Shown here: positions 1 through 64,000 of the stretch, piece by piece
Numbering within the stretch: the first letter of the stretch is position 1
How the letters are laid out: every line of letters begins with the position of its first letter
Source of the DNA: Erysipelotrichaceae bacterium
GTDB lineage: Bacteria > Bacillota_I > Bacilli_A > Erysipelotrichales > Erysipelotrichaceae
Direction of reading: 5' to 3'
DNA: 64,000 bases
Assembly (NCBI GenBank): GCA_017419165.1
Contig: JAFOLW010000048.1
Coordinates: 1-64,000 of the forward strand
Translations under genes and position numbers: made by a program
The notes under the pieces: model-generated
The model's input: the letters and a program-made list of their open reading frames with translations, nothing else
Database searches by the model: none
Told to the model about the DNA's origin: nothing

Positions 1-1
1 A

Positions 2-85
2 GCTGAAGAAACGCTCTTCAGCACAAAACGTGACAGAATAAGAAAACCATCTGCATCACAGATCTTCTCTGTAAAACAGATGGTT
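2..85 (-). terminator. Structured region downstream of the first AraC gene
   Basis: Two inverted repeats lie beyond the stop of the leftmost gene. One has 8-bp arms GCTGAAGA/TCTTCAGC at 2-9 and 15-22. The other has 9-bp arms AACCATCTG (45-53) and CAGATGGTT (77-85), enclosing a smaller hairpin ACAGA/TCTGT (58-72). Read on the minus strand, the large hairpin is followed by a T-rich stretch, so it plausibly terminates the regulator transcript. No gene is seen in 1-168. Confidence 0.5.
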
Positions 86-168
86 GTCCTATACACTGAG
101 ATTTAATTATTTCCTTTGTCTACTTGACGGGGAAGGTATCAGTCGGAGGCGTTTTTCTTTGAGAATAT

Positions 169-1032
169 CTACTCGATCATCAGCTCGGAAGACAGACCGG
201 TCGGATCGAAGGACAGATCGTTGTGGGAATTGGAACGCAGTGCCAGTACGTAGCCTTCCGGCAGAGTCCTCGGCGTATAAGAGGTGATCTGTTTGAAGAC
301 CCGGTTGAAGTTGCGGATCGTATCGAAGCCGCATTCATCGGCGATCTCGGTGATCGGCATCGTCCCCTGACGGATCAGGTCGATCGCCTTGTTGACCCGG
401 ATGTGGTTGAGGTACTGGGAAAACGTCATGCCGGAGACTTTCTTGAAGAAGCGTGAGAAATAGGCTTCCGACATATGCATATAGCCGACCGCTCTGGTGA
501 AACTGTAGTCCCGGACGTTTTCGTCCATGTCATAGAGCAGGTTCTTATACTGCTGCGTGACCTTGGACTGTGTGATGTTCTGCTTACGTATGGGGATCTG
601 CGAAAAGATGCCGGCGATGAGGCCTGACATCAGGGCGTTGTTTCTCGTGTCATAGAAAGGATGGCGTTCAAAGTCGGACTTCCGTATCTCCCGAAGGGTC
701 TTCAAGACGCCGTATTTATCTGTAAATAACGGCTCATTGAGACAATAACTGTCGGTGATCTCGGGGACCAGTTTTTCGGAAAACAGGGCGACGTAAAGGA
801 TGGAATCGGATGAGGAGATGATGGAGTGCAGCGACTGTCCTCTTAAGAAGATGCATTCTCCCTGTTTCAGAAGATACTGGTTCTGATCGAGGTGGATCAG
901 GGCTTCGCCTTTTTCGGATACGACGAGTTCGTGATCGTAATGCCAGTGGGATATGTTTTTCAAGTTCCGGTATCGGCCGACCCAGACCAGGGCTTTGTTG
1001 GCATAGATCCGGTATTCGTGGTTGATGCTCAT
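169..1032 (-). CDS. AraC family regulator, probably of the arabinose genes
   Basis: About 287 residues. The N-terminal part is a cupin-like sensing domain (motif HWHYDHELVV, then a segment with QGECIFLRG). The C-terminal third is a double helix-turn-helix AraC domain (SEAYFSRFFKKVSGMTF, then ITEIADECGFDTIRNFNRVFK). It is a cytoplasmic DNA-binding protein that likely senses a sugar. It is divergent from araA, so control of the arabinose genes is the natural inference. I chose the ATG at 1032 over the upstream 1059 codon because a TATAAT box at 1039-1044 sits between them; the mRNA would then be leaderless. The exact inducer cannot be read from the sequence. Confidence 0.9.
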   Translation of the reverse strand: MSINHEYRIYANKALVWVGRYRNLKNISHWHYDHELVVSEKGEALIHLDQNQYLLKQGECIFLRGQSLHSIISSSDSILYVALFSEKLVPEITDSYCLNEPLFTDKYGVLKTLREIRKSDFERHPFYDTRNNALMSGLIAGIFSQIPIRKQNITQSKVTQQYKNLLYDMDENVRDYSFTRAVGYMHMSEAYFSRFFKKVSGMTFSQYLNHIRVNKAIDLIRQGTMPITEIADECGFDTIRNFNRVFKQITSYTPRTLPEGYVLALRSNSHNDLSFDPTGLSSELMIE

Positions 1033-1038
1033 GCCTTC

Positions 1039-1044
1039 ATTATA
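1039..1044 (-). promoter_or_regulatory. -10 box of the AraC gene, leaderless type
   Basis: On the minus strand TATAAT is followed by only six bases (GAAGGC) before the ATG at 1032. Transcription starting about 7 bases past a -10 box would begin at or next to the start codon. No clear -35 box is seen. Confidence 0.55.
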
Positions 1045-1074
1045 TATCGGGAAGGTCAATAAATGTCCATTTCT

Positions 1075-1093
1075 GAAAAGGAGATGTCTTTTC
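1075..1093. promoter_or_regulatory. Inverted repeat in the araC-araA intergenic region
   Basis: GAAAAG (1075-1080) and CTTTTC (1088-1093) form an inverted repeat with a 7-base spacer, between the two divergent starts. It could be an operator for the adjacent regulator or for another repressor. A TATGAT box near 1112 could serve araA, and a good GGGAGGATC ribosome site precedes the ATG at 1160. Confidence 0.35.
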
Positions 1094-1159
1094 TCATGAC
1101 CGTTTTTTTCTTATGATGATAGTGTAAAGAAATGCGCGTATGCGCCGGGAGGATCATAT

Positions 1160-2620
1160 ATGAAACAATTCTGGTTCGTCGTAGGATCACAGGATCTCTA
1201 CGGTCAGGAAGTGCTGGATACCGTTGCCGCCAGGGCAAAGGAGATGGCTGAGCAATTAAGCAAGAAACTGCCTTATCCGCTGGTCTACAAAGTGACCGGT
1301 GAAAAGGCCGATCAGATCACAAAGGTCATCAAGGAAGCCAACTACGATGATGACGTCCTGGGCATCGTGACCTGGTGTCATACCTTCTCGCCGTCCAAAA
1401 TGTGGCTGAACGGTTTTGAGCTCTTGCAGAAGCCATACTGCCATCTGGCGACACAGTACAATCTTTCGATCCCGAACGAAGAGATCGACATGGATTTCAT
1501 GAATCTGAATCAGGCAGCCCATGGCGACCGGGAGCACGGCTTCATCGGTGCCAGACTGCGCCTGAAGAGAAAAGTCATCGCCGGTTACTGGAAAGATGAG
1601 AAGGTCGTCGAAAAGCTCGCCCGCTGGATGAGAGTCTGCGTCGGTGTCGACCTTTCCAGAAACATGAAGGTCATGCGTTTCAATGACAACATGAGAGATG
1701 TCGCCGTTACCGAAGGCGATAAGATCGAAGCACAGAAAGTCCTGGGCTGGCAAGTCAATTCCTGGGCGGTCGGCGATCTTGTAAAAGAAATGGATAAGGT
1801 CACGGAAAAAGAAGTCAATGATCTTTATGATGAATATCTTTCTCTGTACGACGTCAATACGGACGATACCGAAGCGATCAAATACCAGGCAAGGGAAGAG
1901 ATCGCGATCCGCAAGATGATGGACAGGAATGGATGCAAAGCCTTCACCAATACCTTCCAGGACCTCTACGGCATGGATCAGCTGCCGGGTCTGGCTTCCC
2001 AGCATCTGATGTCCTTAGGTTACGGTTTCGGTGCGGAAGGCGACTGGAAAGTCTCCGCCATGACCGCCGTCATCAAGAAGATGGGTGAAAATGAGAACGG
2101 TGCTTCCGCTTTCATGGAAGACTATACCTACAATCTGGAAGACGGAAAGAAATATTCTTTAGGTGCTCACATGTTGGAGGTCTGCCCGTCCGTTGCGGCT
2201 GACAAGCCGAGGATCGAGACGCATCATTTGGGCATCGGCATGAACAAGAAGGATCCCGCAAGGCTCGTCTTTGAAGGAAAGCCGGGCAAGGCGGTCGTCG
2301 TTTCCCTGATCGACATGGGCGGCAGGTTCCGCATGATCGTTCAGGACATCGAAGCCGTCAAGCCGATCCTCGAGATGCCCAATCTTCCGGTCGCCCGCGT
2401 CATGTGGAAGGCGATGCCGGATCTCGAGACGGGACTGGAATGCTGGATCATGGCCGGCGGCGCACATCACTCTGTACTGAGCTATGACGTCGATGCGGAA
2501 ATGATGAGGGACTTCGCCCGCATCATGGACATCGAATTCGTACATATCGACAAGAACAGCACACCGGAAGCTCTGGAAGAAAAGCTTCTGGTCAATGACC
2601 TGGTCTGGAAGCTGAAGTAA
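1160..2620 (+). CDS. araA: L-arabinose isomerase
   Basis: 486 residues, the normal family length (about 475-500). The enzyme converts L-arabinose to L-ribulose in the cytoplasm and needs a divalent metal, usually Mn. The N-terminus has the family signature FWFVVGSQDLYG. Metal and catalytic positions are recognisable: Glu in GFGAEGDWK, Glu in FMEDYTYN, His in LGAHMLEVCPS and the late His in AGGAHHSVLSYD. A GGGAGG ribosome site sits just upstream. The kinase gene follows after one base, so the two are co-transcribed. No L-ribulose-5-phosphate 4-epimerase (araD) is in this window, so the last step must be encoded elsewhere. Confidence 0.97.
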   Translation: MKQFWFVVGSQDLYGQEVLDTVAARAKEMAEQLSKKLPYPLVYKVTGEKADQITKVIKEANYDDDVLGIVTWCHTFSPSKMWLNGFELLQKPYCHLATQYNLSIPNEEIDMDFMNLNQAAHGDREHGFIGARLRLKRKVIAGYWKDEKVVEKLARWMRVCVGVDLSRNMKVMRFNDNMRDVAVTEGDKIEAQKVLGWQVNSWAVGDLVKEMDKVTEKEVNDLYDEYLSLYDVNTDDTEAIKYQAREEIAIRKMMDRNGCKAFTNTFQDLYGMDQLPGLASQHLMSLGYGFGAEGDWKVSAMTAVIKKMGENENGASAFMEDYTYNLEDGKKYSLGAHMLEVCPSVAADKPRIETHHLGIGMNKKDPARLVFEGKPGKAVVVSLIDMGGRFRMIVQDIEAVKPILEMPNLPVARVMWKAMPDLETGLECWIMAGGAHHSVLSYDVDAEMMRDFARIMDIEFVHIDKNSTPEALEEKLLVNDLVWKLK

Positions 2621-2621
2621 T

Positions 2622-4190
2622 ATGCTGAACTTAAAAGAGACGGCGATCGGTATCGAGCTTGGTTCCACCAGGATCAAGGCGGTGCTGATCAATAAGGATC
2701 ATAAAGTCCTCGCGCAAGGCGATCATACCTGGGAGAATTCTCTGATCGACGGGATCTGGACCTATTCCCTGGAAGAAGTCAAAGAAGGTCTTCAGGACTG
2801 TTTCAGAAACCTGAAGGAGGATGTGAAAGAAAAACACGGCGTGACGCTGAACACGGCCGGTGTCTTAGGTGTTTCGGCGATGATGCACGGCTATCTGCCG
2901 TTCAACGAAAAGGATGAACAGATCTGCGAGTTCCGCACCTGGCGCAACACGATCACCGGAGAAGCGGCGGAAAAGCTCAGTGACCTGTTCGACTTCAACA
3001 TCCCGCAGCGCTGGTCGATCGCTCATTTATATCAGGCCATCCTGAACAAGGAAGGACATCTCAAAGACCTGTCCTACATCACGACCCTGGCCGGCTATGT
3101 CCATTACCTGCTCAGCGGTGAGAAGGTCATGGGGATCGGCGAAGCTTCCGGCATGTTCCCGATCGATTCAAAGACGATGGACTATGACGAACAGATGGTC
3201 GAAAAGTTCAATGCGCTGGACGAAGTGAAGGCTTACGGTCTCGATCTGAAGAGCTTGCTGCCGAAGGTCATCAAAGCCGGCGAAGATGCCGGGACTCTGA
3301 CGAAGAAGGGCGCTCTGTATCTGGATCCGACCGGCGAATTTGAAGCGGGCGTCGTACTGGCGCCGTGCGAAGGGGATGCCGGGACCGGCATGACGGCAAC
3401 GGATTCCGTAAGGACGGCGACCGGCAATGTTTCCGCCGGGACCTCGGACTTCGCGATGATCGTCACCGATAAGAAACTGAAACGGCACAGAGAGATCGAT
3501 ATGGTCACCACGCCGGCAGGCATGCCTGTCGCGATGGTCCACTGCAACAACTGCACCTCGGACATCAATGCCTGGGTGAGGCTCTTGCGAGAGAGCCTGA
3601 AGCTCTTCGGTCTGGAGATGGACCTCAGCGACATGTACGAGCGTCTGTTCAAGACGGCCTTGAAGGGCGATGAGGACTGCGGCGGATTGCTGAGCTACAA
3701 CTATTATTCCGGTGAAGGCGTCACCGACCTCGATGAAGGGCGGCTGCTGTTCATAAGGAAGCCGGATGCGAGATTCACTCTGGCCAACTTCATGCGCACA
3801 CATCTGTATTCGGCGATGGCGACGCTGAAGATCGGCATGGACATCCTGAATAAGGAAGATGTGCGGATCGACAAGATCTACGGTCACGGCGGCTTCTTCA
3901 AGACGGAGGAAGTCGGACAGCGGATCTTATCGGCGGCCATCGGAGCACCGGTCTCCGTCATGGAGACGGCGGGCGAAGGCGGTCCGTACGGTATGGCACT
4001 GCTCGGAGCCTACCGGCTTTGGAAAGAAGAAGGAGAAAGCCTGGAAGATTACCTGGATGACAAAGTCTTCAAAGATGCCAAAACGACGTCCGTCATGGCC
4101 AACGAAAAGGAAGTCGAAGGCTTTGACCGCTTCATCGAAGATTATAAGAACTGCCTCACCGTGGAAAAAGAGGCGATCAAACATTTCTAA
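2622..4190 (+). CDS. FGGY-family carbohydrate kinase, likely L-ribulokinase
   Basis: 522 residues. FGGY sugar kinase fold: ATP-binding start AIGIELGSTRIKAVL, a substrate-domain motif near EFRTWRNTITG, and the adenosine-site segment IYGHGGFFKTEEVGQRIL followed by GEGGPYGMALLGAY. It starts one base after araA, so it most likely phosphorylates L-ribulose, as non-orthologous FGGY kinases next to araA do in other Firmicutes. It does not look like classical AraB. Substrate is inferred from position only; xylulose or another ketose is possible. The operon ends in a strong terminator directly behind the stop. Confidence 0.85.
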   Translation: MLNLKETAIGIELGSTRIKAVLINKDHKVLAQGDHTWENSLIDGIWTYSLEEVKEGLQDCFRNLKEDVKEKHGVTLNTAGVLGVSAMMHGYLPFNEKDEQICEFRTWRNTITGEAAEKLSDLFDFNIPQRWSIAHLYQAILNKEGHLKDLSYITTLAGYVHYLLSGEKVMGIGEASGMFPIDSKTMDYDEQMVEKFNALDEVKAYGLDLKSLLPKVIKAGEDAGTLTKKGALYLDPTGEFEAGVVLAPCEGDAGTGMTATDSVRTATGNVSAGTSDFAMIVTDKKLKRHREIDMVTTPAGMPVAMVHCNNCTSDINAWVRLLRESLKLFGLEMDLSDMYERLFKTALKGDEDCGGLLSYNYYSGEGVTDLDEGRLLFIRKPDARFTLANFMRTHLYSAMATLKIGMDILNKEDVRIDKIYGHGGFFKTEEVGQRILSAAIGAPVSVMETAGEGGPYGMALLGAYRLWKEEGESLEDYLDDKVFKDAKTTSVMANEKEVEGFDRFIEDYKNCLTVEKEAIKHF

Positions 4191-4195
4191 GCAGC

Positions 4196-4223
4196 AAGAC
4201 CGGCGTCAAAACCGGTCTTTTTT
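4196..4223 (+). terminator. Terminator of the araA-kinase operon
   Basis: Perfect 8-bp stem AAGACCGG (4196-4203) / CCGGTCTT (4212-4219) followed by a T run to 4223. Confidence 0.9.
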
Positions 4224-4312
4224 GATCTGTTAAAAGGCTCAGACATAATAAAAACGGCGTGCTTCAGAGAGGGCTTGCTGGTAGAATTGATGTATATATA
4301 AGGAGTTCAGCT

Positions 4313-5902
4313 ATGAAGACATTGATCAAAAACGGCATGATCTATGACGGTACGGGAAACAAGCCGTATCCGGGGGATGTGCTTTTGAAAGACGACAGGA
4401 TCCTGAAAGTCGCAGAAAACATCGAAGAGGAAGCGGAGGAGATCATCGATGCGAAAGGACGCATGGTCTGTCCGGGACTGATCGATGCCCACTCGCACAA
4501 CGATTTTTTCTATGACCGGAAAGACGCGGAAAAATACTATAAGCCGTTCATCGAACAGGGCATCACGACCCAGATCACCGGCAACTGTTCGTTCTCACCG
4601 TTCGGCATGGATGAGGATACGCCGTATAAGGACAAGATCGGCGGCGGTCTGTTCGAGGCAGAACATCCGGGTTCTTTCAAGAGTTTCAAGGAAAGGGCGA
4701 AAGGGAATCTTTATGTCAATATGGCACCGTTGGTCGGCAACGGTTCGGTACGTGCCGGCATGACGGGATACGATCCCAAGCCGTACACTTCAAAACAGAT
4801 CGAAGAGGAGATGGAACACGTCAAAGAGGCGATGGAAGGCGGTGCTTTGGGCGGCTCCTTCGGTTTCATGTATGAGCCCAACCGTTATTCTTCCAGAGAA
4901 GAGCTTCTGGCTTTCGCCAAAACGATCGCGGAATATGACGGCATCGTGACGGTCCATCCGCGTGCCTGTTCCATCGTTTCGGCCGACTATCCGCTGCTGA
5001 CGAAGAAGTCCCATCTGGAGCTGGGTCTCGATGAAACGGTCGAGATCATGAAGGCTTCCGGCTGCCGTCTGGAATACTCCCACCTGATCTTTACCGGCGA
5101 GCGTTCCTGGAAGCTTCTGGACAAGATGCTGAAGACGTTCTACGACGCCAGGAAAGAGGGCTATGACATCGCTTATGACAACTATGCCTTCCACTATGGC
5201 GCATCGGTCATCACGGTCGTCTTCCCGGAATGGTATGCATCCTTGTCGGAAGAAGAGCGGAACAAGCCGCTCAATAAATTCAAACTGTCTTTGACGATAT
5301 TGATGTACCGCAAGGTCTTGGGCATCGACTGGGAAGATATGGTCGTTGCCTACATCGGCGATGAGTATAAGAAGTACGAAGGAAAGACCGTCCTGCAGCT
5401 GGCTGAAGAGGAAGGCGTCAAGCCGATCGACATGTATCTCAAGCTGGTCGAACTGTCCAAACGCAGCGGCAGCATCTACCTCGGCAAATATTACAACGAC
5501 GAGATCGTGAAGCGGCTGATGGAAGACGAACTGTCCGTCTTCATGACCGATGCCTGGGTGGAAGAGAAAGGTCTGCAGAACATCGCTGCCTTCCAGACCT
5601 TCCCGCAGTTCTTCCTGCTGGCGAAGCGCTACGGCATGCCGTTAGAGAAGATCGTGCGCAAGATGACCGGAGCGACGGCGGACCGTTACCGCCTGGAAGA
5701 CCGCGGTTATCTGAGGGAAGGCTGTAAGGCCGATATCACGATCCTGGATGAAGACAGGCTCAAGGTCGATGAGTCCAAGCCGGACTTCAAGCCGGAGGGC
5801 ATCGATTATGTCTTCATCAACGGAAAGAAGGTCATGGAGGAAGGAAGGTTCGTTTCTTCCCGTGCCGGTGAACTGATCTTAAGAAAGGGTTTCAACGCAT
5901 AA
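4313..5902 (+). CDS. Amidohydrolase, D-aminoacylase type
   Basis: 529 residues. The order of motifs is that of N-acyl-D-amino-acid deacylases: MIYDGTGNKPYPGDVLLKDD, then the metal-binding HxH in GLIDAHSHND, a central EYSHLIFTGERSW, and the C-terminal barrel-closing ADITILDEDRL. These zinc enzymes remove acyl groups from D-amino acids; some members are dihydroorotase-like or act on other amides, so the substrate is uncertain. The start at 4313 has AAGGAG 7 bases upstream, unlike the earlier in-frame ATG at 4259. It lies behind a terminator, so it has its own promoter, perhaps the CATAAT box near 4245. Confidence 0.85.
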   Translation: MKTLIKNGMIYDGTGNKPYPGDVLLKDDRILKVAENIEEEAEEIIDAKGRMVCPGLIDAHSHNDFFYDRKDAEKYYKPFIEQGITTQITGNCSFSPFGMDEDTPYKDKIGGGLFEAEHPGSFKSFKERAKGNLYVNMAPLVGNGSVRAGMTGYDPKPYTSKQIEEEMEHVKEAMEGGALGGSFGFMYEPNRYSSREELLAFAKTIAEYDGIVTVHPRACSIVSADYPLLTKKSHLELGLDETVEIMKASGCRLEYSHLIFTGERSWKLLDKMLKTFYDARKEGYDIAYDNYAFHYGASVITVVFPEWYASLSEEERNKPLNKFKLSLTILMYRKVLGIDWEDMVVAYIGDEYKKYEGKTVLQLAEEEGVKPIDMYLKLVELSKRSGSIYLGKYYNDEIVKRLMEDELSVFMTDAWVEEKGLQNIAAFQTFPQFFLLAKRYGMPLEKIVRKMTGATADRYRLEDRGYLREGCKADITILDEDRLKVDESKPDFKPEGIDYVFINGKKVMEEGRFVSSRAGELILRKGFNA

Positions 5903-5903
5903 A

Positions 5904-5940
5904 AAAATCAGCCCGTCTCATTTGAGGCGGACTGTTTTCG
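5904..5940. terminator. Terminator between convergent genes
   Basis: CAGCCCGTCTC and GAGGCGGACTG form an imperfect hairpin with an ATTT loop. It has an A run before it and a T run after it, so it can serve both the amidohydrolase and the convergent membrane protein gene. Confidence 0.7.
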
Positions 5941-5949
5941 TAAATGTTT

Positions 5950-6585
5950 CTATAAGAACAAGGCGATGATCCAGACGTAGCAGAGCGTCTTGGGGATCAT
6001 CAGCATCCCCATTTTAGGATCCTTCCTGGCCAGGATGACCGTGCCCATGTAGCAGGCAAAGGAAACAAGGACCAGGATCGCCGTCAGATAAGCTTTGTAA
6101 TATAGGATCAGGTAGATGATCGTGAGAAGACCCATGAGACAGAAAGGGATGTTGCGGTAGAGGTACCATCTGGTCTCTTTTTTGTTGCGCTTGAACCAGT
6201 CGTTCTGCGGCATGCCCAGCATGTAGATGCGGATCGCTGCCAGCACCAGCAGGGCGTGGAAGAAGAACGACGGGACTTTGACCGCTTCGTCCGTCTGTTT
6301 CATGACCGGAAGAAGGATCACATAAAACAAGGTCACGGTCAGAGAGGAGATGATGTTTCCCAGCTGCAGACGGTGAGCGTCATTCTTGCCTTCGCCTTTG
6401 AGATCGATCTTGATGCGCGGGAACAGATGAAAGCTGTCGCCGATCGCCAGGACCGCTGCCAGACAGCAGCGCAGATACTGTCCGCGTTTGAAGAAGATGA
6501 GCGCGGCGATGAAGACGAAGAGGAGATAGAGGATACAGAAGACGGCTTCGACCATCTTCATTTCAAGTGAACGTTTCTGAGTCAT
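5950..6585 (-). CDS. Six-helix membrane protein of unknown function
   Basis: 211 residues, not recognised. About six hydrophobic segments can be seen, beginning with VEAVFCILYLLFVFIAALIFF and ending with a helix at the C-terminus, so it is an integral inner-membrane protein. A polar loop IDLKGEGKNDAHRL follows the second helix. No catalytic motif stands out. AGGAAAAGGG before the ATG is a fair ribosome site. It is transcribed in the same direction as, and just after, the second AraC gene with a 50-base gap, so it may be read through from it. Nothing ties it firmly to sugar use. Confidence 0.75.
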   Translation of the reverse strand: MTQKRSLEMKMVEAVFCILYLLFVFIAALIFFKRGQYLRCCLAAVLAIGDSFHLFPRIKIDLKGEGKNDAHRLQLGNIISSLTVTLFYVILLPVMKQTDEAVKVPSFFFHALLVLAAIRIYMLGMPQNDWFKRNKKETRWYLYRNIPFCLMGLLTIIYLILYYKAYLTAILVLVSFACYMGTVILARKDPKMGMLMIPKTLCYVWIIALFL

Positions 6586-6635
6586 AGTGTTTTCCCTTTT
6601 CCTGTTTTTATTGTAACGCAGGCTTCTTTGAAGTA

Positions 6636-7595
6636 CTAGTTCAGACGGTAGGTCCGCGGACGCATGCCGTAGGTCTTTTCGAAGAGGCGGTAGAAGTGGG
6701 AGAGGTTCTCGTAGCCGATGCTCAAGGCGACCTCTTCAACGGTCAGTTTCGTGTTCTTCAGCAGGAAGGAGGCCTGGGCCATCCGCTTGTTTTCGAGAAG
6801 TTTCTTGAAGGTGGAGCCGGTCTGTTTCTTGATGATGCGGGAGAGCGTATAGATGTCGAAGTTCTTTCGCTTCGCAAAGTCCGTCAGGGAAGCGTCGGGG
6901 TATTTGTCTTCGATGTAGGAGAGCAGTTCCATGGTGATCTTGGAATCGAAGGAGTTTTCGGAGACCCGGATGGAGGAGGAGTGGGAGATCATCGACAGGA
7001 ACAGCAGGCCCATCGTGATCTGGTTCATCGAACGCTTGTTGGGTTCGTCTTCCGTGAGATTGTAGATCAGGTTCTCCAGAAGGTTCTGTACCGGCAGGAT
7101 GCCGCTGGCGGAGAAGTAGAGATAATTGGAGGAGGTCGTCTTGGAGGTCAGGCAGGAGATGATGAAGTCTTTCAGGGCACTTTGTTCCTCATAGATCATC
7201 GCAAAGGCCTCGTCGAAGAACTGCGGCAGGATCATGAAGTTGACGGCAATGTCATCTTTTCCGGCAGGCAGGATCTCCTGGACGGCTTTCTGGTTGAGGA
7301 AGAGCAGGTCCCCCTGCCGCAGGACGATCTTTTCTTCGTCGATCAGATGGGTGGTCGAGCCCTGGACCATATAGACGAATTCGATGTAGTTGTGGGTGTG
7401 CCTGGGAAAATGCACGAAGCGGGTATGGGGACGGATGTCGATGAGTTTGCCGTTCTGCAAGACGAGGTCGGCGTCGATCTCGTTTTTCTTTTCGTCGGAG
7501 TAGTACAGATTGCGGTTGACGTAGGCCTTGCCCTGCAGGATGTCTTCTTCTTCTTTGGTGATGGCGGAGAGTTTTGACAGCAATTTGTCGTTCAT
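6636..7595 (-). CDS. AraC family regulator, probably of the rhamnose genes
   Basis: 319 residues from the ATG at 7595. The N-terminal half holds a cupin sensing domain (RHTHNYIEFVYMVQGS, RQGDLLFLN). The C-terminal 100 residues are an AraC double helix-turn-helix (YTLSRIIKKQTGSTFKKLLE, EEVALSIGYENLSHFYRLFEKTYGMRP). It is divergent from rhaA, which matches the RhaR/RhaS arrangement of rhamnose loci, so rhamnose-responsive activation of rhaADB is inferred. The earlier codon at 7613 lies upstream of a TATAAT box, so 7595 is preferred and the transcript is probably leaderless. Confidence 0.9.
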   Translation of the reverse strand: MNDKLLSKLSAITKEEEDILQGKAYVNRNLYYSDEKKNEIDADLVLQNGKLIDIRPHTRFVHFPRHTHNYIEFVYMVQGSTTHLIDEEKIVLRQGDLLFLNQKAVQEILPAGKDDIAVNFMILPQFFDEAFAMIYEEQSALKDFIISCLTSKTTSSNYLYFSASGILPVQNLLENLIYNLTEDEPNKRSMNQITMGLLFLSMISHSSSIRVSENSFDSKITMELLSYIEDKYPDASLTDFAKRKNFDIYTLSRIIKKQTGSTFKKLLENKRMAQASFLLKNTKLTVEEVALSIGYENLSHFYRLFEKTYGMRPRTYRLN

Positions 7596-7601
7596 ACCCT
7601 C

Positions 7602-7607
7602 ATTATA
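7602..7607 (-). promoter_or_regulatory. -10 box of the rhamnose regulator, leaderless type
   Basis: Minus-strand TATAAT, six bases (GAGGGT), then the ATG at 7595. This is the same spacing as for the first AraC gene. The remainder of 7614-7702 holds the rhaA promoter region, with a TATAAA near 7671 and an AAAAC-N6-GTTTT inverted repeat near 7658. Confidence 0.55.
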
Positions 7608-7702
7608 GTGCAAGAAAGGACAGTTTTTAATTTAAATACCGATATAAAAACGGAACGGTTTTCTTTATAAAATGAAAATGTAAAACAAGGAGAATACATC
7701 AT

Positions 7703-8959
7703 ATGAACGAAAGGTATGCTTACGCGAAAGAAAGATATGCCGCACACGGCATCGATACGGAAAAGGCGATCGAAACGCTGAAGGATGTCTCCGTCTCTCT
7801 GCACTGCTGGCAGGGTGACGATGTCCGCGGCTTCGATACCGATCCCAACAAACCGCTGACCGGCGGCATCCAGACGACCGGCAATTATCCGGGCAGGGCG
7901 AGGGATCCGAAAGAACTGATGGAAGACCTCGATGAAGTCTTGAAGCTCATCCCGGGCAGACCGAAGATGAACCTGCATGCCTCTTATGCCATCTTTGAGG
8001 ACGGCGAGTGGGCGGACAGGGACAGACTGGAGCCCAAGCATTTCCAAAAGTGGGTCGACTTCTGCAAGGAGAGAGGTGTGGGCTGCGACTTCAACCCGAC
8101 CTTCTTCTCGCATGAAAAGTGCGATCCTTTGACTTTGTCTTCACCAAACGAAGAGACCAGGAAGTTCTGGATCGAACACGGCAAAGCGTGCATCCGCATC
8201 TCGAACTATCTGGCGGAGCAGCTGGGTGAAAAGTGTGTCATGAACATCTGGACCGGTGACGGTCTCAAGGATATCCCGGGCGACCGTCTGGGTCCGCGCA
8301 GAAGATACCGGGAAGCCATCGATGAGATCTTGAAGGAACCCTACGATTTCAACAAGGTCAAACCGTGTGTGGAGTCCAAGGTCTTCGGTATCGGTGTGGA
8401 ATCCTATACCGTCGGTTCCGCCGAGTTCTGTCTGTCTTATGCCGCGATGAACAAAGACAAGTGCATCCCTTTGATGGACAACGGCCACTATCATCCGACC
8501 GAGGTCGTCTCCGACAAGATCCCGGCCCTGCTGACGTTCTTCGATGAGATCGCCTTACATGTGACCAGGCCTGTCCGCTGGGATTCCGACCATGTCGTCT
8601 TGTTCGACGACGAGACCAGGGAGATCGCCAGAGAGATCGTCCGCTGCGGCTTAGAGAAAGTGGATATCGCTCTGGATTACTTCGATGCGTCGATCAACCG
8701 GATCTCCGCCTGGGTGACCGGTTATCGGAACACGCAGAAGGCGCTGCTGTATGCGCTGCTGCAGCCGGTGAATGAAGAGAAGAAACTGCAGGACGAACAG
8801 AACTTCTCCAAGCTGATGGTCGTGCAGGAAGAACTCAAGACGATGCCGTTCGAAGATGTCTGGAACGAGTACTGCGCAAGGTGTGAAAAGCCGCTGGACG
8901 GTCAGTGGTATGATGAAGTTGAAAGATATGAAAGGGAAGTCCTTTCCAAGAGGTCATAA
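7703..8959 (+). CDS. rhaA: L-rhamnose isomerase
   Basis: 418 residues, essentially the length of the E. coli enzyme (419). It converts L-rhamnose to L-rhamnulose in the cytoplasm with a metal ion. Family signatures include SLHCWQGDDVRGFD near residue 35, GGIQTTGNYPG, WTGDGLKDIPGDRLGPR in the middle and LMDNGHYHPTE, which carry the metal ligands. AAGGAG lies 9 bases before the ATG. It is the first gene of a tight rhaA-rhaD-rhaB operon with overlapping junctions. Confidence 0.98.
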   Translation: MNERYAYAKERYAAHGIDTEKAIETLKDVSVSLHCWQGDDVRGFDTDPNKPLTGGIQTTGNYPGRARDPKELMEDLDEVLKLIPGRPKMNLHASYAIFEDGEWADRDRLEPKHFQKWVDFCKERGVGCDFNPTFFSHEKCDPLTLSSPNEETRKFWIEHGKACIRISNYLAEQLGEKCVMNIWTGDGLKDIPGDRLGPRRRYREAIDEILKEPYDFNKVKPCVESKVFGIGVESYTVGSAEFCLSYAAMNKDKCIPLMDNGHYHPTEVVSDKIPALLTFFDEIALHVTRPVRWDSDHVVLFDDETREIAREIVRCGLEKVDIALDYFDASINRISAWVTGYRNTQKALLYALLQPVNEEKKLQDEQNFSKLMVVQEELKTMPFEDVWNEYCARCEKPLDGQWYDEVERYEREVLSKRS

Positions 8960-9801
8960 TGATGGATACAAGATTGAAAAAAGAATTCACGAAGGTCTGT
9001 TCGGACGGCTATGCCTTAGGCTGGCATGAGAGGAACGGCGGCAATCTTTCCTACCGCATGAAAGAGGAAGAGGTCGAAGAGATCAGAGATCTGCTCAATG
9101 AAGGCGCGGAATGGAGAGATATCGGTACGGCCGTACCTTATCTGGCAGGCGAATATTTCATGGTCACCGGTTCGGGCAAGTATTTCCGCAATGTCGAACT
9201 GGATTTTGAGGACAACGTCGCGGTCATCCATTTGAACGAAGACGGCACGAAGTACAAGATCGTCTACGGTCTGGTCAACGGCGGCAGACCGACATCGGAA
9301 CTGCCGACCCATCTGATGAATCTGGAAGTCCTGAAGAAAAGAGACGAGGGACTGCGCGTCGTCTATCACGCCCATCCGGCCAACACGGTCGCTCTGACGT
9401 TCGTCCTTCCTTACGATGAAGAAGTCTTCACCAGAGAGATCTGGGAGATGGAGACCGAGTGCCCGATCGTCTTCCCGAAGGGGATAGGCCTGGTCGAGTG
9501 GATGGTCCCGGGCGGCAGAGACATTGCCGTCAGGACCTGCAAGATCATGGAGACGCAGGATGTGGCCGTCTGGTTCCACCACGGCATCTTCGTGACCGGT
9601 CACGATTTCGATGAAGCCTTCGGTCTCATGCATACGGTGGAGAAGGCCGCCGAGATGCTGGTGAAGGTACTGTCGATGTCCGACCGCAAGGTCAATACGA
9701 TCACTCCGGAGGGTTTCCGTCAGATCGCTAAAGATTTCAAGGTCGATATCGACGAACGTTTCCTTTACGAAAAGAGATCGGATAAAATAGGAGAACGCTG
9801 A
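8959..9801 (+). CDS. rhaD: Rhamnulose-1-phosphate aldolase
   Basis: 280 residues, class II aldolase family. It splits L-rhamnulose-1-phosphate into dihydroxyacetone phosphate and L-lactaldehyde. The zinc site is seen in VVYHAHPANT, with the third His in the later VWFHHGIFV. The N-terminal WHERNGGNLSYR binds the phosphate region. The first ATG overlaps the rhaA stop by one base; a second ATG at 8962 has a better distance to the AGAGG ribosome site, so the protein may start one residue later. rhaD lies before the kinase here, the reverse of its pathway position. Confidence 0.96.
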   Translation: MMDTRLKKEFTKVCSDGYALGWHERNGGNLSYRMKEEEVEEIRDLLNEGAEWRDIGTAVPYLAGEYFMVTGSGKYFRNVELDFEDNVAVIHLNEDGTKYKIVYGLVNGGRPTSELPTHLMNLEVLKKRDEGLRVVYHAHPANTVALTFVLPYDEEVFTREIWEMETECPIVFPKGIGLVEWMVPGGRDIAVRTCKIMETQDVAVWFHHGIFVTGHDFDEAFGLMHTVEKAAEMLVKVLSMSDRKVNTITPEGFRQIAKDFKVDIDERFLYEKRSDKIGER

Positions 9802-11066
9802 TGGATCACTATCTGGCGATCGACATCGGCGCTTCTTCCGGCAGACACATCGTCGGATGGCTGGAAGACGGCGTCCTGCAGACCAAAGAAGTCTACCGTT
9901 TCGATAACGGTGTCAGGGAAAGCGGCGGCCATCTGGTCTGGGATATCGAACATCTCGAGTCCAAGGTCAGAAAAGGGATCGATATCGCCATGTCCGAGTT
10001 CGATCTCAAGTCACTGTCCATCGATACCTGGGGCGTGGATTATGTCCTGCTGGATCATGATGCTGCGATCCTTCCGGTCTATGCCTACCGCGATCACCGT
10101 ACGGAAGAGGTCATCGATGAGGTCCATTCCCTGATCCCGTTTGAAGAGCTATATGAACATACCGGCTGTCAGTTTCAGCCGTTCAATTCGATCTACCAGC
10201 TCTATGACGACAAGAAAAGAGGAAGGCTGGATCACGCGACCGACTTTCTGATGATCCCGGAGTATCTGATGTACCGGCTGACCGGCGCCAAAAAGAACGA
10301 ATTCACCAACGCGACGACCATGGGTCTGATCGATCATGAGACGCTGGATTATGACAAAGACCTCATTTCAAGACTCGGCTTTCCTGAGCATCTGTTCAAG
10401 AAGCTGTATCAGCCGGGAGAAGTGCTCGGCGAATACAAAGGGGTCAAGGTGGTCCTCTGTGCGACGCACGATACCGCCTCGGCGGTGGAAGGCATCCCGA
10501 TGGAAGGAAGCGAGCTTTACATCTCTTCCGGGACCTGGTCTCTTCTGGGCGTCAAGACGCGAAGACCGATCACCGATCAAGGGTCCATGAAGGCCAACTA
10601 TTCCAATGAAGGCGGCATCGGCTACAACCGTTACCAGAAGAACATCATGGGCATGTGGATCGTCAATGAACTGCAGAGAACGCTGTGTCCGCAGACCGAC
10701 ATCCGGCAGATCGTCGTGAAGGCGGAAGAGAGTGCTTATGAGGAAGTCCTCGATGCCAACGATCCGTCGCTGCTGTCGCCGGACAACATGAAGGACGCCT
10801 TCGATGCCTTGCTGGAAAACAAGCCGGAAGACACCTACGATTATTTCCGCTGTGCCTACAAGTCGCTGGCTCTGTCATATAAAAAAGCCATCGAAGAGCT
10901 TGAAGGCAATACCGAAACGAAATATGAGAAACTGTATATCGTCGGCGGCGGGGCAAAGAACAACTTCTTAAATAAGCTCACGGAAGAAGCCACCGGCAAG
11001 AAGGTCATCGCCTTGCCGATCGAGGCAACGGCCTTGGGCAATCTGAAGGTACAGATGAGTATTTGA
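9801..11066 (+). CDS. rhaB: Rhamnulokinase, C-terminally short
   Basis: 421 residues. FGGY kinase that phosphorylates L-rhamnulose. Seen: LAIDIGASSGRHIVGWL at the start, SIDTWGVDYVLLD, CATHDTASAVEG, ISSGTWSLLGVK, and the late adenosine-site motif YIVGGGAKNNFLNKL. Known rhamnulokinases run to about 470-490 residues; this one stops directly after EATALGNLKVQMSI, where homologues continue with a further helix and a C-terminal tail. A terminator begins 5 bases after the stop. The other two frames give no continuation, so this is not a simple frameshift. Active-site parts are present, so it may still work. Its start overlaps the rhaD stop by one base. Confidence 0.9.
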   Translation: MDHYLAIDIGASSGRHIVGWLEDGVLQTKEVYRFDNGVRESGGHLVWDIEHLESKVRKGIDIAMSEFDLKSLSIDTWGVDYVLLDHDAAILPVYAYRDHRTEEVIDEVHSLIPFEELYEHTGCQFQPFNSIYQLYDDKKRGRLDHATDFLMIPEYLMYRLTGAKKNEFTNATTMGLIDHETLDYDKDLISRLGFPEHLFKKLYQPGEVLGEYKGVKVVLCATHDTASAVEGIPMEGSELYISSGTWSLLGVKTRRPITDQGSMKANYSNEGGIGYNRYQKNIMGMWIVNELQRTLCPQTDIRQIVVKAEESAYEEVLDANDPSLLSPDNMKDAFDALLENKPEDTYDYFRCAYKSLALSYKKAIEELEGNTETKYEKLYIVGGGAKNNFLNKLTEEATGKKVIALPIEATALGNLKVQMSI

Positions 11067-11071
11067 TCTGA

Positions 11072-11102
11072 ACGCCGTCCGGCAAAAGGGACGGCGTTTT
11101 TG
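11072..11102 (+). terminator. Terminator of the rhaADB operon
   Basis: Perfect 9-bp stem ACGCCGTCC (11072-11080) / GGACGGCGT (11089-11097) followed by T residues. The rest of the gap to 11279 has no gene but contains the MFS promoter. Confidence 0.92.
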
Positions 11103-11234
11103 TCTTTCCGGGTGAGAAGGAAAACGATCCGTCTTTTCAGACAGCATCGGCATCCATCGGTCAAAACGGCCGAAAAAGCCGATGAAAAACGGTAAAAATA
11201 AGAATATCAGCGTGTTTTCCGCAAAGAGAGAAAC

Positions 11235-11240
11235 TATAAT
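11235..11240 (+). promoter_or_regulatory. -10 box of the MFS permease gene
   Basis: TATAAT about 40 bases before the ATG at 11280. No good -35 hexamer is present at 16-18 bases upstream. The ribosome site is weak (AGAAAAG). Confidence 0.5.
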
Positions 11241-11279
11241 ATAGATCGTGCCTGATGCATATAGAAAAGAAAACGTCCT

Positions 11280-12476
11280 ATGAAAGAAAACAAGATCCAT
11301 TATGCCTGGGTCATCATGATCTGCTGCTTCCTGTTACAGGCGGCGACGACCGGCATCTACAATAACTGCGTGTCTCTGTATACGCCGCAGATCCTTGCGG
11401 AATTCGGTTTTTCCAACGGTGCTTTTGCGCTGTGCATGACGATACGCAGCTTCATCTCTTCGTTCAGTCTGATCCTGGTATCGAGAGTCTTCTCGCAGAA
11501 GACCTACAAGAAGATCTATGTCGTCTGCGCAGCCTTGTGTTCGCTGATCTTCGTGTCGCAGATCTATTACACGAGATTATGGCAATGGTACCTGGAAAAT
11601 GCCTTACTGGGATTTTTCCTGGGTTTCATTCTGACCGTGCCTTTGATCACGATGATACAGAACTGGTTCAGGGATTCTTCCGGCCTGGCACTGGGCGTGG
11701 CGATGGCGGCTTCCGGTCTCTGCGGCGTGGTAGTCAATCCGTTAAGCTCCTATATGATCGCCAACTACGGCTGGCGCAGCGGCATCGTCATGTTGGGCGT
11801 CCTGTGTTTCGTTCTGATCGCACCGACGGTACTGTTCTTTGCCGGGTGGACACCGGAAGAAAAAGGGATGAAGCCTTACGAATCTTCCAAGAAGAAAGAA
11901 GCTGCCGAAGAAAAAGAAAAACTCAGCGATTCAAAGTCACTGATCAATGAGACGATCGTCCTGATCACGATCATCTACTGCATCACGCAGTACACGTATT
12001 CGATCTCGGTCTTCATCGATTCGTTGGGTTACGATGTGTTTTTTGCGGCAACGGTCACCAGTTTCATCATGATGGGCAATCTGCTGGGCAAGGTCTTGCT
12101 GGGATCTCTGGTCGACCGTTACGGCGGTTTCAAAGTGACCAACATCACGACCGCACTGATCGGTCTGTCCTTCCTGTTTTTTGCCCTGACCAGGTCAAAA
12201 ATTTTACTGATCCTGGGAGGTCTCTTTTACGGGATGTCGATGTCTCTGGCTTCCTTATTGCCCGGCGTTCTGGCGAAGGAGTGTTTCTATCCGGATCTGC
12301 GCGGTGCGGTCATGTCAAAGACGACGTCGCTGGCGACGCTGACCGCTGCCTTGTTTTATCTGCTGGTCTCGTATTCCTATGACGTCTTCGGCAGTTTCAA
12401 AGTCAGTTTCTTTCTGGCAGCCCTCATGTGCATCGTTACGGTCATATTATCAAGGAAGATCGAGAAGCAGATCTGA
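11280..12476 (+). CDS. Major facilitator superfamily permease
   Basis: 398 residues with 12 predicted membrane segments in two halves joined by a charged loop rich in Lys and Glu (SSKKKEAAEEKEKLSDSK) near residue 210. The start HYAWVIMICCFLLQAAT and the ENALLGFFLGFILTVPLI segment resemble the OFA/monocarboxylate porter group, which moves carboxylates such as oxalate or formate; sugar acids are also possible. Its place after the rhamnose operon suggests, but does not show, a link to sugar or lactaldehyde products. It is a single-gene unit closed by a hairpin terminator. Confidence 0.85.
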   Translation: MKENKIHYAWVIMICCFLLQAATTGIYNNCVSLYTPQILAEFGFSNGAFALCMTIRSFISSFSLILVSRVFSQKTYKKIYVVCAALCSLIFVSQIYYTRLWQWYLENALLGFFLGFILTVPLITMIQNWFRDSSGLALGVAMAASGLCGVVVNPLSSYMIANYGWRSGIVMLGVLCFVLIAPTVLFFAGWTPEEKGMKPYESSKKKEAAEEKEKLSDSKSLINETIVLITIIYCITQYTYSISVFIDSLGYDVFFAATVTSFIMMGNLLGKVLLGSLVDRYGGFKVTNITTALIGLSFLFFALTRSKILLILGGLFYGMSMSLASLLPGVLAKECFYPDLRGAVMSKTTSLATLTAALFYLLVSYSYDVFGSFKVSFFLAALMCIVTVILSRKIEKQI

Positions 12477-12504
12477 GGATCATCAATAAATATAGTTGTT
12501 TGGG

Positions 12505-12533
12505 AATGTAAGTTGAAAAAACTTACATTTTTT
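12505..12533 (+). terminator. Terminator of the MFS gene
   Basis: Ten-base arms AATGTAAGTT (12505-12514) and AACTTACATT (12520-12529) with a short GAAAA loop, then a T run. Confidence 0.9.
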
Positions 12534-12577
12534 ATGTAAATACTTTGCTAAATCGTTGCTAAGTTTCATTGAAAGAA

Positions 12578-12606
12578 TTGACATAAGTGAATGTTCATTC
12601 AATAAT
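12578..12606 (+). promoter_or_regulatory. tetR promoter with embedded palindromic operator
   Basis: TTGACA (12578-12583), a 17-base spacer and AATAAT (12601-12606) make a strong sigma-A promoter. Within the spacer and touching the -10 box is the perfect palindrome TGAATG-TT-CATTCA (12588-12601), the form of operator many TetR repressors use. Repressor bound there would block polymerase, so autoregulation is likely. Confidence 0.75.
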
Positions 12607-12623
12607 GAAATCGAGGTATTTTT

Positions 12624-13184
12624 ATGAGGACCAGAGACTACGATAAACAGGAGCGGATCAAGGAAGCGATGATCGATCTGATCCTGAAAGAAGGGATCAA
12701 CGGAGCATCGGTCGCCAAGATCGCCAAGAAGGCGAATGTTTCGCCGGCAACGATCTACGTCTATTACGAAAACAAGGACGAGATGCTTTCGGAAGTCTTC
12801 AATGAGTGTGCACACCGTTCCTATTCCTATATACAGGAATGCATCGACCCGAAGATGAGCGGGAAGATGTTCATCGAAGCTTTGATCCGCAGTGCCTATG
12901 AATTTGCGCTGAAGAACGAGGAGATCTTCTCGTTCGTCGAACAGTGTTCCTCCTGTCCGACGCTTTCGGAAAGCGTGAGTCATTCCGACTATTCCAAATA
13001 TGTCTTCGATCTCATCCACGAGTATCAGAGAAAAAAGATCCTGAAGACGTATTCCGACACCAATGTGGCTGCCGTGCTGTTTGCGCCGGTGAAGTTCATG
13101 GCGATGAACCGTACGGCTTACAAGGACACGGAGGAAGGCCTTGCTGAACTTATTTCAATGATGCAGGATCTCCTGCTATATTGA
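12624..13184 (+). CDS. TetR family transcriptional regulator
   Basis: 186 residues. The N-terminal 60 residues are a TetR helix-turn-helix domain (IKEAMIDLILKEGINGASVAKI, then ANVSPATIYVYYENKDEML). The C-terminal ligand domain is not specific enough to name an inducer. It probably represses its own promoter through the palindrome at 12588-12601. spx follows 37 bases downstream and lon after that, with no terminator seen between them, so it may also set their level. This is an inference from layout. Confidence 0.92.
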   Translation: MRTRDYDKQERIKEAMIDLILKEGINGASVAKIAKKANVSPATIYVYYENKDEMLSEVFNECAHRSYSYIQECIDPKMSGKMFIEALIRSAYEFALKNEEIFSFVEQCSSCPTLSESVSHSDYSKYVFDLIHEYQRKKILKTYSDTNVAAVLFAPVKFMAMNRTAYKDTEEGLAELISMMQDLLLY

Positions 13185-13221
13185 TCAGATTTTGTTATTC
13201 ATTTATTTCGGAGGTGCATAT

Positions 13222-13596
13222 ATGATCGTGATCTACACATCGGAAGGCTGTTCATCCTGCCGCAAGGCGAAGCAGTATATGAAGGACAACAACCTGGAAT
13301 TCATTGAAAAAAACATAAACAAAGACTGTCTCAACGAAGAGGAAGTCGCTTATCTGCTGAAGCGGACCGAAAACGGTTCGGAGGATCTGATCTCGACCAG
13401 ATCGAGGATCATCAAAGAGGGCGGCATCGACATCGAGGACATGAGCACGTCGGATCTTGTGAAGTTCATCAAGGACAATCCGACGGTCTTGAAGCGGCCG
13501 ATCATCATCGACAGTTATGAGATGCAGACCGGTTACGATGAGGAACAGATCTCCGTTTTCAAGAGGAACGGTCTGAAGAAACTCAGTTTCGCATAA
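13222..13596 (+). CDS. spx: Spx/ArsC family regulator
   Basis: 124 residues, thioredoxin-like fold. It begins MIVIYTSEGCSSCRKAK with the redox pair Cys10 and Cys13 (CxxC), which marks Spx rather than ArsC or MgsR with altered spacing. The mid part has the usual RTENGSEDLISTRS region and the end PIIIDSYEMQTGYDEEQI. Spx proteins bind the RNA polymerase alpha subunit and switch on thiol-stress genes. The ATG at 13222 has GGAGGTG 6 bases upstream; the in-frame ATG at 13192 has no ribosome site. It sits directly before lon; regulated proteolysis controls Spx in Bacillus (through ClpXP), so the linkage is suggestive. Confidence 0.93.
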   Translation: MIVIYTSEGCSSCRKAKQYMKDNNLEFIEKNINKDCLNEEEVAYLLKRTENGSEDLISTRSRIIKEGGIDIEDMSTSDLVKFIKDNPTVLKRPIIIDSYEMQTGYDEEQISVFKRNGLKKLSFA

Positions 13597-13620
13597 TAAG
13601 GAGTTTTAAATACATAAGAA

Positions 13621-15906
13621 ATGTTAGTCATACCAGTATATAATATGCTTCTGCTTCCCGAAGCACATCTTTATTTTCAGCTCGAAGAGCTGCGGAAGAT
13701 CTCCGGAAGCAAGACCATCGCCCTGAATGAGAAGGCGATCGTCATCCTGGCAAAGGAGAAGCTCGATCTCAAATCCCTGAGTGAAGAAAGTTTTTATCCG
13801 ATCGGCGTCGTCGGTTATATCTCCGACATCCGTGAGGGCTTCGTCACCGTCTCTTTACAGTACCGCATCAACCTGGAGAATGTCTTCATCAATCCGGATC
13901 ACACGATCAAACTGTCCATTTCCAGAAGGAATGAGATCGAGGATCTTGATGAGGGCGAAAAACGGGAAAAACTGAAAGACCTGATCGCCGAGATGAAGAA
14001 GTATGCTTCCGGTTTCGACTGGGGCAAGGCGGCCGACGCCTACATCGGTCAGGTCGATTCGATCAACATGGCCATCTGCATGATGGCACCCTGGCTCAAG
14101 CTCAACAACGAGGAACGTTATGAGCTTCTGAAGGAGGATTCCGTCGCAAAGCGGACACAGATGATCGAAAAGATCATGTATGAGTTTTTGGAAGTCGGCA
14201 GGATCACCAACGAAGCCACCACTTCCCAGCAGAAAGAGTACCAGCAGATGTACCGTGAACAGGCGATCAAGCGCCAGATGGAACACCTGCAGAAGGAACT
14301 CGATGACATGCATCCGGAGAACGTTTCGGATGTGCAGAAATTCGAAAAGAAGATCGCCGAGTCCGGCATGAACGACACGGCGCGCAAGGAAGCGGAGAAA
14401 GTCCTCAACCGTCTGCGCCAGGAAGGTCAGCAGTCGGTAGAGTCCGGTATCCTTTATGATTATCTGGATTTCGTGACTTCGCTGTCCTGGAAGAAAGAAG
14501 AACCGAGGAACATCGACCTCAACAAAGCCAGAGCGATCCTGGATGAAGACCACTACGGTCTCGACAAGGTCAAGGACAGAGTCATCCAGCAGATCGCCGT
14601 GATGAACCTCAAGAAGCAGCAGTCCGGTTCGATCCTGCTGTTCGTCGGTGCACCGGGTACCGGCAAGACCTCGATCGGCCGGTCGATCGCCAGAGCCTTG
14701 GGCAGGGAATATGTCCGCGTGTCTTTGGGCGGTGTCCACGATGAGTCGGATATCCGCGGTCACCGACGGACTTACATCGGCGCGATGCCCGGACGCATCA
14801 TGGACGGCATCCAGAAGTCCGGTGTTTCCAATCCGGTCATGGTACTTGATGAAGTGGACAAGCTTTCCGCTTCCTATAACGGATCGCCGGCTTCCGCCTT
14901 GCTGGAAGTCCTGGATCCCGAACAGAACAACACGTTCACCGATCACTACATGAACGTTCCTTACGATCTGTCGGATGTCTTGTTCATCTGCACAGCCAAT
15001 TCCGTCGATACGATCCCCGAGCCGCTGCTGAACCGCATGGAAGTCATACAGTTCAACGGCTATACGCCGATCGAGAAGAAACAGATCGCTTTGAAGCATC
15101 TGGTGCCGAAGTCCATGGAGACCATGGGCATCAGGGAAGATCAGCTCATCTTTACGGAAGAAGGCATCGAGACTTTGATCGATGAATATACCGGAGAAGC
15201 CGGTGTGCGCGGTCTGCGCAAACAGATCGATACCTTGTGCAGGATGATGGCGGTCGATGTCGCCAAGGATCCGGATATCGTCTATACGGTCGACAGGGAA
15301 AAGGTCCGCGAACTTTTGTCCGGTCATCCGATCCTGCGCAGTCAGGTGCTGAACGACGTCCGTCCGGGCGTCGTGACCGGTCTTGCCTGGACGCCGGCCG
15401 GCGGGGAGATCCTGTATATCGAGACCCTGCTGACAAAGGGAAAGGGCGAATTGATCATCACCGGACAGCTGGGCGATGTCATGAAGGAATCGGCTCTGAT
15501 CGCGCTGTCTTTGGTCAAGGAGCTTTTCCCGGAAGAATGCGGGAAGCTCAAGGACCATGACCTGCATATCCACGTGCCTTCCGGTGCCGTCCCGAAAGAC
15601 GGTCCTTCCGCCGGTATCACATTGACGACCGCCCTGGCATCGTTGTTCAGCGGAAAGAAGGTCGATCCGCAGATCGCGATGACCGGTGAAGTGGCCTTAA
15701 GAGGGACGGTCGAACCGATTGGCGGTCTCAACGAGAAACTGATGGCTGCCCAAAGAGCCGGCGTGAAGAAGGTCTTCATCCCCAACGGCAACGTCAATGA
15801 TCTCAAAGACGTGGCAAAAGAGGTGAAGGAAAAACTGCAGATCGTTGCCGTCGGAAACGTCAGCGACGTGCTGAAAGAAACCGGGATCATTCAAACAGCG
15901 GATTAA
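13621..15906 (+). CDS. lon: ATP-dependent protease Lon
   Basis: 761 residues, LonA type. Domains: N-terminal substrate domain (1 to about 190), coiled-coil linker rich in Gln and Glu (about 200-280), AAA+ module with Walker A GAPGTGKT at 343-350 and Walker B VMVLDEVDKL, and the C-terminal protease with the Ser663 (KDGPSAG) and Lys706 (GGLNEK) dyad, spaced 43 residues as in E. coli Lon. It degrades misfolded and regulatory proteins in the cytoplasm. AAGGAG lies about 17 bases before the ATG, an unusually long distance, so translation initiation may be weak. The TATA-like stretch ending the spx gap is not a clear promoter, so co-transcription with spx is likely. Confidence 0.98.
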   Translation: MLVIPVYNMLLLPEAHLYFQLEELRKISGSKTIALNEKAIVILAKEKLDLKSLSEESFYPIGVVGYISDIREGFVTVSLQYRINLENVFINPDHTIKLSISRRNEIEDLDEGEKREKLKDLIAEMKKYASGFDWGKAADAYIGQVDSINMAICMMAPWLKLNNEERYELLKEDSVAKRTQMIEKIMYEFLEVGRITNEATTSQQKEYQQMYREQAIKRQMEHLQKELDDMHPENVSDVQKFEKKIAESGMNDTARKEAEKVLNRLRQEGQQSVESGILYDYLDFVTSLSWKKEEPRNIDLNKARAILDEDHYGLDKVKDRVIQQIAVMNLKKQQSGSILLFVGAPGTGKTSIGRSIARALGREYVRVSLGGVHDESDIRGHRRTYIGAMPGRIMDGIQKSGVSNPVMVLDEVDKLSASYNGSPASALLEVLDPEQNNTFTDHYMNVPYDLSDVLFICTANSVDTIPEPLLNRMEVIQFNGYTPIEKKQIALKHLVPKSMETMGIREDQLIFTEEGIETLIDEYTGEAGVRGLRKQIDTLCRMMAVDVAKDPDIVYTVDREKVRELLSGHPILRSQVLNDVRPGVVTGLAWTPAGGEILYIETLLTKGKGELIITGQLGDVMKESALIALSLVKELFPEECGKLKDHDLHIHVPSGAVPKDGPSAGITLTTALASLFSGKKVDPQIAMTGEVALRGTVEPIGGLNEKLMAAQRAGVKKVFIPNGNVNDLKDVAKEVKEKLQIVAVGNVSDVLKETGIIQTAD

Positions 15907-15925
15907 GTTCCGCTGTTTTTGTTTT
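15894..15925 (+). terminator. Terminator of lon
   Basis: Nine-base arms AACAGCGGA (15894-15902) and TCCGCTGTT (15909-15917) followed by T-rich sequence. The stem overlaps the lon stop codon. Confidence 0.9.
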
Positions 15926-15984
15926 GCACTGCTTACGACGGAGCGGTTTTGTGAAATAATAATAGTAACTGTGGGAGGTGCAGC

Positions 15985-16638
15985 ATGGCGGCTTTTCAAG
16001 CGGAATGGTTATTGAGGGTCTTATGTTCGGTCCTGATCGGTTTTATGATCGGTCACGAGCGTCACAGGCAGTCAAAGAGTGCCGGTATCCGTACGCACGC
16101 GATCGTGGCGATGGCCTCGTGTCTGGTGATGCTGGTATCAAAATATGCGTTTGCCGACTCGCTGAAAAACGATCCGGCCAGGCTTGCGGCATCGGTCGTT
16201 TCCGGCGTCGGTTTCCTGGGTGCCGGGATCATCTTCATGCAGAACGGTTCGACTCACGGACTGACGACGGCAGCCGGTGTCTGGGCGACGTCCGCCATCG
16301 GTCTGACCTTCGGTGCCGGTATGTATGAACTCGGTTTTTTCTGCGGGATCCTGATGTATCTGATCGCAACGCAGTTCCAGAGGGCATTCAGCTATACCCC
16401 GCCGTATTCCACGATATCCATCGTGATCAGAATGAACAAGGACGGTTCGCCCCGTCAGGTCAACGACATCCTGCTGAGGATGGGTTTCAATCACTCGGAA
16501 AACAGAGTCCTGCAAAGCGAGGAGGGCTGGGATATCGCGACGACGGTCAGCACCAACAAGGATCTGGTCCCTTCGGTATTCATCGAAGAGCTGAAAAAAG
16601 AAGAAAATGTCATCGATGTGATCTGCAAGAAGATGTGA
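15985..16638 (+). CDS. MgtC/SapB family membrane protein
   Basis: 217 residues. The first 130 residues carry four or five membrane helices with the MgtC signatures FMIGHERHRQSKSAGIRTHAIVAMAS and GVGFLGAGIIF, then GLTTAAGVWATSAIGLTFGAGMY. The last 75 residues form a small soluble ACT-like domain. Members are linked to magnesium stress, acid survival or ATPase control; the precise role is not known here. GGGAGGTG precedes the ATG. It is 22 bases before the exporter adaptor gene with no terminator, so it may share that transcript. Confidence 0.92.
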   Translation: MAAFQAEWLLRVLCSVLIGFMIGHERHRQSKSAGIRTHAIVAMASCLVMLVSKYAFADSLKNDPARLAASVVSGVGFLGAGIIFMQNGSTHGLTTAAGVWATSAIGLTFGAGMYELGFFCGILMYLIATQFQRAFSYTPPYSTISIVIRMNKDGSPRQVNDILLRMGFNHSENRVLQSEEGWDIATTVSTNKDLVPSVFIEELKKEENVIDVICKKM

Positions 16639-16660
16639 CCGGCAAATATGAGGAAAGACT

Positions 16661-17077
16661 ATGGAAAAATCGATTTTCAGAGAGAAAAAGATCGAAGAGC
16701 TCAATTCTCCCGATGAGCTGAACGAATATCTGAAGGTGACCTCGCCTTCGATCGGACTGATCATGGCGGCAGTCATCGTACTGCTGGCCGGGATGATCGT
16801 CTGGGCCTGTGTCGGTGAGATCTCGACCAAAGCCGATGCTTCGGCGCTGGTGCAGGGGAACGAAGTGATCGTCTACCTGACCGGAGAGCGGGCTTCTCTT
16901 TTGGACAAAGGCGATCTCATCGAGATCGAAGGTGAGACAGTGAAAGTCACCGAGACCAAGACCGATGAATACGGCCGTGCCGTCGGCAAGGCCGTTGTCA
17001 ATAATGTGAAAGAAGGAAGCTATGAAGTCAAGGTGATCGTCGAATCGATCCGGCCGATCAGCTTCCTGTTCCGGTGA
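16661..17077 (+). CDS. Short HlyD-like adaptor of the peptide exporter
   Basis: 138 residues. A cytoplasmic N-terminus (REKKIEELNSPDELNEYLKVTSPS) is followed by one membrane helix at about 32-54 and a small beta-rich extracellular part. The N-terminal segment is typical of the secretion proteins of NHLP/NHLM bacteriocin systems. Those adaptors usually carry a long coiled-coil and lipoyl-like region; here both are missing, so this is a mini-adaptor of about a third of usual HlyD length. GAGGAAAG precedes the ATG. The peptidase-ABC gene begins 2 bases after the stop. Function as an exporter partner is inferred from this tight linkage. Confidence 0.75.
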   Translation: MEKSIFREKKIEELNSPDELNEYLKVTSPSIGLIMAAVIVLLAGMIVWACVGEISTKADASALVQGNEVIVYLTGERASLLDKGDLIEIEGETVKVTETKTDEYGRAVGKAVVNNVKEGSYEVKVIVESIRPISFLFR

Positions 17078-17079
17078 TC

Positions 17080-19257
17080 ATGAGCGAGAAGATAAAACGA
17101 CCGATCAAAAAAGGATATGCCAAAGTGCCCGTCTTCATACAGATGGAGGCTTTGGAATGCGGCGCGAGCTGTCTGACGATGATCCTGGCATATTACGGCA
17201 AGTGGATGCCGCCGGAACAGGTACGGGTGGACTGCGGTGTCTCCCGGGACGGTTCCAATGCCAAGAACCTCCTCAAGGCCGCCAGGAATTACGGCCTGAA
17301 TGCGAACGGTTACCGCTTCGAACCGGAAAGTCTCAGGAACGAAGGGACCTTCCCGTGCATCGTCCACTGGGATTTCAATCATTTCGTCGTCTGTGACGGT
17401 TTCAAAGGCAACAAGGTGATGATCAACGATCCGGCCAGAGGCCGCATCAAGATCACGATGGAAGAGTTCGACCGCAGCTTTACCGGCATCGCACTGCTGA
17501 TGGAGCCGGCAGAAGGATTCGAGCCGGGCGGAAAGCGCAAGTCCGTCCTGGCGTTTGCGGCGAAGCGCCTGCAGGGTTCCAAAGCGGCCGTCATTTTCGT
17601 CATGGCGACCAGCATCATCTCCTATCTGTTTTCGATCATCGATCCGGTGATGTCGCAGATCTTCATCGACCGCCTGCTTTCGGGAAGGAACAGGGAATGG
17701 CTGCTGCCGTTCATCGCGGTCATGTCGTTCCTGGCGGTCCTTCAGATCCTGGTGCGGCTGATCTCGGCCTTATATTCCCTCAAGATCGACGGCAAGATGT
17801 CGGTCGTGGGATCTTCTTCCTACATGTGGACCCTTCTGAAGAAGCCGATGGAATTCTTCTCACAAAGGATGACCGGCGATCTGCTGCGAAGGAAGGACAC
17901 CAATGAGACCATCTCCCAGACTTTGGTCAATGTTCTGGCGCCGTTATTTCTCAACGGAGCGATGTTGATCTTCTATCTGGGCGTCATGATCAATAAATCA
18001 CTGCTGCTGACGGCGATCGGCGTGACGACGCTGTTAGTCAACCTGCTGGCGTCCAATTACATCTCGATGAAGCGCGTCGATCTGATGCGCATACAGCTGC
18101 GCGATGCGGGCAATCTTTCTTCCACCTTGATCAACGGCATCTCGATGATCGAAACGATCAAGGCATCCGGTGCCGAGAGCGGCTACTTCCGCAAGTGGGC
18201 CGGTTATCAGGCTTCGGTCAACAGCCAGAGCGTCTCTTACGGCAAACAGGACGCCTATCTCAATCTGATCCCGTCGATCCTGTCGATGCTGGCGGAATAT
18301 GCCGTCCTCTTCCTTGGCGTCATGTTTACGATGCGCGGTGAATTCTCGCTGGGTTCCGTCATGATGTTCCAGGGAGTTTTGAATGCCTTCATGGCACCGG
18401 CGATGTCTCTGGTCAATGCTTCCCAGACCATCCAGGAGATGCGCACCGATATGGAAAGGATCGAGGATGTCATGAATTATCCCGACGATCCTTATGTCAG
18501 AGAACAGCGGGTCGCCGAAGGAGAAAGCTACCGGAAGCTATCCGGCAACATCGAACTGAAGAACGTCACGTTCGGTTATTCGAGACTGGCCGAACCGCTG
18601 ATCCGCGATTTTTCGATGACCATCAAACAAGGATCACGCGTCGCTTTCGTCGGCGCTTCCGGCTGCGGAAAATCCACACTGGCCAAGCTGATCTCCGGCT
18701 TGCAGAAACCGTGGAGCGGTGAGATCCTTTTTGACGGAAAACACATCGATGAGATCGACCGCGGTGTTTTTACCGGTTCGCTGGCGGTCGTCGATCAGAA
18801 CATCATCTTATTTGAAGACAGCATAGCCGAAAACATCAAGCTGTGGGATGAGACCATCGAAGATTTCGAGATGATCCTGGCAGCCAACGATGCACAGATC
18901 CACGAAGATATCATGAAACGTGAGGGCGGCTACCGCCGTAAGCTTGCCGAAGGCGGCAAGGACTTTTCCGGCGGCCAGCGGCAGCGGATCGAGATCGCCC
19001 GGGCACTGGCGCAGGATCCGACGATCATCATCCTGGATGAAGCGACATCGGCTCTGGATGCCAAGACCGAATACGAAGTGGTCAAGGCGATCAAAGACCG
19101 CGGCATCACCTGCATCGTAATCGCCCACCGTCTTTCGACGATCCGCGACTGCGACGAGATCGTCGTTCTGGATCACGGCATGGTGGCGGAACGCGGCACA
19201 CACGAAGAGCTTTACGCAAGGAACGGCTTGTATGCCGAACTTGTTTCGAATGAATAG
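17080..19257 (+). CDS. Peptidase-ABC exporter, NHLP bacteriocin type
   Basis: 725 residues. An N-terminal C39 cysteine peptidase domain has Gln21, Cys27 (LECGASC), His101 (FNHFVV) and Asp117 (NDPARG), so it looks active. Then come six membrane helices (about 160-440) and an ABC ATPase with Walker A GASGCGKSTL, signature FSGGQRQRI and Walker B IIILDEATSALD. Such proteins cut a double-Gly leader and export the mature peptide across the membrane. Length and layout fit the NHLP family peptidase/permease/ATPase subunit. The ATG at 17080 is chosen; a GTG lies 6 bases earlier. No substrate peptide gene is seen nearby. Confidence 0.9.
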   Translation: MSEKIKRPIKKGYAKVPVFIQMEALECGASCLTMILAYYGKWMPPEQVRVDCGVSRDGSNAKNLLKAARNYGLNANGYRFEPESLRNEGTFPCIVHWDFNHFVVCDGFKGNKVMINDPARGRIKITMEEFDRSFTGIALLMEPAEGFEPGGKRKSVLAFAAKRLQGSKAAVIFVMATSIISYLFSIIDPVMSQIFIDRLLSGRNREWLLPFIAVMSFLAVLQILVRLISALYSLKIDGKMSVVGSSSYMWTLLKKPMEFFSQRMTGDLLRRKDTNETISQTLVNVLAPLFLNGAMLIFYLGVMINKSLLLTAIGVTTLLVNLLASNYISMKRVDLMRIQLRDAGNLSSTLINGISMIETIKASGAESGYFRKWAGYQASVNSQSVSYGKQDAYLNLIPSILSMLAEYAVLFLGVMFTMRGEFSLGSVMMFQGVLNAFMAPAMSLVNASQTIQEMRTDMERIEDVMNYPDDPYVREQRVAEGESYRKLSGNIELKNVTFGYSRLAEPLIRDFSMTIKQGSRVAFVGASGCGKSTLAKLISGLQKPWSGEILFDGKHIDEIDRGVFTGSLAVVDQNIILFEDSIAENIKLWDETIEDFEMILAANDAQIHEDIMKREGGYRRKLAEGGKDFSGGQRQRIEIARALAQDPTIIILDEATSALDAKTEYEVVKAIKDRGITCIVIAHRLSTIRDCDEIVVLDHGMVAERGTHEELYARNGLYAELVSNE

Positions 19258-19268
19258 AAAGGAGTCGC

Positions 19269-21476
19269 ATGGGCTGGTTTGATGAACAGATAAAGACCCG
19301 CAAACTGTCGGATCAGGAGATCCTGGAAGACTCCTTTATGAAACTGGCGTCGGCCGTTTTAGGCACGCGCATTTCCCAGAAGTCGCAGTCTCAGCGCTAT
19401 CCGACCAAGGAAGCGATCGATGACATCCTGAAGTTTTATCATCTCAAGCCGGCAGAGATCGACGAAGAGATGAAACAGATCGTCGATCAGCTGGATACGT
19501 TTTTGAGGCCGCACGGCATCATGTACCGCTCCGTCCGTCTGAAGAAGGGTTTCTATAAGGATTCCATCGGTCCGATCCTGGCACTGGACAAGGAGACGCA
19601 GAAAGCGGTCGCTCTGCTGCCGGGTGCCTTCTCCGGCTACGCTTTCGAAGATCCGGCGAGCGGAAGAAAAGAAAAAGTCAAGGCAGGAAACGAAGGCCGT
19701 TTTGAAGAAGATGCCTACTGTTTCTACCGGCCTCTGCCGTTGAAGAAACTGAATGTTGCCGATCTGCTTCTGTATATGAAAGACTGCATCGCAATCAATG
19801 ATTTTATCTATATCGGTCTGATGTCTCTGGCCGTGACGCTTTCGGGCATGTTGATCACGTATCTGACCAATCTGCTGACCGGTCCGGTCTTGCGGAGCGG
19901 TGATTTGTCCGCTTTGTATGCAGCCATGTTTTTCATGATCTGTGCGGGGATCTCCTCCAGGCTGGTCTCGATCCTGAATGCGCAGATCAACTCGCGCTTG
20001 AGCATGAAGACTTCCCTCAGCGTGCAGGCGGCCGTCATGATGCGGATCCTGTCTCTGCCGGCGTCCTTCTTCCGCAAGTACTCGTCCGGCGAATTGTTCA
20101 AACGTTCCTCGAGCATCAGTCAGCTCTGCGATATGCTGCTGAGTTCGGTCTTTACCGGCGGCATAGCTTCTTTGATGTCCTTGCTGTATGTCGGCCAGAT
20201 CTTCAAATATGCGCCGAAGCTCGTCGGTCCTTCGCTGCTCATCGTCTTCCTGACGGTCGGCCTATCGGTGATCACCGGTCTCGTACAGGTCTCCGTCAGC
20301 AAGCACCGCATGGAACTTTCGGCCAAGGAGTCCGGCATGTCCTTCTCTCTTCTTTCCGGCATCCAAAAGATCCGGGTATCGGGCAGCGAGAAGCGGGCAT
20401 TCGCCAGGTGGGCGGACGTCTATGCAAAGCAGGCGGCCTATTCCTACGATCCGCCGTTCCTCATCCGTTTCAAGAACGTCATCACATTGGCGGTCTCCCT
20501 GTTCGGAACGATCCGTCTGTATCATCTTGCGGTGACTTCGGGCATGGATGCACCGTCGTATTTTGCCTTCAATTCCGCCTATGCGATGGTCATGGGCACC
20601 TTCTCTTCACTGGCCCAGCTCCTGATGAGCTTCGCACAGATCTCACCGGTCCTGGAGATGGCCAAGCCGATCCTGAACGAAGTACCGGAAGCGGCGGAAG
20701 ACAAGGAAGTGATCAAGTCGCTCTCGGGCAACATCGAGATGAGCCACGTTTCTTTCCGTTATGAAGACAGTCAGGACTACGTGATCGATGATCTTTCGCT
20801 CAACATCAAAGCCGGTGACTATGTCGCGATCGTCGGCAAGACCGGCTGCGGCAAGTCGACGCTGATCCGTCTGCTGCTGGGCTTTGAGACCCCGGAAAAA
20901 GGAGCGGTCTATTACGACAAGAAAGATCTGCGCAAGATCGATCCGGTCTCCCTCAGAAAGAAGATCGGTACCGTCACGCAGAACGGCGATCTGTTCAGCG
21001 GCGACATCTATTCCAATATCGCCATCTGTGCTCCGGGTCTGCCGATGGATGAAGCGTGGAAGGCGGCGGAGGCGGCCGGGATCGCCGAAGACATCAAGGC
21101 AATGCCGATGGGCATGTTCACGATGATCTCGGAAGGAGCCAGGGATATCTCCGGCGGTCAGAAACAGCGTCTGATGATCGCAAGGGCGATCGCACCGAAA
21201 CCGCGGATCCTGATCTTCGATGAGGCGACTTCCGCTTTGGACAACAAGACCCAGAAGCAGGTCTCCGAGGCACTCGATCAGCTCAAGTGCACCCGCATCG
21301 TCATCGCTCACCGTCTTTCCACGATCCGCCACTGCAACAGGATCTTGCTGCTGGAAGGCGGGAAGATCATCGATGAAGGTACCTATGAGGAACTGATCGA
21401 AAGAAGTCCGTTCTTTGCCGAACTCGTGGAGCGCCAAAGGCTCGATCTCCCGACACAAGAGGTTTCCGAAACATAA
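19269..21476 (+). CDS. Second ABC permease/ATPase of the NHLP-type exporter
   Basis: 735 residues. The first 165 residues are a soluble region unlike a C39 peptidase and without its Cys/His pair, as in the second ABC subunit of NHLP bacteriocin systems. Membrane helices span about 175-460, then an ABC ATPase with Walker A GKTGCGKSTL, signature ISGGQKQRL and Walker B ILIFDEATSALD. It probably pairs with the upstream peptidase-ABC protein as a heterodimer. AAAGGAG precedes the ATG, 11 bases after the previous stop. The operon ends at a clear terminator. Confidence 0.9.
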   Translation: MGWFDEQIKTRKLSDQEILEDSFMKLASAVLGTRISQKSQSQRYPTKEAIDDILKFYHLKPAEIDEEMKQIVDQLDTFLRPHGIMYRSVRLKKGFYKDSIGPILALDKETQKAVALLPGAFSGYAFEDPASGRKEKVKAGNEGRFEEDAYCFYRPLPLKKLNVADLLLYMKDCIAINDFIYIGLMSLAVTLSGMLITYLTNLLTGPVLRSGDLSALYAAMFFMICAGISSRLVSILNAQINSRLSMKTSLSVQAAVMMRILSLPASFFRKYSSGELFKRSSSISQLCDMLLSSVFTGGIASLMSLLYVGQIFKYAPKLVGPSLLIVFLTVGLSVITGLVQVSVSKHRMELSAKESGMSFSLLSGIQKIRVSGSEKRAFARWADVYAKQAAYSYDPPFLIRFKNVITLAVSLFGTIRLYHLAVTSGMDAPSYFAFNSAYAMVMGTFSSLAQLLMSFAQISPVLEMAKPILNEVPEAAEDKEVIKSLSGNIEMSHVSFRYEDSQDYVIDDLSLNIKAGDYVAIVGKTGCGKSTLIRLLLGFETPEKGAVYYDKKDLRKIDPVSLRKKIGTVTQNGDLFSGDIYSNIAICAPGLPMDEAWKAAEAAGIAEDIKAMPMGMFTMISEGARDISGGQKQRLMIARAIAPKPRILIFDEATSALDNKTQKQVSEALDQLKCTRIVIAHRLSTIRHCNRILLLEGGKIIDEGTYEELIERSPFFAELVERQRLDLPTQEVSET

Positions 21477-21482
21477 GACAGA

Positions 21483-21504
21483 AAAGCTCCGCAGGGAGCT
21501 TTTT
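21483..21504 (+). terminator. Terminator of the exporter operon
   Basis: Arms AAAGCTCC (21483-21490) and GGAGCTTT (21495-21502) with a GCAG loop and a T run. Confidence 0.9.
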
Positions 21505-21600
21505 GTGAGCTTGTTACAAATCCGCAACAATTGTCATCATCGTATTCACATAAAATATGAGAAGATAAAAGAAAGAAGAGGCAGATCAATGAAAGAGCCT

Positions 21601-21628
21601 CCCGGTCTGAGAAGACGGGAAGATTTTT
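21601..21628 (+). terminator. Leader hairpin with T run, possible attenuator
   Basis: CCCG-G-TCT and AGA-CGGG (21601-21619) pair with one bulged G around a GAGA loop, and TTTTT follows at 21624-21628. It lies between the exporter terminator and the ATG at 21656, inside the presumed leader of the next gene, so it could attenuate that gene or be a second terminator. Confidence 0.4.
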
Positions 21629-21655
21629 GTCGTTTCTATATAAGGGGGAAGATGT

Positions 21656-23482
21656 ATGAAAAAGATCTTGATCAGATTCTTTATCCTGTTAGTCACCTTC
21701 ACATGTTTTTCTTATGCGATCTACTTTGAAAAGGATGAAGAAGAACACATCTTCCATGTCCATGTCCATGAAGTCTATGCGATCGCTCCCGGGGATGTGA
21801 TGGGGACCTGTCCGACAGAAGGCTGCGGCGGAACACTTGTTATTGTGGAAGCGATACAGCCGGAGAATTGCACGACACCGGGATTTTATTATGTGCAATG
21901 TAATAATTACTGCGGATATATGACGGAAGGGGAGATCCCGGCTCCCGGTCATTCCTACGTTTCTTCAACGATATCGGAAGCGACATGCACCAGAGAAGGA
22001 ACGATACGGCATACCTGTTCCGTCTGCGGAGCCAACTATGATTCTTCGACATCGGCTCTCGGCCATGACTACAGAGAAACGGTCGTGTCGGCCGCGACTT
22101 GTACAAGCAGCGGGCTTCTTTCTTATGAATGCAGCCGCTGCGGCGACTCCTACACCAGAGAGACTGCAGCTTTAGGTCATGATTACAGGTCCAAAGTGAC
22201 GAAAGAAGCCACTTGCACAGAGGACGGTGTGCGTACCTACACCTGCTCCAGATGTAACGACAGGTATACCCGCAAGATCGAAGCTCTCGGTCATGACATC
22301 GAATACGAAGAAAAGGAAGCGACCTGCACGGAAGCCGGCTACAAGAAAGGTGTCTGCAAGCGCTGTAAGGAAGAGATCAAAGAGGTCTATCCGGCTCTCG
22401 GTCATGACGTCAAGGAATACAAGAGGGTAAAAGAACCGACCTGCACGGAAGACGGAAGGCTCGAAGGCGTCTGTGAACGCTGCGGTGAGACGCAAAGCAG
22501 TGTATTGCCGAAGCTGGGTCACAAGTATCCGGAGGAATGGACCGTGGAGAAAGAGCCGACGTATTTTGCGGACGGTCTTGAGTATAAACTCTGTTCGGCC
22601 TGCGGCGACCGCATCGAACAGATCATACCGCACAAGGATCCCACACCGATCATCGTGGGAGGCGGCGGAGCAGCCGTTGCGGCGGCTGCCGGTATCTTCT
22701 TATATATGAAGAAGTTCTCCAAGCTCGCCAGGAAAGGCGAGAAAATGCCAAAGGAAAAGATCGAACAGGAATTCGAAGACAAGAGCGTCCTGTATTGCGG
22801 AAGCGATGAGAGTTTATTGAAGACGCTCAAGTCAAAGAAGTTTTTGGAAGTCACGACCTGTGAGAAAGAAGAGCTGGAAGAGACGGCGGCGGAAACGGAA
22901 GCGGATCTGCTGATCGTCGATGTGCATGATGACGAGAGTTTCGATGCGCTGATCCGGCTGAAAGATGAGACATTGCCGAAACAGACGATCGGCATCGTTG
23001 CCGGCGAGGAATACTACAAGGAAAACAAGGCGAAGCTCGATTCCTTCAAGGAAGACAAGACGATCCTCGATTATGTGAAGTTCGATGCGAGTGCCTATGA
23101 GATCCTGGTCAAACTGGTCCTGCCGGTACTGAAGCCGGATCTGAAATCGGATGAGGCTCTCACCAATATCGGTGCGGTGGCGGATGCCTTGGGCATCCCT
23201 GGCATCTCAACTCTGATCGATGTCTACGTCAACGGCAGAGACATCAAGGCGACGGTCGAAGAGGGAGAGCTTTCCGTAAGCTCGACGGCGACGGTCATCG
23301 CCGATATCGCTTCGATCCTGGGTCTGGATACGGTAGCCAGCGTGGCAGGCCTGGTGGATGATGTGGATTCCATCAAGGCGGCAGCGGACAAGGAGGCCGG
23401 CGCCAATGAGCGCAAGTACGGCGTGGAAGGTGCCAAGGATATCGTCGATGTCGTGTCCGACATCATAAACAAGGATGAATGA
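21656..23482 (+). CDS. Membrane protein with Cys-repeat ectodomain and receiver-like domain
   Basis: 608 residues. An N-terminal signal or anchor helix (about 4-24) and a His-rich stretch lead into six tandem repeats of about 37 residues, each of the form GHDY...ATCTEDG...TCSRCGD...AL; the sixth lacks its first Cys. A Gly/Ala-rich membrane helix follows near residues 337-357, then a cytoplasmic domain that looks like a response-regulator receiver (LLIVDVHDDES as the Asp strand, DYVKFDASAYEIL as the last strand) but lacks the usual acidic pair. The last 110 residues are unassigned, with Ala/Val/Asp-rich helices. GGGGGAAG-type ribosome site. Such Cys repeats occur on surface proteins of gut Firmicutes; combination with a receiver-like domain is unusual. 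Function unknown. Confidence 0.85.
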   Translation: MKKILIRFFILLVTFTCFSYAIYFEKDEEEHIFHVHVHEVYAIAPGDVMGTCPTEGCGGTLVIVEAIQPENCTTPGFYYVQCNNYCGYMTEGEIPAPGHSYVSSTISEATCTREGTIRHTCSVCGANYDSSTSALGHDYRETVVSAATCTSSGLLSYECSRCGDSYTRETAALGHDYRSKVTKEATCTEDGVRTYTCSRCNDRYTRKIEALGHDIEYEEKEATCTEAGYKKGVCKRCKEEIKEVYPALGHDVKEYKRVKEPTCTEDGRLEGVCERCGETQSSVLPKLGHKYPEEWTVEKEPTYFADGLEYKLCSACGDRIEQIIPHKDPTPIIVGGGGAAVAAAAGIFLYMKKFSKLARKGEKMPKEKIEQEFEDKSVLYCGSDESLLKTLKSKKFLEVTTCEKEELEETAAETEADLLIVDVHDDESFDALIRLKDETLPKQTIGIVAGEEYYKENKAKLDSFKEDKTILDYVKFDASAYEILVKLVLPVLKPDLKSDEALTNIGAVADALGIPGISTLIDVYVNGRDIKATVEEGELSVSSTATVIADIASILGLDTVASVAGLVDDVDSIKAAADKEAGANERKYGVEGAKDIVDVVSDIINKDE

Positions 23483-23485
23483 AGG

Positions 23486-23511
23486 CGGTGAGCGGAAAGC
23501 TCACCGTTTTT
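23486..23511 (+). terminator. Terminator of the Cys-repeat protein gene
   Basis: Eight-base arms CGGTGAGC (23486-23493) and GCTCACCG (23499-23506) followed by TTTTT. Confidence 0.92.
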
Positions 23512-23515
23512 GTTA

Positions 23516-23521
23516 TACAAT
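23516..23521 (+). promoter_or_regulatory. -10 box of the AI-2E family gene, leaderless type
   Basis: TACAAT (within TATACAAT) eight bases before the ATG at 23530, immediately behind the terminator of the previous gene. No ribosome site fits between them, so the mRNA is probably leaderless. Confidence 0.5.
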
Positions 23522-23529
23522 GGTCATAT

Positions 23530-24654
23530 ATGGAAAAACTATTCAAATACCTTTATGACAAGAAGTATATCAAGATCTCCGTTTACTGCATCGGCAGCGT
23601 CCTGATCGCTTTTGCCTTAGGCATACTCATATTCAACGTTTTCACGTCTTTGGGTCCGGCTTTCTCCTTCCTGAAAGCGATCCTGTCACCGCTGATCTTA
23701 GGCGTCGTGCTGGCGTATATCCTGGATCCTCTGGTCGCATGGATCTCGAAGAAAGTCTTCTTCAAGGTCAAGAGCCGGAAAAAACGCCGGGCTTACAGCG
23801 TGGCCGTGACGTTCATGATCGTCGCCGCAGCCGTTGCTTTGATCCTGAGCATCCTGATCGTGACGGTGACCCGATCCGTCTCTTCGATCGATCTCAACGA
23901 CTTGTGGGCTTATGTGCAGTCGCTGGAAACGGATTTTTCCAAATTCTGGAAGATCGTGGAAAACAAACTGGCCGACTTCAATATCAGTCTCGGCAGTTTC
24001 GGCAAGACGGCATCGAAGGTCTTCAACGATGTCTCTTCCGCTTTGTCGACTTTATTGTTCGCCAATATCTTTGCGGTCTACTTCCTGCTGGATTCCAAGA
24101 TCCGCAAATACATGCAGATGCTGCTGGAACTGTTCGTATCGGAAGAAAGAAGAGAGAAGCTTTCGAAGTTTGCCGAGGATGCCGACAAGGTCTTTTCCGG
24201 CTATATCCGCGGACAGTCGATCGATGCGCTGCTGATCGGGATCATGGTGGCGGTCTCCTTGCTGATCGCGGGGATCCCCTACGCGGTGGTCATCGGTCTG
24301 CTGACCGGTATCGGCAATCTGATCCCTTATGTCGGACCGTTCGTCGGCTTCGGTTCTTTGATCATCATCTGTATCTCGGAAGGCTCTCTGGCTCATCTGC
24401 TGACCGGTGTGCTCATTCTGGCGGTCGTCATGGCGATCGACGGCAACATCATCAATCCGCGTCTTCTGTCCGATAACGTCGAGATCCATCCGATCCTGGT
24501 CATCGTGGCGCTGATCGCCGGCAGCCAGATCGGCGGGATCGTGGGCATGCTGGTGGCGGTACCGGTCGCAGCGCTGATCAAGCTGCAGTTCGACACCTAC
24601 GTCGAGAGAAGAAAACTGGAAAGTGAAGAAGAAAAAAAGCCGGATCAGAAATGA
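23530..24654 (+). CDS. AI-2E family transporter
   Basis: 374 residues with about eight membrane helices. The family pattern is clear: paired N-terminal helices, GVVLAYILDPLVAWI, a central cytoplasmic region, then FSGYIRGQSIDALLIGIMV and the C-terminal GIGNLIPYVGPFVGFG, DGNIINPRLLSD and GGIVGMLVAVPVAA motifs. Members export or move small molecules or sodium; the AI-2 name comes from one member and need not hold here. The start at 23530 is preferred over the earlier 23479 codon because a terminator and a -10 box lie between them. The gene stands alone and is ended by a terminator. Confidence 0.93.
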   Translation: MEKLFKYLYDKKYIKISVYCIGSVLIAFALGILIFNVFTSLGPAFSFLKAILSPLILGVVLAYILDPLVAWISKKVFFKVKSRKKRRAYSVAVTFMIVAAAVALILSILIVTVTRSVSSIDLNDLWAYVQSLETDFSKFWKIVENKLADFNISLGSFGKTASKVFNDVSSALSTLLFANIFAVYFLLDSKIRKYMQMLLELFVSEERREKLSKFAEDADKVFSGYIRGQSIDALLIGIMVAVSLLIAGIPYAVVIGLLTGIGNLIPYVGPFVGFGSLIIICISEGSLAHLLTGVLILAVVMAIDGNIINPRLLSDNVEIHPILVIVALIAGSQIGGIVGMLVAVPVAALIKLQFDTYVERRKLESEEEKKPDQK

Positions 24655-24667
24655 CCCGGCCGTTTTG
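24639..24667 (+). terminator. Terminator of the AI-2E family gene
   Basis: GCCGG (24639-24643) and CCGGC (24656-24660), extended by TC/GA, followed by TTTT. The stem includes the stop codon region. No gene is seen in 24668-24781. Confidence 0.75.
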
Positions 24668-24781
24668 TCATAGATCGGGTTTTCATGCGGAAATGTTTTC
24701 GACAATGTTTGAAGACCCGGAAAGAAAACTCTGACAGCGGAAAAGGATCTGAAGAGAATCGATCCATGAAGGGAGAAGACC

Positions 24782-26545
24782 GTGTTCAGTGAAAGGGAAC
24801 TGATCCTGCTGGCTATATTGTCAGGCAGGGAAGAATGGATGCCGGGCAAGGCTCTGGCGGAAATGCTGGAAGTGGGAAACCGGACCTTGCAAAGCGAGGT
24901 CGCGACGATCAATGCGATCCTCTCGAAGCACTCTCTTTCAAGCAGGATCGCTTCCAATAACCGTTTGGGATACCGGTTGGAAGGAAACCGCGATCAGATC
25001 AGGAAATACGTCAGCGAAAAAGGAGTCGATCCCGCAAGGGATGCTTTTGAAAGCGCCAATAACATACTCACAGTCCTCTTGTACGAGAGGGACTACATCA
25101 CCCTCAACGAGATCGCCGAGAAGACTTTTCTGGCGGCTTCTTCCGTTAGTTTCAATCTTGAAAAAGTCAGGAAGATGATCGGCAGGACGAAGGATGCAAA
25201 GCTGCTTGTCCACCCGCGGAAGGGCTATAAGCTGGAGGCGGAAGAATATCTTAAGCGGATGCTGAGCGTCAATGCGCTGTCTGATGAGATCTCGGAAACG
25301 GGCAGACTTTATCCGGAGGTCGTCGAAGGTTATGAGATCCTTGATGAAGTTAAGAAGATCCTGATCTCGGTCTTCGTTCCCGAGCAGTATATCGTCGAAG
25401 GCAAGGCCTTTGATGCCTTCTCCCGTTATTGTGCCTTTTCAATGACGAGACAGCTCAACGGTTTTCTTCTTGATCCGGTGAAGGAAGATCATAAGATCGG
25501 CGAAACGATCGAAAAGATCGCCGCTTCTTTTGCAAAGGAGTTCAATTACGGATTTTCGAAAGAAGAACTGTACCTTCTCGATGACCGCCTTGAGGAGCTC
25601 AATGTCATCGGGACAGCCAAGAAGGACTACCCGGAAACAGAGAAACAGATCAGGGATTTTTTCAATGTCGTCGAAGAAGAGACGGGACTGATCATGAAAG
25701 CCGATGAAGACTATCTGAAGAGGATGTCAGAGCACCTCTATCGGATGAACCGGCGGGTCGATGTCGGCAATTATCTCAGGACCAAGGACCCTGAAAGCAT
25801 TGAGAAACAATACCCGGTGGCTTTGCATCTGCTCAGGACATGCTTCCGCAAGGTCTTCCGTGAAGTCATTCCGGGAAACGAGGAAAGACTGCTGGTTCCT
25901 TACATATCCGCGCTTCTGACAAGTCCGGGACTGAAGGTCGATATCCGCATCATTTCCGACCAGCCGGTCGGCGAGATCTACCGCTTCCGCATGAATCTTT
26001 ATGAGACTTACGGTCCGCTGATCGGAAGGATCCGGATCTTTCCGACCTACCTCTATGAGGAACGTTTCCTGAATACGGATAAGGATGCCATCTGGCTGAC
26101 CAGCGAAGAGGAACTGGTCTTTCGGCACAAGGAACTGACGTATATCGATCTCTATAAGGAACAGTATCAGAACAGCCTGATCTCCGGGATGATCCTGGAG
26201 CGCAGCGAAGAGATGAAAGAGAGGATCTTTTCCGCCTTTGAGAAAGAATTCAAGGAAGAAGAGACGGTCTTTGAAAAGAAGGCAGCCGGTTATGAGGAGG
26301 TGCTGACTTCTCTGACCGGAGAAGAAAGGCTCCTTGATACGAGCACATCTATCATCGATAACGGCACATTGCTGGTGATCTCCCACGGAGGGAAGGATCA
26401 CATCCGGAAAAGGATCCGTTTGGAAGAACCGCTGGAGCACGGGGGCAGGATCATCGGTGAGATCCTTTATTTCAGGATCGGACGCAGAGAAGATGCCGCG
26501 AGATTCTGTGAGTATATCAGAAAGACCGTCAACAAGCGGAACTGA
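24782..26545 (+). CDS. PRD-type transcriptional regulator of a PTS locus
   Basis: 587 residues. Two helix-turn-helix parts at the N-terminus (GKALAEMLEVGNRTLQSEV and LNEIAEKTFLAASSVSFNLEKV) are followed by regulatory regions in the place of the PRD domains (about 170-390). Weakly conserved EIIB- and EIIA-like parts follow; the last 120 residues match an EIIA fold only loosely, with SHGG where the active His motif would be. Such proteins activate or antiterminate PTS genes according to phosphorylation. It lies 100 bases before an EIIBC gene and is likely its regulator. It starts with GTG after GGGAGAAG. The missing clear EIIA His may mean altered signalling. Confidence 0.8.
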   Translation: MFSERELILLAILSGREEWMPGKALAEMLEVGNRTLQSEVATINAILSKHSLSSRIASNNRLGYRLEGNRDQIRKYVSEKGVDPARDAFESANNILTVLLYERDYITLNEIAEKTFLAASSVSFNLEKVRKMIGRTKDAKLLVHPRKGYKLEAEEYLKRMLSVNALSDEISETGRLYPEVVEGYEILDEVKKILISVFVPEQYIVEGKAFDAFSRYCAFSMTRQLNGFLLDPVKEDHKIGETIEKIAASFAKEFNYGFSKEELYLLDDRLEELNVIGTAKKDYPETEKQIRDFFNVVEEETGLIMKADEDYLKRMSEHLYRMNRRVDVGNYLRTKDPESIEKQYPVALHLLRTCFRKVFREVIPGNEERLLVPYISALLTSPGLKVDIRIISDQPVGEIYRFRMNLYETYGPLIGRIRIFPTYLYEERFLNTDKDAIWLTSEEELVFRHKELTYIDLYKEQYQNSLISGMILERSEEMKERIFSAFEKEFKEEETVFEKKAAGYEEVLTSLTGEERLLDTSTSIIDNGTLLVISHGGKDHIRKRIRLEEPLEHGGRIIGEILYFRIGRREDAARFCEYIRKTVNKRN

Positions 26546-26572
26546 TCGTTCCGGTCACTTGCGGGATTAATT

Positions 26573-26616
26573 GCGTAAACGCTTCCATTTCTTCTTTTTT
26601 CATTCGTTCATACAAT
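26573..26616 (+). promoter_or_regulatory. cre-like site and -10 box before the PTS gene
   Basis: GCGTAAACGCTTCCA (26573-26587) matches the CcpA cre consensus except in its first two positions. A TACAAT -10 box is at 26611-26616, and AAGGAG lies before the ATG at 26648. The cre-like site would sit just upstream of or over the -35 region, fitting catabolite control. The match is imperfect. Confidence 0.45.
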
Positions 26617-26647
26617 GGATTTGTAAGAAATAAGGAGACAGATATAT

Positions 26648-28048
26648 ATGGCAAAGAATCACGATTCATTAGCGAAAGAGATCATTGAAAAATTAGGCGG
26701 TCCCGCCAATATTTCCAGGATCTTCCATTGCGCAACGAGATTAAGAGTACAGCTCGTCAACAGAGATGCTGCCGATCTTGAAGAAGTCAAGAAGATCGCC
26801 GGTGTCATGGGCGCGATCGATTCCGTCGGCGGCGTCCAGGTCATCATCGGCAACGACGTCAACAAGGTCTTCGATGCAGCGCTTGCCTTATACCCCGATA
26901 TGGAAAGAGGCGAAAACACAGACGAGAATCTCGACGAAAACACAGACGAAAAACAAAACATTTTCTCGAAACTGCTCAACGTCCTGTCTTCCCTGATCGG
27001 ACCGGCGATCCCGCTGATCATGGTCTCAGGCCTGCTGACGGCAGTGCTGACGATATTGACGAAGTGGGCAGGTCTTTCGGCAGAGTCTACGACGTATACG
27101 ATCCTCAATGTCGCAGCGAATTGTGCATTGTATTTCCTTCCGATCTATATCGCCTATACGGCGGCGAAGAAGTTCGGTACGGATGTCATGATCTCGCTGT
27201 TCATCGGTGCTTTCATGATCCATCCGGAGATCATCGGACTGGGCGATCAGGGAGCCTTCGTTTCTCTGTTCGGTCTTCCGGTCAAGACAGCCAACTACAC
27301 TAGCACGCTGATCCCGATCATCTTATCGATCTGGGCTCTCAAGTATGTTGAAAAACTGTCTGCGAAGATCGTTCCGGATTCCATCAAGTTCGTCTTCCGT
27401 CCGTTCCTGACGGTCTTACTGATGATCCCGCTCACTCTTTGCGTCACCGGTCCGATCGGCAGCTACTGCGGTGATCTGCTGAACACGGTCATGACTTCGA
27501 TCAACAGCGTCGCTCCTTGGGCTTCCGTGCTGGTCATCGGCTGCCTGGCTCCGCTGCTGGTACTTACAGGCATGCATTTTGCGCTGATCCCGCTGGTCTT
27601 CATGGAGTTTGCGACTGTCGGCTATGACAACATGCTGTTCAATGCTTTCATCGGTATGAACTTCTCGCAGTTCGGCGTCGCTCTGGCTGCTTTCCTTAAG
27701 ACGAAGAATCCGAACCTCAAAGAACTTGCCGGATCCTGTGCAGTCACAGCTTTCCTGGCCGGTGTCACCGAGCCGACGCTCTACGGCATTTGCTTAAGGA
27801 TGAAGAAGCCTTTATATGCGACATGGATCGCCTGCATCGCCAACGCCGTCTTCTGCGCTATCTTCGGTGTCAAGGTCTTCAGCTTCGGTGCACCGTCCTT
27901 CTTCACGATGCCGATCTTCATGAATCCGGACGGAACGATGTCGAACTTCTATCTCGCCATCGCAGCTGCTGCGCTGACCATTGCGGTCGCTTTCGCGGCA
28001 ACCTGGATCCTGGGCTTTGATGACAGCGTCTACGGAAAAGAAAACTAA
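26648..28048 (+). CDS. PTS EIIBC permease, glucose/beta-glucoside/sucrose class
   Basis: 466 residues. The N-terminal EIIB domain (1-80) has the phosphorylated Cys28 in IFHCATRLRVQ. After an Asn/Asp/Glu-rich linker (about 92-105) comes an EIIC domain with around ten membrane helices and the sugar-loop motif GVTEPTLYGI. It imports and phosphorylates a sugar. There is no EIIA domain, so it must borrow one, such as a glucose-type EIIA encoded elsewhere. The neighbours are a PRD regulator and a metallo-beta-lactamase-fold hydrolase; no glycosidase is nearby. The sugar cannot be named. Confidence 0.92.
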   Translation: MAKNHDSLAKEIIEKLGGPANISRIFHCATRLRVQLVNRDAADLEEVKKIAGVMGAIDSVGGVQVIIGNDVNKVFDAALALYPDMERGENTDENLDENTDEKQNIFSKLLNVLSSLIGPAIPLIMVSGLLTAVLTILTKWAGLSAESTTYTILNVAANCALYFLPIYIAYTAAKKFGTDVMISLFIGAFMIHPEIIGLGDQGAFVSLFGLPVKTANYTSTLIPIILSIWALKYVEKLSAKIVPDSIKFVFRPFLTVLLMIPLTLCVTGPIGSYCGDLLNTVMTSINSVAPWASVLVIGCLAPLLVLTGMHFALIPLVFMEFATVGYDNMLFNAFIGMNFSQFGVALAAFLKTKNPNLKELAGSCAVTAFLAGVTEPTLYGICLRMKKPLYATWIACIANAVFCAIFGVKVFSFGAPSFFTMPIFMNPDGTMSNFYLAIAAAALTIAVAFAATWILGFDDSVYGKEN

Positions 28049-28060
28049 AAAACACTGATC

Positions 28061-28085
28061 GGATCGCTGACTGCGTCGGCGATCC
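28061..28085 (+). terminator. Hairpin after the PTS gene, weak terminator
   Basis: GGATCGC (28061-28067) and GCGATCC (28079-28085) can pair, but only GTCTT follows, so read-through into the next gene is likely. Confidence 0.4.
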
Positions 28086-28104
28086 GTCTTAGAAGGGATT
28101 GTTT

Positions 28105-28968
28105 ATGTATTCTACAGGGATCAATAAAGTCGAAAGAATAAGTGATGATCTCTACATGATCACGGAGACCGAAAGCATCCATTCTTATCTTCTCATCGGC
28201 GAAGATAAAGCTTTACTGATCGATGCGGGATGGGGCTATGAGGACATTCATCCTTTGATCGAAGACATCACGGACAGGGAAGTTATGCTGGTACTGACGC
28301 ACGGCGATCCCGATCACGGCCTGGGAGCTGTGCATTTCAAGGATTTCTATATCCATCCCCTGGATTATGGAAAACTGTTGAACAATGACAACTATGAAGA
28401 AAGAAAAGGCATGCTGAAGCATCGCTTTGAAAAGCTTCCGGAGCTTGTCGGCTTTATCGACGAGGAAGCCTACTGTCATTCAAGGTTCTCCAAGGAGACG
28501 AACGTCCATTTCCTCTTCGATCATCAGATCATCGATCTGGGAAACAAACATGTCGAATGCATCCTGACTCCCGGACACAGCTACGGTCATCTCATGTTCC
28601 TGGAAAAGGAAACGGGAAGGCTCTTCTCCGGTGACCAGCTTGTCGATCATCACAACATCTGGCACTTTCTAAGTCACGATGAACAGGCACCGTTTCAGAC
28701 GACTTTGAATTCTTTGAAGAGTCTGAAAGAGAGGGAAACGGAGATCACCAAGATCTATCCTGCCCACGCCAAAACGCCGATCGAAAAGAAATGTCTGGAC
28801 GAACTGATCGAATGTTTCGAATATGAACTGGAAGCCAATTACAGAAACGATCTCCCGTTTCATTGCTACCGGGGAGACGGCTACAGGCACTTCTATAGAT
28901 CCGTTGATCTGATCTATTCCGATGAGCGGCTGGAAGAATACCTCGGCCACCCGATCTCAAGAGACTGA
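28105..28968 (+). CDS. Metallo-beta-lactamase-fold hydrolase
   Basis: 287 residues. The metal-binding motif HGDPDH (in LTHGDPDHGLG) and the later GHSYGHLMF, FSGDQLVD and YPAHAKTP segments supply the usual two-metal ligands. The fold is shared by glyoxalase II-like and other hydrolases; the substrate is not evident. It follows the EIIBC gene by 56 bases with only a weak hairpin between, so it may act on the imported phosphosugar or a product of it. The ATG at 28105 has AGAAGGGA 6 bases upstream; an in-frame TTG at 28099 is less likely. Confidence 0.88.
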   Translation: MYSTGINKVERISDDLYMITETESIHSYLLIGEDKALLIDAGWGYEDIHPLIEDITDREVMLVLTHGDPDHGLGAVHFKDFYIHPLDYGKLLNNDNYEERKGMLKHRFEKLPELVGFIDEEAYCHSRFSKETNVHFLFDHQIIDLGNKHVECILTPGHSYGHLMFLEKETGRLFSGDQLVDHHNIWHFLSHDEQAPFQTTLNSLKSLKERETEITKIYPAHAKTPIEKKCLDELIECFEYELEANYRNDLPFHCYRGDGYRHFYRSVDLIYSDERLEEYLGHPISRD

Positions 28969-28992
28969 CAGCCCCGAAAAGGGGCTGTTTTT
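28968..28992. terminator. Terminator between convergent hydrolase and TIR genes
   Basis: Eight-base arms ACAGCCCC (28968-28975) and GGGGCTGT (28981-28988) with a T run after it. It serves the plus-strand hydrolase gene and lies just beyond the stop of the minus-strand TIR gene. Confidence 0.9.
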
Positions 28993-28996
28993 CTTT

Positions 28997-31036
28997 CTAT
29001 TGGTCGATATTGACAAATCCGCATTGCTTCAGTATGAATTCTTTGAGTTTATTGAAGAAGCCGTCGCCGTCACTGGTGTCGATGCGTCCGCTGAACAGTG
29101 TTACCGGCAAGAAGATCATGTCTTTGCGTTCTTCCCTGCTCAGGTCACCGATCGTGAACAGGACCTTCAGCGGGATGGCACCGGGATCCGCGTAGGATCC
29201 GCCGTATTCCTTGACCTTGGCGACCTTCGGTGTTTTGACGATGTCCAGGACCCTCGATCCGACCAGGACCCGGAAGGAGAAGGCGATGTCTCGCGAAGCG
29301 ATCTTGTCCGGCGTTCCTTCGAAGCATTTCAAGAATCTCTGCAGCAAGAGCTCGATCTCGTTGAAGTCGACTTTCCACAGGTTGGAACGGCGCTTGATCA
29401 GTTCGAGCAGTTCGACATATTCATACCAGGTCTCTTTGTTTCGCAGATCGGTGATCTTGGAAAGATCCCAGTTTTCCAGATAGAGATGGGAACCGATGGC
29501 CTGGATCTCATCGAGGATCTCACAGTTGTCGAAAAATTCGGAGAAGGCATACTGCAGTTCTTCGATCGAGACTTCTTTTTCACCGGTATCCAGATATAAG
29601 GAATGCAGGTAGTAGTTTTTCGGCCGGATATCGTCCGGCAGCAGTCCGCTGCATTGTAAGGTATTGGAGAAGACCGAATTGTAGAAGATGTCGATGAGCC
29701 TCTTGAGTTCGTGATTGAACGGCTTGTTCTGATCGAAGAGGCAGGAATGGACCGGATCCAGACCGCCGGTATCGCGGTCTTTGACGATGTAGTTGCGGTA
29801 GAAGAGGGAACGGCTGTAGTCGTCGACCTTGTCCTGGGCCTGGGTGCCGTTCATGTGGGTCTGGCAGAAGGACTGCATCGAGATGGTCTTGAGGGTCACC
29901 AGGAAAGCGTTGATGCGTTCCTGCGGGATGCCCATGGCTTTGGCCAGCAGGACGTTGGCGTCGTGGTCCATCGCCAGATTGGAACAGAAGCGAAGGAAAT
30001 AGCGTCCGTGCAGATCGATCGGCGAGGACCAGTTTTCTCTTATGCAGTAGACGGAGGTCTCTTCGCAGATGCCGTTCCATGCGTCGATGACTTCCTGGGT
30101 GGAGGAGCTCCGGCTCTTCTGGTGGATGAATGGAGTCATCTGGTCGTTGTTTAACAAGATCGTGAGCGATCCGTTCTGCAGCAGTTTGATGAATGCTTCC
30201 TTATCCTCACCTTCCGATAAAAGGAGTTCGGAAAAATAAGGATCGTAGAGGATCATGTTGAGCCTGACGATGACTTGTTTGTTGTGGAAGAAGGATAACG
30301 AGAAATTGCGTTTCTTGAACTGTTTCAGGTATTCTCTGACCTGCAGGGAATGAAAACCTTCTTTTTCGAATTCTTTATAATAGATGTCCTCCTCATCGTA
30401 AAAGATCTCCGGCAGCCATTGGTTGTCCAAGGCAAAGGGATAGACGGTGGACGGGGCCAGGTCGGCCGGGTAGACTTTGTAGTAGATGTTGTTGCCCGCA
30501 TTGTCAAAAGCTTTTTCCGGCAGGGAGTTCTGGTTGATGAAGCCGTTGTCTTCGTCGCTGCGGACCAGATAGGATCGGCTTTCTTCGATGCCTTTTTTGT
30601 TGATGGCGGAATAAAGTTTCTTCATCGCGTCGATCGTCACTTCGCCATAGGCACTGAGTTGTATGTACTGGTACTGCTGCAGGTGTTTTTTGATCGCTTC
30701 ACCGGTCTCGTCCTTGCGGAACCAGGACGGGTGGATCTGCCCGATGACGACGAAGAACAGACGGAAACGATCGACTCCTTCTTCTTCCATCCGTTTTAAG
30801 GAGATACTGAGTTCTCTCAGGACCTCATCCCGGCGGAGCGAGGATGAGGAAAGGATACCGAGGGTGACGTCGGCTTCGTTCAATGCGGTATCGATGTCGG
30901 CCGCCCACTTGTCTCCTAAAGAGAGGTTATTGGAGTCGATCCAGACATCGATGCCGTGACGTTTCAGGTAGCGGGCGATGCCGTTCGCACAGGCATGGTC
31001 CTGGTGGGAATAACTGATAAATACTTTTTCAGCCAT
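28997..31036 (-). CDS. TIR-domain protein with large unassigned C-terminal region
   Basis: 679 residues. The N-terminal 130 residues are a bacterial TIR domain: VFISYSHQDHACANGI, DVWIDSNNLSLGDKW, a LGILSSSS strand and the probable catalytic Glu75 in VLREL. Bacterial TIR domains cleave NAD and often make cyclic ADP-ribose signals for immunity. The remaining 540 residues match nothing I recognise; they are acidic and aromatic-rich without membrane helices or a signal peptide, and could be a sensor. GGAGG precedes the ATG. It is divergent from a membrane RyR-domain gene with 148 bases between them, suggesting one module. A defence role is inferred, not shown. Confidence 0.85.
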   Translation of the reverse strand: MAEKVFISYSHQDHACANGIARYLKRHGIDVWIDSNNLSLGDKWAADIDTALNEADVTLGILSSSSLRRDEVLRELSISLKRMEEEGVDRFRLFFVVIGQIHPSWFRKDETGEAIKKHLQQYQYIQLSAYGEVTIDAMKKLYSAINKKGIEESRSYLVRSDEDNGFINQNSLPEKAFDNAGNNIYYKVYPADLAPSTVYPFALDNQWLPEIFYDEEDIYYKEFEKEGFHSLQVREYLKQFKKRNFSLSFFHNKQVIVRLNMILYDPYFSELLLSEGEDKEAFIKLLQNGSLTILLNNDQMTPFIHQKSRSSSTQEVIDAWNGICEETSVYCIRENWSSPIDLHGRYFLRFCSNLAMDHDANVLLAKAMGIPQERINAFLVTLKTISMQSFCQTHMNGTQAQDKVDDYSRSLFYRNYIVKDRDTGGLDPVHSCLFDQNKPFNHELKRLIDIFYNSVFSNTLQCSGLLPDDIRPKNYYLHSLYLDTGEKEVSIEELQYAFSEFFDNCEILDEIQAIGSHLYLENWDLSKITDLRNKETWYEYVELLELIKRRSNLWKVDFNEIELLLQRFLKCFEGTPDKIASRDIAFSFRVLVGSRVLDIVKTPKVAKVKEYGGSYADPGAIPLKVLFTIGDLSREERKDMIFLPVTLFSGRIDTSDGDGFFNKLKEFILKQCGFVNIDQ

Positions 31037-31077
31037 AGGTCCTCCGTGAATGATCTTTACATATATCTTATACGTTC

Positions 31078-31144
31078 ATTATAAGCGATAAGTCTCATAA
31101 ATTTGCAGGGCATATCCTTTAGAGAAATGGGCTTCATGTATAAT
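31078..31144. promoter_or_regulatory. Divergent promoters of the TIR and RyR genes
   Basis: A minus-strand TATAAT at 31078-31083 can serve the TIR gene and a plus-strand TATAAT at 31139-31144 the RyR gene. Neither has a good -35 hexamer at normal spacing. The two boxes are 55 bases apart, so a single regulator could control both. No inverted repeat stands out. Confidence 0.55.
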
Positions 31145-31184
31145 GAAGTCAAAGAAGCTAACAGTTTCGGAAAGGAGATCATCG

Positions 31185-32996
31185 ATGTCACTTGTCATTT
31201 TTGCGGCTTTACTGGTATGTGTTGGGGGTATCATCAAGGCATACAGAGACCGTGCCGATATACAGAAAGCATCTCTGACCATGACCGCTGCCATTTCTTT
31301 GGCGATCTCCATCCTGGTCTTTCCTTATTATCTGAAAAGCAGTGACTTGCTCATAGCGGTCATCGAAGCTTTTCATGCGGGCGTTTCGGGCATCGCACTG
31401 AGCGTCAACGGCGATATCCCTTATGAACTGGAACTGAGCGAAGCACAGCTGAAGATCTACCGTTTCTTCTTATACAATCTCTATATCTTCGGGCCGATCG
31501 CCGGTTCGATGTTTCTGATCACGTTCTCCGCCAACGTGAAGAACGCCTTGTCTTTTTTCGGTCAGAAGAAGTACTATGTCTTTTCGACGCTGAACGATCA
31601 GAGCATCGCGATCGCCGAAAGCATCTTTGACAAGAAGACCGGCAGCAAGTTCATCTTCTGTAATGTCGATGAGCCTGAGATCGATCTGGCCAACCGCGTC
31701 CGCGGAGTCCATGGGATCATGCTGAAGATCGGTGAACACGAACTGAAACTGAGAAAAAACAAGAAATACGAATTCTTTGAGATCTACGAGGAAGACAAGA
31801 AGCGCATCACGGCGACGGCAAAGCTGTGCGAAGAGCTTCCCAAAAAGAAGAATTATGACGATGAGAACATCATCGTGCGCATCTTTGCGGATGCTTCGCA
31901 AAGAGAACTGATCCTCAACCTGGATGAGCAGTATTCCGAAGAACTTTACCTGCGTCATATCGATGAGGACCGCAGCCTGGCTCTGGAAGTCCTGTCGCTG
32001 GCAAAGGAAGATCTCTGCAGGAAGAAGGGGAATCACACGGCGATCCTCTGCGACTCTGCTTTGGGCATCACCTTGCTGAAAGACCTCTTGTGTCTGAGCG
32101 TGAGCGATGAAGAATATTCGATCACTCTGATCTCGCCGGATGCAGAAGCCTTCCGGGACGATCTCATGAAACAGGTACCGGAGTTTGAGCAGTATGCCGT
32201 CGACTTTATCGAACGGTCCTACGGAAGTGAAGCTTCGGCATTTGAAAAAGGAAAGGACTATGACTGCATCTTCGTCTTGTATGAAGACGATGAGCTTGCC
32301 TATAAGACGGCCGTGCAGATCCGCCGGGTCTTAAGTTCCTTCAGTGCACAGCTGAAGTGTCCGAAGATCTTGTGCTACGTAAGCGATCCGAGCCTGCACA
32401 AGATCATCAAGGAAGAGGAGATCGTGCTTTTCGGCGATCTGGAAAAGATGTGCAGCTACGACGTCCTGGTCAATCCGGGTCTGGAGAAGGCGGCGGAAAA
32501 AGTCCATCTGTCGTATCTCGGTATGGAGAAAGCGGATGAGGATGTTCTGGAGAACAGCGGTTTCTATGAGTACCAGAATCAGGAGTCTTCTTTTGCGGAG
32601 GCACTGGCTCTTGAATACAAGAAGGCTTACATCCTTTCGCAGAAAAAAGACGCTCAGGTATCCGACAGGGACTTCATCGATGCCTGGCTGGCGGAACACC
32701 TGGAAGAAGCGGCGGCCTGGGAACATGAACGCTGGAATGCCTACCAGAGGATCCACGGCTGGCGGAAGGCGGAGGGAGAAATGATCGGTTCGATCATCGA
32801 AAAATACAAGGGCGAACGGGCCAACGATCCCAAGCTGCGCTTACATCCGGCGATCGTCGACTATGGGGATCTTGAAAACGTTCAGAACGAAGTCAACGAG
32901 TGTTTCAAAAGATACGGCTCAGACAAGCGCGTGGATTACCTCGGTGCAGATAAGGACATCCTGAAGAAGATGACCTGGATCCTGGATGTGAAATAG
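31185..32996 (+). CDS. Membrane protein with Rossmann-like domains and C-terminal RyR domain
   Basis: 603 residues. Three or four membrane helices occupy about 1-115. A TrkA-N/Rossmann-like segment follows (KKYYVFSTLNDQSIAIAES, about 125-190), then a second such unit (NHTAILCDSALGITLLKDLL). The end carries a RyR-type domain, with HERWNAYQRIHGWR at 514 onward and LRLHPAIVDYGDL near 552. RyR domains are predicted nucleotide-binding modules in bacterial conflict systems. The likely form is a membrane effector or channel gated by a nucleotide. AAAGGAG lies 8 bases before the ATG at 31185; the earlier ATG at 31143 overlaps the -10 box. It pairs with the divergent TIR gene. Confidence 0.85.
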   Translation: MSLVIFAALLVCVGGIIKAYRDRADIQKASLTMTAAISLAISILVFPYYLKSSDLLIAVIEAFHAGVSGIALSVNGDIPYELELSEAQLKIYRFFLYNLYIFGPIAGSMFLITFSANVKNALSFFGQKKYYVFSTLNDQSIAIAESIFDKKTGSKFIFCNVDEPEIDLANRVRGVHGIMLKIGEHELKLRKNKKYEFFEIYEEDKKRITATAKLCEELPKKKNYDDENIIVRIFADASQRELILNLDEQYSEELYLRHIDEDRSLALEVLSLAKEDLCRKKGNHTAILCDSALGITLLKDLLCLSVSDEEYSITLISPDAEAFRDDLMKQVPEFEQYAVDFIERSYGSEASAFEKGKDYDCIFVLYEDDELAYKTAVQIRRVLSSFSAQLKCPKILCYVSDPSLHKIIKEEEIVLFGDLEKMCSYDVLVNPGLEKAAEKVHLSYLGMEKADEDVLENSGFYEYQNQESSFAEALALEYKKAYILSQKKDAQVSDRDFIDAWLAEHLEEAAAWEHERWNAYQRIHGWRKAEGEMIGSIIEKYKGERANDPKLRLHPAIVDYGDLENVQNEVNECFKRYGSDKRVDYLGADKDILKKMTWILDVK

Positions 32997-33017
32997 ACAG
33001 AGCGATCTGTCTTTTTT
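32995..33017 (+). terminator. Terminator of the RyR gene, GCGA loop
   Basis: AGACAGA (32995-33001), GCGA loop, TCTGTCT (33006-33012), then TTTTT. Confidence 0.92.
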
Positions 33018-33111
33018 CATGTCAAAAAGCGGAACTGTTAAAGAAAAGATCCCGTCCCTATAATGTAGGCAGGGAAGAACTCAAAAGATCATACTGTAGA
33101 AAGAGCTTGTT

Positions 33112-34245
33112 ATGGATCGTGAGGATATGAAAAGATCCGGACCTTTTTTTGATGTCCGGGAGCTGAACCATGAGATGCGCACACCGCTGAGCAGCATCCT
33201 TCTGCTGAGCAGGGATCTGAAGAAGGAAAGATCGCTGAAAACAAGGACGAAAGCCGTTCAGATCGAACGTTCCGCCCGTCATCTGCTCGATCTGGTCAAC
33301 AATGTACTGGATCTGAACAGGATCGAAGACGGAAGCTGTGAACTTCATGAAGAGCGTTTCGATCTGAAGGAACTGATGAACGATCTGAAGTTCCTGATCC
33401 TTCCTCTGACAAAAGAGAAGAAGATCCGCTTTACGGTCAGGGATGAGACTGAAAGCTTCGCTTATGAAGGCGATGTCTTGAAGCTGAAGCAGGTCCTGAT
33501 CAATGTCCTGGGCAATGCGGTCAGGTATACGCCGCGGAAAGGAAGCGTTCATTTCATTGCCAAGGCAATGAAAAAGGAAGAAGAATGCGATCTGCTTCAT
33601 TTCGAGATCACAGACAGCGGCGAAGGGATCGCGGAAGACCTCCTCCCGCGGATCTTTGAAGCTTATGCGACGGAAAAAGAACGGATCGGTTCTTCGGGAC
33701 CGGGCTTGTATATCACAAAGCGTTATCTCGATCTGATGAACGGAAAGATCGAGATCTTCAGTAAAAAATGGAAGGGAACAAAAGTCGTCATCGAAGTTCC
33801 TTTGAAAAGAGGGAGAGAGGAAAAGAAGCAAGATGTAAAAGGACCGTCTTTCGATCTGAGGGGGATCAAGGTCCTGATCGCGGAAGATGTGGTGATCAAT
33901 GCGCGGATCCTGGAGAATCTGTTACGGTCTTATGGGGCCGTGACGCAGATCGCCGAAAACGGAGAAAGGGCTCTGGAGATCTTCTCTCATAGTCCGGTCA
34001 ACGGATTTGACGTATTGCTGCTGGACGTGCATATGCCGTTGCTGGACGGAAGGCAGGTCACGGAGAGGATACGGCAAAGTCAGCGGGCAGACAGGGACGT
34101 GGGGATCATCGCATTGAGCGGGGACAGTTCGGGAAAGGACATCAGGGACAGCCTCGATGCGGGAATGGATGTTCATTTATGCAAACCGGTCGATCCGGAT
34201 CTGCTGATAAAGACGATAAAAGATCTGATAAAAAATAAAGACTGA
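33112..34245 (+). CDS. Soluble hybrid histidine kinase-response regulator
   Basis: 377 residues. The phosphorylated His20 lies in LNHEMRTPLSS at the very N-terminus. The ATP-binding part has the N box (INVLGNAVRYTP), the DSGEGIAEDL G1 box and SSGPGLYITKRYLDLM. From about 250 a receiver domain follows (KVLIAEDVVINARI, LLLDVHMPLLDG with the phosphoacceptor Asp, ALSGDSS, HLCKPVDPDLL). There is no sensor, membrane or PAS domain, and no partner gene, so the input is unknown. A TATAAT is at 33059-33064. The ribosome site is weak. Confidence 0.92.
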   Translation: MDREDMKRSGPFFDVRELNHEMRTPLSSILLLSRDLKKERSLKTRTKAVQIERSARHLLDLVNNVLDLNRIEDGSCELHEERFDLKELMNDLKFLILPLTKEKKIRFTVRDETESFAYEGDVLKLKQVLINVLGNAVRYTPRKGSVHFIAKAMKKEEECDLLHFEITDSGEGIAEDLLPRIFEAYATEKERIGSSGPGLYITKRYLDLMNGKIEIFSKKWKGTKVVIEVPLKRGREEKKQDVKGPSFDLRGIKVLIAEDVVINARILENLLRSYGAVTQIAENGERALEIFSHSPVNGFDVLLLDVHMPLLDGRQVTERIRQSQRADRDVGIIALSGDSSGKDIRDSLDAGMDVHLCKPVDPDLLIKTIKDLIKNKD

Positions 34246-34260
34246 GCGATCAGTCTTTTT
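34239..34260 (+). terminator. Terminator of the hybrid kinase gene, GCGA loop
   Basis: AGACTGA (34239-34245), GCGA loop, TCAGTCT (34250-34256), then TTTT. Confidence 0.92.
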
Positions 34261-34337
34261 CAATATCGGTGCCTTCTCCTGTTAAAATAAGATTGATATA
34301 AAACCGATCACAGAAATAATGACAAAGAGGTGAAGAC

Positions 34338-36152
34338 ATGAAAATTTTGTTTGTGACCAGTGAGTGTGCACCTTATTCCAAATCCGGCGGTCTGGCCGAT
34401 GTGGCGTTTTCGCTTCCGCCGGCTTTGAAAGCGGCGGGGAACGAAGTGGAGATCATCACGCCGTATTACAAATGTGTCAAGGACCGTTTCGGAAGCGAGC
34501 TGAAACACGTTAAGGATCTTAAGGTCGCCTTGGGCAATATGGCGGTCGACTGCGATCTGCTGAAAGGAGAGCTCAACGGCGTTCCAATCTGGTTCATCGA
34601 CTATCCGGCGCTCTTCGACCGGGACAAGCTGTATGGCTACGATGACGACAAATACCGCTTTGCCTGGTTCTCCAAGGCCGTGGTCGATGTGATGGACAGA
34701 CTGGATTTCATTCCGGACATCCTGCACTGCAACGACTGGGAGAGTGCCTTATCGATCATCTATCTGAAAGACGATCAGGCAAGGCGTCCGACATACCGGA
34801 ACATCCGTACCGTCTTCACGATCCACAATATCGCTTACCAGGGGCAGTTCGGCAGGAACGAGCTTTCGACCACGTTTGCCCTGGATCCGGGCTGGTACGA
34901 GGGCGGTCTGGCCTATGTCTATCAGGGAAGAGAAGATGTCAACCTGATGAAGGGTGCGATGCTGATGGCGGACGCGGTATCGACCGTGTCGCCGACGTAT
35001 GCACTGGAACTGCATACCCGCAAGTTCGGCAAGGGCCTGGAAGGGGTCGTCGACATCATCGAATCCAAGATGTACGGCATCCTCAACGGCATCGATCCGG
35101 AGCACTATGATCCCGCCAGGGATCCGCGCATCCCGCGCAACTTCTCGGCAGACGACAAGTCCGGCAAGGAAGCCTGCAAAGCTTACCTGCAGGAGACGTT
35201 CGGCATCAAGAAAGAAAGAAACTGGCCGCTGTTTGCCGTCGTGGCAAGACTGGTCGAACAGAAGGGCGTCGACCTGATCAGGGAACTGCTCGATTCACTG
35301 ATGAAGAAGGGCGTGCAGCTGATCATCTTCGGTCAGGGCGAAAAGAAATATACGGATTACTTCCGCGAGTGCATCGATAAATATCCGGGACAGTTCGGCT
35401 TCTCGGATGCCTATACGGAAGAGATGGCTGCCAAGGTCTTTGCGGGTGCCGACTTCTATCTGATGCCTTCATCCTTTGAACCGTGCGGCCTGTCCCAGAT
35501 GATGGCGATGCGCTACGGTACGGTGCCGATCGTTCATGAGACCGGCGGCCTCAAGGACACGGTCCGTTCCTATTCGGATTTTGACGGCATCGGCGACGGA
35601 TTCAGCTTCTCGCAGTATTCCGCCAAGGCACTGATGCTGGCGATCGATCAGGCGATCAAGGTCTACTTCGCCGAGCACGATGTCTTCGAGCTCATCAAAG
35701 ACCGCTGCATGCGCAAGGACTTCTCCTGGGACAAATCGGCACAGACCTATCTCAAGATGTATTCGGATATCTGCGGCAACGGCTATGACCCGAACGTCAC
35801 CTTCCCGGATGCCTACGATGTCCTCAAAGTCATCTATGAAGATCTGGAAGAGAGCCGCAATGAATATCTGGCAAAACAGGCGGACGATTATTCGATCGCC
35901 GCCCAGATCCGCATCGAAGGACCGGGAGAAGGGACCTACTATGTCAGGTTCACCAAGGCCGGTATGGAGATGGCACCGTACAGCTACGAAGGTGCCGATG
36001 TCTATCTGGCGACCAACTTCGACAATCTTTACAACATGGCGACCGGTGTCGTTTCCGCCGACCGGCTCTTCGTCAACGGCCAGCTGAAGGTCGAAGGCAA
36101 CATTTCCAAAGGTGCCGAGCTCAGGTATCTGATCGGAAAAGACAAAGCATAG
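34338..36152 (+). CDS. glgA: Glycogen synthase with C-terminal SCP2-like domain
   Basis: 604 residues. The first 480 residues are a GT5 ADP-glucose starch/glycogen synthase: SECAPYSKSGGLADV at the N-terminus, HCNDWESALS, TIHNIAYQGQF, then MPSSFEPCGLSQMMAMRYGT and HETGGLKDTV in the second Rossmann domain. Usual GlgA is about 475-490 residues. The extra 115 residues (EGTYYVRFTKAGMEM, ADVYLATNFDNLYNMATG, NGQLKVEGNI) resemble an SCP2 sterol-carrier fold, a hydrophobic-ligand domain. No other glycogen gene is in the window. The DUF4186 gene follows after 3 bases. Activity as a synthase is secure; the role of the tail is unknown. Confidence 0.93.
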   Translation: MKILFVTSECAPYSKSGGLADVAFSLPPALKAAGNEVEIITPYYKCVKDRFGSELKHVKDLKVALGNMAVDCDLLKGELNGVPIWFIDYPALFDRDKLYGYDDDKYRFAWFSKAVVDVMDRLDFIPDILHCNDWESALSIIYLKDDQARRPTYRNIRTVFTIHNIAYQGQFGRNELSTTFALDPGWYEGGLAYVYQGREDVNLMKGAMLMADAVSTVSPTYALELHTRKFGKGLEGVVDIIESKMYGILNGIDPEHYDPARDPRIPRNFSADDKSGKEACKAYLQETFGIKKERNWPLFAVVARLVEQKGVDLIRELLDSLMKKGVQLIIFGQGEKKYTDYFRECIDKYPGQFGFSDAYTEEMAAKVFAGADFYLMPSSFEPCGLSQMMAMRYGTVPIVHETGGLKDTVRSYSDFDGIGDGFSFSQYSAKALMLAIDQAIKVYFAEHDVFELIKDRCMRKDFSWDKSAQTYLKMYSDICGNGYDPNVTFPDAYDVLKVIYEDLEESRNEYLAKQADDYSIAAQIRIEGPGEGTYYVRFTKAGMEMAPYSYEGADVYLATNFDNLYNMATGVVSADRLFVNGQLKVEGNISKGAELRYLIGKDKA

Positions 36153-36155
36153 CTC

Positions 36156-36512
36156 ATGCAAAGCATCGAAGAAGCTTTGGATAAGCTCTCTCATTCAAAG
36201 TTCCGCTCTTCTTTTCATCTGACAAAGAAGGAAAAGGAGTATCTCAGGGAAAAGGGCAATGACGTCATCGAAGCGCATGCCCGGGATCTCGTGAGGAAGA
36301 AGCTTTCGCCTGCCGATCCCCTCAATGACGGAAAGCAGACGCCGATGAGAGGTCATCCCGTCTTCAAGGCGATGCATGCGACAGCCTGCTGCTGCAGAGG
36401 CTGTCTGAACAAATGGTATAAAGTTCCTCTGCATCGGGAATTGAGCGATGTGCAGGAAGAAAAGATCGTAAGGCTCCTGATGGCCTGGATCGAAAAAGAA
36501 GAAGACCGGTGA
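36156..36512 (+). CDS. DUF4186 family protein
   Basis: 118 residues. The family pattern is plain: SKFRSSFHLTKKEKEYL, NDGKQTPMRGHPVF and the Cys-rich HATACCCRGCLNKWYKVPLH, which may bind a metal. Function is unknown in the literature I know. It starts three bases after the glycogen synthase stop, with little ribosome site, so translation is probably coupled. The lipoprotein gene follows 37 bases on. Confidence 0.88.
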   Translation: MQSIEEALDKLSHSKFRSSFHLTKKEKEYLREKGNDVIEAHARDLVRKKLSPADPLNDGKQTPMRGHPVFKAMHATACCCRGCLNKWYKVPLHRELSDVQEEKIVRLLMAWIEKEEDR

Positions 36513-36549
36513 TGACCGGCCAACGGACACGGAACGGGAGGAGCGGAAA

Positions 36550-37431
36550 ATGAAAAAGAAGATCCTGTTGATTCTCATCTGCCTGCTGGCGGTTTCCCTG
36601 TTTGGCTGTTCTTCGGGAAACGATAAGAAAGAAGTGCAGTACACCTCGACGCTTTTCGATAACGTGAAGATCACGTATCCGGAAGGAAGCGACTACGAAG
36701 GTGTCTCCGACGGTGATAATTATTATTCCTTCCTCAGCAAGGAGAAGGGAACGGAGATCTCGTTCTCCCGCGAAGTCCTCGATGCCAAGACGCCGGAAGC
36801 CGGTGAATTTCTGAAGGCGACCCTCGGTTCCGCTGTCAAAGAAACGGAAGACGGCATCCTGTACGGAGAAGTCAACGGCGGTCTGGTCCGCGTCCTCGAC
36901 AGTTCCTATTACCGTTATGTGATCTACCGCATCCCGCCGAAAGAGGGCGTAAGTGAAGAAACGCTCGCCGAGATGGATGAGATCTTCTTCAAGATCGCTC
37001 TCGATCCGCAGGTCGTGGTGCAGATGCCGGTCCTGCCGGATGACACGTTCCGCTATCTGAACATGGTCATTTCGACACCGGGAAGGCAGGCTTTTGCGGA
37101 AACGGCCGGCGATTTCAGTTTCGGTGTCATGAGTCAAGAGGGAAAGATCATGATCTATACCGATTCGGTCGCAAAAGCGGAGATCGGCTACAGCGAAGAT
37201 GCGCTGAGGGATCTCGTTTATGCGGACAAAGAGGTCGGGAAACTGGACAACGGTTTTGAATACTACAGTTCGGATTTCAGTTCCGAATCCGGTACGGAAT
37301 TCACGAGTTATTATTCATTGGTGTATGATGACGAGAATTTCTATGATGTCTACGGGCTCATTTATACCGGAGACAAGGCGTTATATGAGGATGACGTCAT
37401 CGGAATCTTGTCGAAGATCCGCTTTGAATGA
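36550..37431 (+). CDS. Lipoprotein of unknown function
   Basis: 293 residues. The N-terminus is a lipoprotein signal: two Lys, a hydrophobic core ILLILICLLAVSLF and the lipobox LFGC, so the mature protein would be anchored at Cys20 outside the membrane. The rest has two similar halves (each with a FDNVKITYPEGSDYEG or VISTPGRQAF start and a YYS-rich strand), suggesting a duplicated domain. No known family is recognised. GGGAGGAG precedes the ATG. Confidence 0.85.
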   Translation: MKKKILLILICLLAVSLFGCSSGNDKKEVQYTSTLFDNVKITYPEGSDYEGVSDGDNYYSFLSKEKGTEISFSREVLDAKTPEAGEFLKATLGSAVKETEDGILYGEVNGGLVRVLDSSYYRYVIYRIPPKEGVSEETLAEMDEIFFKIALDPQVVVQMPVLPDDTFRYLNMVISTPGRQAFAETAGDFSFGVMSQEGKIMIYTDSVAKAEIGYSEDALRDLVYADKEVGKLDNGFEYYSSDFSSESGTEFTSYYSLVYDDENFYDVYGLIYTGDKALYEDDVIGILSKIRFE

Positions 37432-37435
37432 AAAC

Positions 37436-37457
37436 AAGGCTGAGCGATCAGCCTTTT
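37436..37457 (+). terminator. Terminator of the lipoprotein gene, GCGA loop
   Basis: AAGGCTGA (37436-37443), GCGA loop, TCAGCCTT (37448-37455), then T residues. Confidence 0.9.
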
Positions 37458-37479
37458 CTTATGAAAAAAAGACAGCGGC

Positions 37480-38025
37480 TTATTCACCGCTGTCTTCCAG
37501 ATACTGTGTCGTGATGACTCTTTGGTAGACCTTATCACCGACTTTGAACTTGCCGTAGCCGACCGTGTTGCTGAAGCATGTGACGGCTTTTTGGCCGTCC
37601 GCTTCGATCAGGGACGCCTTGAACAGGAAGTCTTCCCATCTGGCGAAACCGAAGCGCGGCGCATTCAGGTGGATCGGGCAGTCGTAGTCATAGCCGTAGA
37701 TGGTCTTTCCTTCTGCGGTCTTGAGTGCCCAGTCGCACAGAGCGACGCCGTTGCCCCAGTGGTCGGAACCGCGGATGACGCCGTCTTTGTAATACCAGTA
37801 GCGGGATCCGCTGCCGGAAGTGAAGTCGGGTTCTCTTCCCGGATCACCGGTCTCGGTAAAGGTGACCATCGTCTCGGTGAAGAAGGTGTTTTCATCGGCG
37901 GTGCCGTCCTGCAGCTGCGAATAGAATTTCTTTGCGGCAGTGAAATGGCGGTAAGGTTTGAAATAACAGATCGTCTTCTGATCGGCGATCTCTTCGTATT
38001 TTCTGACTAATTCTTCCTGTGTCAT
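37480..38025 (-). CDS. Unknown cytoplasmic protein
   Basis: 181 residues, not recognised. No signal peptide or membrane helix. It is rich in aromatics and has HWGNGVALCDWALKT and YDYDCPIHLNAPRFGFARWEDFLF segments. The ATG at 38025 follows an AGAGAGG ribosome site; the earlier TTG at 38046 is less likely. It is convergent with the lipoprotein gene and divergent from the next small lipoprotein. A hairpin GACAGCGG/CCGCTGTC overlaps the 3' end and may end its transcript. Confidence 0.75.
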   Translation of the reverse strand: MTQEELVRKYEEIADQKTICYFKPYRHFTAAKKFYSQLQDGTADENTFFTETMVTFTETGDPGREPDFTSGSGSRYWYYKDGVIRGSDHWGNGVALCDWALKTAEGKTIYGYDYDCPIHLNAPRFGFARWEDFLFKASLIEADGQKAVTCFSNTVGYGKFKVGDKVYQRVITTQYLEDSGE

Positions 38026-38078
38026 GGATATACCTCTCTCAATCAAATCTTAACACTTAGAGAGAGGAAAGTCCCTGT

Positions 38079-38084
38079 TATAAT
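38079..38084 (+). promoter_or_regulatory. Extended -10 box before a small lipoprotein gene
   Basis: TGTTATAAT is an extended -10 element nine bases before the ATG at 38094. No -35 box is needed with the TG extension. The mRNA would have at most a few leader bases. Confidence 0.55.
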
Positions 38085-38093
38085 GAAGAAGAA

Positions 38094-38450
38094 ATGAGAT
38101 CTGTCATATGGAAAAGGTCCATGTTGATGTTCGTCACGGCGATGATGCTTGTTTTGAGTGCGTGCACTTATGATGCGCAAGCCGATCTTTTGGGCGTTTA
38201 CCGTCCTTTGAGCATCAGCGATGCCTCGGGCGAATACGAGATCGAAGATGAGGAGCTGCACATCGAGGAAGGCGGCAAGGGTTATTTCATCCTGCACGAT
38301 ACCAGGTATGAGATCCGCTGGAAGCTGGAGAACGGGAACTTCTATTTCGAGGATTCTTCCGGAGATGAATTCCGCGGTTTCTTCAAAGACAAGATCATCG
38401 ACGGCATCTATTTCAACGACATCCGTTATGTGTTTTCAAAGGACAAGTAG
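38094..38450 (+). CDS. Small lipoprotein, LrgAB-linked
   Basis: 118 residues. Positively charged start, hydrophobic core MLMFVTAMMLVLSA and lipobox LSAC, so it would be lipid-anchored outside the cell. The mature part is a small beta-rich domain of about 90 residues (IEDEELHIEEGGKGYFIL, WKLENGNFYFED), of the type seen in many small Firmicute lipoproteins. lrgA begins 3 bases after its stop, so the three genes form an operon. No function is known. Confidence 0.8.
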   Translation: MRSVIWKRSMLMFVTAMMLVLSACTYDAQADLLGVYRPLSISDASGEYEIEDEELHIEEGGKGYFILHDTRYEIRWKLENGNFYFEDSSGDEFRGFFKDKIIDGIYFNDIRYVFSKDK

Positions 38451-38453
38451 TTT

Positions 38454-38807
38454 ATGAAATATCTGAAACAATTCACGCTCATCCTGGGCATCTGCTTTAT
38501 CGGTGAGCTCTTGCATCACGTCCTTCCTTTGCCGGTGCCCGCCAGTATCTACGGCATCGTGATCCTGTTCCTGCTGCTGCAGTTCAAGGTCCTGAAGACG
38601 AGCGACATCAAGGAGACTTCTTCTTTTTTGATCGAGATCATGCCGGCGATGTTCATTCCGGCGGCGGTCGGACTGATCGATGTCTACGATGTGCTCAAGA
38701 CCAATCTTCTATCGTATCTGGCGATCACGATCATTTCCACAGTCATCGTCATGGGCGTCAGCGGCCTGGTGACCCAGGCTCTGATCAAAGGAGGGCATAA
38801 GAGATGA
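38454..38807 (+). CDS. lrgA: CidA/LrgA family holin-like protein
   Basis: 117 residues, four membrane helices. The motif PVPASIYGIVILFLLLQFKVLK and IEIMPAMFIPAAVGLI are typical of CidA/LrgA. In staphylococci this pair modulates murein hydrolase release and cell lysis; in other bacteria LrgAB moves pyruvate. The gene overlaps lrgB by four bases. Confidence 0.9.
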   Translation: MKYLKQFTLILGICFIGELLHHVLPLPVPASIYGIVILFLLLQFKVLKTSDIKETSSFLIEIMPAMFIPAAVGLIDVYDVLKTNLLSYLAITIISTVIVMGVSGLVTQALIKGGHKR

Positions 38808-39496
38808 ATGCGTTTTTAAGTGCGTCGTCCTACTTCGGGATCTTGTTGTCGCTGATCGCCTACATCTTTGCCGTGTGGATCAAAAAGAAGTTCGGCTACG
38901 CCTTTCTGAATCCGCTGCTGGTGGCGATCATCATCACGGTCGCTGCCGTCCTTTTGCTGAACGTGGATTATGAGGTCTACAACTCTTCGGCGAAGTATCT
39001 GTCCTTCCTGCTGACGCCGGCGACGGTCTGTCTGGCCGTTCCTTTGTATGAGCAGTTCGACAAGCTCAAAGAGAATGCGGCAGCCATCCTGATCGGCATC
39101 TTTTCCGGTGTCCTCACCAGCATCGCTTCGATCTTTGCGATGTCCAAGCTCTTCGGTCTGAGCAGAAGCGAATTCGTGACTTTCCTGCCGAAATCAATCA
39201 CCACGGCCATCGGCCTTTCCGTCAGCGAGGAACTGGGCGGTTATGTCTCGATCACGGTGGCGGCGATCATCGTGACCGGCGTTCTGGGCAACATCATCTG
39301 CGAAGGGATACTGAAGCTCTTCAGGATCGAAGATCCGATCGCCAAAGGAGCAGCCATCGGTACCTCGAGCCATGCGATCGGTACATCGAAGGCCATCGAG
39401 ATCGGCGAAGTGGAAGGAGCGATCTCTTCCCTGTCGATCGTGGTCGCCGGGATCATGACGGTCCTTCTTTCCAGCCTCTTTGCCGGACTGTACTGA
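38804..39496 (+). CDS. lrgB: LrgB family membrane protein
   Basis: 230 residues, about six to seven membrane helices. Family signatures are VDYEVYNSSAKYLSFLLTP, LPKSITTAIGLSVSEELGG and AIGTSSHAIGTSKAIEIGE. It works with LrgA, probably as a complex, in lysis control or pyruvate/glycolate transport. The four-base overlap ATGA with lrgA indicates coupled translation. Confidence 0.93.
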   Translation: MNAFLSASSYFGILLSLIAYIFAVWIKKKFGYAFLNPLLVAIIITVAAVLLLNVDYEVYNSSAKYLSFLLTPATVCLAVPLYEQFDKLKENAAAILIGIFSGVLTSIASIFAMSKLFGLSRSEFVTFLPKSITTAIGLSVSEELGGYVSITVAAIIVTGVLGNIICEGILKLFRIEDPIAKGAAIGTSSHAIGTSKAIEIGEVEGAISSLSIVVAGIMTVLLSSLFAGLY

Positions 39497-39534
39497 TCTT
39501 GAACACATCATTTCGATACGAAGGAAACGATAAA

Positions 39535-39559
39535 AAGACCCGTCTGAGCGACGGGTCTT
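39535..39559 (-). terminator. Terminator of the M29-type peptidase gene
   Basis: Ten-base arms AAGACCCGTC (39535-39544) and GACGGGTCTT (39550-39559). On the minus strand TTTTT follows; on the plus strand only AAAAT, so it mainly serves the minus-strand gene and may weakly serve lrgB. Confidence 0.8.
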
Positions 39560-39622
39560 AAAATAGCGGATGAACTTTTCCGAGGGACCTGCGATCCTGA
39601 AGATCCGGGTCTTTCCTTCGTT

Positions 39623-40594
39623 CTATAAGACGATCTCTCCGTCTTTCATGATGATCTTGTTGCCGGCGGTGATGGTCGGATCGTTGGTGACGATGTCGAA
39701 GTGACCGGCCGCTTCCTGTCTGCCGCCCAGACCTTTGTTTCTGCCCATGCCGATATGGAAGGTATGGAAGGCGGACTCATCTTCGATGTAGGAGATGCCT
39801 CTGGTCTTGGAGATGCGGTTGAGACCGATGCCCAGTTCGCCGGGACGGTACATGTTTTCCGAGTTGAAGGAGGCGATGTAGTTGAGCAGTTTGGTCGCAT
39901 CGTTTCCTTTGGATTCGGCGGATACGAGCTTACCTTTTTCAAAGACGATCCTGACGGTGTTTTTCACCAGGCCGATGTAGCCGAAGGAAGCATCCAGATA
40001 TAAGACGCCGCGGGTCTTTTCTTCGTTCGGTGCGACGAAGACTTCAAAGGACGAGGATCCGATCAGGCCTTTGCGGGCGGCTTTGCCGTTGAAGTAGCCG
40101 GGGTTCCTTCCTTCGATGTCAAAGTATAAGTCGGTGCCTTTCTTCGTCGTGATGTGAACGGTCTTTTCCCCTTTCATGGCGCCGATGATCTTCCTGGCGT
40201 CGCGGTAGGTGACCGAAGGGTCCATCTGGATGAAGTCGTTTTCCAGTAAGGAAGATCCGTCGGAACAGGAAAGGGGCAGCGACAGGAATCGCGCGCCTTT
40301 TTTTACGGCGGTCTTGATGGCGTTGGTGGTGATGAAGGAGAAGTCGGTGGCACCGATGATGACATCTTCCTTGCAGAAGATGTCGGTCATGGCTTCGATG
40401 ACGTCGCCTTTCTGAACGAGCTGGGAATTTAAGATCGTCGTTTTTAAGGCGGCATCCGCCCCGTAAGCCCAGCGTTCGATGGCTTCCGCTTCCCGCAGAT
40501 GGGTCTCATCGGTGATGAAATGGATCATCTCGTCTTTGTGGACGTTGAGCCAGTCATGCAGGATGATGGAGACACCTTTGTCGATATTGATCAT
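39623..40594 (-). CDS. M29-type aminopeptidase family protein
   Basis: 323 residues. The C-terminal half carries the pattern of the M29 metallo-aminopeptidase fold (NSENMYRPGELGIGLNR, FHTFHIGMGRN, AAGHFDIVTNDPTI, GNKIIMKDGEIVL), including a His-x-Asp and His pairs that could bind metal. M29 enzymes are usually 370-410 residues; this one is nearer in size to the related ring-cleaving NicX group, so peptidase activity is probable but not certain. GAGGATAG precedes the ATG. It is a single-gene unit. Confidence 0.75.
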   Translation of the reverse strand: MINIDKGVSIILHDWLNVHKDEMIHFITDETHLREAEAIERWAYGADAALKTTILNSQLVQKGDVIEAMTDIFCKEDVIIGATDFSFITTNAIKTAVKKGARFLSLPLSCSDGSSLLENDFIQMDPSVTYRDARKIIGAMKGEKTVHITTKKGTDLYFDIEGRNPGYFNGKAARKGLIGSSSFEVFVAPNEEKTRGVLYLDASFGYIGLVKNTVRIVFEKGKLVSAESKGNDATKLLNYIASFNSENMYRPGELGIGLNRISKTRGISYIEDESAFHTFHIGMGRNKGLGGRQEAAGHFDIVTNDPTITAGNKIIMKDGEIVL

Positions 40595-40642
40595 ATGCTT
40601 TTCTATCCTCTTCGAGTAAATGATACAATAGATTCAAACATT

Positions 40643-41041
40643 ATGAAAACGAAACGAACTTTAGTGAAATACGATTATTCCAAGCCGATCAAGCTGCTGC
40701 AGTTCAAGTCGCCGCGCTTCGATATTTTGTTCTATTCGGCACTTTTGAGTGCGATGATGCTGGCGGTGATCTGGCTGATCTTCATCCATGACGGCAAGTT
40801 CAAGATCGACTTCGTTCTATGGCGGGTACTTGTCTGCATACCGCTGATTATGCTGTCGTACTGGCTCAAGGAGATGCTCGATGAGCTGAGGGTCTATCCG
40901 GCCAAGCTGATGAAGAAGCACATCTGGTCGATGAAGGAACTGATGGAACTGACGGGAAAGGACGAGAAAGAGACGCAGAAGATCATGGACCGGGTCCTGG
41001 AGGCGTGTTTCATCGTCGACCCGAAGAATGTGAAAGAATAG
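40643..41041 (+). CDS. Small membrane protein of unknown function
   Basis: 132 residues, not recognised. Two membrane helices (about 27-47 and 60-75) follow a basic N-terminus; the last 50 residues are soluble and helical (WSMKELMELTGKDEKETQKIMDRVLEA, split here only by position), like a small winged-helix or coiled segment. A TACAAT box lies 13 bases before the ATG at 40643, leaving a leader of only about six bases. It is a single gene with its own terminator. Confidence 0.7.
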   Translation: MKTKRTLVKYDYSKPIKLLQFKSPRFDILFYSALLSAMMLAVIWLIFIHDGKFKIDFVLWRVLVCIPLIMLSYWLKEMLDELRVYPAKLMKKHIWSMKELMELTGKDEKETQKIMDRVLEACFIVDPKNVKE

Positions 41042-41054
41042 TGAAATATTTTTC

Positions 41055-41087
41055 AATGCTTGTGTAAAATTTGCAAGCATTTTTTTA
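41055..41087 (+). terminator. Terminator before the DUF969 operon
   Basis: AATGCTTG (41055-41062) and CAAGCATT (41074-41081) with a T run to 41087. It is followed at once by a TATAAT at 41094-41099 that starts the next operon. Confidence 0.9.
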
Positions 41088-41126
41088 TTTGAGTATAATA
41101 GAAGGTACTAAGGGGGAAAAACAATT

Positions 41127-41804
41127 ATGCTTATCAGATTAATTGGCGTAGCTATCGTTGTGCTCGGCCTCATTTTGAAGTTCGACACGATCGCAACCGT
41201 AGTCCTCGCCGGAATCGTCACCGGACTGGTGGGCGGTATGAGCATCATGGATATCCTTACAACATTAGGTAATTCATTTGTTTCTCAGAGAACCGCTACA
41301 TTGTTCGTTCTGACGTTACCTGCCATCGGTATCTGCGAAAGATATGGTCTGAAGGAAAAAGCCATCGACTTCATCCGTTCGATCAAATCCGCAACTGCCG
41401 GCAGAGTCATCATCGTCTATGAGCTCATCAGAACTCTGGCTTCCGCATTCTCTATCCGTCTCGGCGGCCATCCGCAGTTCGTCCGTCCTGTCGTCGTTCC
41501 GATGGCAGAAGGTGCTGCAGTCGCTAAATACGGCGAGATCAACGAAGAGATGCAGGACATCATCCGCGGCGGTTCCGCTGGTGCAGAGAACTATGGTAAC
41601 TTCTTTGCTCAGAACTGCTTCATGGGATCTTCAGGCACACTGCTGATCGTTTCGACTCTGGTCGGTTTAGGCTACGAAGTCGACGCACTGCAGATCGCGC
41701 GCTGGTCCATCCCGGTCGCTGTCATTTCCATCGTGCTGGGCACGGTCAGGAACCTCTGGCTCGACAAACAGCTTGATGCTGCAAGCAAAGGAGGTAAGAA
41801 ATAA
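41127..41804 (+). CDS. DUF969 family membrane protein
   Basis: 225 residues, about six membrane helices. The DUF969 features LIGVAIVVLGLILKFDTIATVVLAG and the RLGGHPQFVRPVVVPMAEGAA loop are clear. With DUF979 it forms a two-part carrier that in many genomes sits next to pyroglutamyl peptidase, as here, so import of pyroglutamyl peptides or pyroglutamate is the likely job. AAGGGGG precedes the ATG. Its stop overlaps the next start by one base. Confidence 0.9.
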   Translation: MLIRLIGVAIVVLGLILKFDTIATVVLAGIVTGLVGGMSIMDILTTLGNSFVSQRTATLFVLTLPAIGICERYGLKEKAIDFIRSIKSATAGRVIIVYELIRTLASAFSIRLGGHPQFVRPVVVPMAEGAAVAKYGEINEEMQDIIRGGSAGAENYGNFFAQNCFMGSSGTLLIVSTLVGLGYEVDALQIARWSIPVAVISIVLGTVRNLWLDKQLDAASKGGKK

Positions 41805-42745
41805 TGACATTCGCTCAGATCTTAGGTGAATTCTTCTATTGCATTATCGGTCTGGTCTTCATCCTCGTCGGTGTAAAGGCTTTAAAGGATGACGGCTGCT
41901 CCAAGAAAGTAACAACGGCTGCTTTCTGGTTCTTACTTGCGTTCACGTTCATCTGCGGTCCGTGGGTCCCGAAATGGCTGGTCGGTGCTGCGATCGTCAT
42001 CATGGCCTGCCTGACTGCTATCGGCGGTGTCGTTCAGTCCAAGAACGATGTACCTGATCCCAAGACTGTCAGAGCCAACGCCGACAAGTTCGGTTACAAG
42101 ATCTTCATTCCGGCTGCCTGCATCGCTTTGGTTGCGGTCGTCGGTGCGACATTAGGTTCCAAGGTCCCGGCATTGAACTGGCTGACAGCCAACAACGCGA
42201 TCGGTCTTTCCGGTATCGTTGCTTTATGTGCTGCGATCTTATTGACGAAGTGTGATCCGAAGTATGCGGCGGTCGACGGCGCAAGACTGATGGATAACGT
42301 TTCCACGACAGGTATCTTACCGCAGCTGCTGTCTGCCTTAGGTGCTCTGTTCACGGCTGCCGGCGTCGGCGATGCGATCTCTCACTATGTTTCGATGGTC
42401 GTTCCTGAGAACAACATCCTGATCGCCTGCTTCGTCTACTGCTTAGGCATGGCTCTGTTCACGATGATCATGGGCAACGGTTTCGCTGCTTTCTCTGTCA
42501 TCATGGTCGGTGTCGGTATCCCGTTCCTTATTTCCAAGGGTGCAAATCCGGTCGTTGTCGGTGCTTTAGGTCTGACAGCTGCATATTGCGGCACGCTGTG
42601 CACGCCGATGGCTGCCAACTTCAACATCGTACCTGCGGCTTTGCTTGAGACCAAGAACAAATACTCGGTCATCAAGTCCCAGATCCCGTTTGCGATCTGC
42701 ATGCTGCTGGTCCATGTCGTCTTACTTTACATTTTCGCGTTCTGA
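41804..42745 (+). CDS. DUF979 family membrane protein
   Basis: 313 residues, nine or ten membrane helices. Seen: CIIGLVFILVGVKALKDD at the start, MIMGNGFAAFSVIMVGVGIPFLI and YCGTLCTPMAANFNIVPAALL near the end, which fit DUF979. It is the partner of the upstream DUF969 protein. Codon use is noticeably more T-ending than in neighbouring operons (many GCT, TCT), as in highly expressed genes. Confidence 0.9.
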   Translation: MTFAQILGEFFYCIIGLVFILVGVKALKDDGCSKKVTTAAFWFLLAFTFICGPWVPKWLVGAAIVIMACLTAIGGVVQSKNDVPDPKTVRANADKFGYKIFIPAACIALVAVVGATLGSKVPALNWLTANNAIGLSGIVALCAAILLTKCDPKYAAVDGARLMDNVSTTGILPQLLSALGALFTAAGVGDAISHYVSMVVPENNILIACFVYCLGMALFTMIMGNGFAAFSVIMVGVGIPFLISKGANPVVVGALGLTAAYCGTLCTPMAANFNIVPAALLETKNKYSVIKSQIPFAICMLLVHVVLLYIFAF

Positions 42746-42763
42746 TCTAATTAAGGAGGAAGT

Positions 42764-43375
42764 ATGAAGATCTTACTTACAGGCTTTGAACCTTTCGGCG
42801 GTGAAACCATCAATCCGGCTAAGGAAGCGGTGAAACTGGTCAAGAAAGAGATCAAAGGTGCACAGATCGTTAAATGTTATGTGCCTGTCGTATTCGGCAA
42901 GGCGATCGAAACGGTACACGAGGCTATGAAGAAGGAAAATCCGGACGTCGTGCTCTGCATCGGTCAGGCCGGCGGCAGATATGAGATCACGCCTGAAAGA
43001 GTTGCGATCAACTGCGACGACGGCAGGATCCCTGATAACGAAGGCAACCAGCCTGTCGATCAGCCGGTCTTCGCTGACGGCGCTCCTGCATACTTCTCGA
43101 CGTTACCGATCAAGAAGATGGTCGGATACATGAAAGCTGCCAATATACCGGCTGCGATATCCAATACGGCCGGTACCTATGTCTGCAACCATCTGATGTA
43201 CGGCGTATGCTATTACATCGAAAAAGAATTCCCGAACACGATCGGCGGATTCATGCACGTACCGTTCTTACATGAACAGGTCGTCAACAAAAAAGAGACT
43301 CCGTCTCTTTCCAAAGAGGATGTCGTCAAAGGTATTGAAGCTTCCATCGAAGCCATCGTCGATTCATTGAGTTAA
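42764..43375 (+). CDS. pcp: Pyroglutamyl-peptidase I
   Basis: 203 residues, C15 family. It removes N-terminal pyroglutamate from peptides in the cytoplasm. The catalytic triad is Glu78 (TPERVAIN), Cys141 (TAGTYVCNH) and His165 ([10 protein letters not shown]), each three positions before the residues of the well-studied Bacillus enzyme. The N-terminal [16 protein letters not shown] is the family start. AAGGAGG precedes the ATG. It completes an import-and-cleavage operon with DUF969 and DUF979. Confidence 0.97.
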
Positions 43376-43387
43376 GATGATCGAATG

Positions 43388-43418
43388 AAAAGTTCACCGC
43401 ACTGCGGTGAACTTTTTT
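43388..43418. terminator. Bidirectional terminator between pcp and the reductase gene
   Basis: Thirteen-base arms AAAAGTTCACCGC (43388-43400) and GCGGTGAACTTTT (43404-43416) with an ACT loop and T/A runs on both sides. Confidence 0.95.
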
Positions 43419-43962
43419 ATACTGTCTTTCCTAATTCGTAAGCTTTCTTCAGCAGGTCTTTTTTATCGGGATCGTCTTCGATCTTGCGGATATCGATGCC
43501 TCCGCCCGACAGGATCCCGGCAAAGCAGCTCTGCGGGAAGCAGTCGATCCAGCCTTCCAGACATTCCACTGCCCGTTCATAGACTTCGTCATCGTCTTCA
43601 GCCGAAGTGGTGATCAGATAAACGTCTTGAAACGAAGGCTCCAGGACGTAGAGAGGATTGCAACGGTCCAGAAAGGTCTTGAGCTGGCCGCTGATCCCGT
43701 AATAGTAGATGGGTGAGGCGAAGATGAGCACATCGGCATTCCTGACTTTGTCGATAAGCGGAGCCATGTCGTCCTTGATGACACAGGACTTTGTCTTCTG
43801 ACAGGCCAGACAGCCTTTGCAGAAGCGGAGGTCCATGCCTTTCAGGGTGATGAACTCCGTCTTGTTGAGAGCATCGTTGGCGCCTTTGGCTGCCTGCCGG
43901 GCAAGTTTTTCCGAATTGGAATCGTTGCGTAAGCTCGATGAGATGACCAGTACGTTTTTCAT
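43417..43962 (-). CDS. Flavodoxin-like NAD(P)H-dependent reductase
   Basis: 181 residues. Flavodoxin fold: VLVISSSLRNDSNSEKLA binds the FMN phosphate, FCKGCLACQKTKSCVIKDDM is the Cys-rich loop common in this iron-sulfur flavoprotein-like group, and ASPIYYYGISGQLKTFLDR is the second flavin loop. It likely reduces quinones, azo dyes or another small molecule. It begins three bases after the stop of the cyclophilin-like lipoprotein gene, so the two are co-transcribed. Confidence 0.9.
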   Translation of the reverse strand: MKNVLVISSSLRNDSNSEKLARQAAKGANDALNKTEFITLKGMDLRFCKGCLACQKTKSCVIKDDMAPLIDKVRNADVLIFASPIYYYGISGQLKTFLDRCNPLYVLEPSFQDVYLITTSAEDDDEVYERAVECLEGWIDCFPQSCFAGILSGGGIDIRKIEDDPDKKDLLKKAYELGKTV

Positions 43963-43965
43963 GTT

Positions 43966-44466
43966 CTACTCATTTGCCAGGGAGAAGGTGACGGTCACAT
44001 CGCCCTGTCCCAGTATTTCCAATAAACTCTGTTTTGTGACATCCGGGATCCTGGCCAGATAGGTGAAGTTCCAGGTGTTCTCGCTGTAGTAGATGGTGAT
44101 CATCCTTCCCTGATACAGGATGACGTCGCCCGGGATCGTGGTGATCCGGGTGTCGTTGGTCTCCAGGGACCAGGGCAGATCGCCGACTTTTTCGAAGCTG
44201 CCGTAATCTTCCAGTGTGACGCTCAGAGGTCTTTCTTCCAGTTTCTTCCGGAACGCTTCCGCGGAAGAGTTTTCAAAAAAATCCGCATACAGTACGTTTC
44301 CGTTGACTTCGATCTTCAGTTTCATCTTCATATCCTCCGTTGTTTCTGTTATTTCCGTTGTTTCCTCGATCACACTGACCGGCTCTTCCTTCGTTTCGCT
44401 TTTGCAAGCGGCGAGAAGAAGGAAGATGCACAGCAGCAGGATCGTTTTTCCGATCTTTTTGTTCAT
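43966..44466 (-). CDS. Cyclophilin-like domain lipoprotein
   Basis: 166 residues. Signal with core TILLLCIFLLLAA and lipobox LAAC, then a Thr/Glu-rich tether. The mature domain (about 50-166) has the cyclophilin-like fold pattern of small flavodoxin-associated proteins: VLYADFFENSSAEAFRKKL, SLETNDTRITTIPGDVILY and the final LEILGQGDVTVTFSL. These are not proven peptidyl-prolyl isomerases. It precedes the reductase gene in an operon. Confidence 0.83.
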   Translation of the reverse strand: MNKKIGKTILLLCIFLLLAACKSETKEEPVSVIEETTEITETTEDMKMKLKIEVNGNVLYADFFENSSAEAFRKKLEERPLSVTLEDYGSFEKVGDLPWSLETNDTRITTIPGDVILYQGRMITIYYSENTWNFTYLARIPDVTKQSLLEILGQGDVTVTFSLANE

Positions 44467-44509
44467 AATTTTTCCGATTTGTTATTGAGGCAAAAGCCCT
44501 TCACGATCC

Positions 44510-45298
44510 TCAGACGCGTTTTTCAAACGTGGCGATCAGTGCTTCGATGAGGGCCGAACGGAAACCGAGCTTCTCCAGCGTCCTGACGCCTTCGATCGTC
44601 AGACCGGCCGGGGAACAGACGGAATCTTTGATGGCTCCCGGGTGATCCTTGGTCTTGAGGTAAAGTTCCGCGGTGCCTTTCATCATCTCGGCCGCATAGA
44701 CATAGGCGTCTTTTCGGGAGACGCCGCACTGCACGGCGCCGTCGCCCAAAGCTTCGATGAACATCGCCGCAAAAGCCGGACCGCAGCCGGTGACACCGCC
44801 GATGGCCGGCATGTATTTCTCTTCGCTTTCCAGCAAGGTACCGGAAGCTGCCATGAGTTTTAAGAAGAAGGCGCGGTCTTCTTCCTTCACGTCGTCACTG
44901 AAAGCGTAGAGAGAAAGTCCGCTTCCGACACTGACCGGCATGTTGGGCATGATGCGGATGACCGGATGATCGAAGAACATTTCTTTGAGCGTTTTGATGT
45001 CTTTGCCGGCGACCATCGAGACGATGACCCAGTCATCTTTTCTTTCTTTCAGGATGTCTCTGATGCCTTCGTACATCTCCGGCAGGATCTGCGGCTTGAC
45101 GCCGAGGAAGATGTAATCGGCCGTCTTGGCGACCGTCTTGTTGTCGCTGACTTCGCCGCCGATCTTTTCCTGCAGGTCCTGCGCTTTTTTGCTGCTGCGG
45201 TTGGCCAGAAGGATCCTGATGTCCAGTCCGCTTTTGGCGGCTGCAGTCGCCAGTGCGCCGCCCATATATCCCGTTCCGATGAATCCGATCGTTTTCAT
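44510..45298 (-). CDS. proC: Pyrroline-5-carboxylate reductase
   Basis: 262 residues, normal length. It makes proline from pyrroline-5-carboxylate with NAD(P)H. The dinucleotide motif IGFIGTGYMGGALA opens the protein; RIMPNMPVSVGSG, VTGCGPAFAAMFIEALGDGAV and the end VCSPAGLTIEGVRTLEK are signature regions. AGGAGG precedes the ATG. No proA or proB is in the window. Confidence 0.96.
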   Translation of the reverse strand: MKTIGFIGTGYMGGALATAAAKSGLDIRILLANRSSKKAQDLQEKIGGEVSDNKTVAKTADYIFLGVKPQILPEMYEGIRDILKERKDDWVIVSMVAGKDIKTLKEMFFDHPVIRIMPNMPVSVGSGLSLYAFSDDVKEEDRAFFLKLMAASGTLLESEEKYMPAIGGVTGCGPAFAAMFIEALGDGAVQCGVSRKDAYVYAAEMMKGTAELYLKTKDHPGAIKDSVCSPAGLTIEGVRTLEKLGFRSALIEALIATFEKRV

Positions 45299-45361
45299 AT
45301 CGTCCTCCTATTTTTCTTTCTTTCATTGTACATGGAAGAAAGAGAGTCTGAAGGTAGAAAA

Positions 45362-45380
45362 AAGATCCTTTGCGGATCTT
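45362..45380 (-). terminator. Terminator of the DegV gene
   Basis: AAGATCC (45362-45368) and GGATCTT (45374-45380); on the minus strand a T run follows. It overlaps the DegV stop. Confidence 0.85.
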
Positions 45381-46242
45381 ACTGATAGAATACGACGGCC
45401 AGGATGCTCGGACCGGTATGGGAACCGATGACCGGACCGATGGTCATGACGGTGACATCGGCTTCCGGATGACGGGCGAGGATCTTCTCTTTCATCTCCT
45501 GAGCTTCTTGCGGACAGTTGCCGTGGCCGACGATGATCTTGGTATCGGCATCTTTCTTCCAGTCGGTATCGACTTTCTTTAAAAGCGTGGCGATCGAAGA
45601 CTTTCTGCCCCGCAGCTTGGCAGGGACATAGAGCTTTCCGTCTTCATCGACGGACAGCAGCGGTTTGATCTGCAGGGCCGCACCGATGGCAGCGGCTGCC
45701 GGCGAGATCCTTCCGCCTTTGATCAGATAGTCGAAATCATCCAGCGTGAACCAGTGTGCGACTCTGCGGCGGTTGTAGCTGCACCATTCGTAGAGTTCAT
45801 CGATGTTGTATCCTTCTTTCTGTCTCTTGAGTGCTTCATAGACGAAGAAGGCTTCACCGATCGAGGCACACAGGGAATCCACGCAGTAGATCTTGCGGTC
45901 GGGATATCTTTCCTTGAGATCGCGGCAGATGAAGGCTGCGGTGTTGTAGGTACCGGAAAGGCCGGAGGTGAAGCACAGATACAGGACATCTTTCCCTTGT
46001 TTCAGGACGTCTTCGAAGGCATTCAGATACTCTTCCGGATTGATGGAAGAGGTCTTGACATCGATGCTCGGAGAGAGCAGCGAATAGAAGAGGTCATGGT
46101 CGATGTTTCCTTGGGGACCATAGGTATAAGGCTTTCCGTCCATCAGGATCTCCATCTCCAAGACTTTTGCCTCGGGAAGACCGTCGATAAGTTCGTGCGT
46201 CAGATCGGCTGTCGCATCTGTAAAAATCTGATAATCATTCAT
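45379..46242 (-). CDS. DegV family fatty-acid-binding protein
   Basis: 287 residues. DegV proteins bind a fatty acid, and FakB members hand it to the FakA kinase for phosphorylation. Recognisable parts are IFTDATADLTHEL at the start, DVKTSSINPEEYL, LYLCFTSGLSGTYNTA, CVDSLCASIGEAFFV, the LIKGGRISPAAAAIGA loop and GPVIGSHTGPSILAV near the end. No FakA gene is in the window. It stands alone, divergent from azlC. Confidence 0.94.
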   Translation of the reverse strand: MNDYQIFTDATADLTHELIDGLPEAKVLEMEILMDGKPYTYGPQGNIDHDLFYSLLSPSIDVKTSSINPEEYLNAFEDVLKQGKDVLYLCFTSGLSGTYNTAAFICRDLKERYPDRKIYCVDSLCASIGEAFFVYEALKRQKEGYNIDELYEWCSYNRRRVAHWFTLDDFDYLIKGGRISPAAAAIGAALQIKPLLSVDEDGKLYVPAKLRGRKSSIATLLKKVDTDWKKDADTKIIVGHGNCPQEAQEMKEKILARHPEADVTVMTIGPVIGSHTGPSILAVVFYQ

Positions 46243-46327
46243 AGCGTAACAATAAAAATATAATATGGATCAGGCTTAAAATCAATGGAAGTAAGGCAAT
46301 GTTTCAATATTTTTACAAATAGACTTT

Positions 46328-46333
46328 ATAATA
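46328..46333 (+). promoter_or_regulatory. -10 box of azlC, leaderless type
   Basis: TATAAT eight bases before the ATG at 46342, with no ribosome site between. Confidence 0.6.
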
Positions 46334-46341
46334 TTGAATAA

Positions 46342-47025
46342 ATGAAAAAGTCTGTGAAGGAAGCATTGAAAGATTCGCTGATGATCATGCCGGGCTACAT
46401 CGTCTTAGGCATCGGTTTCGGCGTGCTGATGAAAAGCAAGGGCTTTGGCCTGCTGCACAGTTTTCTGATGGCGGTCTTCATCTACGCCGGTTCGATGCAA
46501 TATGTCGGGGTCGAACTGCTTGCCTTGCCGGCGGGTTATCTCAACGTCTTTCTGATGACACTGACGGTCAATATCCGTCACCTGTTCTACGGCATCGGGA
46601 TGCTGAGCCGTTATAAAGCCCTGAAGAGACACAAGATCTATGACATCTTCGCTCTGACCGACGAGACTTTTTCCGTCGTCTGCAGCAAGAACATGAAAGG
46701 TCTCAACAGGGAAGACTATTATTTCTTTCTTTCCCTGTTCGATCATCTCTATTGGATCACAGGCTGCGTCCTGGGAAGCATCTTAGGCAACATCCTGCCT
46801 GTCGATCTGACCGGGATCGAATTTTCGATGACCGTCCTGTTTCTGGTCATCGTCATCGATCAGTGGGAGAAGAACAAGGATCATCTTCCGGTCATCCTGT
46901 CGTTTGCGATCTCGATCGCCTGTCTTGCGTATTTCGGAAGAGACAAGTTCCTGATGCCGTGCATGGTCCTGATCATCGCGATGTTGTTCGTCCTCAGAAA
47001 GATCCGGGGTGTCCTCCATGAATAG
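46342..47025 (+). CDS. azlC: AzlC family branched-chain amino acid exporter subunit
   Basis: 227 residues, five or six membrane helices. The AzlC/YgaZ pattern is clear: DSLMIMPGYIVLGIGFGVLM, YAGSMQYVGVELLA and NIRHLFYGIGML, ALTDETFSV. It works with the small AzlD protein to export leucine-type or related amino acids. The start lies right behind a TATAAT box. Its 3' end overlaps azlD by eight bases. Confidence 0.94.
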   Translation: MKKSVKEALKDSLMIMPGYIVLGIGFGVLMKSKGFGLLHSFLMAVFIYAGSMQYVGVELLALPAGYLNVFLMTLTVNIRHLFYGIGMLSRYKALKRHKIYDIFALTDETFSVVCSKNMKGLNREDYYFFLSLFDHLYWITGCVLGSILGNILPVDLTGIEFSMTVLFLVIVIDQWEKNKDHLPVILSFAISIACLAYFGRDKFLMPCMVLIIAMLFVLRKIRGVLHE

Positions 47026-47332
47026 CTATGTTCTGATCGCCGTCATGGCGCTGACCACCATTGCGATCCGCTTCGCGCCGTTTCTTCTTTTTTCCAAAAA
47101 GACACCGCCGTTCATCCTGTATCTGGGAAGCGTGCTTCCGTACTGTACGATGGCGATGCTGGTGGTGTTCTGTTTCCGCGATACCGATACTTCCTCTCTC
47201 TACAGCTGCATGCCGGAGATCCTGGCAGGCATCTATGCGATCCTGCTTCAGAAGTGGCGTCATTCTTCGTCGCTGACGATCGTTTCGGCCACGGTCCTGT
47301 ATATGCTGCTGGTGCAGAGAGTCTACCGATAA
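47018..47332 (+). CDS. azlD: AzlD family exporter subunit
   Basis: 104 residues, four membrane helices (VLIAVMALTTIAIRFAPFLLF, FILYLGSVLPYCTMAMLVVFC, and two more). The partner of AzlC. The ATG at 47018 overlaps the azlC stop; an in-frame GTG at 47009 is possible. Overlap suggests coupled translation. Confidence 0.9.
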   Translation: MNSYVLIAVMALTTIAIRFAPFLLFSKKTPPFILYLGSVLPYCTMAMLVVFCFRDTDTSSLYSCMPEILAGIYAILLQKWRHSSSLTIVSATVLYMLLVQRVYR

Positions 47333-47336
47333 AAAA

Positions 47337-47360
47337 AACGATGTTCATGACATCGTTTTT
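47337..47360. terminator. Bidirectional terminator between azlD and the PRD regulator
   Basis: AACGATGT (47337-47344) and ACATCGTT (47350-47357) flanked by an A run and a T run. Confidence 0.92.
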
Positions 47361-49281
47361 AAGTGAGCGAGAAGATCATTTCCGTGAACTTTTCAAAGGT
47401 GCTGCAGTCTTTCAGTTTCTGCGGATCGGCACCTTCCGAGAATAAAGAGATCAGCGATTCGTAGAGCTCGCGGAACTTCTGGCGGTCGGAGCGGTTGATG
47501 GCGATCAGAAAAACCAGATTGACCGCAGATCCGTTCCATTCATAGCCTTTATTGCAGACGGCAACTGCGACGCTGGTCTTGATCGCATCCATGTTGACCG
47601 AATGCGGGATGGCGATATTGCCGAATGCCGTGCTTGCAGCATGTTCGCGTTCATAGACATGTTCTTCAAAGTCATCGGGGACGTAGTTTTTGTCATGCAG
47701 TTTCCTGCATAAGGTCTTCAGGATGACGTCTTTGTTTCCGCCGTTCTCATCATAAACGAAGAGGTCTTTTTCGAAATAGCCGTGGAAGGATCGCTTGAGT
47801 TCTTCGTTCTTTTTCGCCTGGGAAAGCTCATCGATGACATCCTGGATGGATTCGTACTGTTTGCGGATGTTAAGAGGTGAGAGTTCGATGACTTTGCATC
47901 CCGGATTGAGAATCAGCGGGATCGTCGTGAACAGCAGGGAGATGTTTTCCTCTGCCGTGAGTTTTGAAAGATCGTCTTGCGAAGAAAAGGTGTGCACGAT
48001 ATCGATCTGGTTGCCGAACTGTATGAGCAGTTCGTTGAGGATGCGGCCGCGGATGTCGAGATAATCCGGACAAAGCAGGATGCAGGGCAGCTTTCCGCGG
48101 TTGATGGACTGGCGTTCGATCTCCGAGCCGATATGGATAGCCAGAAAGGCGGTCTCTTCTTCATTGATGCTCAGGGCATAGCGTTCCATCAGGTCCATGG
48201 CGACATAGATCGCCATATCAAAGACCAGAGGGGAGCCGATCTTGATGCTGGCAAGCATCGGATTGAAGGTCGATTTGCCCAAAGATGCCCGGAAGATCAG
48301 GTTCTTCAGATGCAGGGCAAAAGCAGTCTTGAACGTATCGGAAGAAAGATCGATCATATATAATTCGCCGATCTGTTTCACATAGTGATTGGTCAGCTTG
48401 ATGATGTCGGTACCGACGACACCCTTGAGATCGTCTTCCAGTGTGACCAGCGTATAATTGGCGTTGGCTTTGAACAACATGTAGATCTCATACTGTTCGT
48501 AAGGATTCAAAGTGAACTTAAAAGTCTCTTCCAGTTTGGCGAACAGTGCTTCGATGAACCGTTTTTCGTGTTCGTCAGTGATCTCAAGATCGCGGTTTCC
48601 GCGGTTCAGATCGCTTCCGGAAAGGGAGCGGTCGATGATGATCGCCAGATGAAGCAGGAGATTGAGTGCGGCAAAATCATTGAGGTAATATCCGTAGTCT
48701 CTGAAGGTCGAGGTGATGATCGAGGTCAGGACGTTGATGTCGATGTTGGAAAAATAGGCTTCCAGGGTCTCTTTGGAGACGATGGAAGAGGAAGCGTTCT
48801 CGTTGATGATGAAGGTGAAGAACTTCCGTTTGTCGCTTTCTTCGCCCTGTATCGTCAGCTTGTCGTTTGACGATGTGAAGCGGACGTTGTAGGAGGCGTA
48901 GATCTTGTTCATGCGGGCGATCAGAGACCGCAGCGTCGAATAAGAGATACATAATTCATCTGCCAGATCGAAGAGATCGAGCTGGGAACCCGGCGAAGAG
49001 ATGATCTGTTTGACGATATAGGCAATGCGGTCCTGCGAAGTTTCCGGAACTTCTTCTTCGTCCTGTTCGGAAGAAAGCAGCGGGATCATCTGGGGATTGA
49101 GAAAATAGCCGTCGCGGGAAGACAGGACGACTTTCTGTTTATAGGCATCGTTGATCTGCCGGACGTAATTTTTGACTGATCTGGCTGTGATCTGCATCTT
49201 TTCACCGATCGCCGCTCCGGACATTCCTTCGTGGGAAGAAAGCAGGATACGGATCAGCTCTTTTTCCTTTTTGCGTATCAT
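47359..49281 (-). CDS. BglG/LicR-type PRD regulator with EIIA domain
   Basis: 640 residues. Order: N-terminal helix-turn-helix domains (GAAIGEKMQITARSVKNYVRQI and LFDLADELCISYSTLRSLIARM), two PRD domains (about 180-390, with the LLLHLAIIIDR and FLAIHIGSEIERQ His motifs), an EIIB-like segment around 400-480, and a C-terminal EIIA domain (mannitol/fructose type) with the active His in GNIAIPHSVNMD. Such activators are switched by PTS phosphorylation. It is divergent from the cellobiose-type PTS operon, which it likely controls. ATG at 49281 follows a TATAAT at 49292-49297 by ten bases. Confidence 0.93.
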   Translation of the reverse strand: MIRKKEKELIRILLSSHEGMSGAAIGEKMQITARSVKNYVRQINDAYKQKVVLSSRDGYFLNPQMIPLLSSEQDEEEVPETSQDRIAYIVKQIISSPGSQLDLFDLADELCISYSTLRSLIARMNKIYASYNVRFTSSNDKLTIQGEESDKRKFFTFIINENASSSIVSKETLEAYFSNIDINVLTSIITSTFRDYGYYLNDFAALNLLLHLAIIIDRSLSGSDLNRGNRDLEITDEHEKRFIEALFAKLEETFKFTLNPYEQYEIYMLFKANANYTLVTLEDDLKGVVGTDIIKLTNHYVKQIGELYMIDLSSDTFKTAFALHLKNLIFRASLGKSTFNPMLASIKIGSPLVFDMAIYVAMDLMERYALSINEEETAFLAIHIGSEIERQSINRGKLPCILLCPDYLDIRGRILNELLIQFGNQIDIVHTFSSQDDLSKLTAEENISLLFTTIPLILNPGCKVIELSPLNIRKQYESIQDVIDELSQAKKNEELKRSFHGYFEKDLFVYDENGGNKDVILKTLCRKLHDKNYVPDDFEEHVYEREHAASTAFGNIAIPHSVNMDAIKTSVAVAVCNKGYEWNGSAVNLVFLIAINRSDRQKFRELYESLISLFSEGADPQKLKDCSTFEKFTEMIFSLT

Positions 49282-49327
49282 TTTCAATCCAATTATAAAT
49301 AAAACAGGGAAACAAACGCATCTGATC

Positions 49328-49380
49328 TTTTCCCCGTCAGGGGCAAAACCGCATCACAGGATCCTTCCCCGATCCGGGAA
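49328..49380. promoter_or_regulatory. Two similar palindromes, likely regulator sites
   Basis: TTTT-CCCC-GTCA-GGGG-C-AAAA (49328-49348) and TT-C-CCCG-ATC-CGGG-AA (49365-49380) are imperfect palindromes sharing TTCCCCG, with centres about 35 bases apart. They lie between the PRD regulator and the PTS promoter, where an activator would bind. Confidence 0.45.
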
Positions 49381-49389
49381 AAAATCGAT

Positions 49390-49418
49390 TTGTGAACGAT
49401 GAAGAGAAAATGAATAAT
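49390..49418 (+). promoter_or_regulatory. Promoter of the cellobiose-type PTS operon
   Basis: TTGTGA (49390-49395), 17-base spacer, AATAAT (49413-49418), then AAAGGAG before the ATG at 49450. Confidence 0.65.
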
Positions 49419-49449
49419 GAAGGTGTAAACAAACGAAAGGAGAAAACAG

Positions 49450-49767
49450 ATGGCAACACTGAAAGTCATGTTATGCTGCGGAGCAGGTATGAGTTCGGGT
49501 TTCCTGGCATCGAACGCAAGAAAATATGCCAAGAAAAACAAACTGGATGTTTCCGTTGAAGCCAGAAGCCATGCGGAAGTCAACGAGTATATGAATTCGA
49601 TCGACGTCCTGCTGCTGGGTCCTCACTATGCGGGAGAACTGGAAAACTTCAGAAACAAAGCCGCAGCTTACAACGTTGTTGTCGACATCATCCCGGAAAA
49701 GATGTATGCATCTCTGGATGGCGCCGGTATCATCGACCTGGCAAACAGTCTGGTCAAAGACCGTTAA
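49450..49767 (+). CDS. PTS EIIB, lactose/cellobiose family
   Basis: 105 residues. The phosphorylated Cys is Cys10 in MLCCGAGMSSG, and the end IIDLANSLVKDR is usual for cellobiose-type EIIB. It passes phosphate from EIIA to the incoming sugar. It is the first gene of the operon EIIB-EIIC-EIIA-GH1. Confidence 0.95.
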   Translation: MATLKVMLCCGAGMSSGFLASNARKYAKKNKLDVSVEARSHAEVNEYMNSIDVLLLGPHYAGELENFRNKAAAYNVVVDIIPEKMYASLDGAGIIDLANSLVKDR

Positions 49768-49771
49768 AAAA

Positions 49772-49789
49772 ACCGGGACGAAGCCCGGT
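49772..49789 (+). other. Intercistronic hairpin between EIIB and EIIC
   Basis: ACCGGG (49772-49777) and CCCGGT (49784-49789) with a six-base loop. No T run follows on the plus strand, so it is more likely an mRNA-stability or partial-stop element that sets the EIIB to EIIC ratio. On the minus strand it would act as a terminator (T run of seven). Confidence 0.5.
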
Positions 49790-49854
49790 CCGGAAATCCT
49801 ACGCTCAAATAAGATTCCACCACTATTGTAAACAAAAAAGAAAGGAAAATATAT

Positions 49855-51084
49855 ATGAACAAATTCATGAATTGGCTGAGTGAAAGTTTCGCTCCGGCCG
49901 CCAAAAAATTATTCGCAAAGCCATGGATCGCTGCGGTTTCCGCTTCCATGCAGAAGATCATTCCTTATATCCTCACCGGTTCCGTCATCTTCTTCTATGG
50001 CGTCTTCCGTTCTTTCATTCCTTCGCTTCCGGATCTCGGAGCGATCTCCAATTATTCATTCGGTATCATCAACCTGATCGTCGCTTTCGTTGTCGGCAAT
50101 CAGTGCATGGAAAAACTCGGACATCCGGAATACCTGATCAATGCCGGTCTGACTTCCGTAGGTGTCTTGCTGATGGTCGCGATGCCGTTCGGCGATAGCG
50201 CGGATTCTCTGTCTGCCTTTATGGGCAATCTGGGTCCTTCGGGCATGATCGTCGGCATCCTGGTCGGTGTCTTCGTTTCCGCCGTCTTCCATCTTTGGGG
50301 CAAGATGAATTTCCTGAAAGATTCCAGTGTTCCCGACTTCGTCGTTTCCTGGATCAACACCATCTTACCGAACCTCATCGTCTTCGGTATCTCCATGGTC
50401 CTTACGCAGGTTCTGAAGATCAATGTTTACGATCTGATCATCGGTATCTTCATGCCAGTCGTCAAGATCGGCCAGACGCTTCCCGGCTTCATCATCATTT
50501 CCCTGCTTCATGCATTCTTCTATACTTTGGGCGTATCCACCTGGTTCTGGGGCGCTATTACCAACCCGATCTTCATGATCGCCATTGAAGAAAACATTGC
50601 CAATGCAGCTGCAGGTCTTCCTGCGACCAACATCGTCACATCCGAAGCATTCTTCACTCTGGCTTTCATCACGATGGGCGGTGTCTGTGCAACGCTGGGT
50701 CTCAATATCCTGATGTGCTTCTCGAAATCGAAACAGGTCAAGATGCTCGGCCGTGTCTTCCTGGCTCCTTCGATCTTCAATATCAATGAACCGATCATGT
50801 TCGGTGCTCCGGTCGTCTTCAATCCGACTCTGATGCTTCCGGCATGGATCAATGGTATCATCGGTCCGGTCTACGTCTGGATCCTCATGTCGACAGGTCT
50901 CTTAAAGGTCCCTTCAACCATGATCCAGGTCGGTCAGATCCCGGCACCGTTCTGCTCCGTTATGGTCACGCAGGATATCAGAGCTATCCTTTGGTGGATC
51001 ATCCTACTGGCGATCTACACAGCCGTATGGTTCCCGTTCTTTAAGGAATACGAAAAAGAAAAATTGGTTGAAGAAGCCGAATGA
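49855..51084 (+). CDS. PTS EIIC, lactose/cellobiose family
   Basis: 409 residues, about ten membrane helices. Typical parts are SMQKIIPYILTGSVIFFYGV near residue 30, FYTLGVSTWFWGAITNPIF and the sugar-site SIFNINEPIMFGAPVVFNP. It forms the membrane channel that imports a beta-glucoside while EIIB phosphorylates it. AAAGGAAA precedes the ATG. Confidence 0.95.
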   Translation: MNKFMNWLSESFAPAAKKLFAKPWIAAVSASMQKIIPYILTGSVIFFYGVFRSFIPSLPDLGAISNYSFGIINLIVAFVVGNQCMEKLGHPEYLINAGLTSVGVLLMVAMPFGDSADSLSAFMGNLGPSGMIVGILVGVFVSAVFHLWGKMNFLKDSSVPDFVVSWINTILPNLIVFGISMVLTQVLKINVYDLIIGIFMPVVKIGQTLPGFIIISLLHAFFYTLGVSTWFWGAITNPIFMIAIEENIANAAAGLPATNIVTSEAFFTLAFITMGGVCATLGLNILMCFSKSKQVKMLGRVFLAPSIFNINEPIMFGAPVVFNPTLMLPAWINGIIGPVYVWILMSTGLLKVPSTMIQVGQIPAPFCSVMVTQDIRAILWWIILLAIYTAVWFPFFKEYEKEKLVEEAE

Positions 51085-51109
51085 ATCAGATAACAGAGAG
51101 GTCATAAAT

Positions 51110-51448
51110 ATGTCAGAAGAAAACATTTTGATACAAGTTGCCATGCAGATCATTCTGAACGCCGGCAATGCGAGGCTGAAGGCAAGCGACGCCTTGTCTT
51201 TCGCCAAAAAAGGTGAATTTGCGAAAGCGGAAGAACTGATGGCTCAGGCAGAAGAAGATATCGTCACAGCTCACAAAGCGCAGACGGAAGTCATACAGAA
51301 CGAGATGAGTGGCAAGGGATATGATTACTCTCTGTTATTCACTCATGCACAGGACACATTGATGACGATCAAGTCGGAACTCACGTTTTCCAAGGAGCTG
51401 ATCGATGTACTGAAGATCGTCATCGGAAAGGATGGAACGAATGAATAA
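51110..51448 (+). CDS. PTS EIIA, lactose/cellobiose family
   Basis: 112 residues, a three-helix EIIA. The phosphorylated His79 is in LLFTHAQDTLMT. AGAGAGG lies before the ATG at 51110; the longer frame from 51068 overlaps the EIIC gene and lacks a ribosome site. It overlaps the start of the glycosidase gene by eight bases. Confidence 0.94.
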   Translation: MSEENILIQVAMQIILNAGNARLKASDALSFAKKGEFAKAEELMAQAEEDIVTAHKAQTEVIQNEMSGKGYDYSLLFTHAQDTLMTIKSELTFSKELIDVLKIVIGKDGTNE

Positions 51449-52880
51449 AGCTTTTCCGAAAGATTTCCTCTGGGGTGCGGCAACTTCCGCTTATCAGGTG
51501 GAAGGTGCTGCCTATGAAGACGGCAAGAAGCCGTCCCAGCAGGACGTGATCAACAAAGACAATTACCGGATCTACGGCTTTGCCACGGCGGATGTCGCTT
51601 CCGACCAGTATCATCACTACAAGGAAGATGTCGCCATGATGAAAGAAATGGGCTTTACCTGCTACCGTTTCTCCATCGCCTGGTCGCGCGTCTTTCCCGA
51701 TGGCGTCGGCGAAGTCAATGAAAAAGGCATTCAGTATTACCGTGATCTCATTCATGAACTGAAAGATAACGGGATCGAACCGATCATCACCTTGTATCAC
51801 TACGACTGCCCGTGGGCACTTGTAGAGAAGTACGGCGGCTGGCTGGACCGTCAGATCGTGAAGGACTTCGAATACTATGCCCGCTATGTCATCAACGAAT
51901 TCAAAAACGATGTGAAATACTGGACGACGATCAACGAACAGTCCATCATCGTACAGTTCTGGACACAGAAGTGTTATATCCCGGAAGATCTGCAGGATAA
52001 CGATCAGCTGCGCTACCAGATCAATCATCACATGAATCTGGCCCATGCGATCGCCTGTAAGATGGTCCATGAACTGGTCCCGGGCGGTCTTGCGGGCGCA
52101 GCCCTCGGTTATGCACCGATCTACCCGCTGACTTCCAGACCGGAAGATGCCATGGCAGCTCAGAATGCGCAGGCTTTGCAGAACGACTATTACACGGATA
52201 TTTATTTCAAAGGTATCTACAATAAGGCGGCACAGCATTATCTGGAAGAACACGGTCTGGCACCGAAGATTGAAGAGGGCGATATGGAACTGATCGCCTC
52301 CGGAACTTCCGATTTCCTTGCCTTGAATTACTATTATTCGGGATGTGCCTGTTCCATGGAAGATGACGGTTCCGTGAAGCTTCACTGGGCAGGTGTCAAC
52401 CGGGAAGGAAAGAAAGGTGCGACATCGACACTGGAGCAGCAGCCCGGTTTCTATCAGATGTGCAAAAATCCGAATCTTGATACCACAGACTGGGACTGGG
52501 CGATCGATCCTGTCGGCATGGAATACATGTTGAGAGATCTCTACAACCGCTACAACAAGCCGCTGATGATCACCGAGAACGGACTTGGTGCTTACGACAC
52601 GCTGACGGAAGATGAGAAGATCCACGACGATTACCGCATCGATTACCTGAAGAAGCATATCGCTGCGATGAAAAAGGCGATGGATTACGGCGTCGAGATG
52701 ATCGCCTACTGCCCGTGGTCGAGCATCGACCTGCTTTCCACTTCCAACGGTGTCAAAAAGAGATACGGATTCGTCTATGTCGACCGTACCGATGACGATC
52801 CGAAGGAGTGCAGAAGGATCAGAAAGGATTCGTTCTACTGGTATAAGAAAGTCATCGCAAGCAACGGCGAAGAACTGTAA
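51441..52880 (+). CDS. 6-phospho-beta-glucosidase, GH1
   Basis: 479 residues. The acid/base Glu166 (TTINEQS) and nucleophile Glu379 (MITENGLG) are in place, with FLWGAATSAYQVEG at the start. It hydrolyses the phosphorylated disaccharide brought in by the PTS. Near the C-terminus STSNGVKKRYGFVYVDR contains the Ser-x(n)-Lys-Tyr phosphate-binding pattern of phospho-glycosidases. The ATG at 51441 has AAAGGA eight bases upstream, a better fit than 51432. Confidence 0.95.
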   Translation: MNKAFPKDFLWGAATSAYQVEGAAYEDGKKPSQQDVINKDNYRIYGFATADVASDQYHHYKEDVAMMKEMGFTCYRFSIAWSRVFPDGVGEVNEKGIQYYRDLIHELKDNGIEPIITLYHYDCPWALVEKYGGWLDRQIVKDFEYYARYVINEFKNDVKYWTTINEQSIIVQFWTQKCYIPEDLQDNDQLRYQINHHMNLAHAIACKMVHELVPGGLAGAALGYAPIYPLTSRPEDAMAAQNAQALQNDYYTDIYFKGIYNKAAQHYLEEHGLAPKIEEGDMELIASGTSDFLALNYYYSGCACSMEDDGSVKLHWAGVNREGKKGATSTLEQQPGFYQMCKNPNLDTTDWDWAIDPVGMEYMLRDLYNRYNKPLMITENGLGAYDTLTEDEKIHDDYRIDYLKKHIAAMKKAMDYGVEMIAYCPWSSIDLLSTSNGVKKRYGFVYVDRTDDDPKECRRIRKDSFYWYKKVIASNGEEL

Positions 52881-52884
52881 AAAC

Positions 52885-52916
52885 GCATAGGATCGAACGA
52901 TCCTATGCTTTTCTTT
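52885..52916 (+). terminator. Terminator of the cellobiose PTS operon
   Basis: GCATAGGATCG (52885-52895) and CGATCCTATGC (52898-52908) followed by T-rich sequence. Confidence 0.93.
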
Positions 52917-52969
52917 TTGAAGTTCCGAAAATAGAAAAGCACAAAGATTTCCGGCGGCCGTTTTCCATG

Positions 52970-52975
52970 TACAAT
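52970..52975 (+). promoter_or_regulatory. -10 box of the histidine phosphatase gene, leaderless type
   Basis: TACAAT seven bases before the ATG at 52983; the earlier ATG at 52974 lies inside the box. Confidence 0.5.
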
Positions 52976-52982
52976 GGATAAT

Positions 52983-53708
52983 ATGAAGATCATCATCATA
53001 AGACACGCAGATCCCGATTATTCGACCGATACGCTGACACCGGTCGGTGTGAAAGAGGCGGAAGCCTTGATCCCGCGCATGAAAAAGATCGATGCCGACG
53101 AATACTATGTCTCTCCTTTGGGCAGGGCAAGAGAAACGGCGCAGATCGCTTTATCGGAGATGAACGTTGAACCTATCGTCTTGGACTGGCTGAGGGAATT
53201 TCCGGCAAAGATCGAACATATCCGCGATCCCTGGACCGGTACCCATTGCTGGGACTGGCTGCCTCTGGACTGGGCGAACGATCCTTCCTTCTATGATCCT
53301 GCAACGTGCTTCGATCATCCGGTGATGAAGAAAGGCGATGTGGGAAGTCATTACGACAGAGTGATCAAAGACTTCGATGCGTTCTTAAGGAAACACGGTT
53401 ATGAGAAGAAGGGAAAGGTCTTTGAAGTGACGAGGTCCAATCACGATACGCTCTGTCTGTTCAGTCATTTCGGCGTCGAATGCGTCTTTTTGTCTTACCT
53501 GCTGAACATCTCGCCGATGCCGCTGTGGCATGGCTTCGTGGCGCCGCCTTCTTCCGTGACGGTCATCCACTCCGAAGAGCGGGAAGAGGGGACCGCATGT
53601 TTCCGGGTACAGAGTTTCGGAGACATCTCTCATCTGTATGCGAAGGATCTCAGACCGTCTTTTGCCGCAAGGTTCTGCGAATGTTATGAAGATGAGACGA
53701 GGCACTAG
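52983..53708 (+). CDS. Histidine phosphatase family protein
   Basis: 241 residues, phosphoglycerate-mutase fold. The catalytic His is in IIIRHADPDYS (RHx variant with Ala), and the second His in CLFSHFGVE. It probably removes phosphate from a small molecule or sugar phosphate. It starts the run of genes up to 54269 and is three bases from the LOG gene. Leaderless start inferred. Confidence 0.88.
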   Translation: MKIIIIRHADPDYSTDTLTPVGVKEAEALIPRMKKIDADEYYVSPLGRARETAQIALSEMNVEPIVLDWLREFPAKIEHIRDPWTGTHCWDWLPLDWANDPSFYDPATCFDHPVMKKGDVGSHYDRVIKDFDAFLRKHGYEKKGKVFEVTRSNHDTLCLFSHFGVECVFLSYLLNISPMPLWHGFVAPPSSVTVIHSEEREEGTACFRVQSFGDISHLYAKDLRPSFAARFCECYEDETRH

Positions 53709-53711
53709 GAT

Positions 53712-54269
53712 ATGAAGATCACGGTCTATCTCGGCGCAAACAAAGGGAACGACCGAAGGCTTGAAGAAGAAGCCCGAAGACTGGGAAGCTGGATCGGCAG
53801 AAACGGTCATGATCTGGTCTACGGCGGTTCTTTGAACGGCCTGATGGGTGTTCTGGCGAAGGCGGTCAAGGAGTCCGGTGGAAAGGTCACGGGCGTCGAA
53901 CCGCAGTTTTTCATCGATGCCGGTTTTTTGTATGAAGAGATCGACGAGCTCATCATTACCGACGATATGTCGCAGCGTAAGAACAAAATGATCGAACTGG
54001 GCGATGCGTTCATCGCCTTTCCGGGCGGTACCGGAACTCTGGAAGAGATCAGCGAGGTCATGGCGAAAGTCTCTTTGCGGCATCTTCATGCCCCCTGTAT
54101 CCTCTACGACCTCAACGGCTACTACGAGGGTCTGAGGATGCAGCTGCAAAAGATGATCGAGCTGGGTCTTTCCAGTGAAGAGAGGCTGAACGGGATCTTT
54201 TTCGTCAGGGATCTTGAGGAGATCGGGGAGATCTTAACTCGTCATTCCAAGCAAGGTCAAATATATTAA
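53712..54269 (+). CDS. LOG family protein
   Basis: 185 residues, Rossmann fold of the LOG/lysine-decarboxylase-like group. The motifs VYGGSLNGLMGVLAKAV and FPGGTGTLEEISEV (PGGxGTxxE) are those of cytokinin-riboside-monophosphate phosphoribohydrolases, which cut the base from nucleotide monophosphates. In bacteria the natural substrate is often AMP-like. Three bases after the phosphatase gene. Confidence 0.92.
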   Translation: MKITVYLGANKGNDRRLEEEARRLGSWIGRNGHDLVYGGSLNGLMGVLAKAVKESGGKVTGVEPQFFIDAGFLYEEIDELIITDDMSQRKNKMIELGDAFIAFPGGTGTLEEISEVMAKVSLRHLHAPCILYDLNGYYEGLRMQLQKMIELGLSSEERLNGIFFVRDLEEIGEILTRHSKQGQIY

Positions 54270-54298
54270 AATAGATTCAACAAATAAGGAGACCGAAA

Positions 54299-55225
54299 AT
54301 GGGAATCGTTGTATTTGGTGCAGTGTTCGTCGATATCAAGGGCTATCCGATCGACCAGTATATCCCTTCCGGCCGCAATGTCGGCCGTGTCATTCAGGTA
54401 CATGGCGGGGTCAGCCGCAACGTGGCGGAGGATATCGCCAACCTGGAACTGAGGCCTACCTATGTGAGCGTCGTTGATGATACCGGCATCGGCCAGGACG
54501 TCATCGATAAGCTCAAACGTCATAAAGTCAATACCGACTACATCGTCAAGACGCCGGACGGTCTGGGGACCTGGCTGGCGATTTTTGACAACAACGGCGA
54601 TGTCGTCGCTTCCATATCCAAGCGTCCCGATCTTTCCCGGATCGAAGAGGTCCTGGATGAATACGGTGAGAAGATCATCTCCGAGTCGGATTCCGTGGTC
54701 GTTGAGATCGACATGGAACCCGATCTTCTGAAGCGGATCTTCGATCTGGCGGAAAAGTATCACAAACAGATCTTTGCGGTGGTCTCCAACATGTCGATCG
54801 CAATGGAAAGAAGAGATCTTTTGTCCAAAGTCTCCTGCATCGTCTGCAACGAACAGGAAGCAGGACTTCTGTTCTCGGACGAATATGAAGGCCTTCCTGT
54901 TGAAGAGATCGAAGAGAAACTCATTGAAAGCATCGGCAATGCGGCGATCGACAAGATGGTCGTCACCCTGGGCGACCGCGGTGCCGTCTATGCGGAAAAG
55001 AACGGCGAACACGGTTTCTGCCCGCCGCAGAAGGTCGATGTCATCGATACGACCGGTGCCGGAGATTCGTTCTTTGCCGGGATCGCCGTCGGTCTGACTT
55101 ACGGCAAGAGCCTGCGTGAATCCTGCAGTATCGGCACGCGTCTGGCTTCGGCCGTCATCGCCACCAAGGAGTCGGTCTCTCCTCGTTTCCAGCCGGCGGA
55201 ATTCGGTCTGCCGCAGATGGACTGA
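54299..55225 (+). CDS. PfkB family sugar or nucleoside kinase
   Basis: 308 residues, ribokinase fold. The N-terminal VVFGAVFVDIKGYP and VHGGVSRNVAEDIA bind substrate; the C-terminal DTTGAGDSFFAGIAVGL holds the catalytic Asp and anion hole. It phosphorylates a sugar or nucleoside; which one is not clear. AAGGAG precedes the ATG. A small unknown gene follows after two bases. Confidence 0.92.
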   Translation: MGIVVFGAVFVDIKGYPIDQYIPSGRNVGRVIQVHGGVSRNVAEDIANLELRPTYVSVVDDTGIGQDVIDKLKRHKVNTDYIVKTPDGLGTWLAIFDNNGDVVASISKRPDLSRIEEVLDEYGEKIISESDSVVVEIDMEPDLLKRIFDLAEKYHKQIFAVVSNMSIAMERRDLLSKVSCIVCNEQEAGLLFSDEYEGLPVEEIEEKLIESIGNAAIDKMVVTLGDRGAVYAEKNGEHGFCPPQKVDVIDTTGAGDSFFAGIAVGLTYGKSLRESCSIGTRLASAVIATKESVSPRFQPAEFGLPQMD

Positions 55226-55227
55226 AC

Positions 55228-55563
55228 ATGAAACAGAAAACGAAACAGGCCAAGATCTACGTCGGCCTCAACGATTCGGAAAAACACGAACAGCTGTTTG
55301 AGAAGGACCGTTATGTCCACGTCCTCAAGAACGTCTGCCGTTCCTACCATACGGCATTCTCTTTCGATGTGATCAACGGCGGTTACTTCCACGAAGACGG
55401 GACCTATGTCGAAGAGACTTCGCTGGAGCTCACGCTTCTGGAAGTCTCGGATGAACTGGTAAGAGAGATCGCCAAGGATCTCTGCGCCTTTTTCCATCAG
55501 GAGTCGGTGATGGTCGTGTATTCGGAACCGGAAGTCGAGTTCATTCAGGAGATCCTGGGATGA
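55228..55563 (+). CDS. Small conserved protein, possibly DUF3574-like
   Basis: 111 residues, no membrane helix. Features: KIYVGLNDSEKHEQ near the start, GGYFHEDGTYVEETSLELTL in the middle and a late FFHQESVMVVYSEPEVEFI. The pattern recalls DUF3574 proteins, but I am not sure. It lies in a PfkB - small protein - AlkZ-related cluster with two-base gap and four-base overlap, so it is co-transcribed. Function unknown. Confidence 0.75.
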   Translation: MKQKTKQAKIYVGLNDSEKHEQLFEKDRYVHVLKNVCRSYHTAFSFDVINGGYFHEDGTYVEETSLELTLLEVSDELVREIAKDLCAFFHQESVMVVYSEPEVEFIQEILG

Positions 55564-56255
55564 TCGATATTTATATTCAGACGAAAGAAGATATCAAGGA
55601 TGCGATCGATAAGTACGGCATCCTTCCTTTCTTTTCCAACGATATCAAGGGTTTTTCGATCGAGGAACACTGTTCCCCGAAGGTCTATTTCGGTGAGGAA
55701 CCGGGCGTCTGGGAGTGGAAGGGTCCGATCATCCAGGAGACCAAGTGTGCCTACGGCAAGTTCTTTCAGAAGAAGGCGGCGTTCGTCAAGAAAGAGTGGT
55801 ACTATGATCTGGCCAACTACCGTAGAGACGGATATGACTTCGATGCGAGGGTCTCCGACGGTCTGGTCAACTACAACGAAGATTTCCTCTACAACATCAT
55901 TTCCTCGAAACATTCCATCCTGTCAAAGACGGCAAAGGCGATCGGCGGCTACGTCAAACCGAAGGAGAAGGGAAAGGATAGCTGGGTGCCCAGAAAGGGT
56001 TTCGATACGACGATCACGGCGCTGCAGATGAAGGGCTACGTGCTGATCACCGATTTCGATTATGAGATGGACAAGAACGGAGAGTTCTACGGCTGGGGCA
56101 TCGCCCGTTATGCGACGAGCGAGGAGTGGTTCGGCAAGAGCTTTGCGAAGAGGTGTTATAAAAGGACTCCCGAGGAGTCCTATCAGCGGCTGTATAAACA
56201 GATAAAGAAGATCACCGGTGCTGAGGAATATCAGATCCGGAGATTTTTGGATTAG
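55560..56255 (+). CDS. AlkZ-related protein
   Basis: 231 residues. It contains the conserved block YGILPFFSNDIKGFSIEEH, WEWKGPII, CAYGKFFQKKAAFV and RKGFDTTITALQMKGYV. I recall this pattern from proteins labelled AlkZ-related, but they are not proven DNA glycosylases. No DNA-repair motif is certain. It overlaps the preceding small gene by four bases and converges with msrA, overlapping it by four bases at the 3' ends. Confidence 0.75.
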   Translation: MIDIYIQTKEDIKDAIDKYGILPFFSNDIKGFSIEEHCSPKVYFGEEPGVWEWKGPIIQETKCAYGKFFQKKAAFVKKEWYYDLANYRRDGYDFDARVSDGLVNYNEDFLYNIISSKHSILSKTAKAIGGYVKPKEKGKDSWVPRKGFDTTITALQMKGYVLITDFDYEMDKNGEFYGWGIARYATSEEWFGKSFAKRCYKRTPEESYQRLYKQIKKITGAEEYQIRRFLD

Positions 56256-56758
56256 TTTTTCTTATAGTTTTTTGCCCGTTCGAACATTTTGGGATCGACG
56301 TGGCAATAGCCGGTCGGATTCTTGTACAGATAATCCTGGTGGTATTCTTCCGCCTTGGTGAAGTTGTCTAGCGGAAGCAGTTCCGTCAGGACCGGTCTTT
56401 CATACTTTCCGGAAAGTTCAGCTAACGCGTTTCGAATGACCGGCATATCTTCCGTATCGGTATAGTAGATGCCGGTGCGGTACTGGTGGCCGATGTCGTG
56501 GCCCTGCTGATCCAGAAGCGTGGGATCGATGATCTCGAAGAAGAGGTCGAGGATCTCTTTTAAGGAGATGACGTCTTCATCATAAAGGACTTCGACGGTC
56601 TCGGAAGCCAGAGAACGGTGGGCTTTGAGGTCTTCGTAGGAAGGCGAGGCGATATCGGAATTGGCATAACCGACGGTCGTCTCTTTGATCCCGTTGATGA
56701 AAGAGAGATAGTGCTCCACGCCCCAGAAGCAGCCGCCGGCCAGATAGATCGTTTTCAT
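56252..56758 (-). CDS. msrA: Peptide methionine (S)-S-oxide reductase
   Basis: 168 residues. The catalytic Cys10 is in AGGCFWGVEH, followed by TTVGYANSD and the substrate region GHDIGHQYRTGIYY. It repairs oxidised methionine in proteins with thioredoxin. It lacks an MsrB fusion. The start at 56758 follows a minus-strand TATAAT (56765-56770) by only six bases; the longer frame from 56830 would begin upstream of this promoter. A free-methionine sulfoxide reductase lies nearby at 57813. Confidence 0.96.
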   Translation of the reverse strand: MKTIYLAGGCFWGVEHYLSFINGIKETTVGYANSDIASPSYEDLKAHRSLASETVEVLYDEDVISLKEILDLFFEIIDPTLLDQQGHDIGHQYRTGIYYTDTEDMPVIRNALAELSGKYERPVLTELLPLDNFTKAEEYHQDYLYKNPTGYCHVDPKMFERAKNYKKN

Positions 56759-56764
56759 GTCTTC

Positions 56765-56770
56765 ATTATA
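56765..56770 (-). promoter_or_regulatory. -10 box of msrA, leaderless type
   Basis: Minus-strand TATAAT, six bases (GAAGAC), then ATG. Same spacing as in the two AraC genes. Confidence 0.6.
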
Positions 56771-56875
56771 ATCAATGCGGTCTGCGGATTGGGTATAATT
56801 GCATCCCCGGTCAAAATCAGGCAGTTTCACGGGGCTTTGTTATAATGGAGGTGAAAAGAAAAGGAGGATGGTCCG

Positions 56876-57061
56876 ATGAATAAAAACAAAGCTTATGTGA
56901 TCTTTGTGGCGGCATTCCTGGCCGTCCGCAATCTTCTGAGTTTTCTTTTCACCTTTCTGATCGACAGGACGGCATATCATTTCGATATGTTCAACGATCT
57001 GATGATCCCGATGCTGCTGGCGGCGGTCATCGGTTACATCTTCATCTATAAACGGAAATAG
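56876..57061 (+). CDS. Small two-helix membrane protein
   Basis: 61 residues with two hydrophobic segments (AYVIFVAAFLAVRNLLSFLF and MIPMLLAAVIGYIFIY) and charged ends. Not recognised. A good AAAAGGAGG ribosome site and a TATAAT near 56832 support it as a real gene. It precedes the YugP-like protease gene by 55 bases. Confidence 0.7.
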   Translation: MNKNKAYVIFVAAFLAVRNLLSFLFTFLIDRTAYHFDMFNDLMIPMLLAAVIGYIFIYKRK

Positions 57062-57116
57062 TATCCGTTTCATACAAAAGAACTTATGATATTCACATCC
57101 GAAGGAGGTAACGTCA

Positions 57117-57812
57117 ATGAATGATTATATGATCTATTACGGACTGACGCTTCTGGCGTTCGGGATCACGTTCGGCACACAGCTGTATATCCAGTCGACG
57201 TATTCGAAGTATTCCCAGATCCCCAACAAATCGGGCTTTACCGGTGCCAGGACAGCCAACGAGATCTTATACAGGAACGGTCTGGAGAATCTGATCGTCA
57301 CCCAGACCAACAACGGTGCTCTTACCGATCACTACGATCCGCGCAACCTCAGCGTCACGTTGTCACAGCACAGCTACAGTGCTTCTTCGATCGCCGCCAT
57401 GGCGGTCGCTGCCCACGAGTGCGGTCATGCCGTACAGGACAAGGAGCGTTATGCGTTCCTGAGACTGCGCAATTCCCTGATCCCGGCGGTGAACTTCGCT
57501 TCCTACGGCGGCTATCTCGCGATCATGATTGGCCTGTTCTCCGGTATCTCCAACATCATCTGGATCGGTATCGCCATGGAATGCGTGATCCTGCTGTTCC
57601 AGATCGTGACACTGCCGGTGGAATTCGACGCTTCTTCCCGAGCCCTGACGATGATCAGAGACTACGGTCTGGCGGACGGGGAAGAGCTGGAAGGCTGCAG
57701 GACCGTCCTGAATGCGGCAGCCCTGACTTATGTGGCCGGTGTGGCGTCTTCTTTCTTGCAGATCCTGCGGCTGGTCCTGATCTACGGCGGCCGAAGGAAC
57801 AGGAGAGACTAG
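57117..57812 (+). CDS. Zinc metallopeptidase, YugP family
   Basis: 231 residues. Three or four membrane helices surround the zinc motif AAHECGHAVQ (HExxH), and FTGARTANEIL and ITLPVEFDASSRAL are family marks. An integral-membrane protease, probably for membrane protein quality control. GGAGGT precedes the ATG. The next gene starts directly after its stop. Confidence 0.94.
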   Translation: MNDYMIYYGLTLLAFGITFGTQLYIQSTYSKYSQIPNKSGFTGARTANEILYRNGLENLIVTQTNNGALTDHYDPRNLSVTLSQHSYSASSIAAMAVAAHECGHAVQDKERYAFLRLRNSLIPAVNFASYGGYLAIMIGLFSGISNIIWIGIAMECVILLFQIVTLPVEFDASSRALTMIRDYGLADGEELEGCRTVLNAAALTYVAGVASSFLQILRLVLIYGGRRNRRD

Positions 57813-58268
57813 ATGACCGATTACAAGCTCATGACAGCACAGCTGGAAGCACTGAGCGAGTCTTCCGGAAACTATATCCCTTTACTGTCGAATGCCTCGG
57901 CTCTGATCAATGAGTCGATGGCCGATCTCAACTGGGCAGGCTTCTATCTGGTGAAAAACGGAGCGTTGCTGCTGGGACCGTTCCAGGGCAAGACGGCTTG
58001 CGTCAACATCGCCAAAGGAAAAGGCGTCTGCGGTACGGCTTACGAAAAAGACGAGACGCAGCTAGTCAAAAATGTCCACGAATTTCCGGGACACATCGCC
58101 TGTGATTCCGCATCGAATTCCGAGATCGTCGTGCCGATCCATAAAGACGGCAAGGTCATAGCGGTCTTAGACATCGATTCCCCGCTGCTGGAACGTTTCG
58201 ATGAAGATGACAAAGCAGGCCTGGAAGCTTTCGTGAAAAAGCTCGAAGAGCTCATCGAGTGGGACTGA
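57813..58268 (+). CDS. Free methionine-(R)-sulfoxide reductase, GAF fold
   Basis: 151 residues. A GAF domain with the fRMsr pattern: LNWAGFYLVKNGALLLGPFQGK, GVCGTAYEKDETQLVKNVH (Cys) and HIACDSASNSEIVVPI (Cys). It reduces free oxidised methionine. It starts right after the YugP stop. With MsrA it gives two methionine-repair activities in 1.5 kb. Confidence 0.92.
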   Translation: MTDYKLMTAQLEALSESSGNYIPLLSNASALINESMADLNWAGFYLVKNGALLLGPFQGKTACVNIAKGKGVCGTAYEKDETQLVKNVHEFPGHIACDSASNSEIVVPIHKDGKVIAVLDIDSPLLERFDEDDKAGLEAFVKKLEELIEWD

Positions 58269-58292
58269 TAAAATAATCTACCGAAAGGAAAG

Positions 58293-58326
58293 AAGACTTC
58301 TGTCAAAACGACGGAAGTCTTTTTTA
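58293..58326 (+). terminator. Terminator after the fRMsr gene
   Basis: Twelve-base arms 58293-58304 and 58310-58321 (AAGACTTC...GAAGTCTT outer part), followed by a T run. Confidence 0.92.
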
Positions 58327-58357
58327 TAATGAAGCCATACGAACAGCAATTTATCGT

Positions 58358-58363
58358 TATAAT
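58358..58363 (+). promoter_or_regulatory. -10 box of the phosphoesterase gene
   Basis: TATAAT about 28 bases before the ATG at 58392, with AGGGAG as ribosome site in between. Confidence 0.55.
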
Positions 58364-58391
58364 ATAAAGAAAAAGTTATAAGGGAGAACTT

Positions 58392-59498
58392 ATGGACCTT
58401 GCATCATTGATCCGCCTGATCATCTATACGCTTGCGGCATGCGTACTGACTTATGTTGTACAGATCCCTTTCAGGAAGATCGAAAACAGATTTATAAAAG
58501 CCGTCTTGTTTCTGCTCAAAAGCGCAGCGACACTGTTCCTGGGCCTGGCACTGATCGCCTTTGACTATAAGATCATCTGGCGGCACGAGTATGCATTTGC
58601 CGCTTTGTATCTTGCGCTGATCCCGGACATCTTCGCCGACCTGTTCCTTTTTCTGTTTTCGCTGTTTCGAAAAGACAGTGAAAAGAGAAAACTGAAGATC
58701 ATCCTGACCGGTCTGTTGTGTGTCTTGTTTACGGCCTATAACATCATCAACATGCAGACGATCCGGCCGGACTTCCACACGGTCGTCAGCCCGAAACTCA
58801 AGCAGGATCACCGCCTGGCGTTCTTCGCCGACCTGCATTACGGTTCCGCTCAAAGCCAAAAGACCGTCGATGCCGCACTTGACGACATCGCCGCACAGGA
58901 TCCGGAATGTCTTCTTCTGGGCGGTGACATCACCGACGAGAACACGACGAAAGAAGAGATGGAATACATCTATGAGAAGATCGGATCGCTGGGCATCCCG
59001 GTCTACTTCGTCTACGGCAATCACGACCGTCAGGATCGGGCCGAAGCAAAGCTCGGAGCCCGGAAGTTTACGGAGAAAGAACTGGAAGCTGCGATCCTGA
59101 GAAACGGCATCACCATCCTTTATGAGGATTATGTGAAGATCGGTGAAGATCTGATCCTGCTTGGCAGGGAGGATCCTTCCCGTCCCGACAAACGCAAGGC
59201 GGTCAAAGATCTTCCTTCCCTGCCGGAAGACTGCTATATCGTTTCGATCGATCATACGCCGTATCAGAATGACGAGATCGAAGAACTGAAAGCCGATCTG
59301 CAGCTCTCCGGTCATACCCACGCGGCGCAGTTCTTTCCGATCCAGATCATCTACAAGATCATCGGATTGAATACCTGCGGCGAGTACCATATCGGCGAGA
59401 CGCTCTTATATATCACGCCGGGGATCTCCGGCTGGGGCCTTCCGTTAAAGAGCGAAGGACACAGCTGCTACGAGATCTTCGATCTGCGCAAAGAGTAG
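58392..59498 (+). CDS. Membrane-anchored metallophosphoesterase
   Basis: 368 residues. Four membrane helices (about 1-125) lead into a calcineurin-like phosphoesterase: FFADLHYG, LLLGGDITDE, YFVYGNHDR and LSGHTHAAQF are the metal ligand motifs. The C-terminal GEYHIGETLLYITPGISG is typical of UDP-diacylglucosamine hydrolase-like/YkuE family enzymes acting on the outer face. Single gene with a terminator behind it. Confidence 0.93.
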   Translation: MDLASLIRLIIYTLAACVLTYVVQIPFRKIENRFIKAVLFLLKSAATLFLGLALIAFDYKIIWRHEYAFAALYLALIPDIFADLFLFLFSLFRKDSEKRKLKIILTGLLCVLFTAYNIINMQTIRPDFHTVVSPKLKQDHRLAFFADLHYGSAQSQKTVDAALDDIAAQDPECLLLGGDITDENTTKEEMEYIYEKIGSLGIPVYFVYGNHDRQDRAEAKLGARKFTEKELEAAILRNGITILYEDYVKIGEDLILLGREDPSRPDKRKAVKDLPSLPEDCYIVSIDHTPYQNDEIEELKADLQLSGHTHAAQFFPIQIIYKIIGLNTCGEYHIGETLLYITPGISGWGLPLKSEGHSCYEIFDLRKE

Positions 59499-59519
59499 AT
59501 CTTAAATCTTATGAAAAAA

Positions 59520-59548
59520 ATGGAACGGTCATTGTCCGTTCCATTTTT
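59520..59548. terminator. Bidirectional terminator before the serine hydrolase
   Basis: ATGGAACGG (59520-59528) and CCGTTCCAT (59536-59544) with A and T runs on the two sides. Confidence 0.92.
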
Positions 59549-61478
59549 CTTTGACTGCGGTCTTGCTTAAGTAGTTGAGATAGGCCGGATGGTCTTCGGA
59601 AACTCCTTCAGGGATCAGCCTTTCGGCGTCGGCGGCCATCGAGGCGAGAAGCGAAGAGAGCTGTTCTCTGATGTCGGTGTTTTGGTCTTTGCCGGTCATG
59701 AAGATCTGCGGGACGAAGCCCAGGGTCGAGGTTGTGTAATACAGACCGTCGAAGTCGTTGGCGTTGACTTCCGGATCCAGGACCTTCGTATTGCGTTCGT
59801 TGGTCAGATAGGCCATGACCAGATCGTTTTGCGGATCGATCATGACCAGTGTTCCGGTCCAGCCCTGATGACCGACCGTGAAGGAGGAGGCATCCGAGCC
59901 GTAGTACCAGGACCTCTGATCGTCACCCTGTCGTGCCCAGCCCAGACCCGAGTTTGCCGTGTCGATGCCGGTCGGTGAGATGAAGGTGTCGATGACGTTT
60001 CTTGAGAAGAAGCGGTGCCCTTCATAGCCTCCGTTCAACATGAGCGAGGCCAGCTTGGCCAGATCGACCGCATTGGCGAAAAGTCCCGCGTGGCCGGAGA
60101 CGCCGTTCATCGAATAGTAGGCCATCTCATCGTGGACCTCTCCCTGCAGAGTATAGGTGCGGACGCCCGGGAAACTGACGGCACCGTCGCGGGTGTTGCC
60201 GTTGAGTTCGGTGGCGGCACAGTCCTCTTTGCCGAAGCCGTGTTTCAGCGGTTCGAAGCTGATCCGTTTCAGTCCCATCGGCTTGAAGAAGTTTTCTTTC
60301 ATATAGGTGTCCAGATCCTGTCCGGAGACCTCCTCGACGATGAGTCCGAGGATCATGTAGTCGACATCGGAATACAGGTATTCACTGCCCGGTTCATAGA
60401 CCAGCGGCGTCTGACAGATCGCTTCGATCGTCTTTTCTTTGGTCTCTTCGCCGTGTTCATAGCCGGAGTATAAGAGATTGTATCCTTCTTCCGGCAGGTA
60501 TTCCTGGCTTGGCGCATCGACGTAGATGTTGAAGTAGCGGGGGCTCGGCGGGAAGCCGGCTTCGTGTTTCATGAGGTCACGGATCGTGATCGATGCCTTA
60601 TAGTCTTTCATCGTCTCCCACGCCACCTGCATGCCGAAGTCGTAACAGAAATCCAGAGTATCTTCATAGAAGCGTTCCCCCAGATAGGTATAGACTTTTT
60701 CGTCGATGTCGATCTTTCCTTCGCTGACCAGTTTCTGTATCGCGTAGTTGGCGGAGAACATCTTGGTGACCGAGGCCAGGTCGTACATCGTATCGTTGTC
60801 TGCCGGGACGGGATCGGCGATCCTGCTGCCGTCCGGCTCATAGGAATTCAAAGCTCCCCAGGTCCTGGCGTAGATGAGTTTGCCGTGGGAGATGACAGCC
60901 AGCTGTGCGGAAGGGAAACCGTGATCGATGTCGCTCTGGATGAGGTCGCTGATCAGTTCGAAGGCTTCCGGTCGGAATCCTTCTTCTTCCGGGCTGCCTT
61001 GAATGATGCCCGGATAGGGGATGAAGACCGATACGACATTTTCCTTGTCTTCCGGCTCTATGTTTGAGATCTGCAGGCTGTTCGACCCGTTTACGGCGAT
61101 CTTTGCGATGACGAGCTTATAGTTTCCCGCCATTGAGAGATCTTCTTCGCATTTGACGGAATTGACGTAGAGATCGAAAGACTCCACGCCTTCTTCCACG
61201 GACAGGTAGATCGTCCCCTGATCCTTGTAGGACTTGAAGGAGAGGACGGAATTCATCGCCAGGGTGTCATCGACTCCGCCAAGGCGGTCGGGGAAGGAGG
61301 CTTCTTTCTGGAAGTCACATTTGGGAAGGGAGGCCGGCTTTTCTACTGTGATCATCGGTCCCTGTTTTGTCATATCTTCGTTTTCGATCCCGCTTTCTTC
61401 CTTTTTCGTTTCGCAGCCAAACAGGCTCACCGAAACAAGGAGGACGCAAAGCAGGAGACATGTCTTTCTTAAGTTCAT
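59529..61478 (-). CDS. Serine hydrolase lipoprotein, beta-lactamase/PBP fold
   Basis: 649 residues. Lipoprotein signal with core CLLLCVLLVSVSLF and lipobox LFGC. An N-terminal beta-rich region (about 55-170) has FIVAR-free carbohydrate-binding-like strands. The hydrolase has the Ser-x-x-Lys motif ASVTK, YSDVDYMILG and a late GHQGWTG (His-x-Gly), as in class C beta-lactamases and DD-peptidases. It may cut peptidoglycan peptides or esters outside the cell. The ATG is 42 bases from the divergent YgjV-like start. Confidence 0.9.
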   Translation of the reverse strand: MNLRKTCLLLCVLLVSVSLFGCETKKEESGIENEDMTKQGPMITVEKPASLPKCDFQKEASFPDRLGGVDDTLAMNSVLSFKSYKDQGTIYLSVEEGVESFDLYVNSVKCEEDLSMAGNYKLVIAKIAVNGSNSLQISNIEPEDKENVVSVFIPYPGIIQGSPEEEGFRPEAFELISDLIQSDIDHGFPSAQLAVISHGKLIYARTWGALNSYEPDGSRIADPVPADNDTMYDLASVTKMFSANYAIQKLVSEGKIDIDEKVYTYLGERFYEDTLDFCYDFGMQVAWETMKDYKASITIRDLMKHEAGFPPSPRYFNIYVDAPSQEYLPEEGYNLLYSGYEHGEETKEKTIEAICQTPLVYEPGSEYLYSDVDYMILGLIVEEVSGQDLDTYMKENFFKPMGLKRISFEPLKHGFGKEDCAATELNGNTRDGAVSFPGVRTYTLQGEVHDEMAYYSMNGVSGHAGLFANAVDLAKLASLMLNGGYEGHRFFSRNVIDTFISPTGIDTANSGLGWARQGDDQRSWYYGSDASSFTVGHQGWTGTLVMIDPQNDLVMAYLTNERNTKVLDPEVNANDFDGLYYTTSTLGFVPQIFMTGKDQNTDIREQLSSLLASMAADAERLIPEGVSEDHPAYLNYLSKTAVKEKWNGQ

Positions 61479-61520
61479 ATCTTCACTTTATCATAAATGA
61501 ATTATGTTATATTTATTGTC

Positions 61521-62021
61521 ATGAACGATGTTTTGATCGCCAACATCCTGACCGTGATCGGTCAGGGCTTCACATTCTTCTCTTCGACGAGAAAACAGAA
61601 GGATTCCATACTGCGCTTTCAGATCGTCGCGATGTTGTTCATGTCGGCGGGGAGCCTGATCCTAAAAGGTTACAGTGCCATCGTCATGGACGGGATCGCG
61701 ATCACCCGCAACGTGATGTCGATCCATTCTTTCTCGTTCCCCGGACAGACGTATGTCTTCATTGCGATCGCCGTCATCTTCGGTTCTCTGTTCAACAATT
61801 TCGGCCTTCCGGGTTATCTGCCCATCGTGGCCAATGTCACCCAGTCGGCTGTCGTCTTAAACAAAAAGACCACGGCGAGAGGCTTGCAGTTCATGTTCGC
61901 CTTCGTATCGTTCTGCTGGGCCGTCTACAACTTTGTGATCAAGGCCTATGCCGGAGCCATCTTCGATGCCGTCAACATGATCTCTTTCCTGTTCAACGGT
62001 ATTTTGAACAAGGAAAAATAA
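61521..62021 (+). CDS. YgjV-like membrane protein
   Basis: 166 residues, about five membrane helices. It resembles the inner-membrane YgjV family: ILTVIGQGFTFFSSTRKQKDSIL, GLPGYLPIVANVTQS and the final AIFDAVNMISFLFN. Function unknown. A TATATT box at 61508-61513 sits seven bases before the ATG, and the in-frame ATG at 61497 lies upstream, so a leaderless start is inferred. Confidence 0.83.
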   Translation: MNDVLIANILTVIGQGFTFFSSTRKQKDSILRFQIVAMLFMSAGSLILKGYSAIVMDGIAITRNVMSIHSFSFPGQTYVFIAIAVIFGSLFNNFGLPGYLPIVANVTQSAVVLNKKTTARGLQFMFAFVSFCWAVYNFVIKAYAGAIFDAVNMISFLFNGILNKEK

Positions 62022-62032
62022 TTTAAAAAAAA

Positions 62033-62075
62033 TTAGCACTCTCCTATTGACATTGCTAAAAAGAAGAACTATAAC
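62033..62075 (+). promoter_or_regulatory. CIRCE operator over the hsp20 promoter
   Basis: TTAGCACTC (62033-62041), nine-base spacer and CATTGCTAA (62051-62059) match the CIRCE element of the HrcA repressor; the right arm differs from GAGTGCTAA at two positions. A TTGACA (62047-62052) and TATAAC (62070-62075), 17 bases apart, overlap it, so HrcA would block polymerase until heat stress. Confidence 0.88.
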
Positions 62076-62138
62076 ATAATTGTACAAGGAAATCAGAGAA
62101 GATCCTAGGTAAAGATATAGAATCCAAACCCTCCATTC

Positions 62139-62188
62139 CCTTGCTTAAAGACATAGTTCATTTCAATGAACGATGAATTAAGTAAAGG
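62139..62188 (+). promoter_or_regulatory. Candidate RNA thermometer in the hsp20 leader
   Basis: The leader of about 120 bases can fold so that CCTT-G-CTTAA (62139-62148) pairs with TTAAG-TA-AAGG (62178-62188), around an inner hairpin GTTCAT/ATGAAC (62156-62171). This hides the AAGG of the ribosome site AAAGGAGGT (62184-62192). A second option pairs CCTCC (62130-62134) with GGAGG. Melting on heat would free the site. Confidence 0.45.
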
Positions 62189-62201
62189 AGGTAAATGTAC
62201 T

Positions 62202-62651
62202 ATGTTAACACCTAAAGTATTTGAAGACGATCTGTTTGATGACTGGATGGATCCGTTCAGGATGATGAAGGGATTCCGTTCCCTTGACAGGAAGCTGTAC
62301 GGCAAACATGCCGATCGTGAGATGTTGATGGACGTCAATGAGAAAGACGGAAATTACGAAGTCGAGATCGATCTGCCGGGCTTCAAGAAAGAAGACATCA
62401 ATGTCGAGCTGAATGACGGCTATATGACCGTGACGGCAGCGAAAGGCGTTGAAGAAGAAGGCAAGGACGGCAAAGGCAAGGTCATCCGTCAGGAACGCTA
62501 TTCCGGTACCCTGTCCAGGACGTTCTATGTCGGTGAGAATATCACTAACGAGGATGTCACCGGCAAGTTCGAGAACGGCGTATTGAAGCTGTGTATCCCG
62601 AAGAGGGAAGAAGAAAAGCTCGTCAATAAGAACCGGATCATGATCGAGTAA
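62202..62651 (+). CDS. Hsp20 small heat-shock protein
   Basis: 149 residues. The alpha-crystallin domain (about 43-140) has YEVEIDLPGFKKEDINVELNDGY (in two parts) and the GVLKLCIPK motif; the N-terminal arm is Met/Phe-rich as in chaperones that hold unfolded proteins. The C-terminal tail lacks a full I-x-I motif but ends RIMIE. AAAGGAGGT precedes the ATG at 62202. Controlled by a CIRCE operator and perhaps by an RNA thermometer. Confidence 0.96.
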   Translation: MLTPKVFEDDLFDDWMDPFRMMKGFRSLDRKLYGKHADREMLMDVNEKDGNYEVEIDLPGFKKEDINVELNDGYMTVTAAKGVEEEGKDGKGKVIRQERYSGTLSRTFYVGENITNEDVTGKFENGVLKLCIPKREEEKLVNKNRIMIE

Positions 62652-62660
62652 GATGTACGG

Positions 62661-62698
62661 AAAACGGGAACGTGTCCAAGGATGCGCTCCCGTTTTTT
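62661..62698 (+). terminator. Terminator of hsp20
   Basis: AAAACGGGA (62661-62669) and TCCCGTTTT (62688-62696) followed by T residues. Confidence 0.9.
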
Positions 62699-62774
62699 CA
62701 TTAAGGGATAAAGGACGAACGATACGGGTGTGCCGCGGAAAACCCGGAAAGGGAAGATGTGTTAAGATGAATGT

Positions 62775-62999
62775 ATGGCAAGTATTTCTGCAAGCATCGG
62801 TGTGATCACTCTGACCTTCGCGCTTCTGATCTATGAGCTCGATCTTTTGTGGCTTGTTCTGGATCTGATCGGCATGGTCATCGCCTATCTCGGGCTGCGC
62901 AAAGGGGACAGGAACTGCAAGCTCGGTCTCATCCTTTGTTCGATCGCGGCGTTTTTCTGTTTCACGATGATCTGCATCGTTTATTTTGCGTCAAGATAA
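62775..62999 (+). CDS. Small two-helix membrane protein
   Basis: 74 residues with two or three hydrophobic segments (about 8-40 and 50-70) and a GLRKGDRNCKLG loop. This shape is common in small Firmicute membrane proteins of the DUF4190-like group, but I do not name it. Its start follows a weak TAAGAT box by six bases, again like a leaderless start. No ribosome site is seen. A terminator follows. Confidence 0.65.
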   Translation: MASISASIGVITLTFALLIYELDLLWLVLDLIGMVIAYLGLRKGDRNCKLGLILCSIAAFFCFTMICIVYFASR

Positions 63000-63007
63000 G
63001 CTGTTTT

Positions 63008-63027
63008 AAGGACGAAGGTCCTTTTTT
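63008..63027 (+). terminator. Terminator after the small membrane protein gene
   Basis: AAGGAC (63008-63013), GAAG loop, GTCCTT (63018-63023), T run. Confidence 0.85.
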
Positions 63028-63044
63028 ATTACAGGAGGAAAGTC

Positions 63045-63932
63045 ATGTCACTCGCAAGTCTTTACATCCGTTATGTTTTCGGCAAGGGCGACCGCAAAAG
63101 AGATGCGGGACTGTCGACACCGGACGACGTGAAACGCTATGACGATATCCGCTACGGAAAGAACAGGAAATACCATCTCCTGGATGTCTACCGTCCGAAA
63201 GACAAAGAAGGAAAGCTTCCGGTCATCGTCTCGGTCCATGGCGGCGCCTGGGTCTACGGTACCAAGGAGACGTATCAGTATTACTGCATGTCTCTTGCGC
63301 AGAGAGGCTTCGCGGTCGTCAACTTCAGCTACCGTCTGGCACCGGAACACCGTTATCCTGCCCAGATCGAAGATACCAATACCGTCATCAAATGGATATT
63401 GGCGAATGCGGAGGACTACGGTCTTGATACCGATAACGTCTTTGCCGTAGGGGATTCGGCCGGCGGGCATCTGCTTTCCGTTTATACGGCGATGCTCAAC
63501 GAGAAGGCTTACGCGAATTATTACGGCATCGATCTGCCGAAAGGCTTCATGTTCAATGCGATCGCTCTGAACTGCGGCGTCTACAGGCAGGAAAAGCCGG
63601 AGAAGAAGGGACTGGGCGCTTTGATGTATGATCTGCTGCCGCGAAACTTCTCCGAAGAAGACTTTATGATGCTCAACAGCTATGACAAGATCAAGGAAGG
63701 CTATCCGCCGACCTTCGTCATGTCGGCCAACGGCGACTTCTTAAAGGAACAGGTCGATGTGATCGTTCCCGAACTGGAAAAACACGGGATAAAGCATCAG
63801 GTGAAGATCTACGGCAGCGAAGATCACGTACTGGGGCATGTCTTCCATTGCAACGTCAAGACGGAAGACGCGGCAATATGCAACGACGAGGAATGTGAAT
63901 TTTTCAGAGCACATATGAAGGAGAGAAAATGA
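63045..63932 (+). CDS. Alpha/beta hydrolase, HSL-type esterase
   Basis: 295 residues. The oxyanion motif HGGAWVYG, nucleophile elbow GDSAGGHL and the later DHVLGHVF His are those of the hormone-sensitive-lipase group; the acid residue is probably in SANGDFLKEQ. It hydrolyses small esters in the cytoplasm. GGAGGAAAG precedes the ATG. Its stop overlaps the next start by four bases. Confidence 0.9.
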   Translation: MSLASLYIRYVFGKGDRKRDAGLSTPDDVKRYDDIRYGKNRKYHLLDVYRPKDKEGKLPVIVSVHGGAWVYGTKETYQYYCMSLAQRGFAVVNFSYRLAPEHRYPAQIEDTNTVIKWILANAEDYGLDTDNVFAVGDSAGGHLLSVYTAMLNEKAYANYYGIDLPKGFMFNAIALNCGVYRQEKPEKKGLGALMYDLLPRNFSEEDFMMLNSYDKIKEGYPPTFVMSANGDFLKEQVDVIVPELEKHGIKHQVKIYGSEDHVLGHVFHCNVKTEDAAICNDEECEFFRAHMKERK

Positions 63933-64000
63933 TCTATAACGAATTCAAAGGAATGAAACTGTCGAGGCTCGGCTTCGGCTGCATGCGTTTTGCGATGAAG
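63929..64000 (+). CDS. Aldo/keto reductase, 5' part only
   Basis: Only the first 24 codons are in the window. They read MIYNEFKGMKLSRLGFGCMR and onward, the usual start of aldo/keto reductases (LSRLGFGCMR binds near the cofactor). The gene runs off the right edge. It overlaps the esterase stop by four bases (ATGA), so the two form an operon. Confidence 0.8.
   Translation, partial: MIYNEFKGMKLSRLGFGCMRFAMK

Follow-up and report, generated by a model that had tools for sequence, protein, structure and literature searches.

A TIR-domain protein with a conserved orphan region, paired with a predicted RCK channel carrying a ryanodine receptor-like domain in a genus of Erysipelotrichaceae

The TIR gene and its divergent neighbour

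The locus described here lies in a window of 64,000 nucleotides, by which we mean the whole stretch of DNA analysed (positions 1 to 64,000 of contig JAFOLW010000048.1, assembly GCA_017419165.1, Erysipelotrichaceae bacterium). It is made up of a TIR gene and a membrane-protein gene that are arranged head to head and flanked by metabolic genes (Table 1). The TIR gene starts at an ATG at position 31036 with a ribosome-binding-like GGAGGA upstream, and the start of the partner gene was set at the ATG at 31185 rather than at 31143, with the ribosome-binding-like AAAGGAGA upstream. Residues of the partner are numbered throughout on the 603-residue protein that begins at 31185, the alternative being an open reading frame of 617 residues. 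A simple scan of the upstream region shared by both genes gave no sigma-70-like site.

Table 1. Features of the TIR–channel locus in window coordinates
Feature	Position	Strand	Basis
TIR gene	28997..31036	-	open reading frame of 679 residues, TIR_2 match
Orphan region, residues 140-679 (proposed trigger and oligomerisation module)	29000..30619	-	matchless in libraries; conserved
TIR domain, residues 5-129	30650..31024	-	TIR_2, E 8.9e-20
E75 codon, likely catalytic glutamate of the TIR domain	30812..30814	-	alignment with BtTir
Divergent upstream region shared by both genes	31037..31184	.	sequence
Partner gene, 603 residues (predicted membrane helices, RCK gating ring, RyR-like domain)	31185..32996	+	structure model, structural matches
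Membrane part, residues 1-122	31185..31550	+	hydropathy and model
Two RCK-type Rossmann domains, residues 128-431	31566..32477	+	VIA-align matches
RyR-like domain, residues 484-603	32634..32993	+	PF02026 in relatives, PDB profile matches
RyR pocket codons H514, W517, H554	32724..32846	+	invariant; align with RyDEP H75, W78, H100

Two further genes of the window deserve mention. A hybrid histidine kinase-receiver gene (33112-34245, + strand) stands beside the channel gene; its product is 43-54% identical in two related genomes, the adjoining glycogen synthase 91-93%. At 21656-23482 (+ strand) the window encodes an exported protein of 608 residues. It contains Cys-rich repeats of the form ATCTEDGxxTYTCSRC and a membrane helix, its cytosolic part is receiver-like, and its relatives abut the TIR gene in convergent orientation in about nine species. 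This surface protein was considered as a third component and set aside because many genomes that lack the TIR gene carry it.

The TIR domain itself matches the TIR domains of SPARTA, SARM1 and AbTir in structure (Z 12-14), and its E75 lines up with the Glu of BtTir (7uxr) and is nearly invariant among the relatives. With a TIR domain and this predicted catalytic Glu, the protein would fit among the TIR-domain NADases. A weak NCBIfam match to ThcB4 and all PADLOC matches of the 679-residue protein cover the TIR part only.

A conserved region that matches nothing in the libraries

Residues 140-679 gave nothing beyond chance in Pfam, NCBIfam, PADLOC, PHROGs or the PDB sequences, and no convincing relative from outside the genus was found among plasmids, phages, viral contigs and sampled genomes (392 at the level of the phylum, 272 of the family and 294 of the order), which confines the region to one genus in the collections searched. 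AlphaFold2, run on the full TIR protein with a shallow alignment, returned a weak model (pLDDT 57) in which the orphan region has a mixed alpha/beta make-up, including a segment of five strands close to the C terminus. Structural matches to this model in the PDB (Foldseek, VIA) cover essentially residues 1-149 only, and a viral structure library yielded weak matches only, none of them credible for the orphan region.

A first-pass annotation made from the sequence had described this region as free of membrane helices and recognised motifs, and both statements hold, as hydropathy shows zero hydrophobic segments and the Walker A, HExxH and GxSxG motifs are all absent. It had also ascribed to the region a conserved aromatic, acidic and helical style; the conservation is confirmed below, and aromatic residues make up 13% of the region, acidic ones 15% and basic ones 11.5%, while the helical character is borne out only partly by the mixed alpha/beta model. 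The folds it had put forward as candidates, namely STAND, WD40 or protease, left no such signature in profile searches, motif scans or the weak model. The P-loop NTPase of a STAND/NLR sensor was missing, with neither a Walker A motif nor a NACHT or AAA match, and scans for protease or ATPase motifs came back negative. WD40 or propeller repeats left no Pfam match in this weakly modelled region, and hhalign gave a probability of 0.3% for kinship to the TIR-propeller protein of a sister system. A housekeeping enzyme domain, named beforehand as the finding that would remove the sensor idea, was likewise not found in residues 140-679.

The conservation of the region was assessed in an alignment of 17 full-length or near-full-length TIR proteins from a single genus, including that of the window, the relatives being drawn from gut and rumen Erysipelotrichaceae metagenome assemblies. 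One further genome (G009), in which the TIR gene is a fragment of 98 residues at a contig end, stands outside these 17. The relatives are 59-82% identical to the window protein, with a mean column identity of 76%, and pairwise dN of about 0.13-0.31 at dS of about 1 to saturated is similar in the TIR and the C-terminal part. Residues 140-679 are thus real protein under strong purifying selection, with a constraint like that of the TIR domain. The best-conserved stretch of the region spans residues ~383-418, and a polar stretch, QTHMNGT...VDDYSRS, is invariant. Across the relatives, dN/dS revealed no diversification of residues 140-679, which are constrained no less than the catalytic domain. 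This favours a conserved cue, or one from inside the host, over a fast-evolving phage protein. The earlier suggestion of phage-part recognition sits poorly with this constraint if those parts evolve fast, and no phage link of the locus was found.

Strict conservation without diversification, together with the metabolic flanks and a polar invariant stretch that might serve catalysis or binding, would also be in keeping with residues 140-679 forming an additional enzyme or a signalling domain with a housekeeping task, in which case the gene pair would regulate some ordinary process, envelope or ion homeostasis for example, and have no part in defence. We regard this as rather unlikely, given that an enzyme family match is absent, that the TIR gene is patchily present (18 of 36 genomes of the genus, a patchiness that stems partly from assembly completeness) and that unrelated modules occupy the same position in the sister systems described below.

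The partner protein and its RyR-like pocket

The partner was modelled at a pLDDT of 78.9 and a pTM of 0.71 as a membrane part, a pair of RCK-type domains and, thirdly, a helical C-terminal domain. Membrane helices are placed at residues 2-21, 26-52 and 86-122, and a short helix at residues 55-67 could be a pore helix; model confidence is low at residues 70-81 and 106-122 and low in the pore as well. Inspection of the alignment, in this poorly modelled pore, did not show a canonical TVGYG-type K+ filter; the last two membrane helices are joined by a loop of sequence SGIALSVNGD. The best structural match of the partner is the gating ring of plant DMI1 (Z 17.5 over 312 residues, 4.0 Å), with the CASTOR gating ring close to it (Z 17.2) and also first in Foldseek (E 1.8e-3). 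TrkA, KtrA, GsuK, Slo1 and MthK matched as well, and the GsuK alignment extends into the membrane part. As judged from the model, the partner adopts an RCK-ring fold and would possess an RCK-channel architecture with the gating ring behind a membrane pore domain. It shares with these RCK-gated channels and transporters the predicted gating ring behind a short membrane part, but differs from them in an identity of only ~10%, in the canonical K+ filter that is not seen and in the added RyR-like domain. Scans with Pfam, NCBIfam and PADLOC found neither a SIR2-SLOG nor a TM-macro arrangement in the partner.

The assignment of the C-terminal domain as RyR-like draws on the relatives: PF02026 matches occur in 7 of 16 channel relatives (best E 3.7e-5), while the window protein itself has none, and the channel of contig L048 scores 17.2 bits against a curated cut-off of 27.4 bits. 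A profile of the domain found the ryanodine receptors RyR1 and RyR3 as best PDB matches, albeit weakly (E 0.04 and up). RyR structures are missing among the VIA matches listed for the partner because the RCK ring fills that list. The partner resembles the animal ryanodine receptors in that an apparent ion channel bears a domain of the RyR repeat type, but it is a small RCK-type protein that is comparable to them in the RyR repeat only. A RyR-like stretch was also observed in a protein kinase-like protein of 1301 residues, which is followed by a RyR protein of 96 residues (L055:6620-10817).

In the phage protein RyDEP, residues H75, W78, H100 and D117 hold 3'cADPR, and D117 is the catalytic acid (PMC13232231). 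Its His, Trp and His recur in the partner as H514, W517 and H554 (528, 531 and 568 in the numbering of the 617-residue reading frame). Plain bacterial RyR proteins show the same pocket offsets as RyDEP (+3, +25, +17), and the window pocket keeps the order and offsets apart from an insert of 15 residues. Unlike RyDEP, the partner belongs to the host, and its RyR-like domain is joined to membrane and RCK segments. Across 15 divergent channel proteins, E513, H514, W517, G525 and H554 are the only invariant columns, and in a second alignment, of 14 channels, this cluster recurs with 13 or 14 of 14 members agreeing at each column, joined by D369 of the RCK part. Since the H/W/H triad matches that of RyDEP, the pocket fits a predicted ADPR-type ligand site. 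D603 of the 617-residue frame, an Asp in 12 of 14 members, was considered as a fourth pocket residue and rejected on its offsets relative to the plain bacterial RyR proteins. The position of D117 is occupied by Asn in all 11 members of the window clade and by Asp in all five of the sister clade. As D117 is the catalytic acid of RyDEP, an Asn here would suit a receptor that binds its ligand without cleaving it.

Phage RyR proteins act on cADPR signals, which they degrade or sequester, and a divergently expressed partner could serve as a safety device, so that the RyR membrane protein might restrain the TIR system, by binding or removing the messenger or by guarding against leak, instead of being its effector. 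We hold this to be quite improbable: the window clade bears Asn in place of the catalytic acid, and the membrane part and gating ring exceed the needs of a sponge.

Linkage of the channel family to TIR genes

Within the genus, the TIR gene and the channel gene stand head to head in 11 species, with outer flanks that are mostly different. A clade of TIR genes at 62% identity lacks the adjoining channel, which is found elsewhere in the genome in five of seven such cases, and co-occurrence of the two genes within the genus persists where they are unlinked (5/2/1/17; p 0.002 with phylogeny disregarded). One assembly holds the TIR gene on two contigs (L040, L041) whose flanking genes agree on one side, apparently a duplicate from the assembly or from a second strain. 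A channel of 34-38% identity adjoins a TIR-TM protein of ~1030 residues in four further species of the genus; a fifth contig has the same channel type without such a neighbour and a sixth ends at the channel gene. These ~1030-residue proteins (L048:4873-7980, L050:9622-12726 and relatives), which lie beside the RyR channel, place a membrane helix after the TIR, ahead of a long C-terminal domain that is read as beta-propeller-like because a relative on L054 weakly matches propeller models; their layout is Toll-like, with the sensor possibly outside the cell.

Outside the genus the channel family was found at nine loci, with TIR genes near five and SIR2 genes near one. The channel is near TIR-propeller and TIR-TPR genes in G057, near a TIR-NACHT/NPHP3-TPR-APH gene in G316 and near a TIR-methyltransferase gene in G360; one TIR gene is near it in G334 and two in G410, SIR2_2 genes flank it in G324, and at the remaining three loci (G387, G393, G427) no TIR or SIR2 gene is near. 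By chance, ~0.25 loci with a TIR gene within 7 kb would be expected against the five observed (P about 1e-6), a value that overstates the case as the distance was picked post hoc and defence genes cluster anyway. L081:626-5478 holds a relative of the RyR channel with two adjoining SIR2_2 genes and an in-frame stop near the channel start. At L082:4325-16001 and L100:603-11000, channel relatives lie in larger clusters together with small RyR proteins, TIR genes and a ParA-like gene; these are possibly multi-gene islands around RyR and TIR.

The C-terminal modules of these partner TIR proteins appear unrelated, as expected of swappable triggers. Beta-propellers, TPR and NACHT-TPR arrays are typical sensing and oligomerisation modules. 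A trigger role of residues 140-679 is plausible by analogy, because the TIR partners of channels of the same family carry a propeller, TPR or NACHT-TPR at this place. The sensor idea of the first-pass annotation retains support from these sister proteins; the missing diversification counts against a sensor that simply recognises a rapidly evolving phage part.

Single-gene TIR NADases are known, for instance SpbK (PMC12847820), and six or seven genomes of the genus have the TIR gene without an adjoining channel. The TIR protein might hence act alone as an abortive-infection NADase, its C-terminal region sensing a phage part and NAD+ being drained, with the channel separate or merely co-regulated. 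It would resemble SpbK in a TIR with an extra region that possibly senses a phage part, but this region is unrelated by sequence to that of SpbK as far as tested, and a conserved partner gene is present here. The head-to-head pair kept across species, the linkage of channel relatives to other TIR and SIR2 genes, the predicted ADPR-type pocket of the channel and its presence elsewhere in most unlinked genomes make us judge this alternative unlikely.

Because of the anatomy of both proteins and the linkage of the channel family to TIR and SIR2 genes, we favour a Thoeris-like reading, to which we give just short of an even chance. In this reading the TIR protein and the divergent RyR channel act together as a two-gene module of nucleotide signalling, which most likely serves anti-phage defence. 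The 540-residue C-terminal region would hold the TIR domain off until its cue is met and would also mediate oligomerisation. Once released, the TIR domain would cleave NAD+ to a messenger of the ADP-ribose type (probably one of the cyclic ADPR isomers), which would bind the RyR-like pocket of the partner; the RCK gating ring would then open the membrane pore, and the cell would be depolarised or arrested. Messenger, binding, channel opening, cue and defence role are all inferred from anatomy and linkage. Counted against the module are the unlinked clade, the three of nine loci without TIR or SIR2 genes, the missing canonical K+ filter and the low confidence of the pore, and furthermore the window RyR domain without a PF02026 match, the lack of diversification, the metabolic flanks and the absent phage link. 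That TIR-made cyclic ADP-ribose directly opens the RyR-domain channel, as a prokaryotic parallel to the disputed cADPR-ryanodine receptor axis of animals, in a modular system whose 540-residue region is an undescribed sensor fold replaced by propellers, TPR or NACHT modules in the sister systems, is possible but in our estimation doubtful.

In Thoeris, ThsB makes a signal that is read by the SLOG domain of ThsA or, in type II, by a macro domain. The present pair resembles both types as a two-gene module of a TIR enzyme and a protein with an ADPR-type ligand domain, and type II also in its membrane-bound effector. It is neither type I nor type II, because the partner lacks SIR2-SLOG and TM-macro and instead has an RCK ring and a RyR-like domain; moreover, the TIR protein carries the 540-residue extra region, and the messenger is proposed only. 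Of Thoeris types III to VI, the weak ThcB4 match of the TIR part was the only sign; these later types are reportedly covered by a 2025 preprint by Yirmiya, so TIR-RyR pairs may already have been described, and Burroughs, Aravind and colleagues are said to have discussed RyR domains in nucleotide-based conflict systems in 2015. In the literature searched, the only link of RyR domains to TIR signalling found was that for the phage proteins (PMC13232231).

The recurring TIR-plus-RyR-channel module is the larger result of this analysis and would be a new form of TIR nucleotide signalling. If the proposed mechanism is true, an ion channel would join the effectors of such signalling, with a RyR-type domain as receptor, which would be in line with the RyR-domain signal sponges that phages carry, and the orphan region would gain a testable role. 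The pair would furthermore provide a small bacterial system for testing whether cADPR isomers gate channels with a RyR domain, which PMC13232231 leaves unanswered for the animal RyRs.
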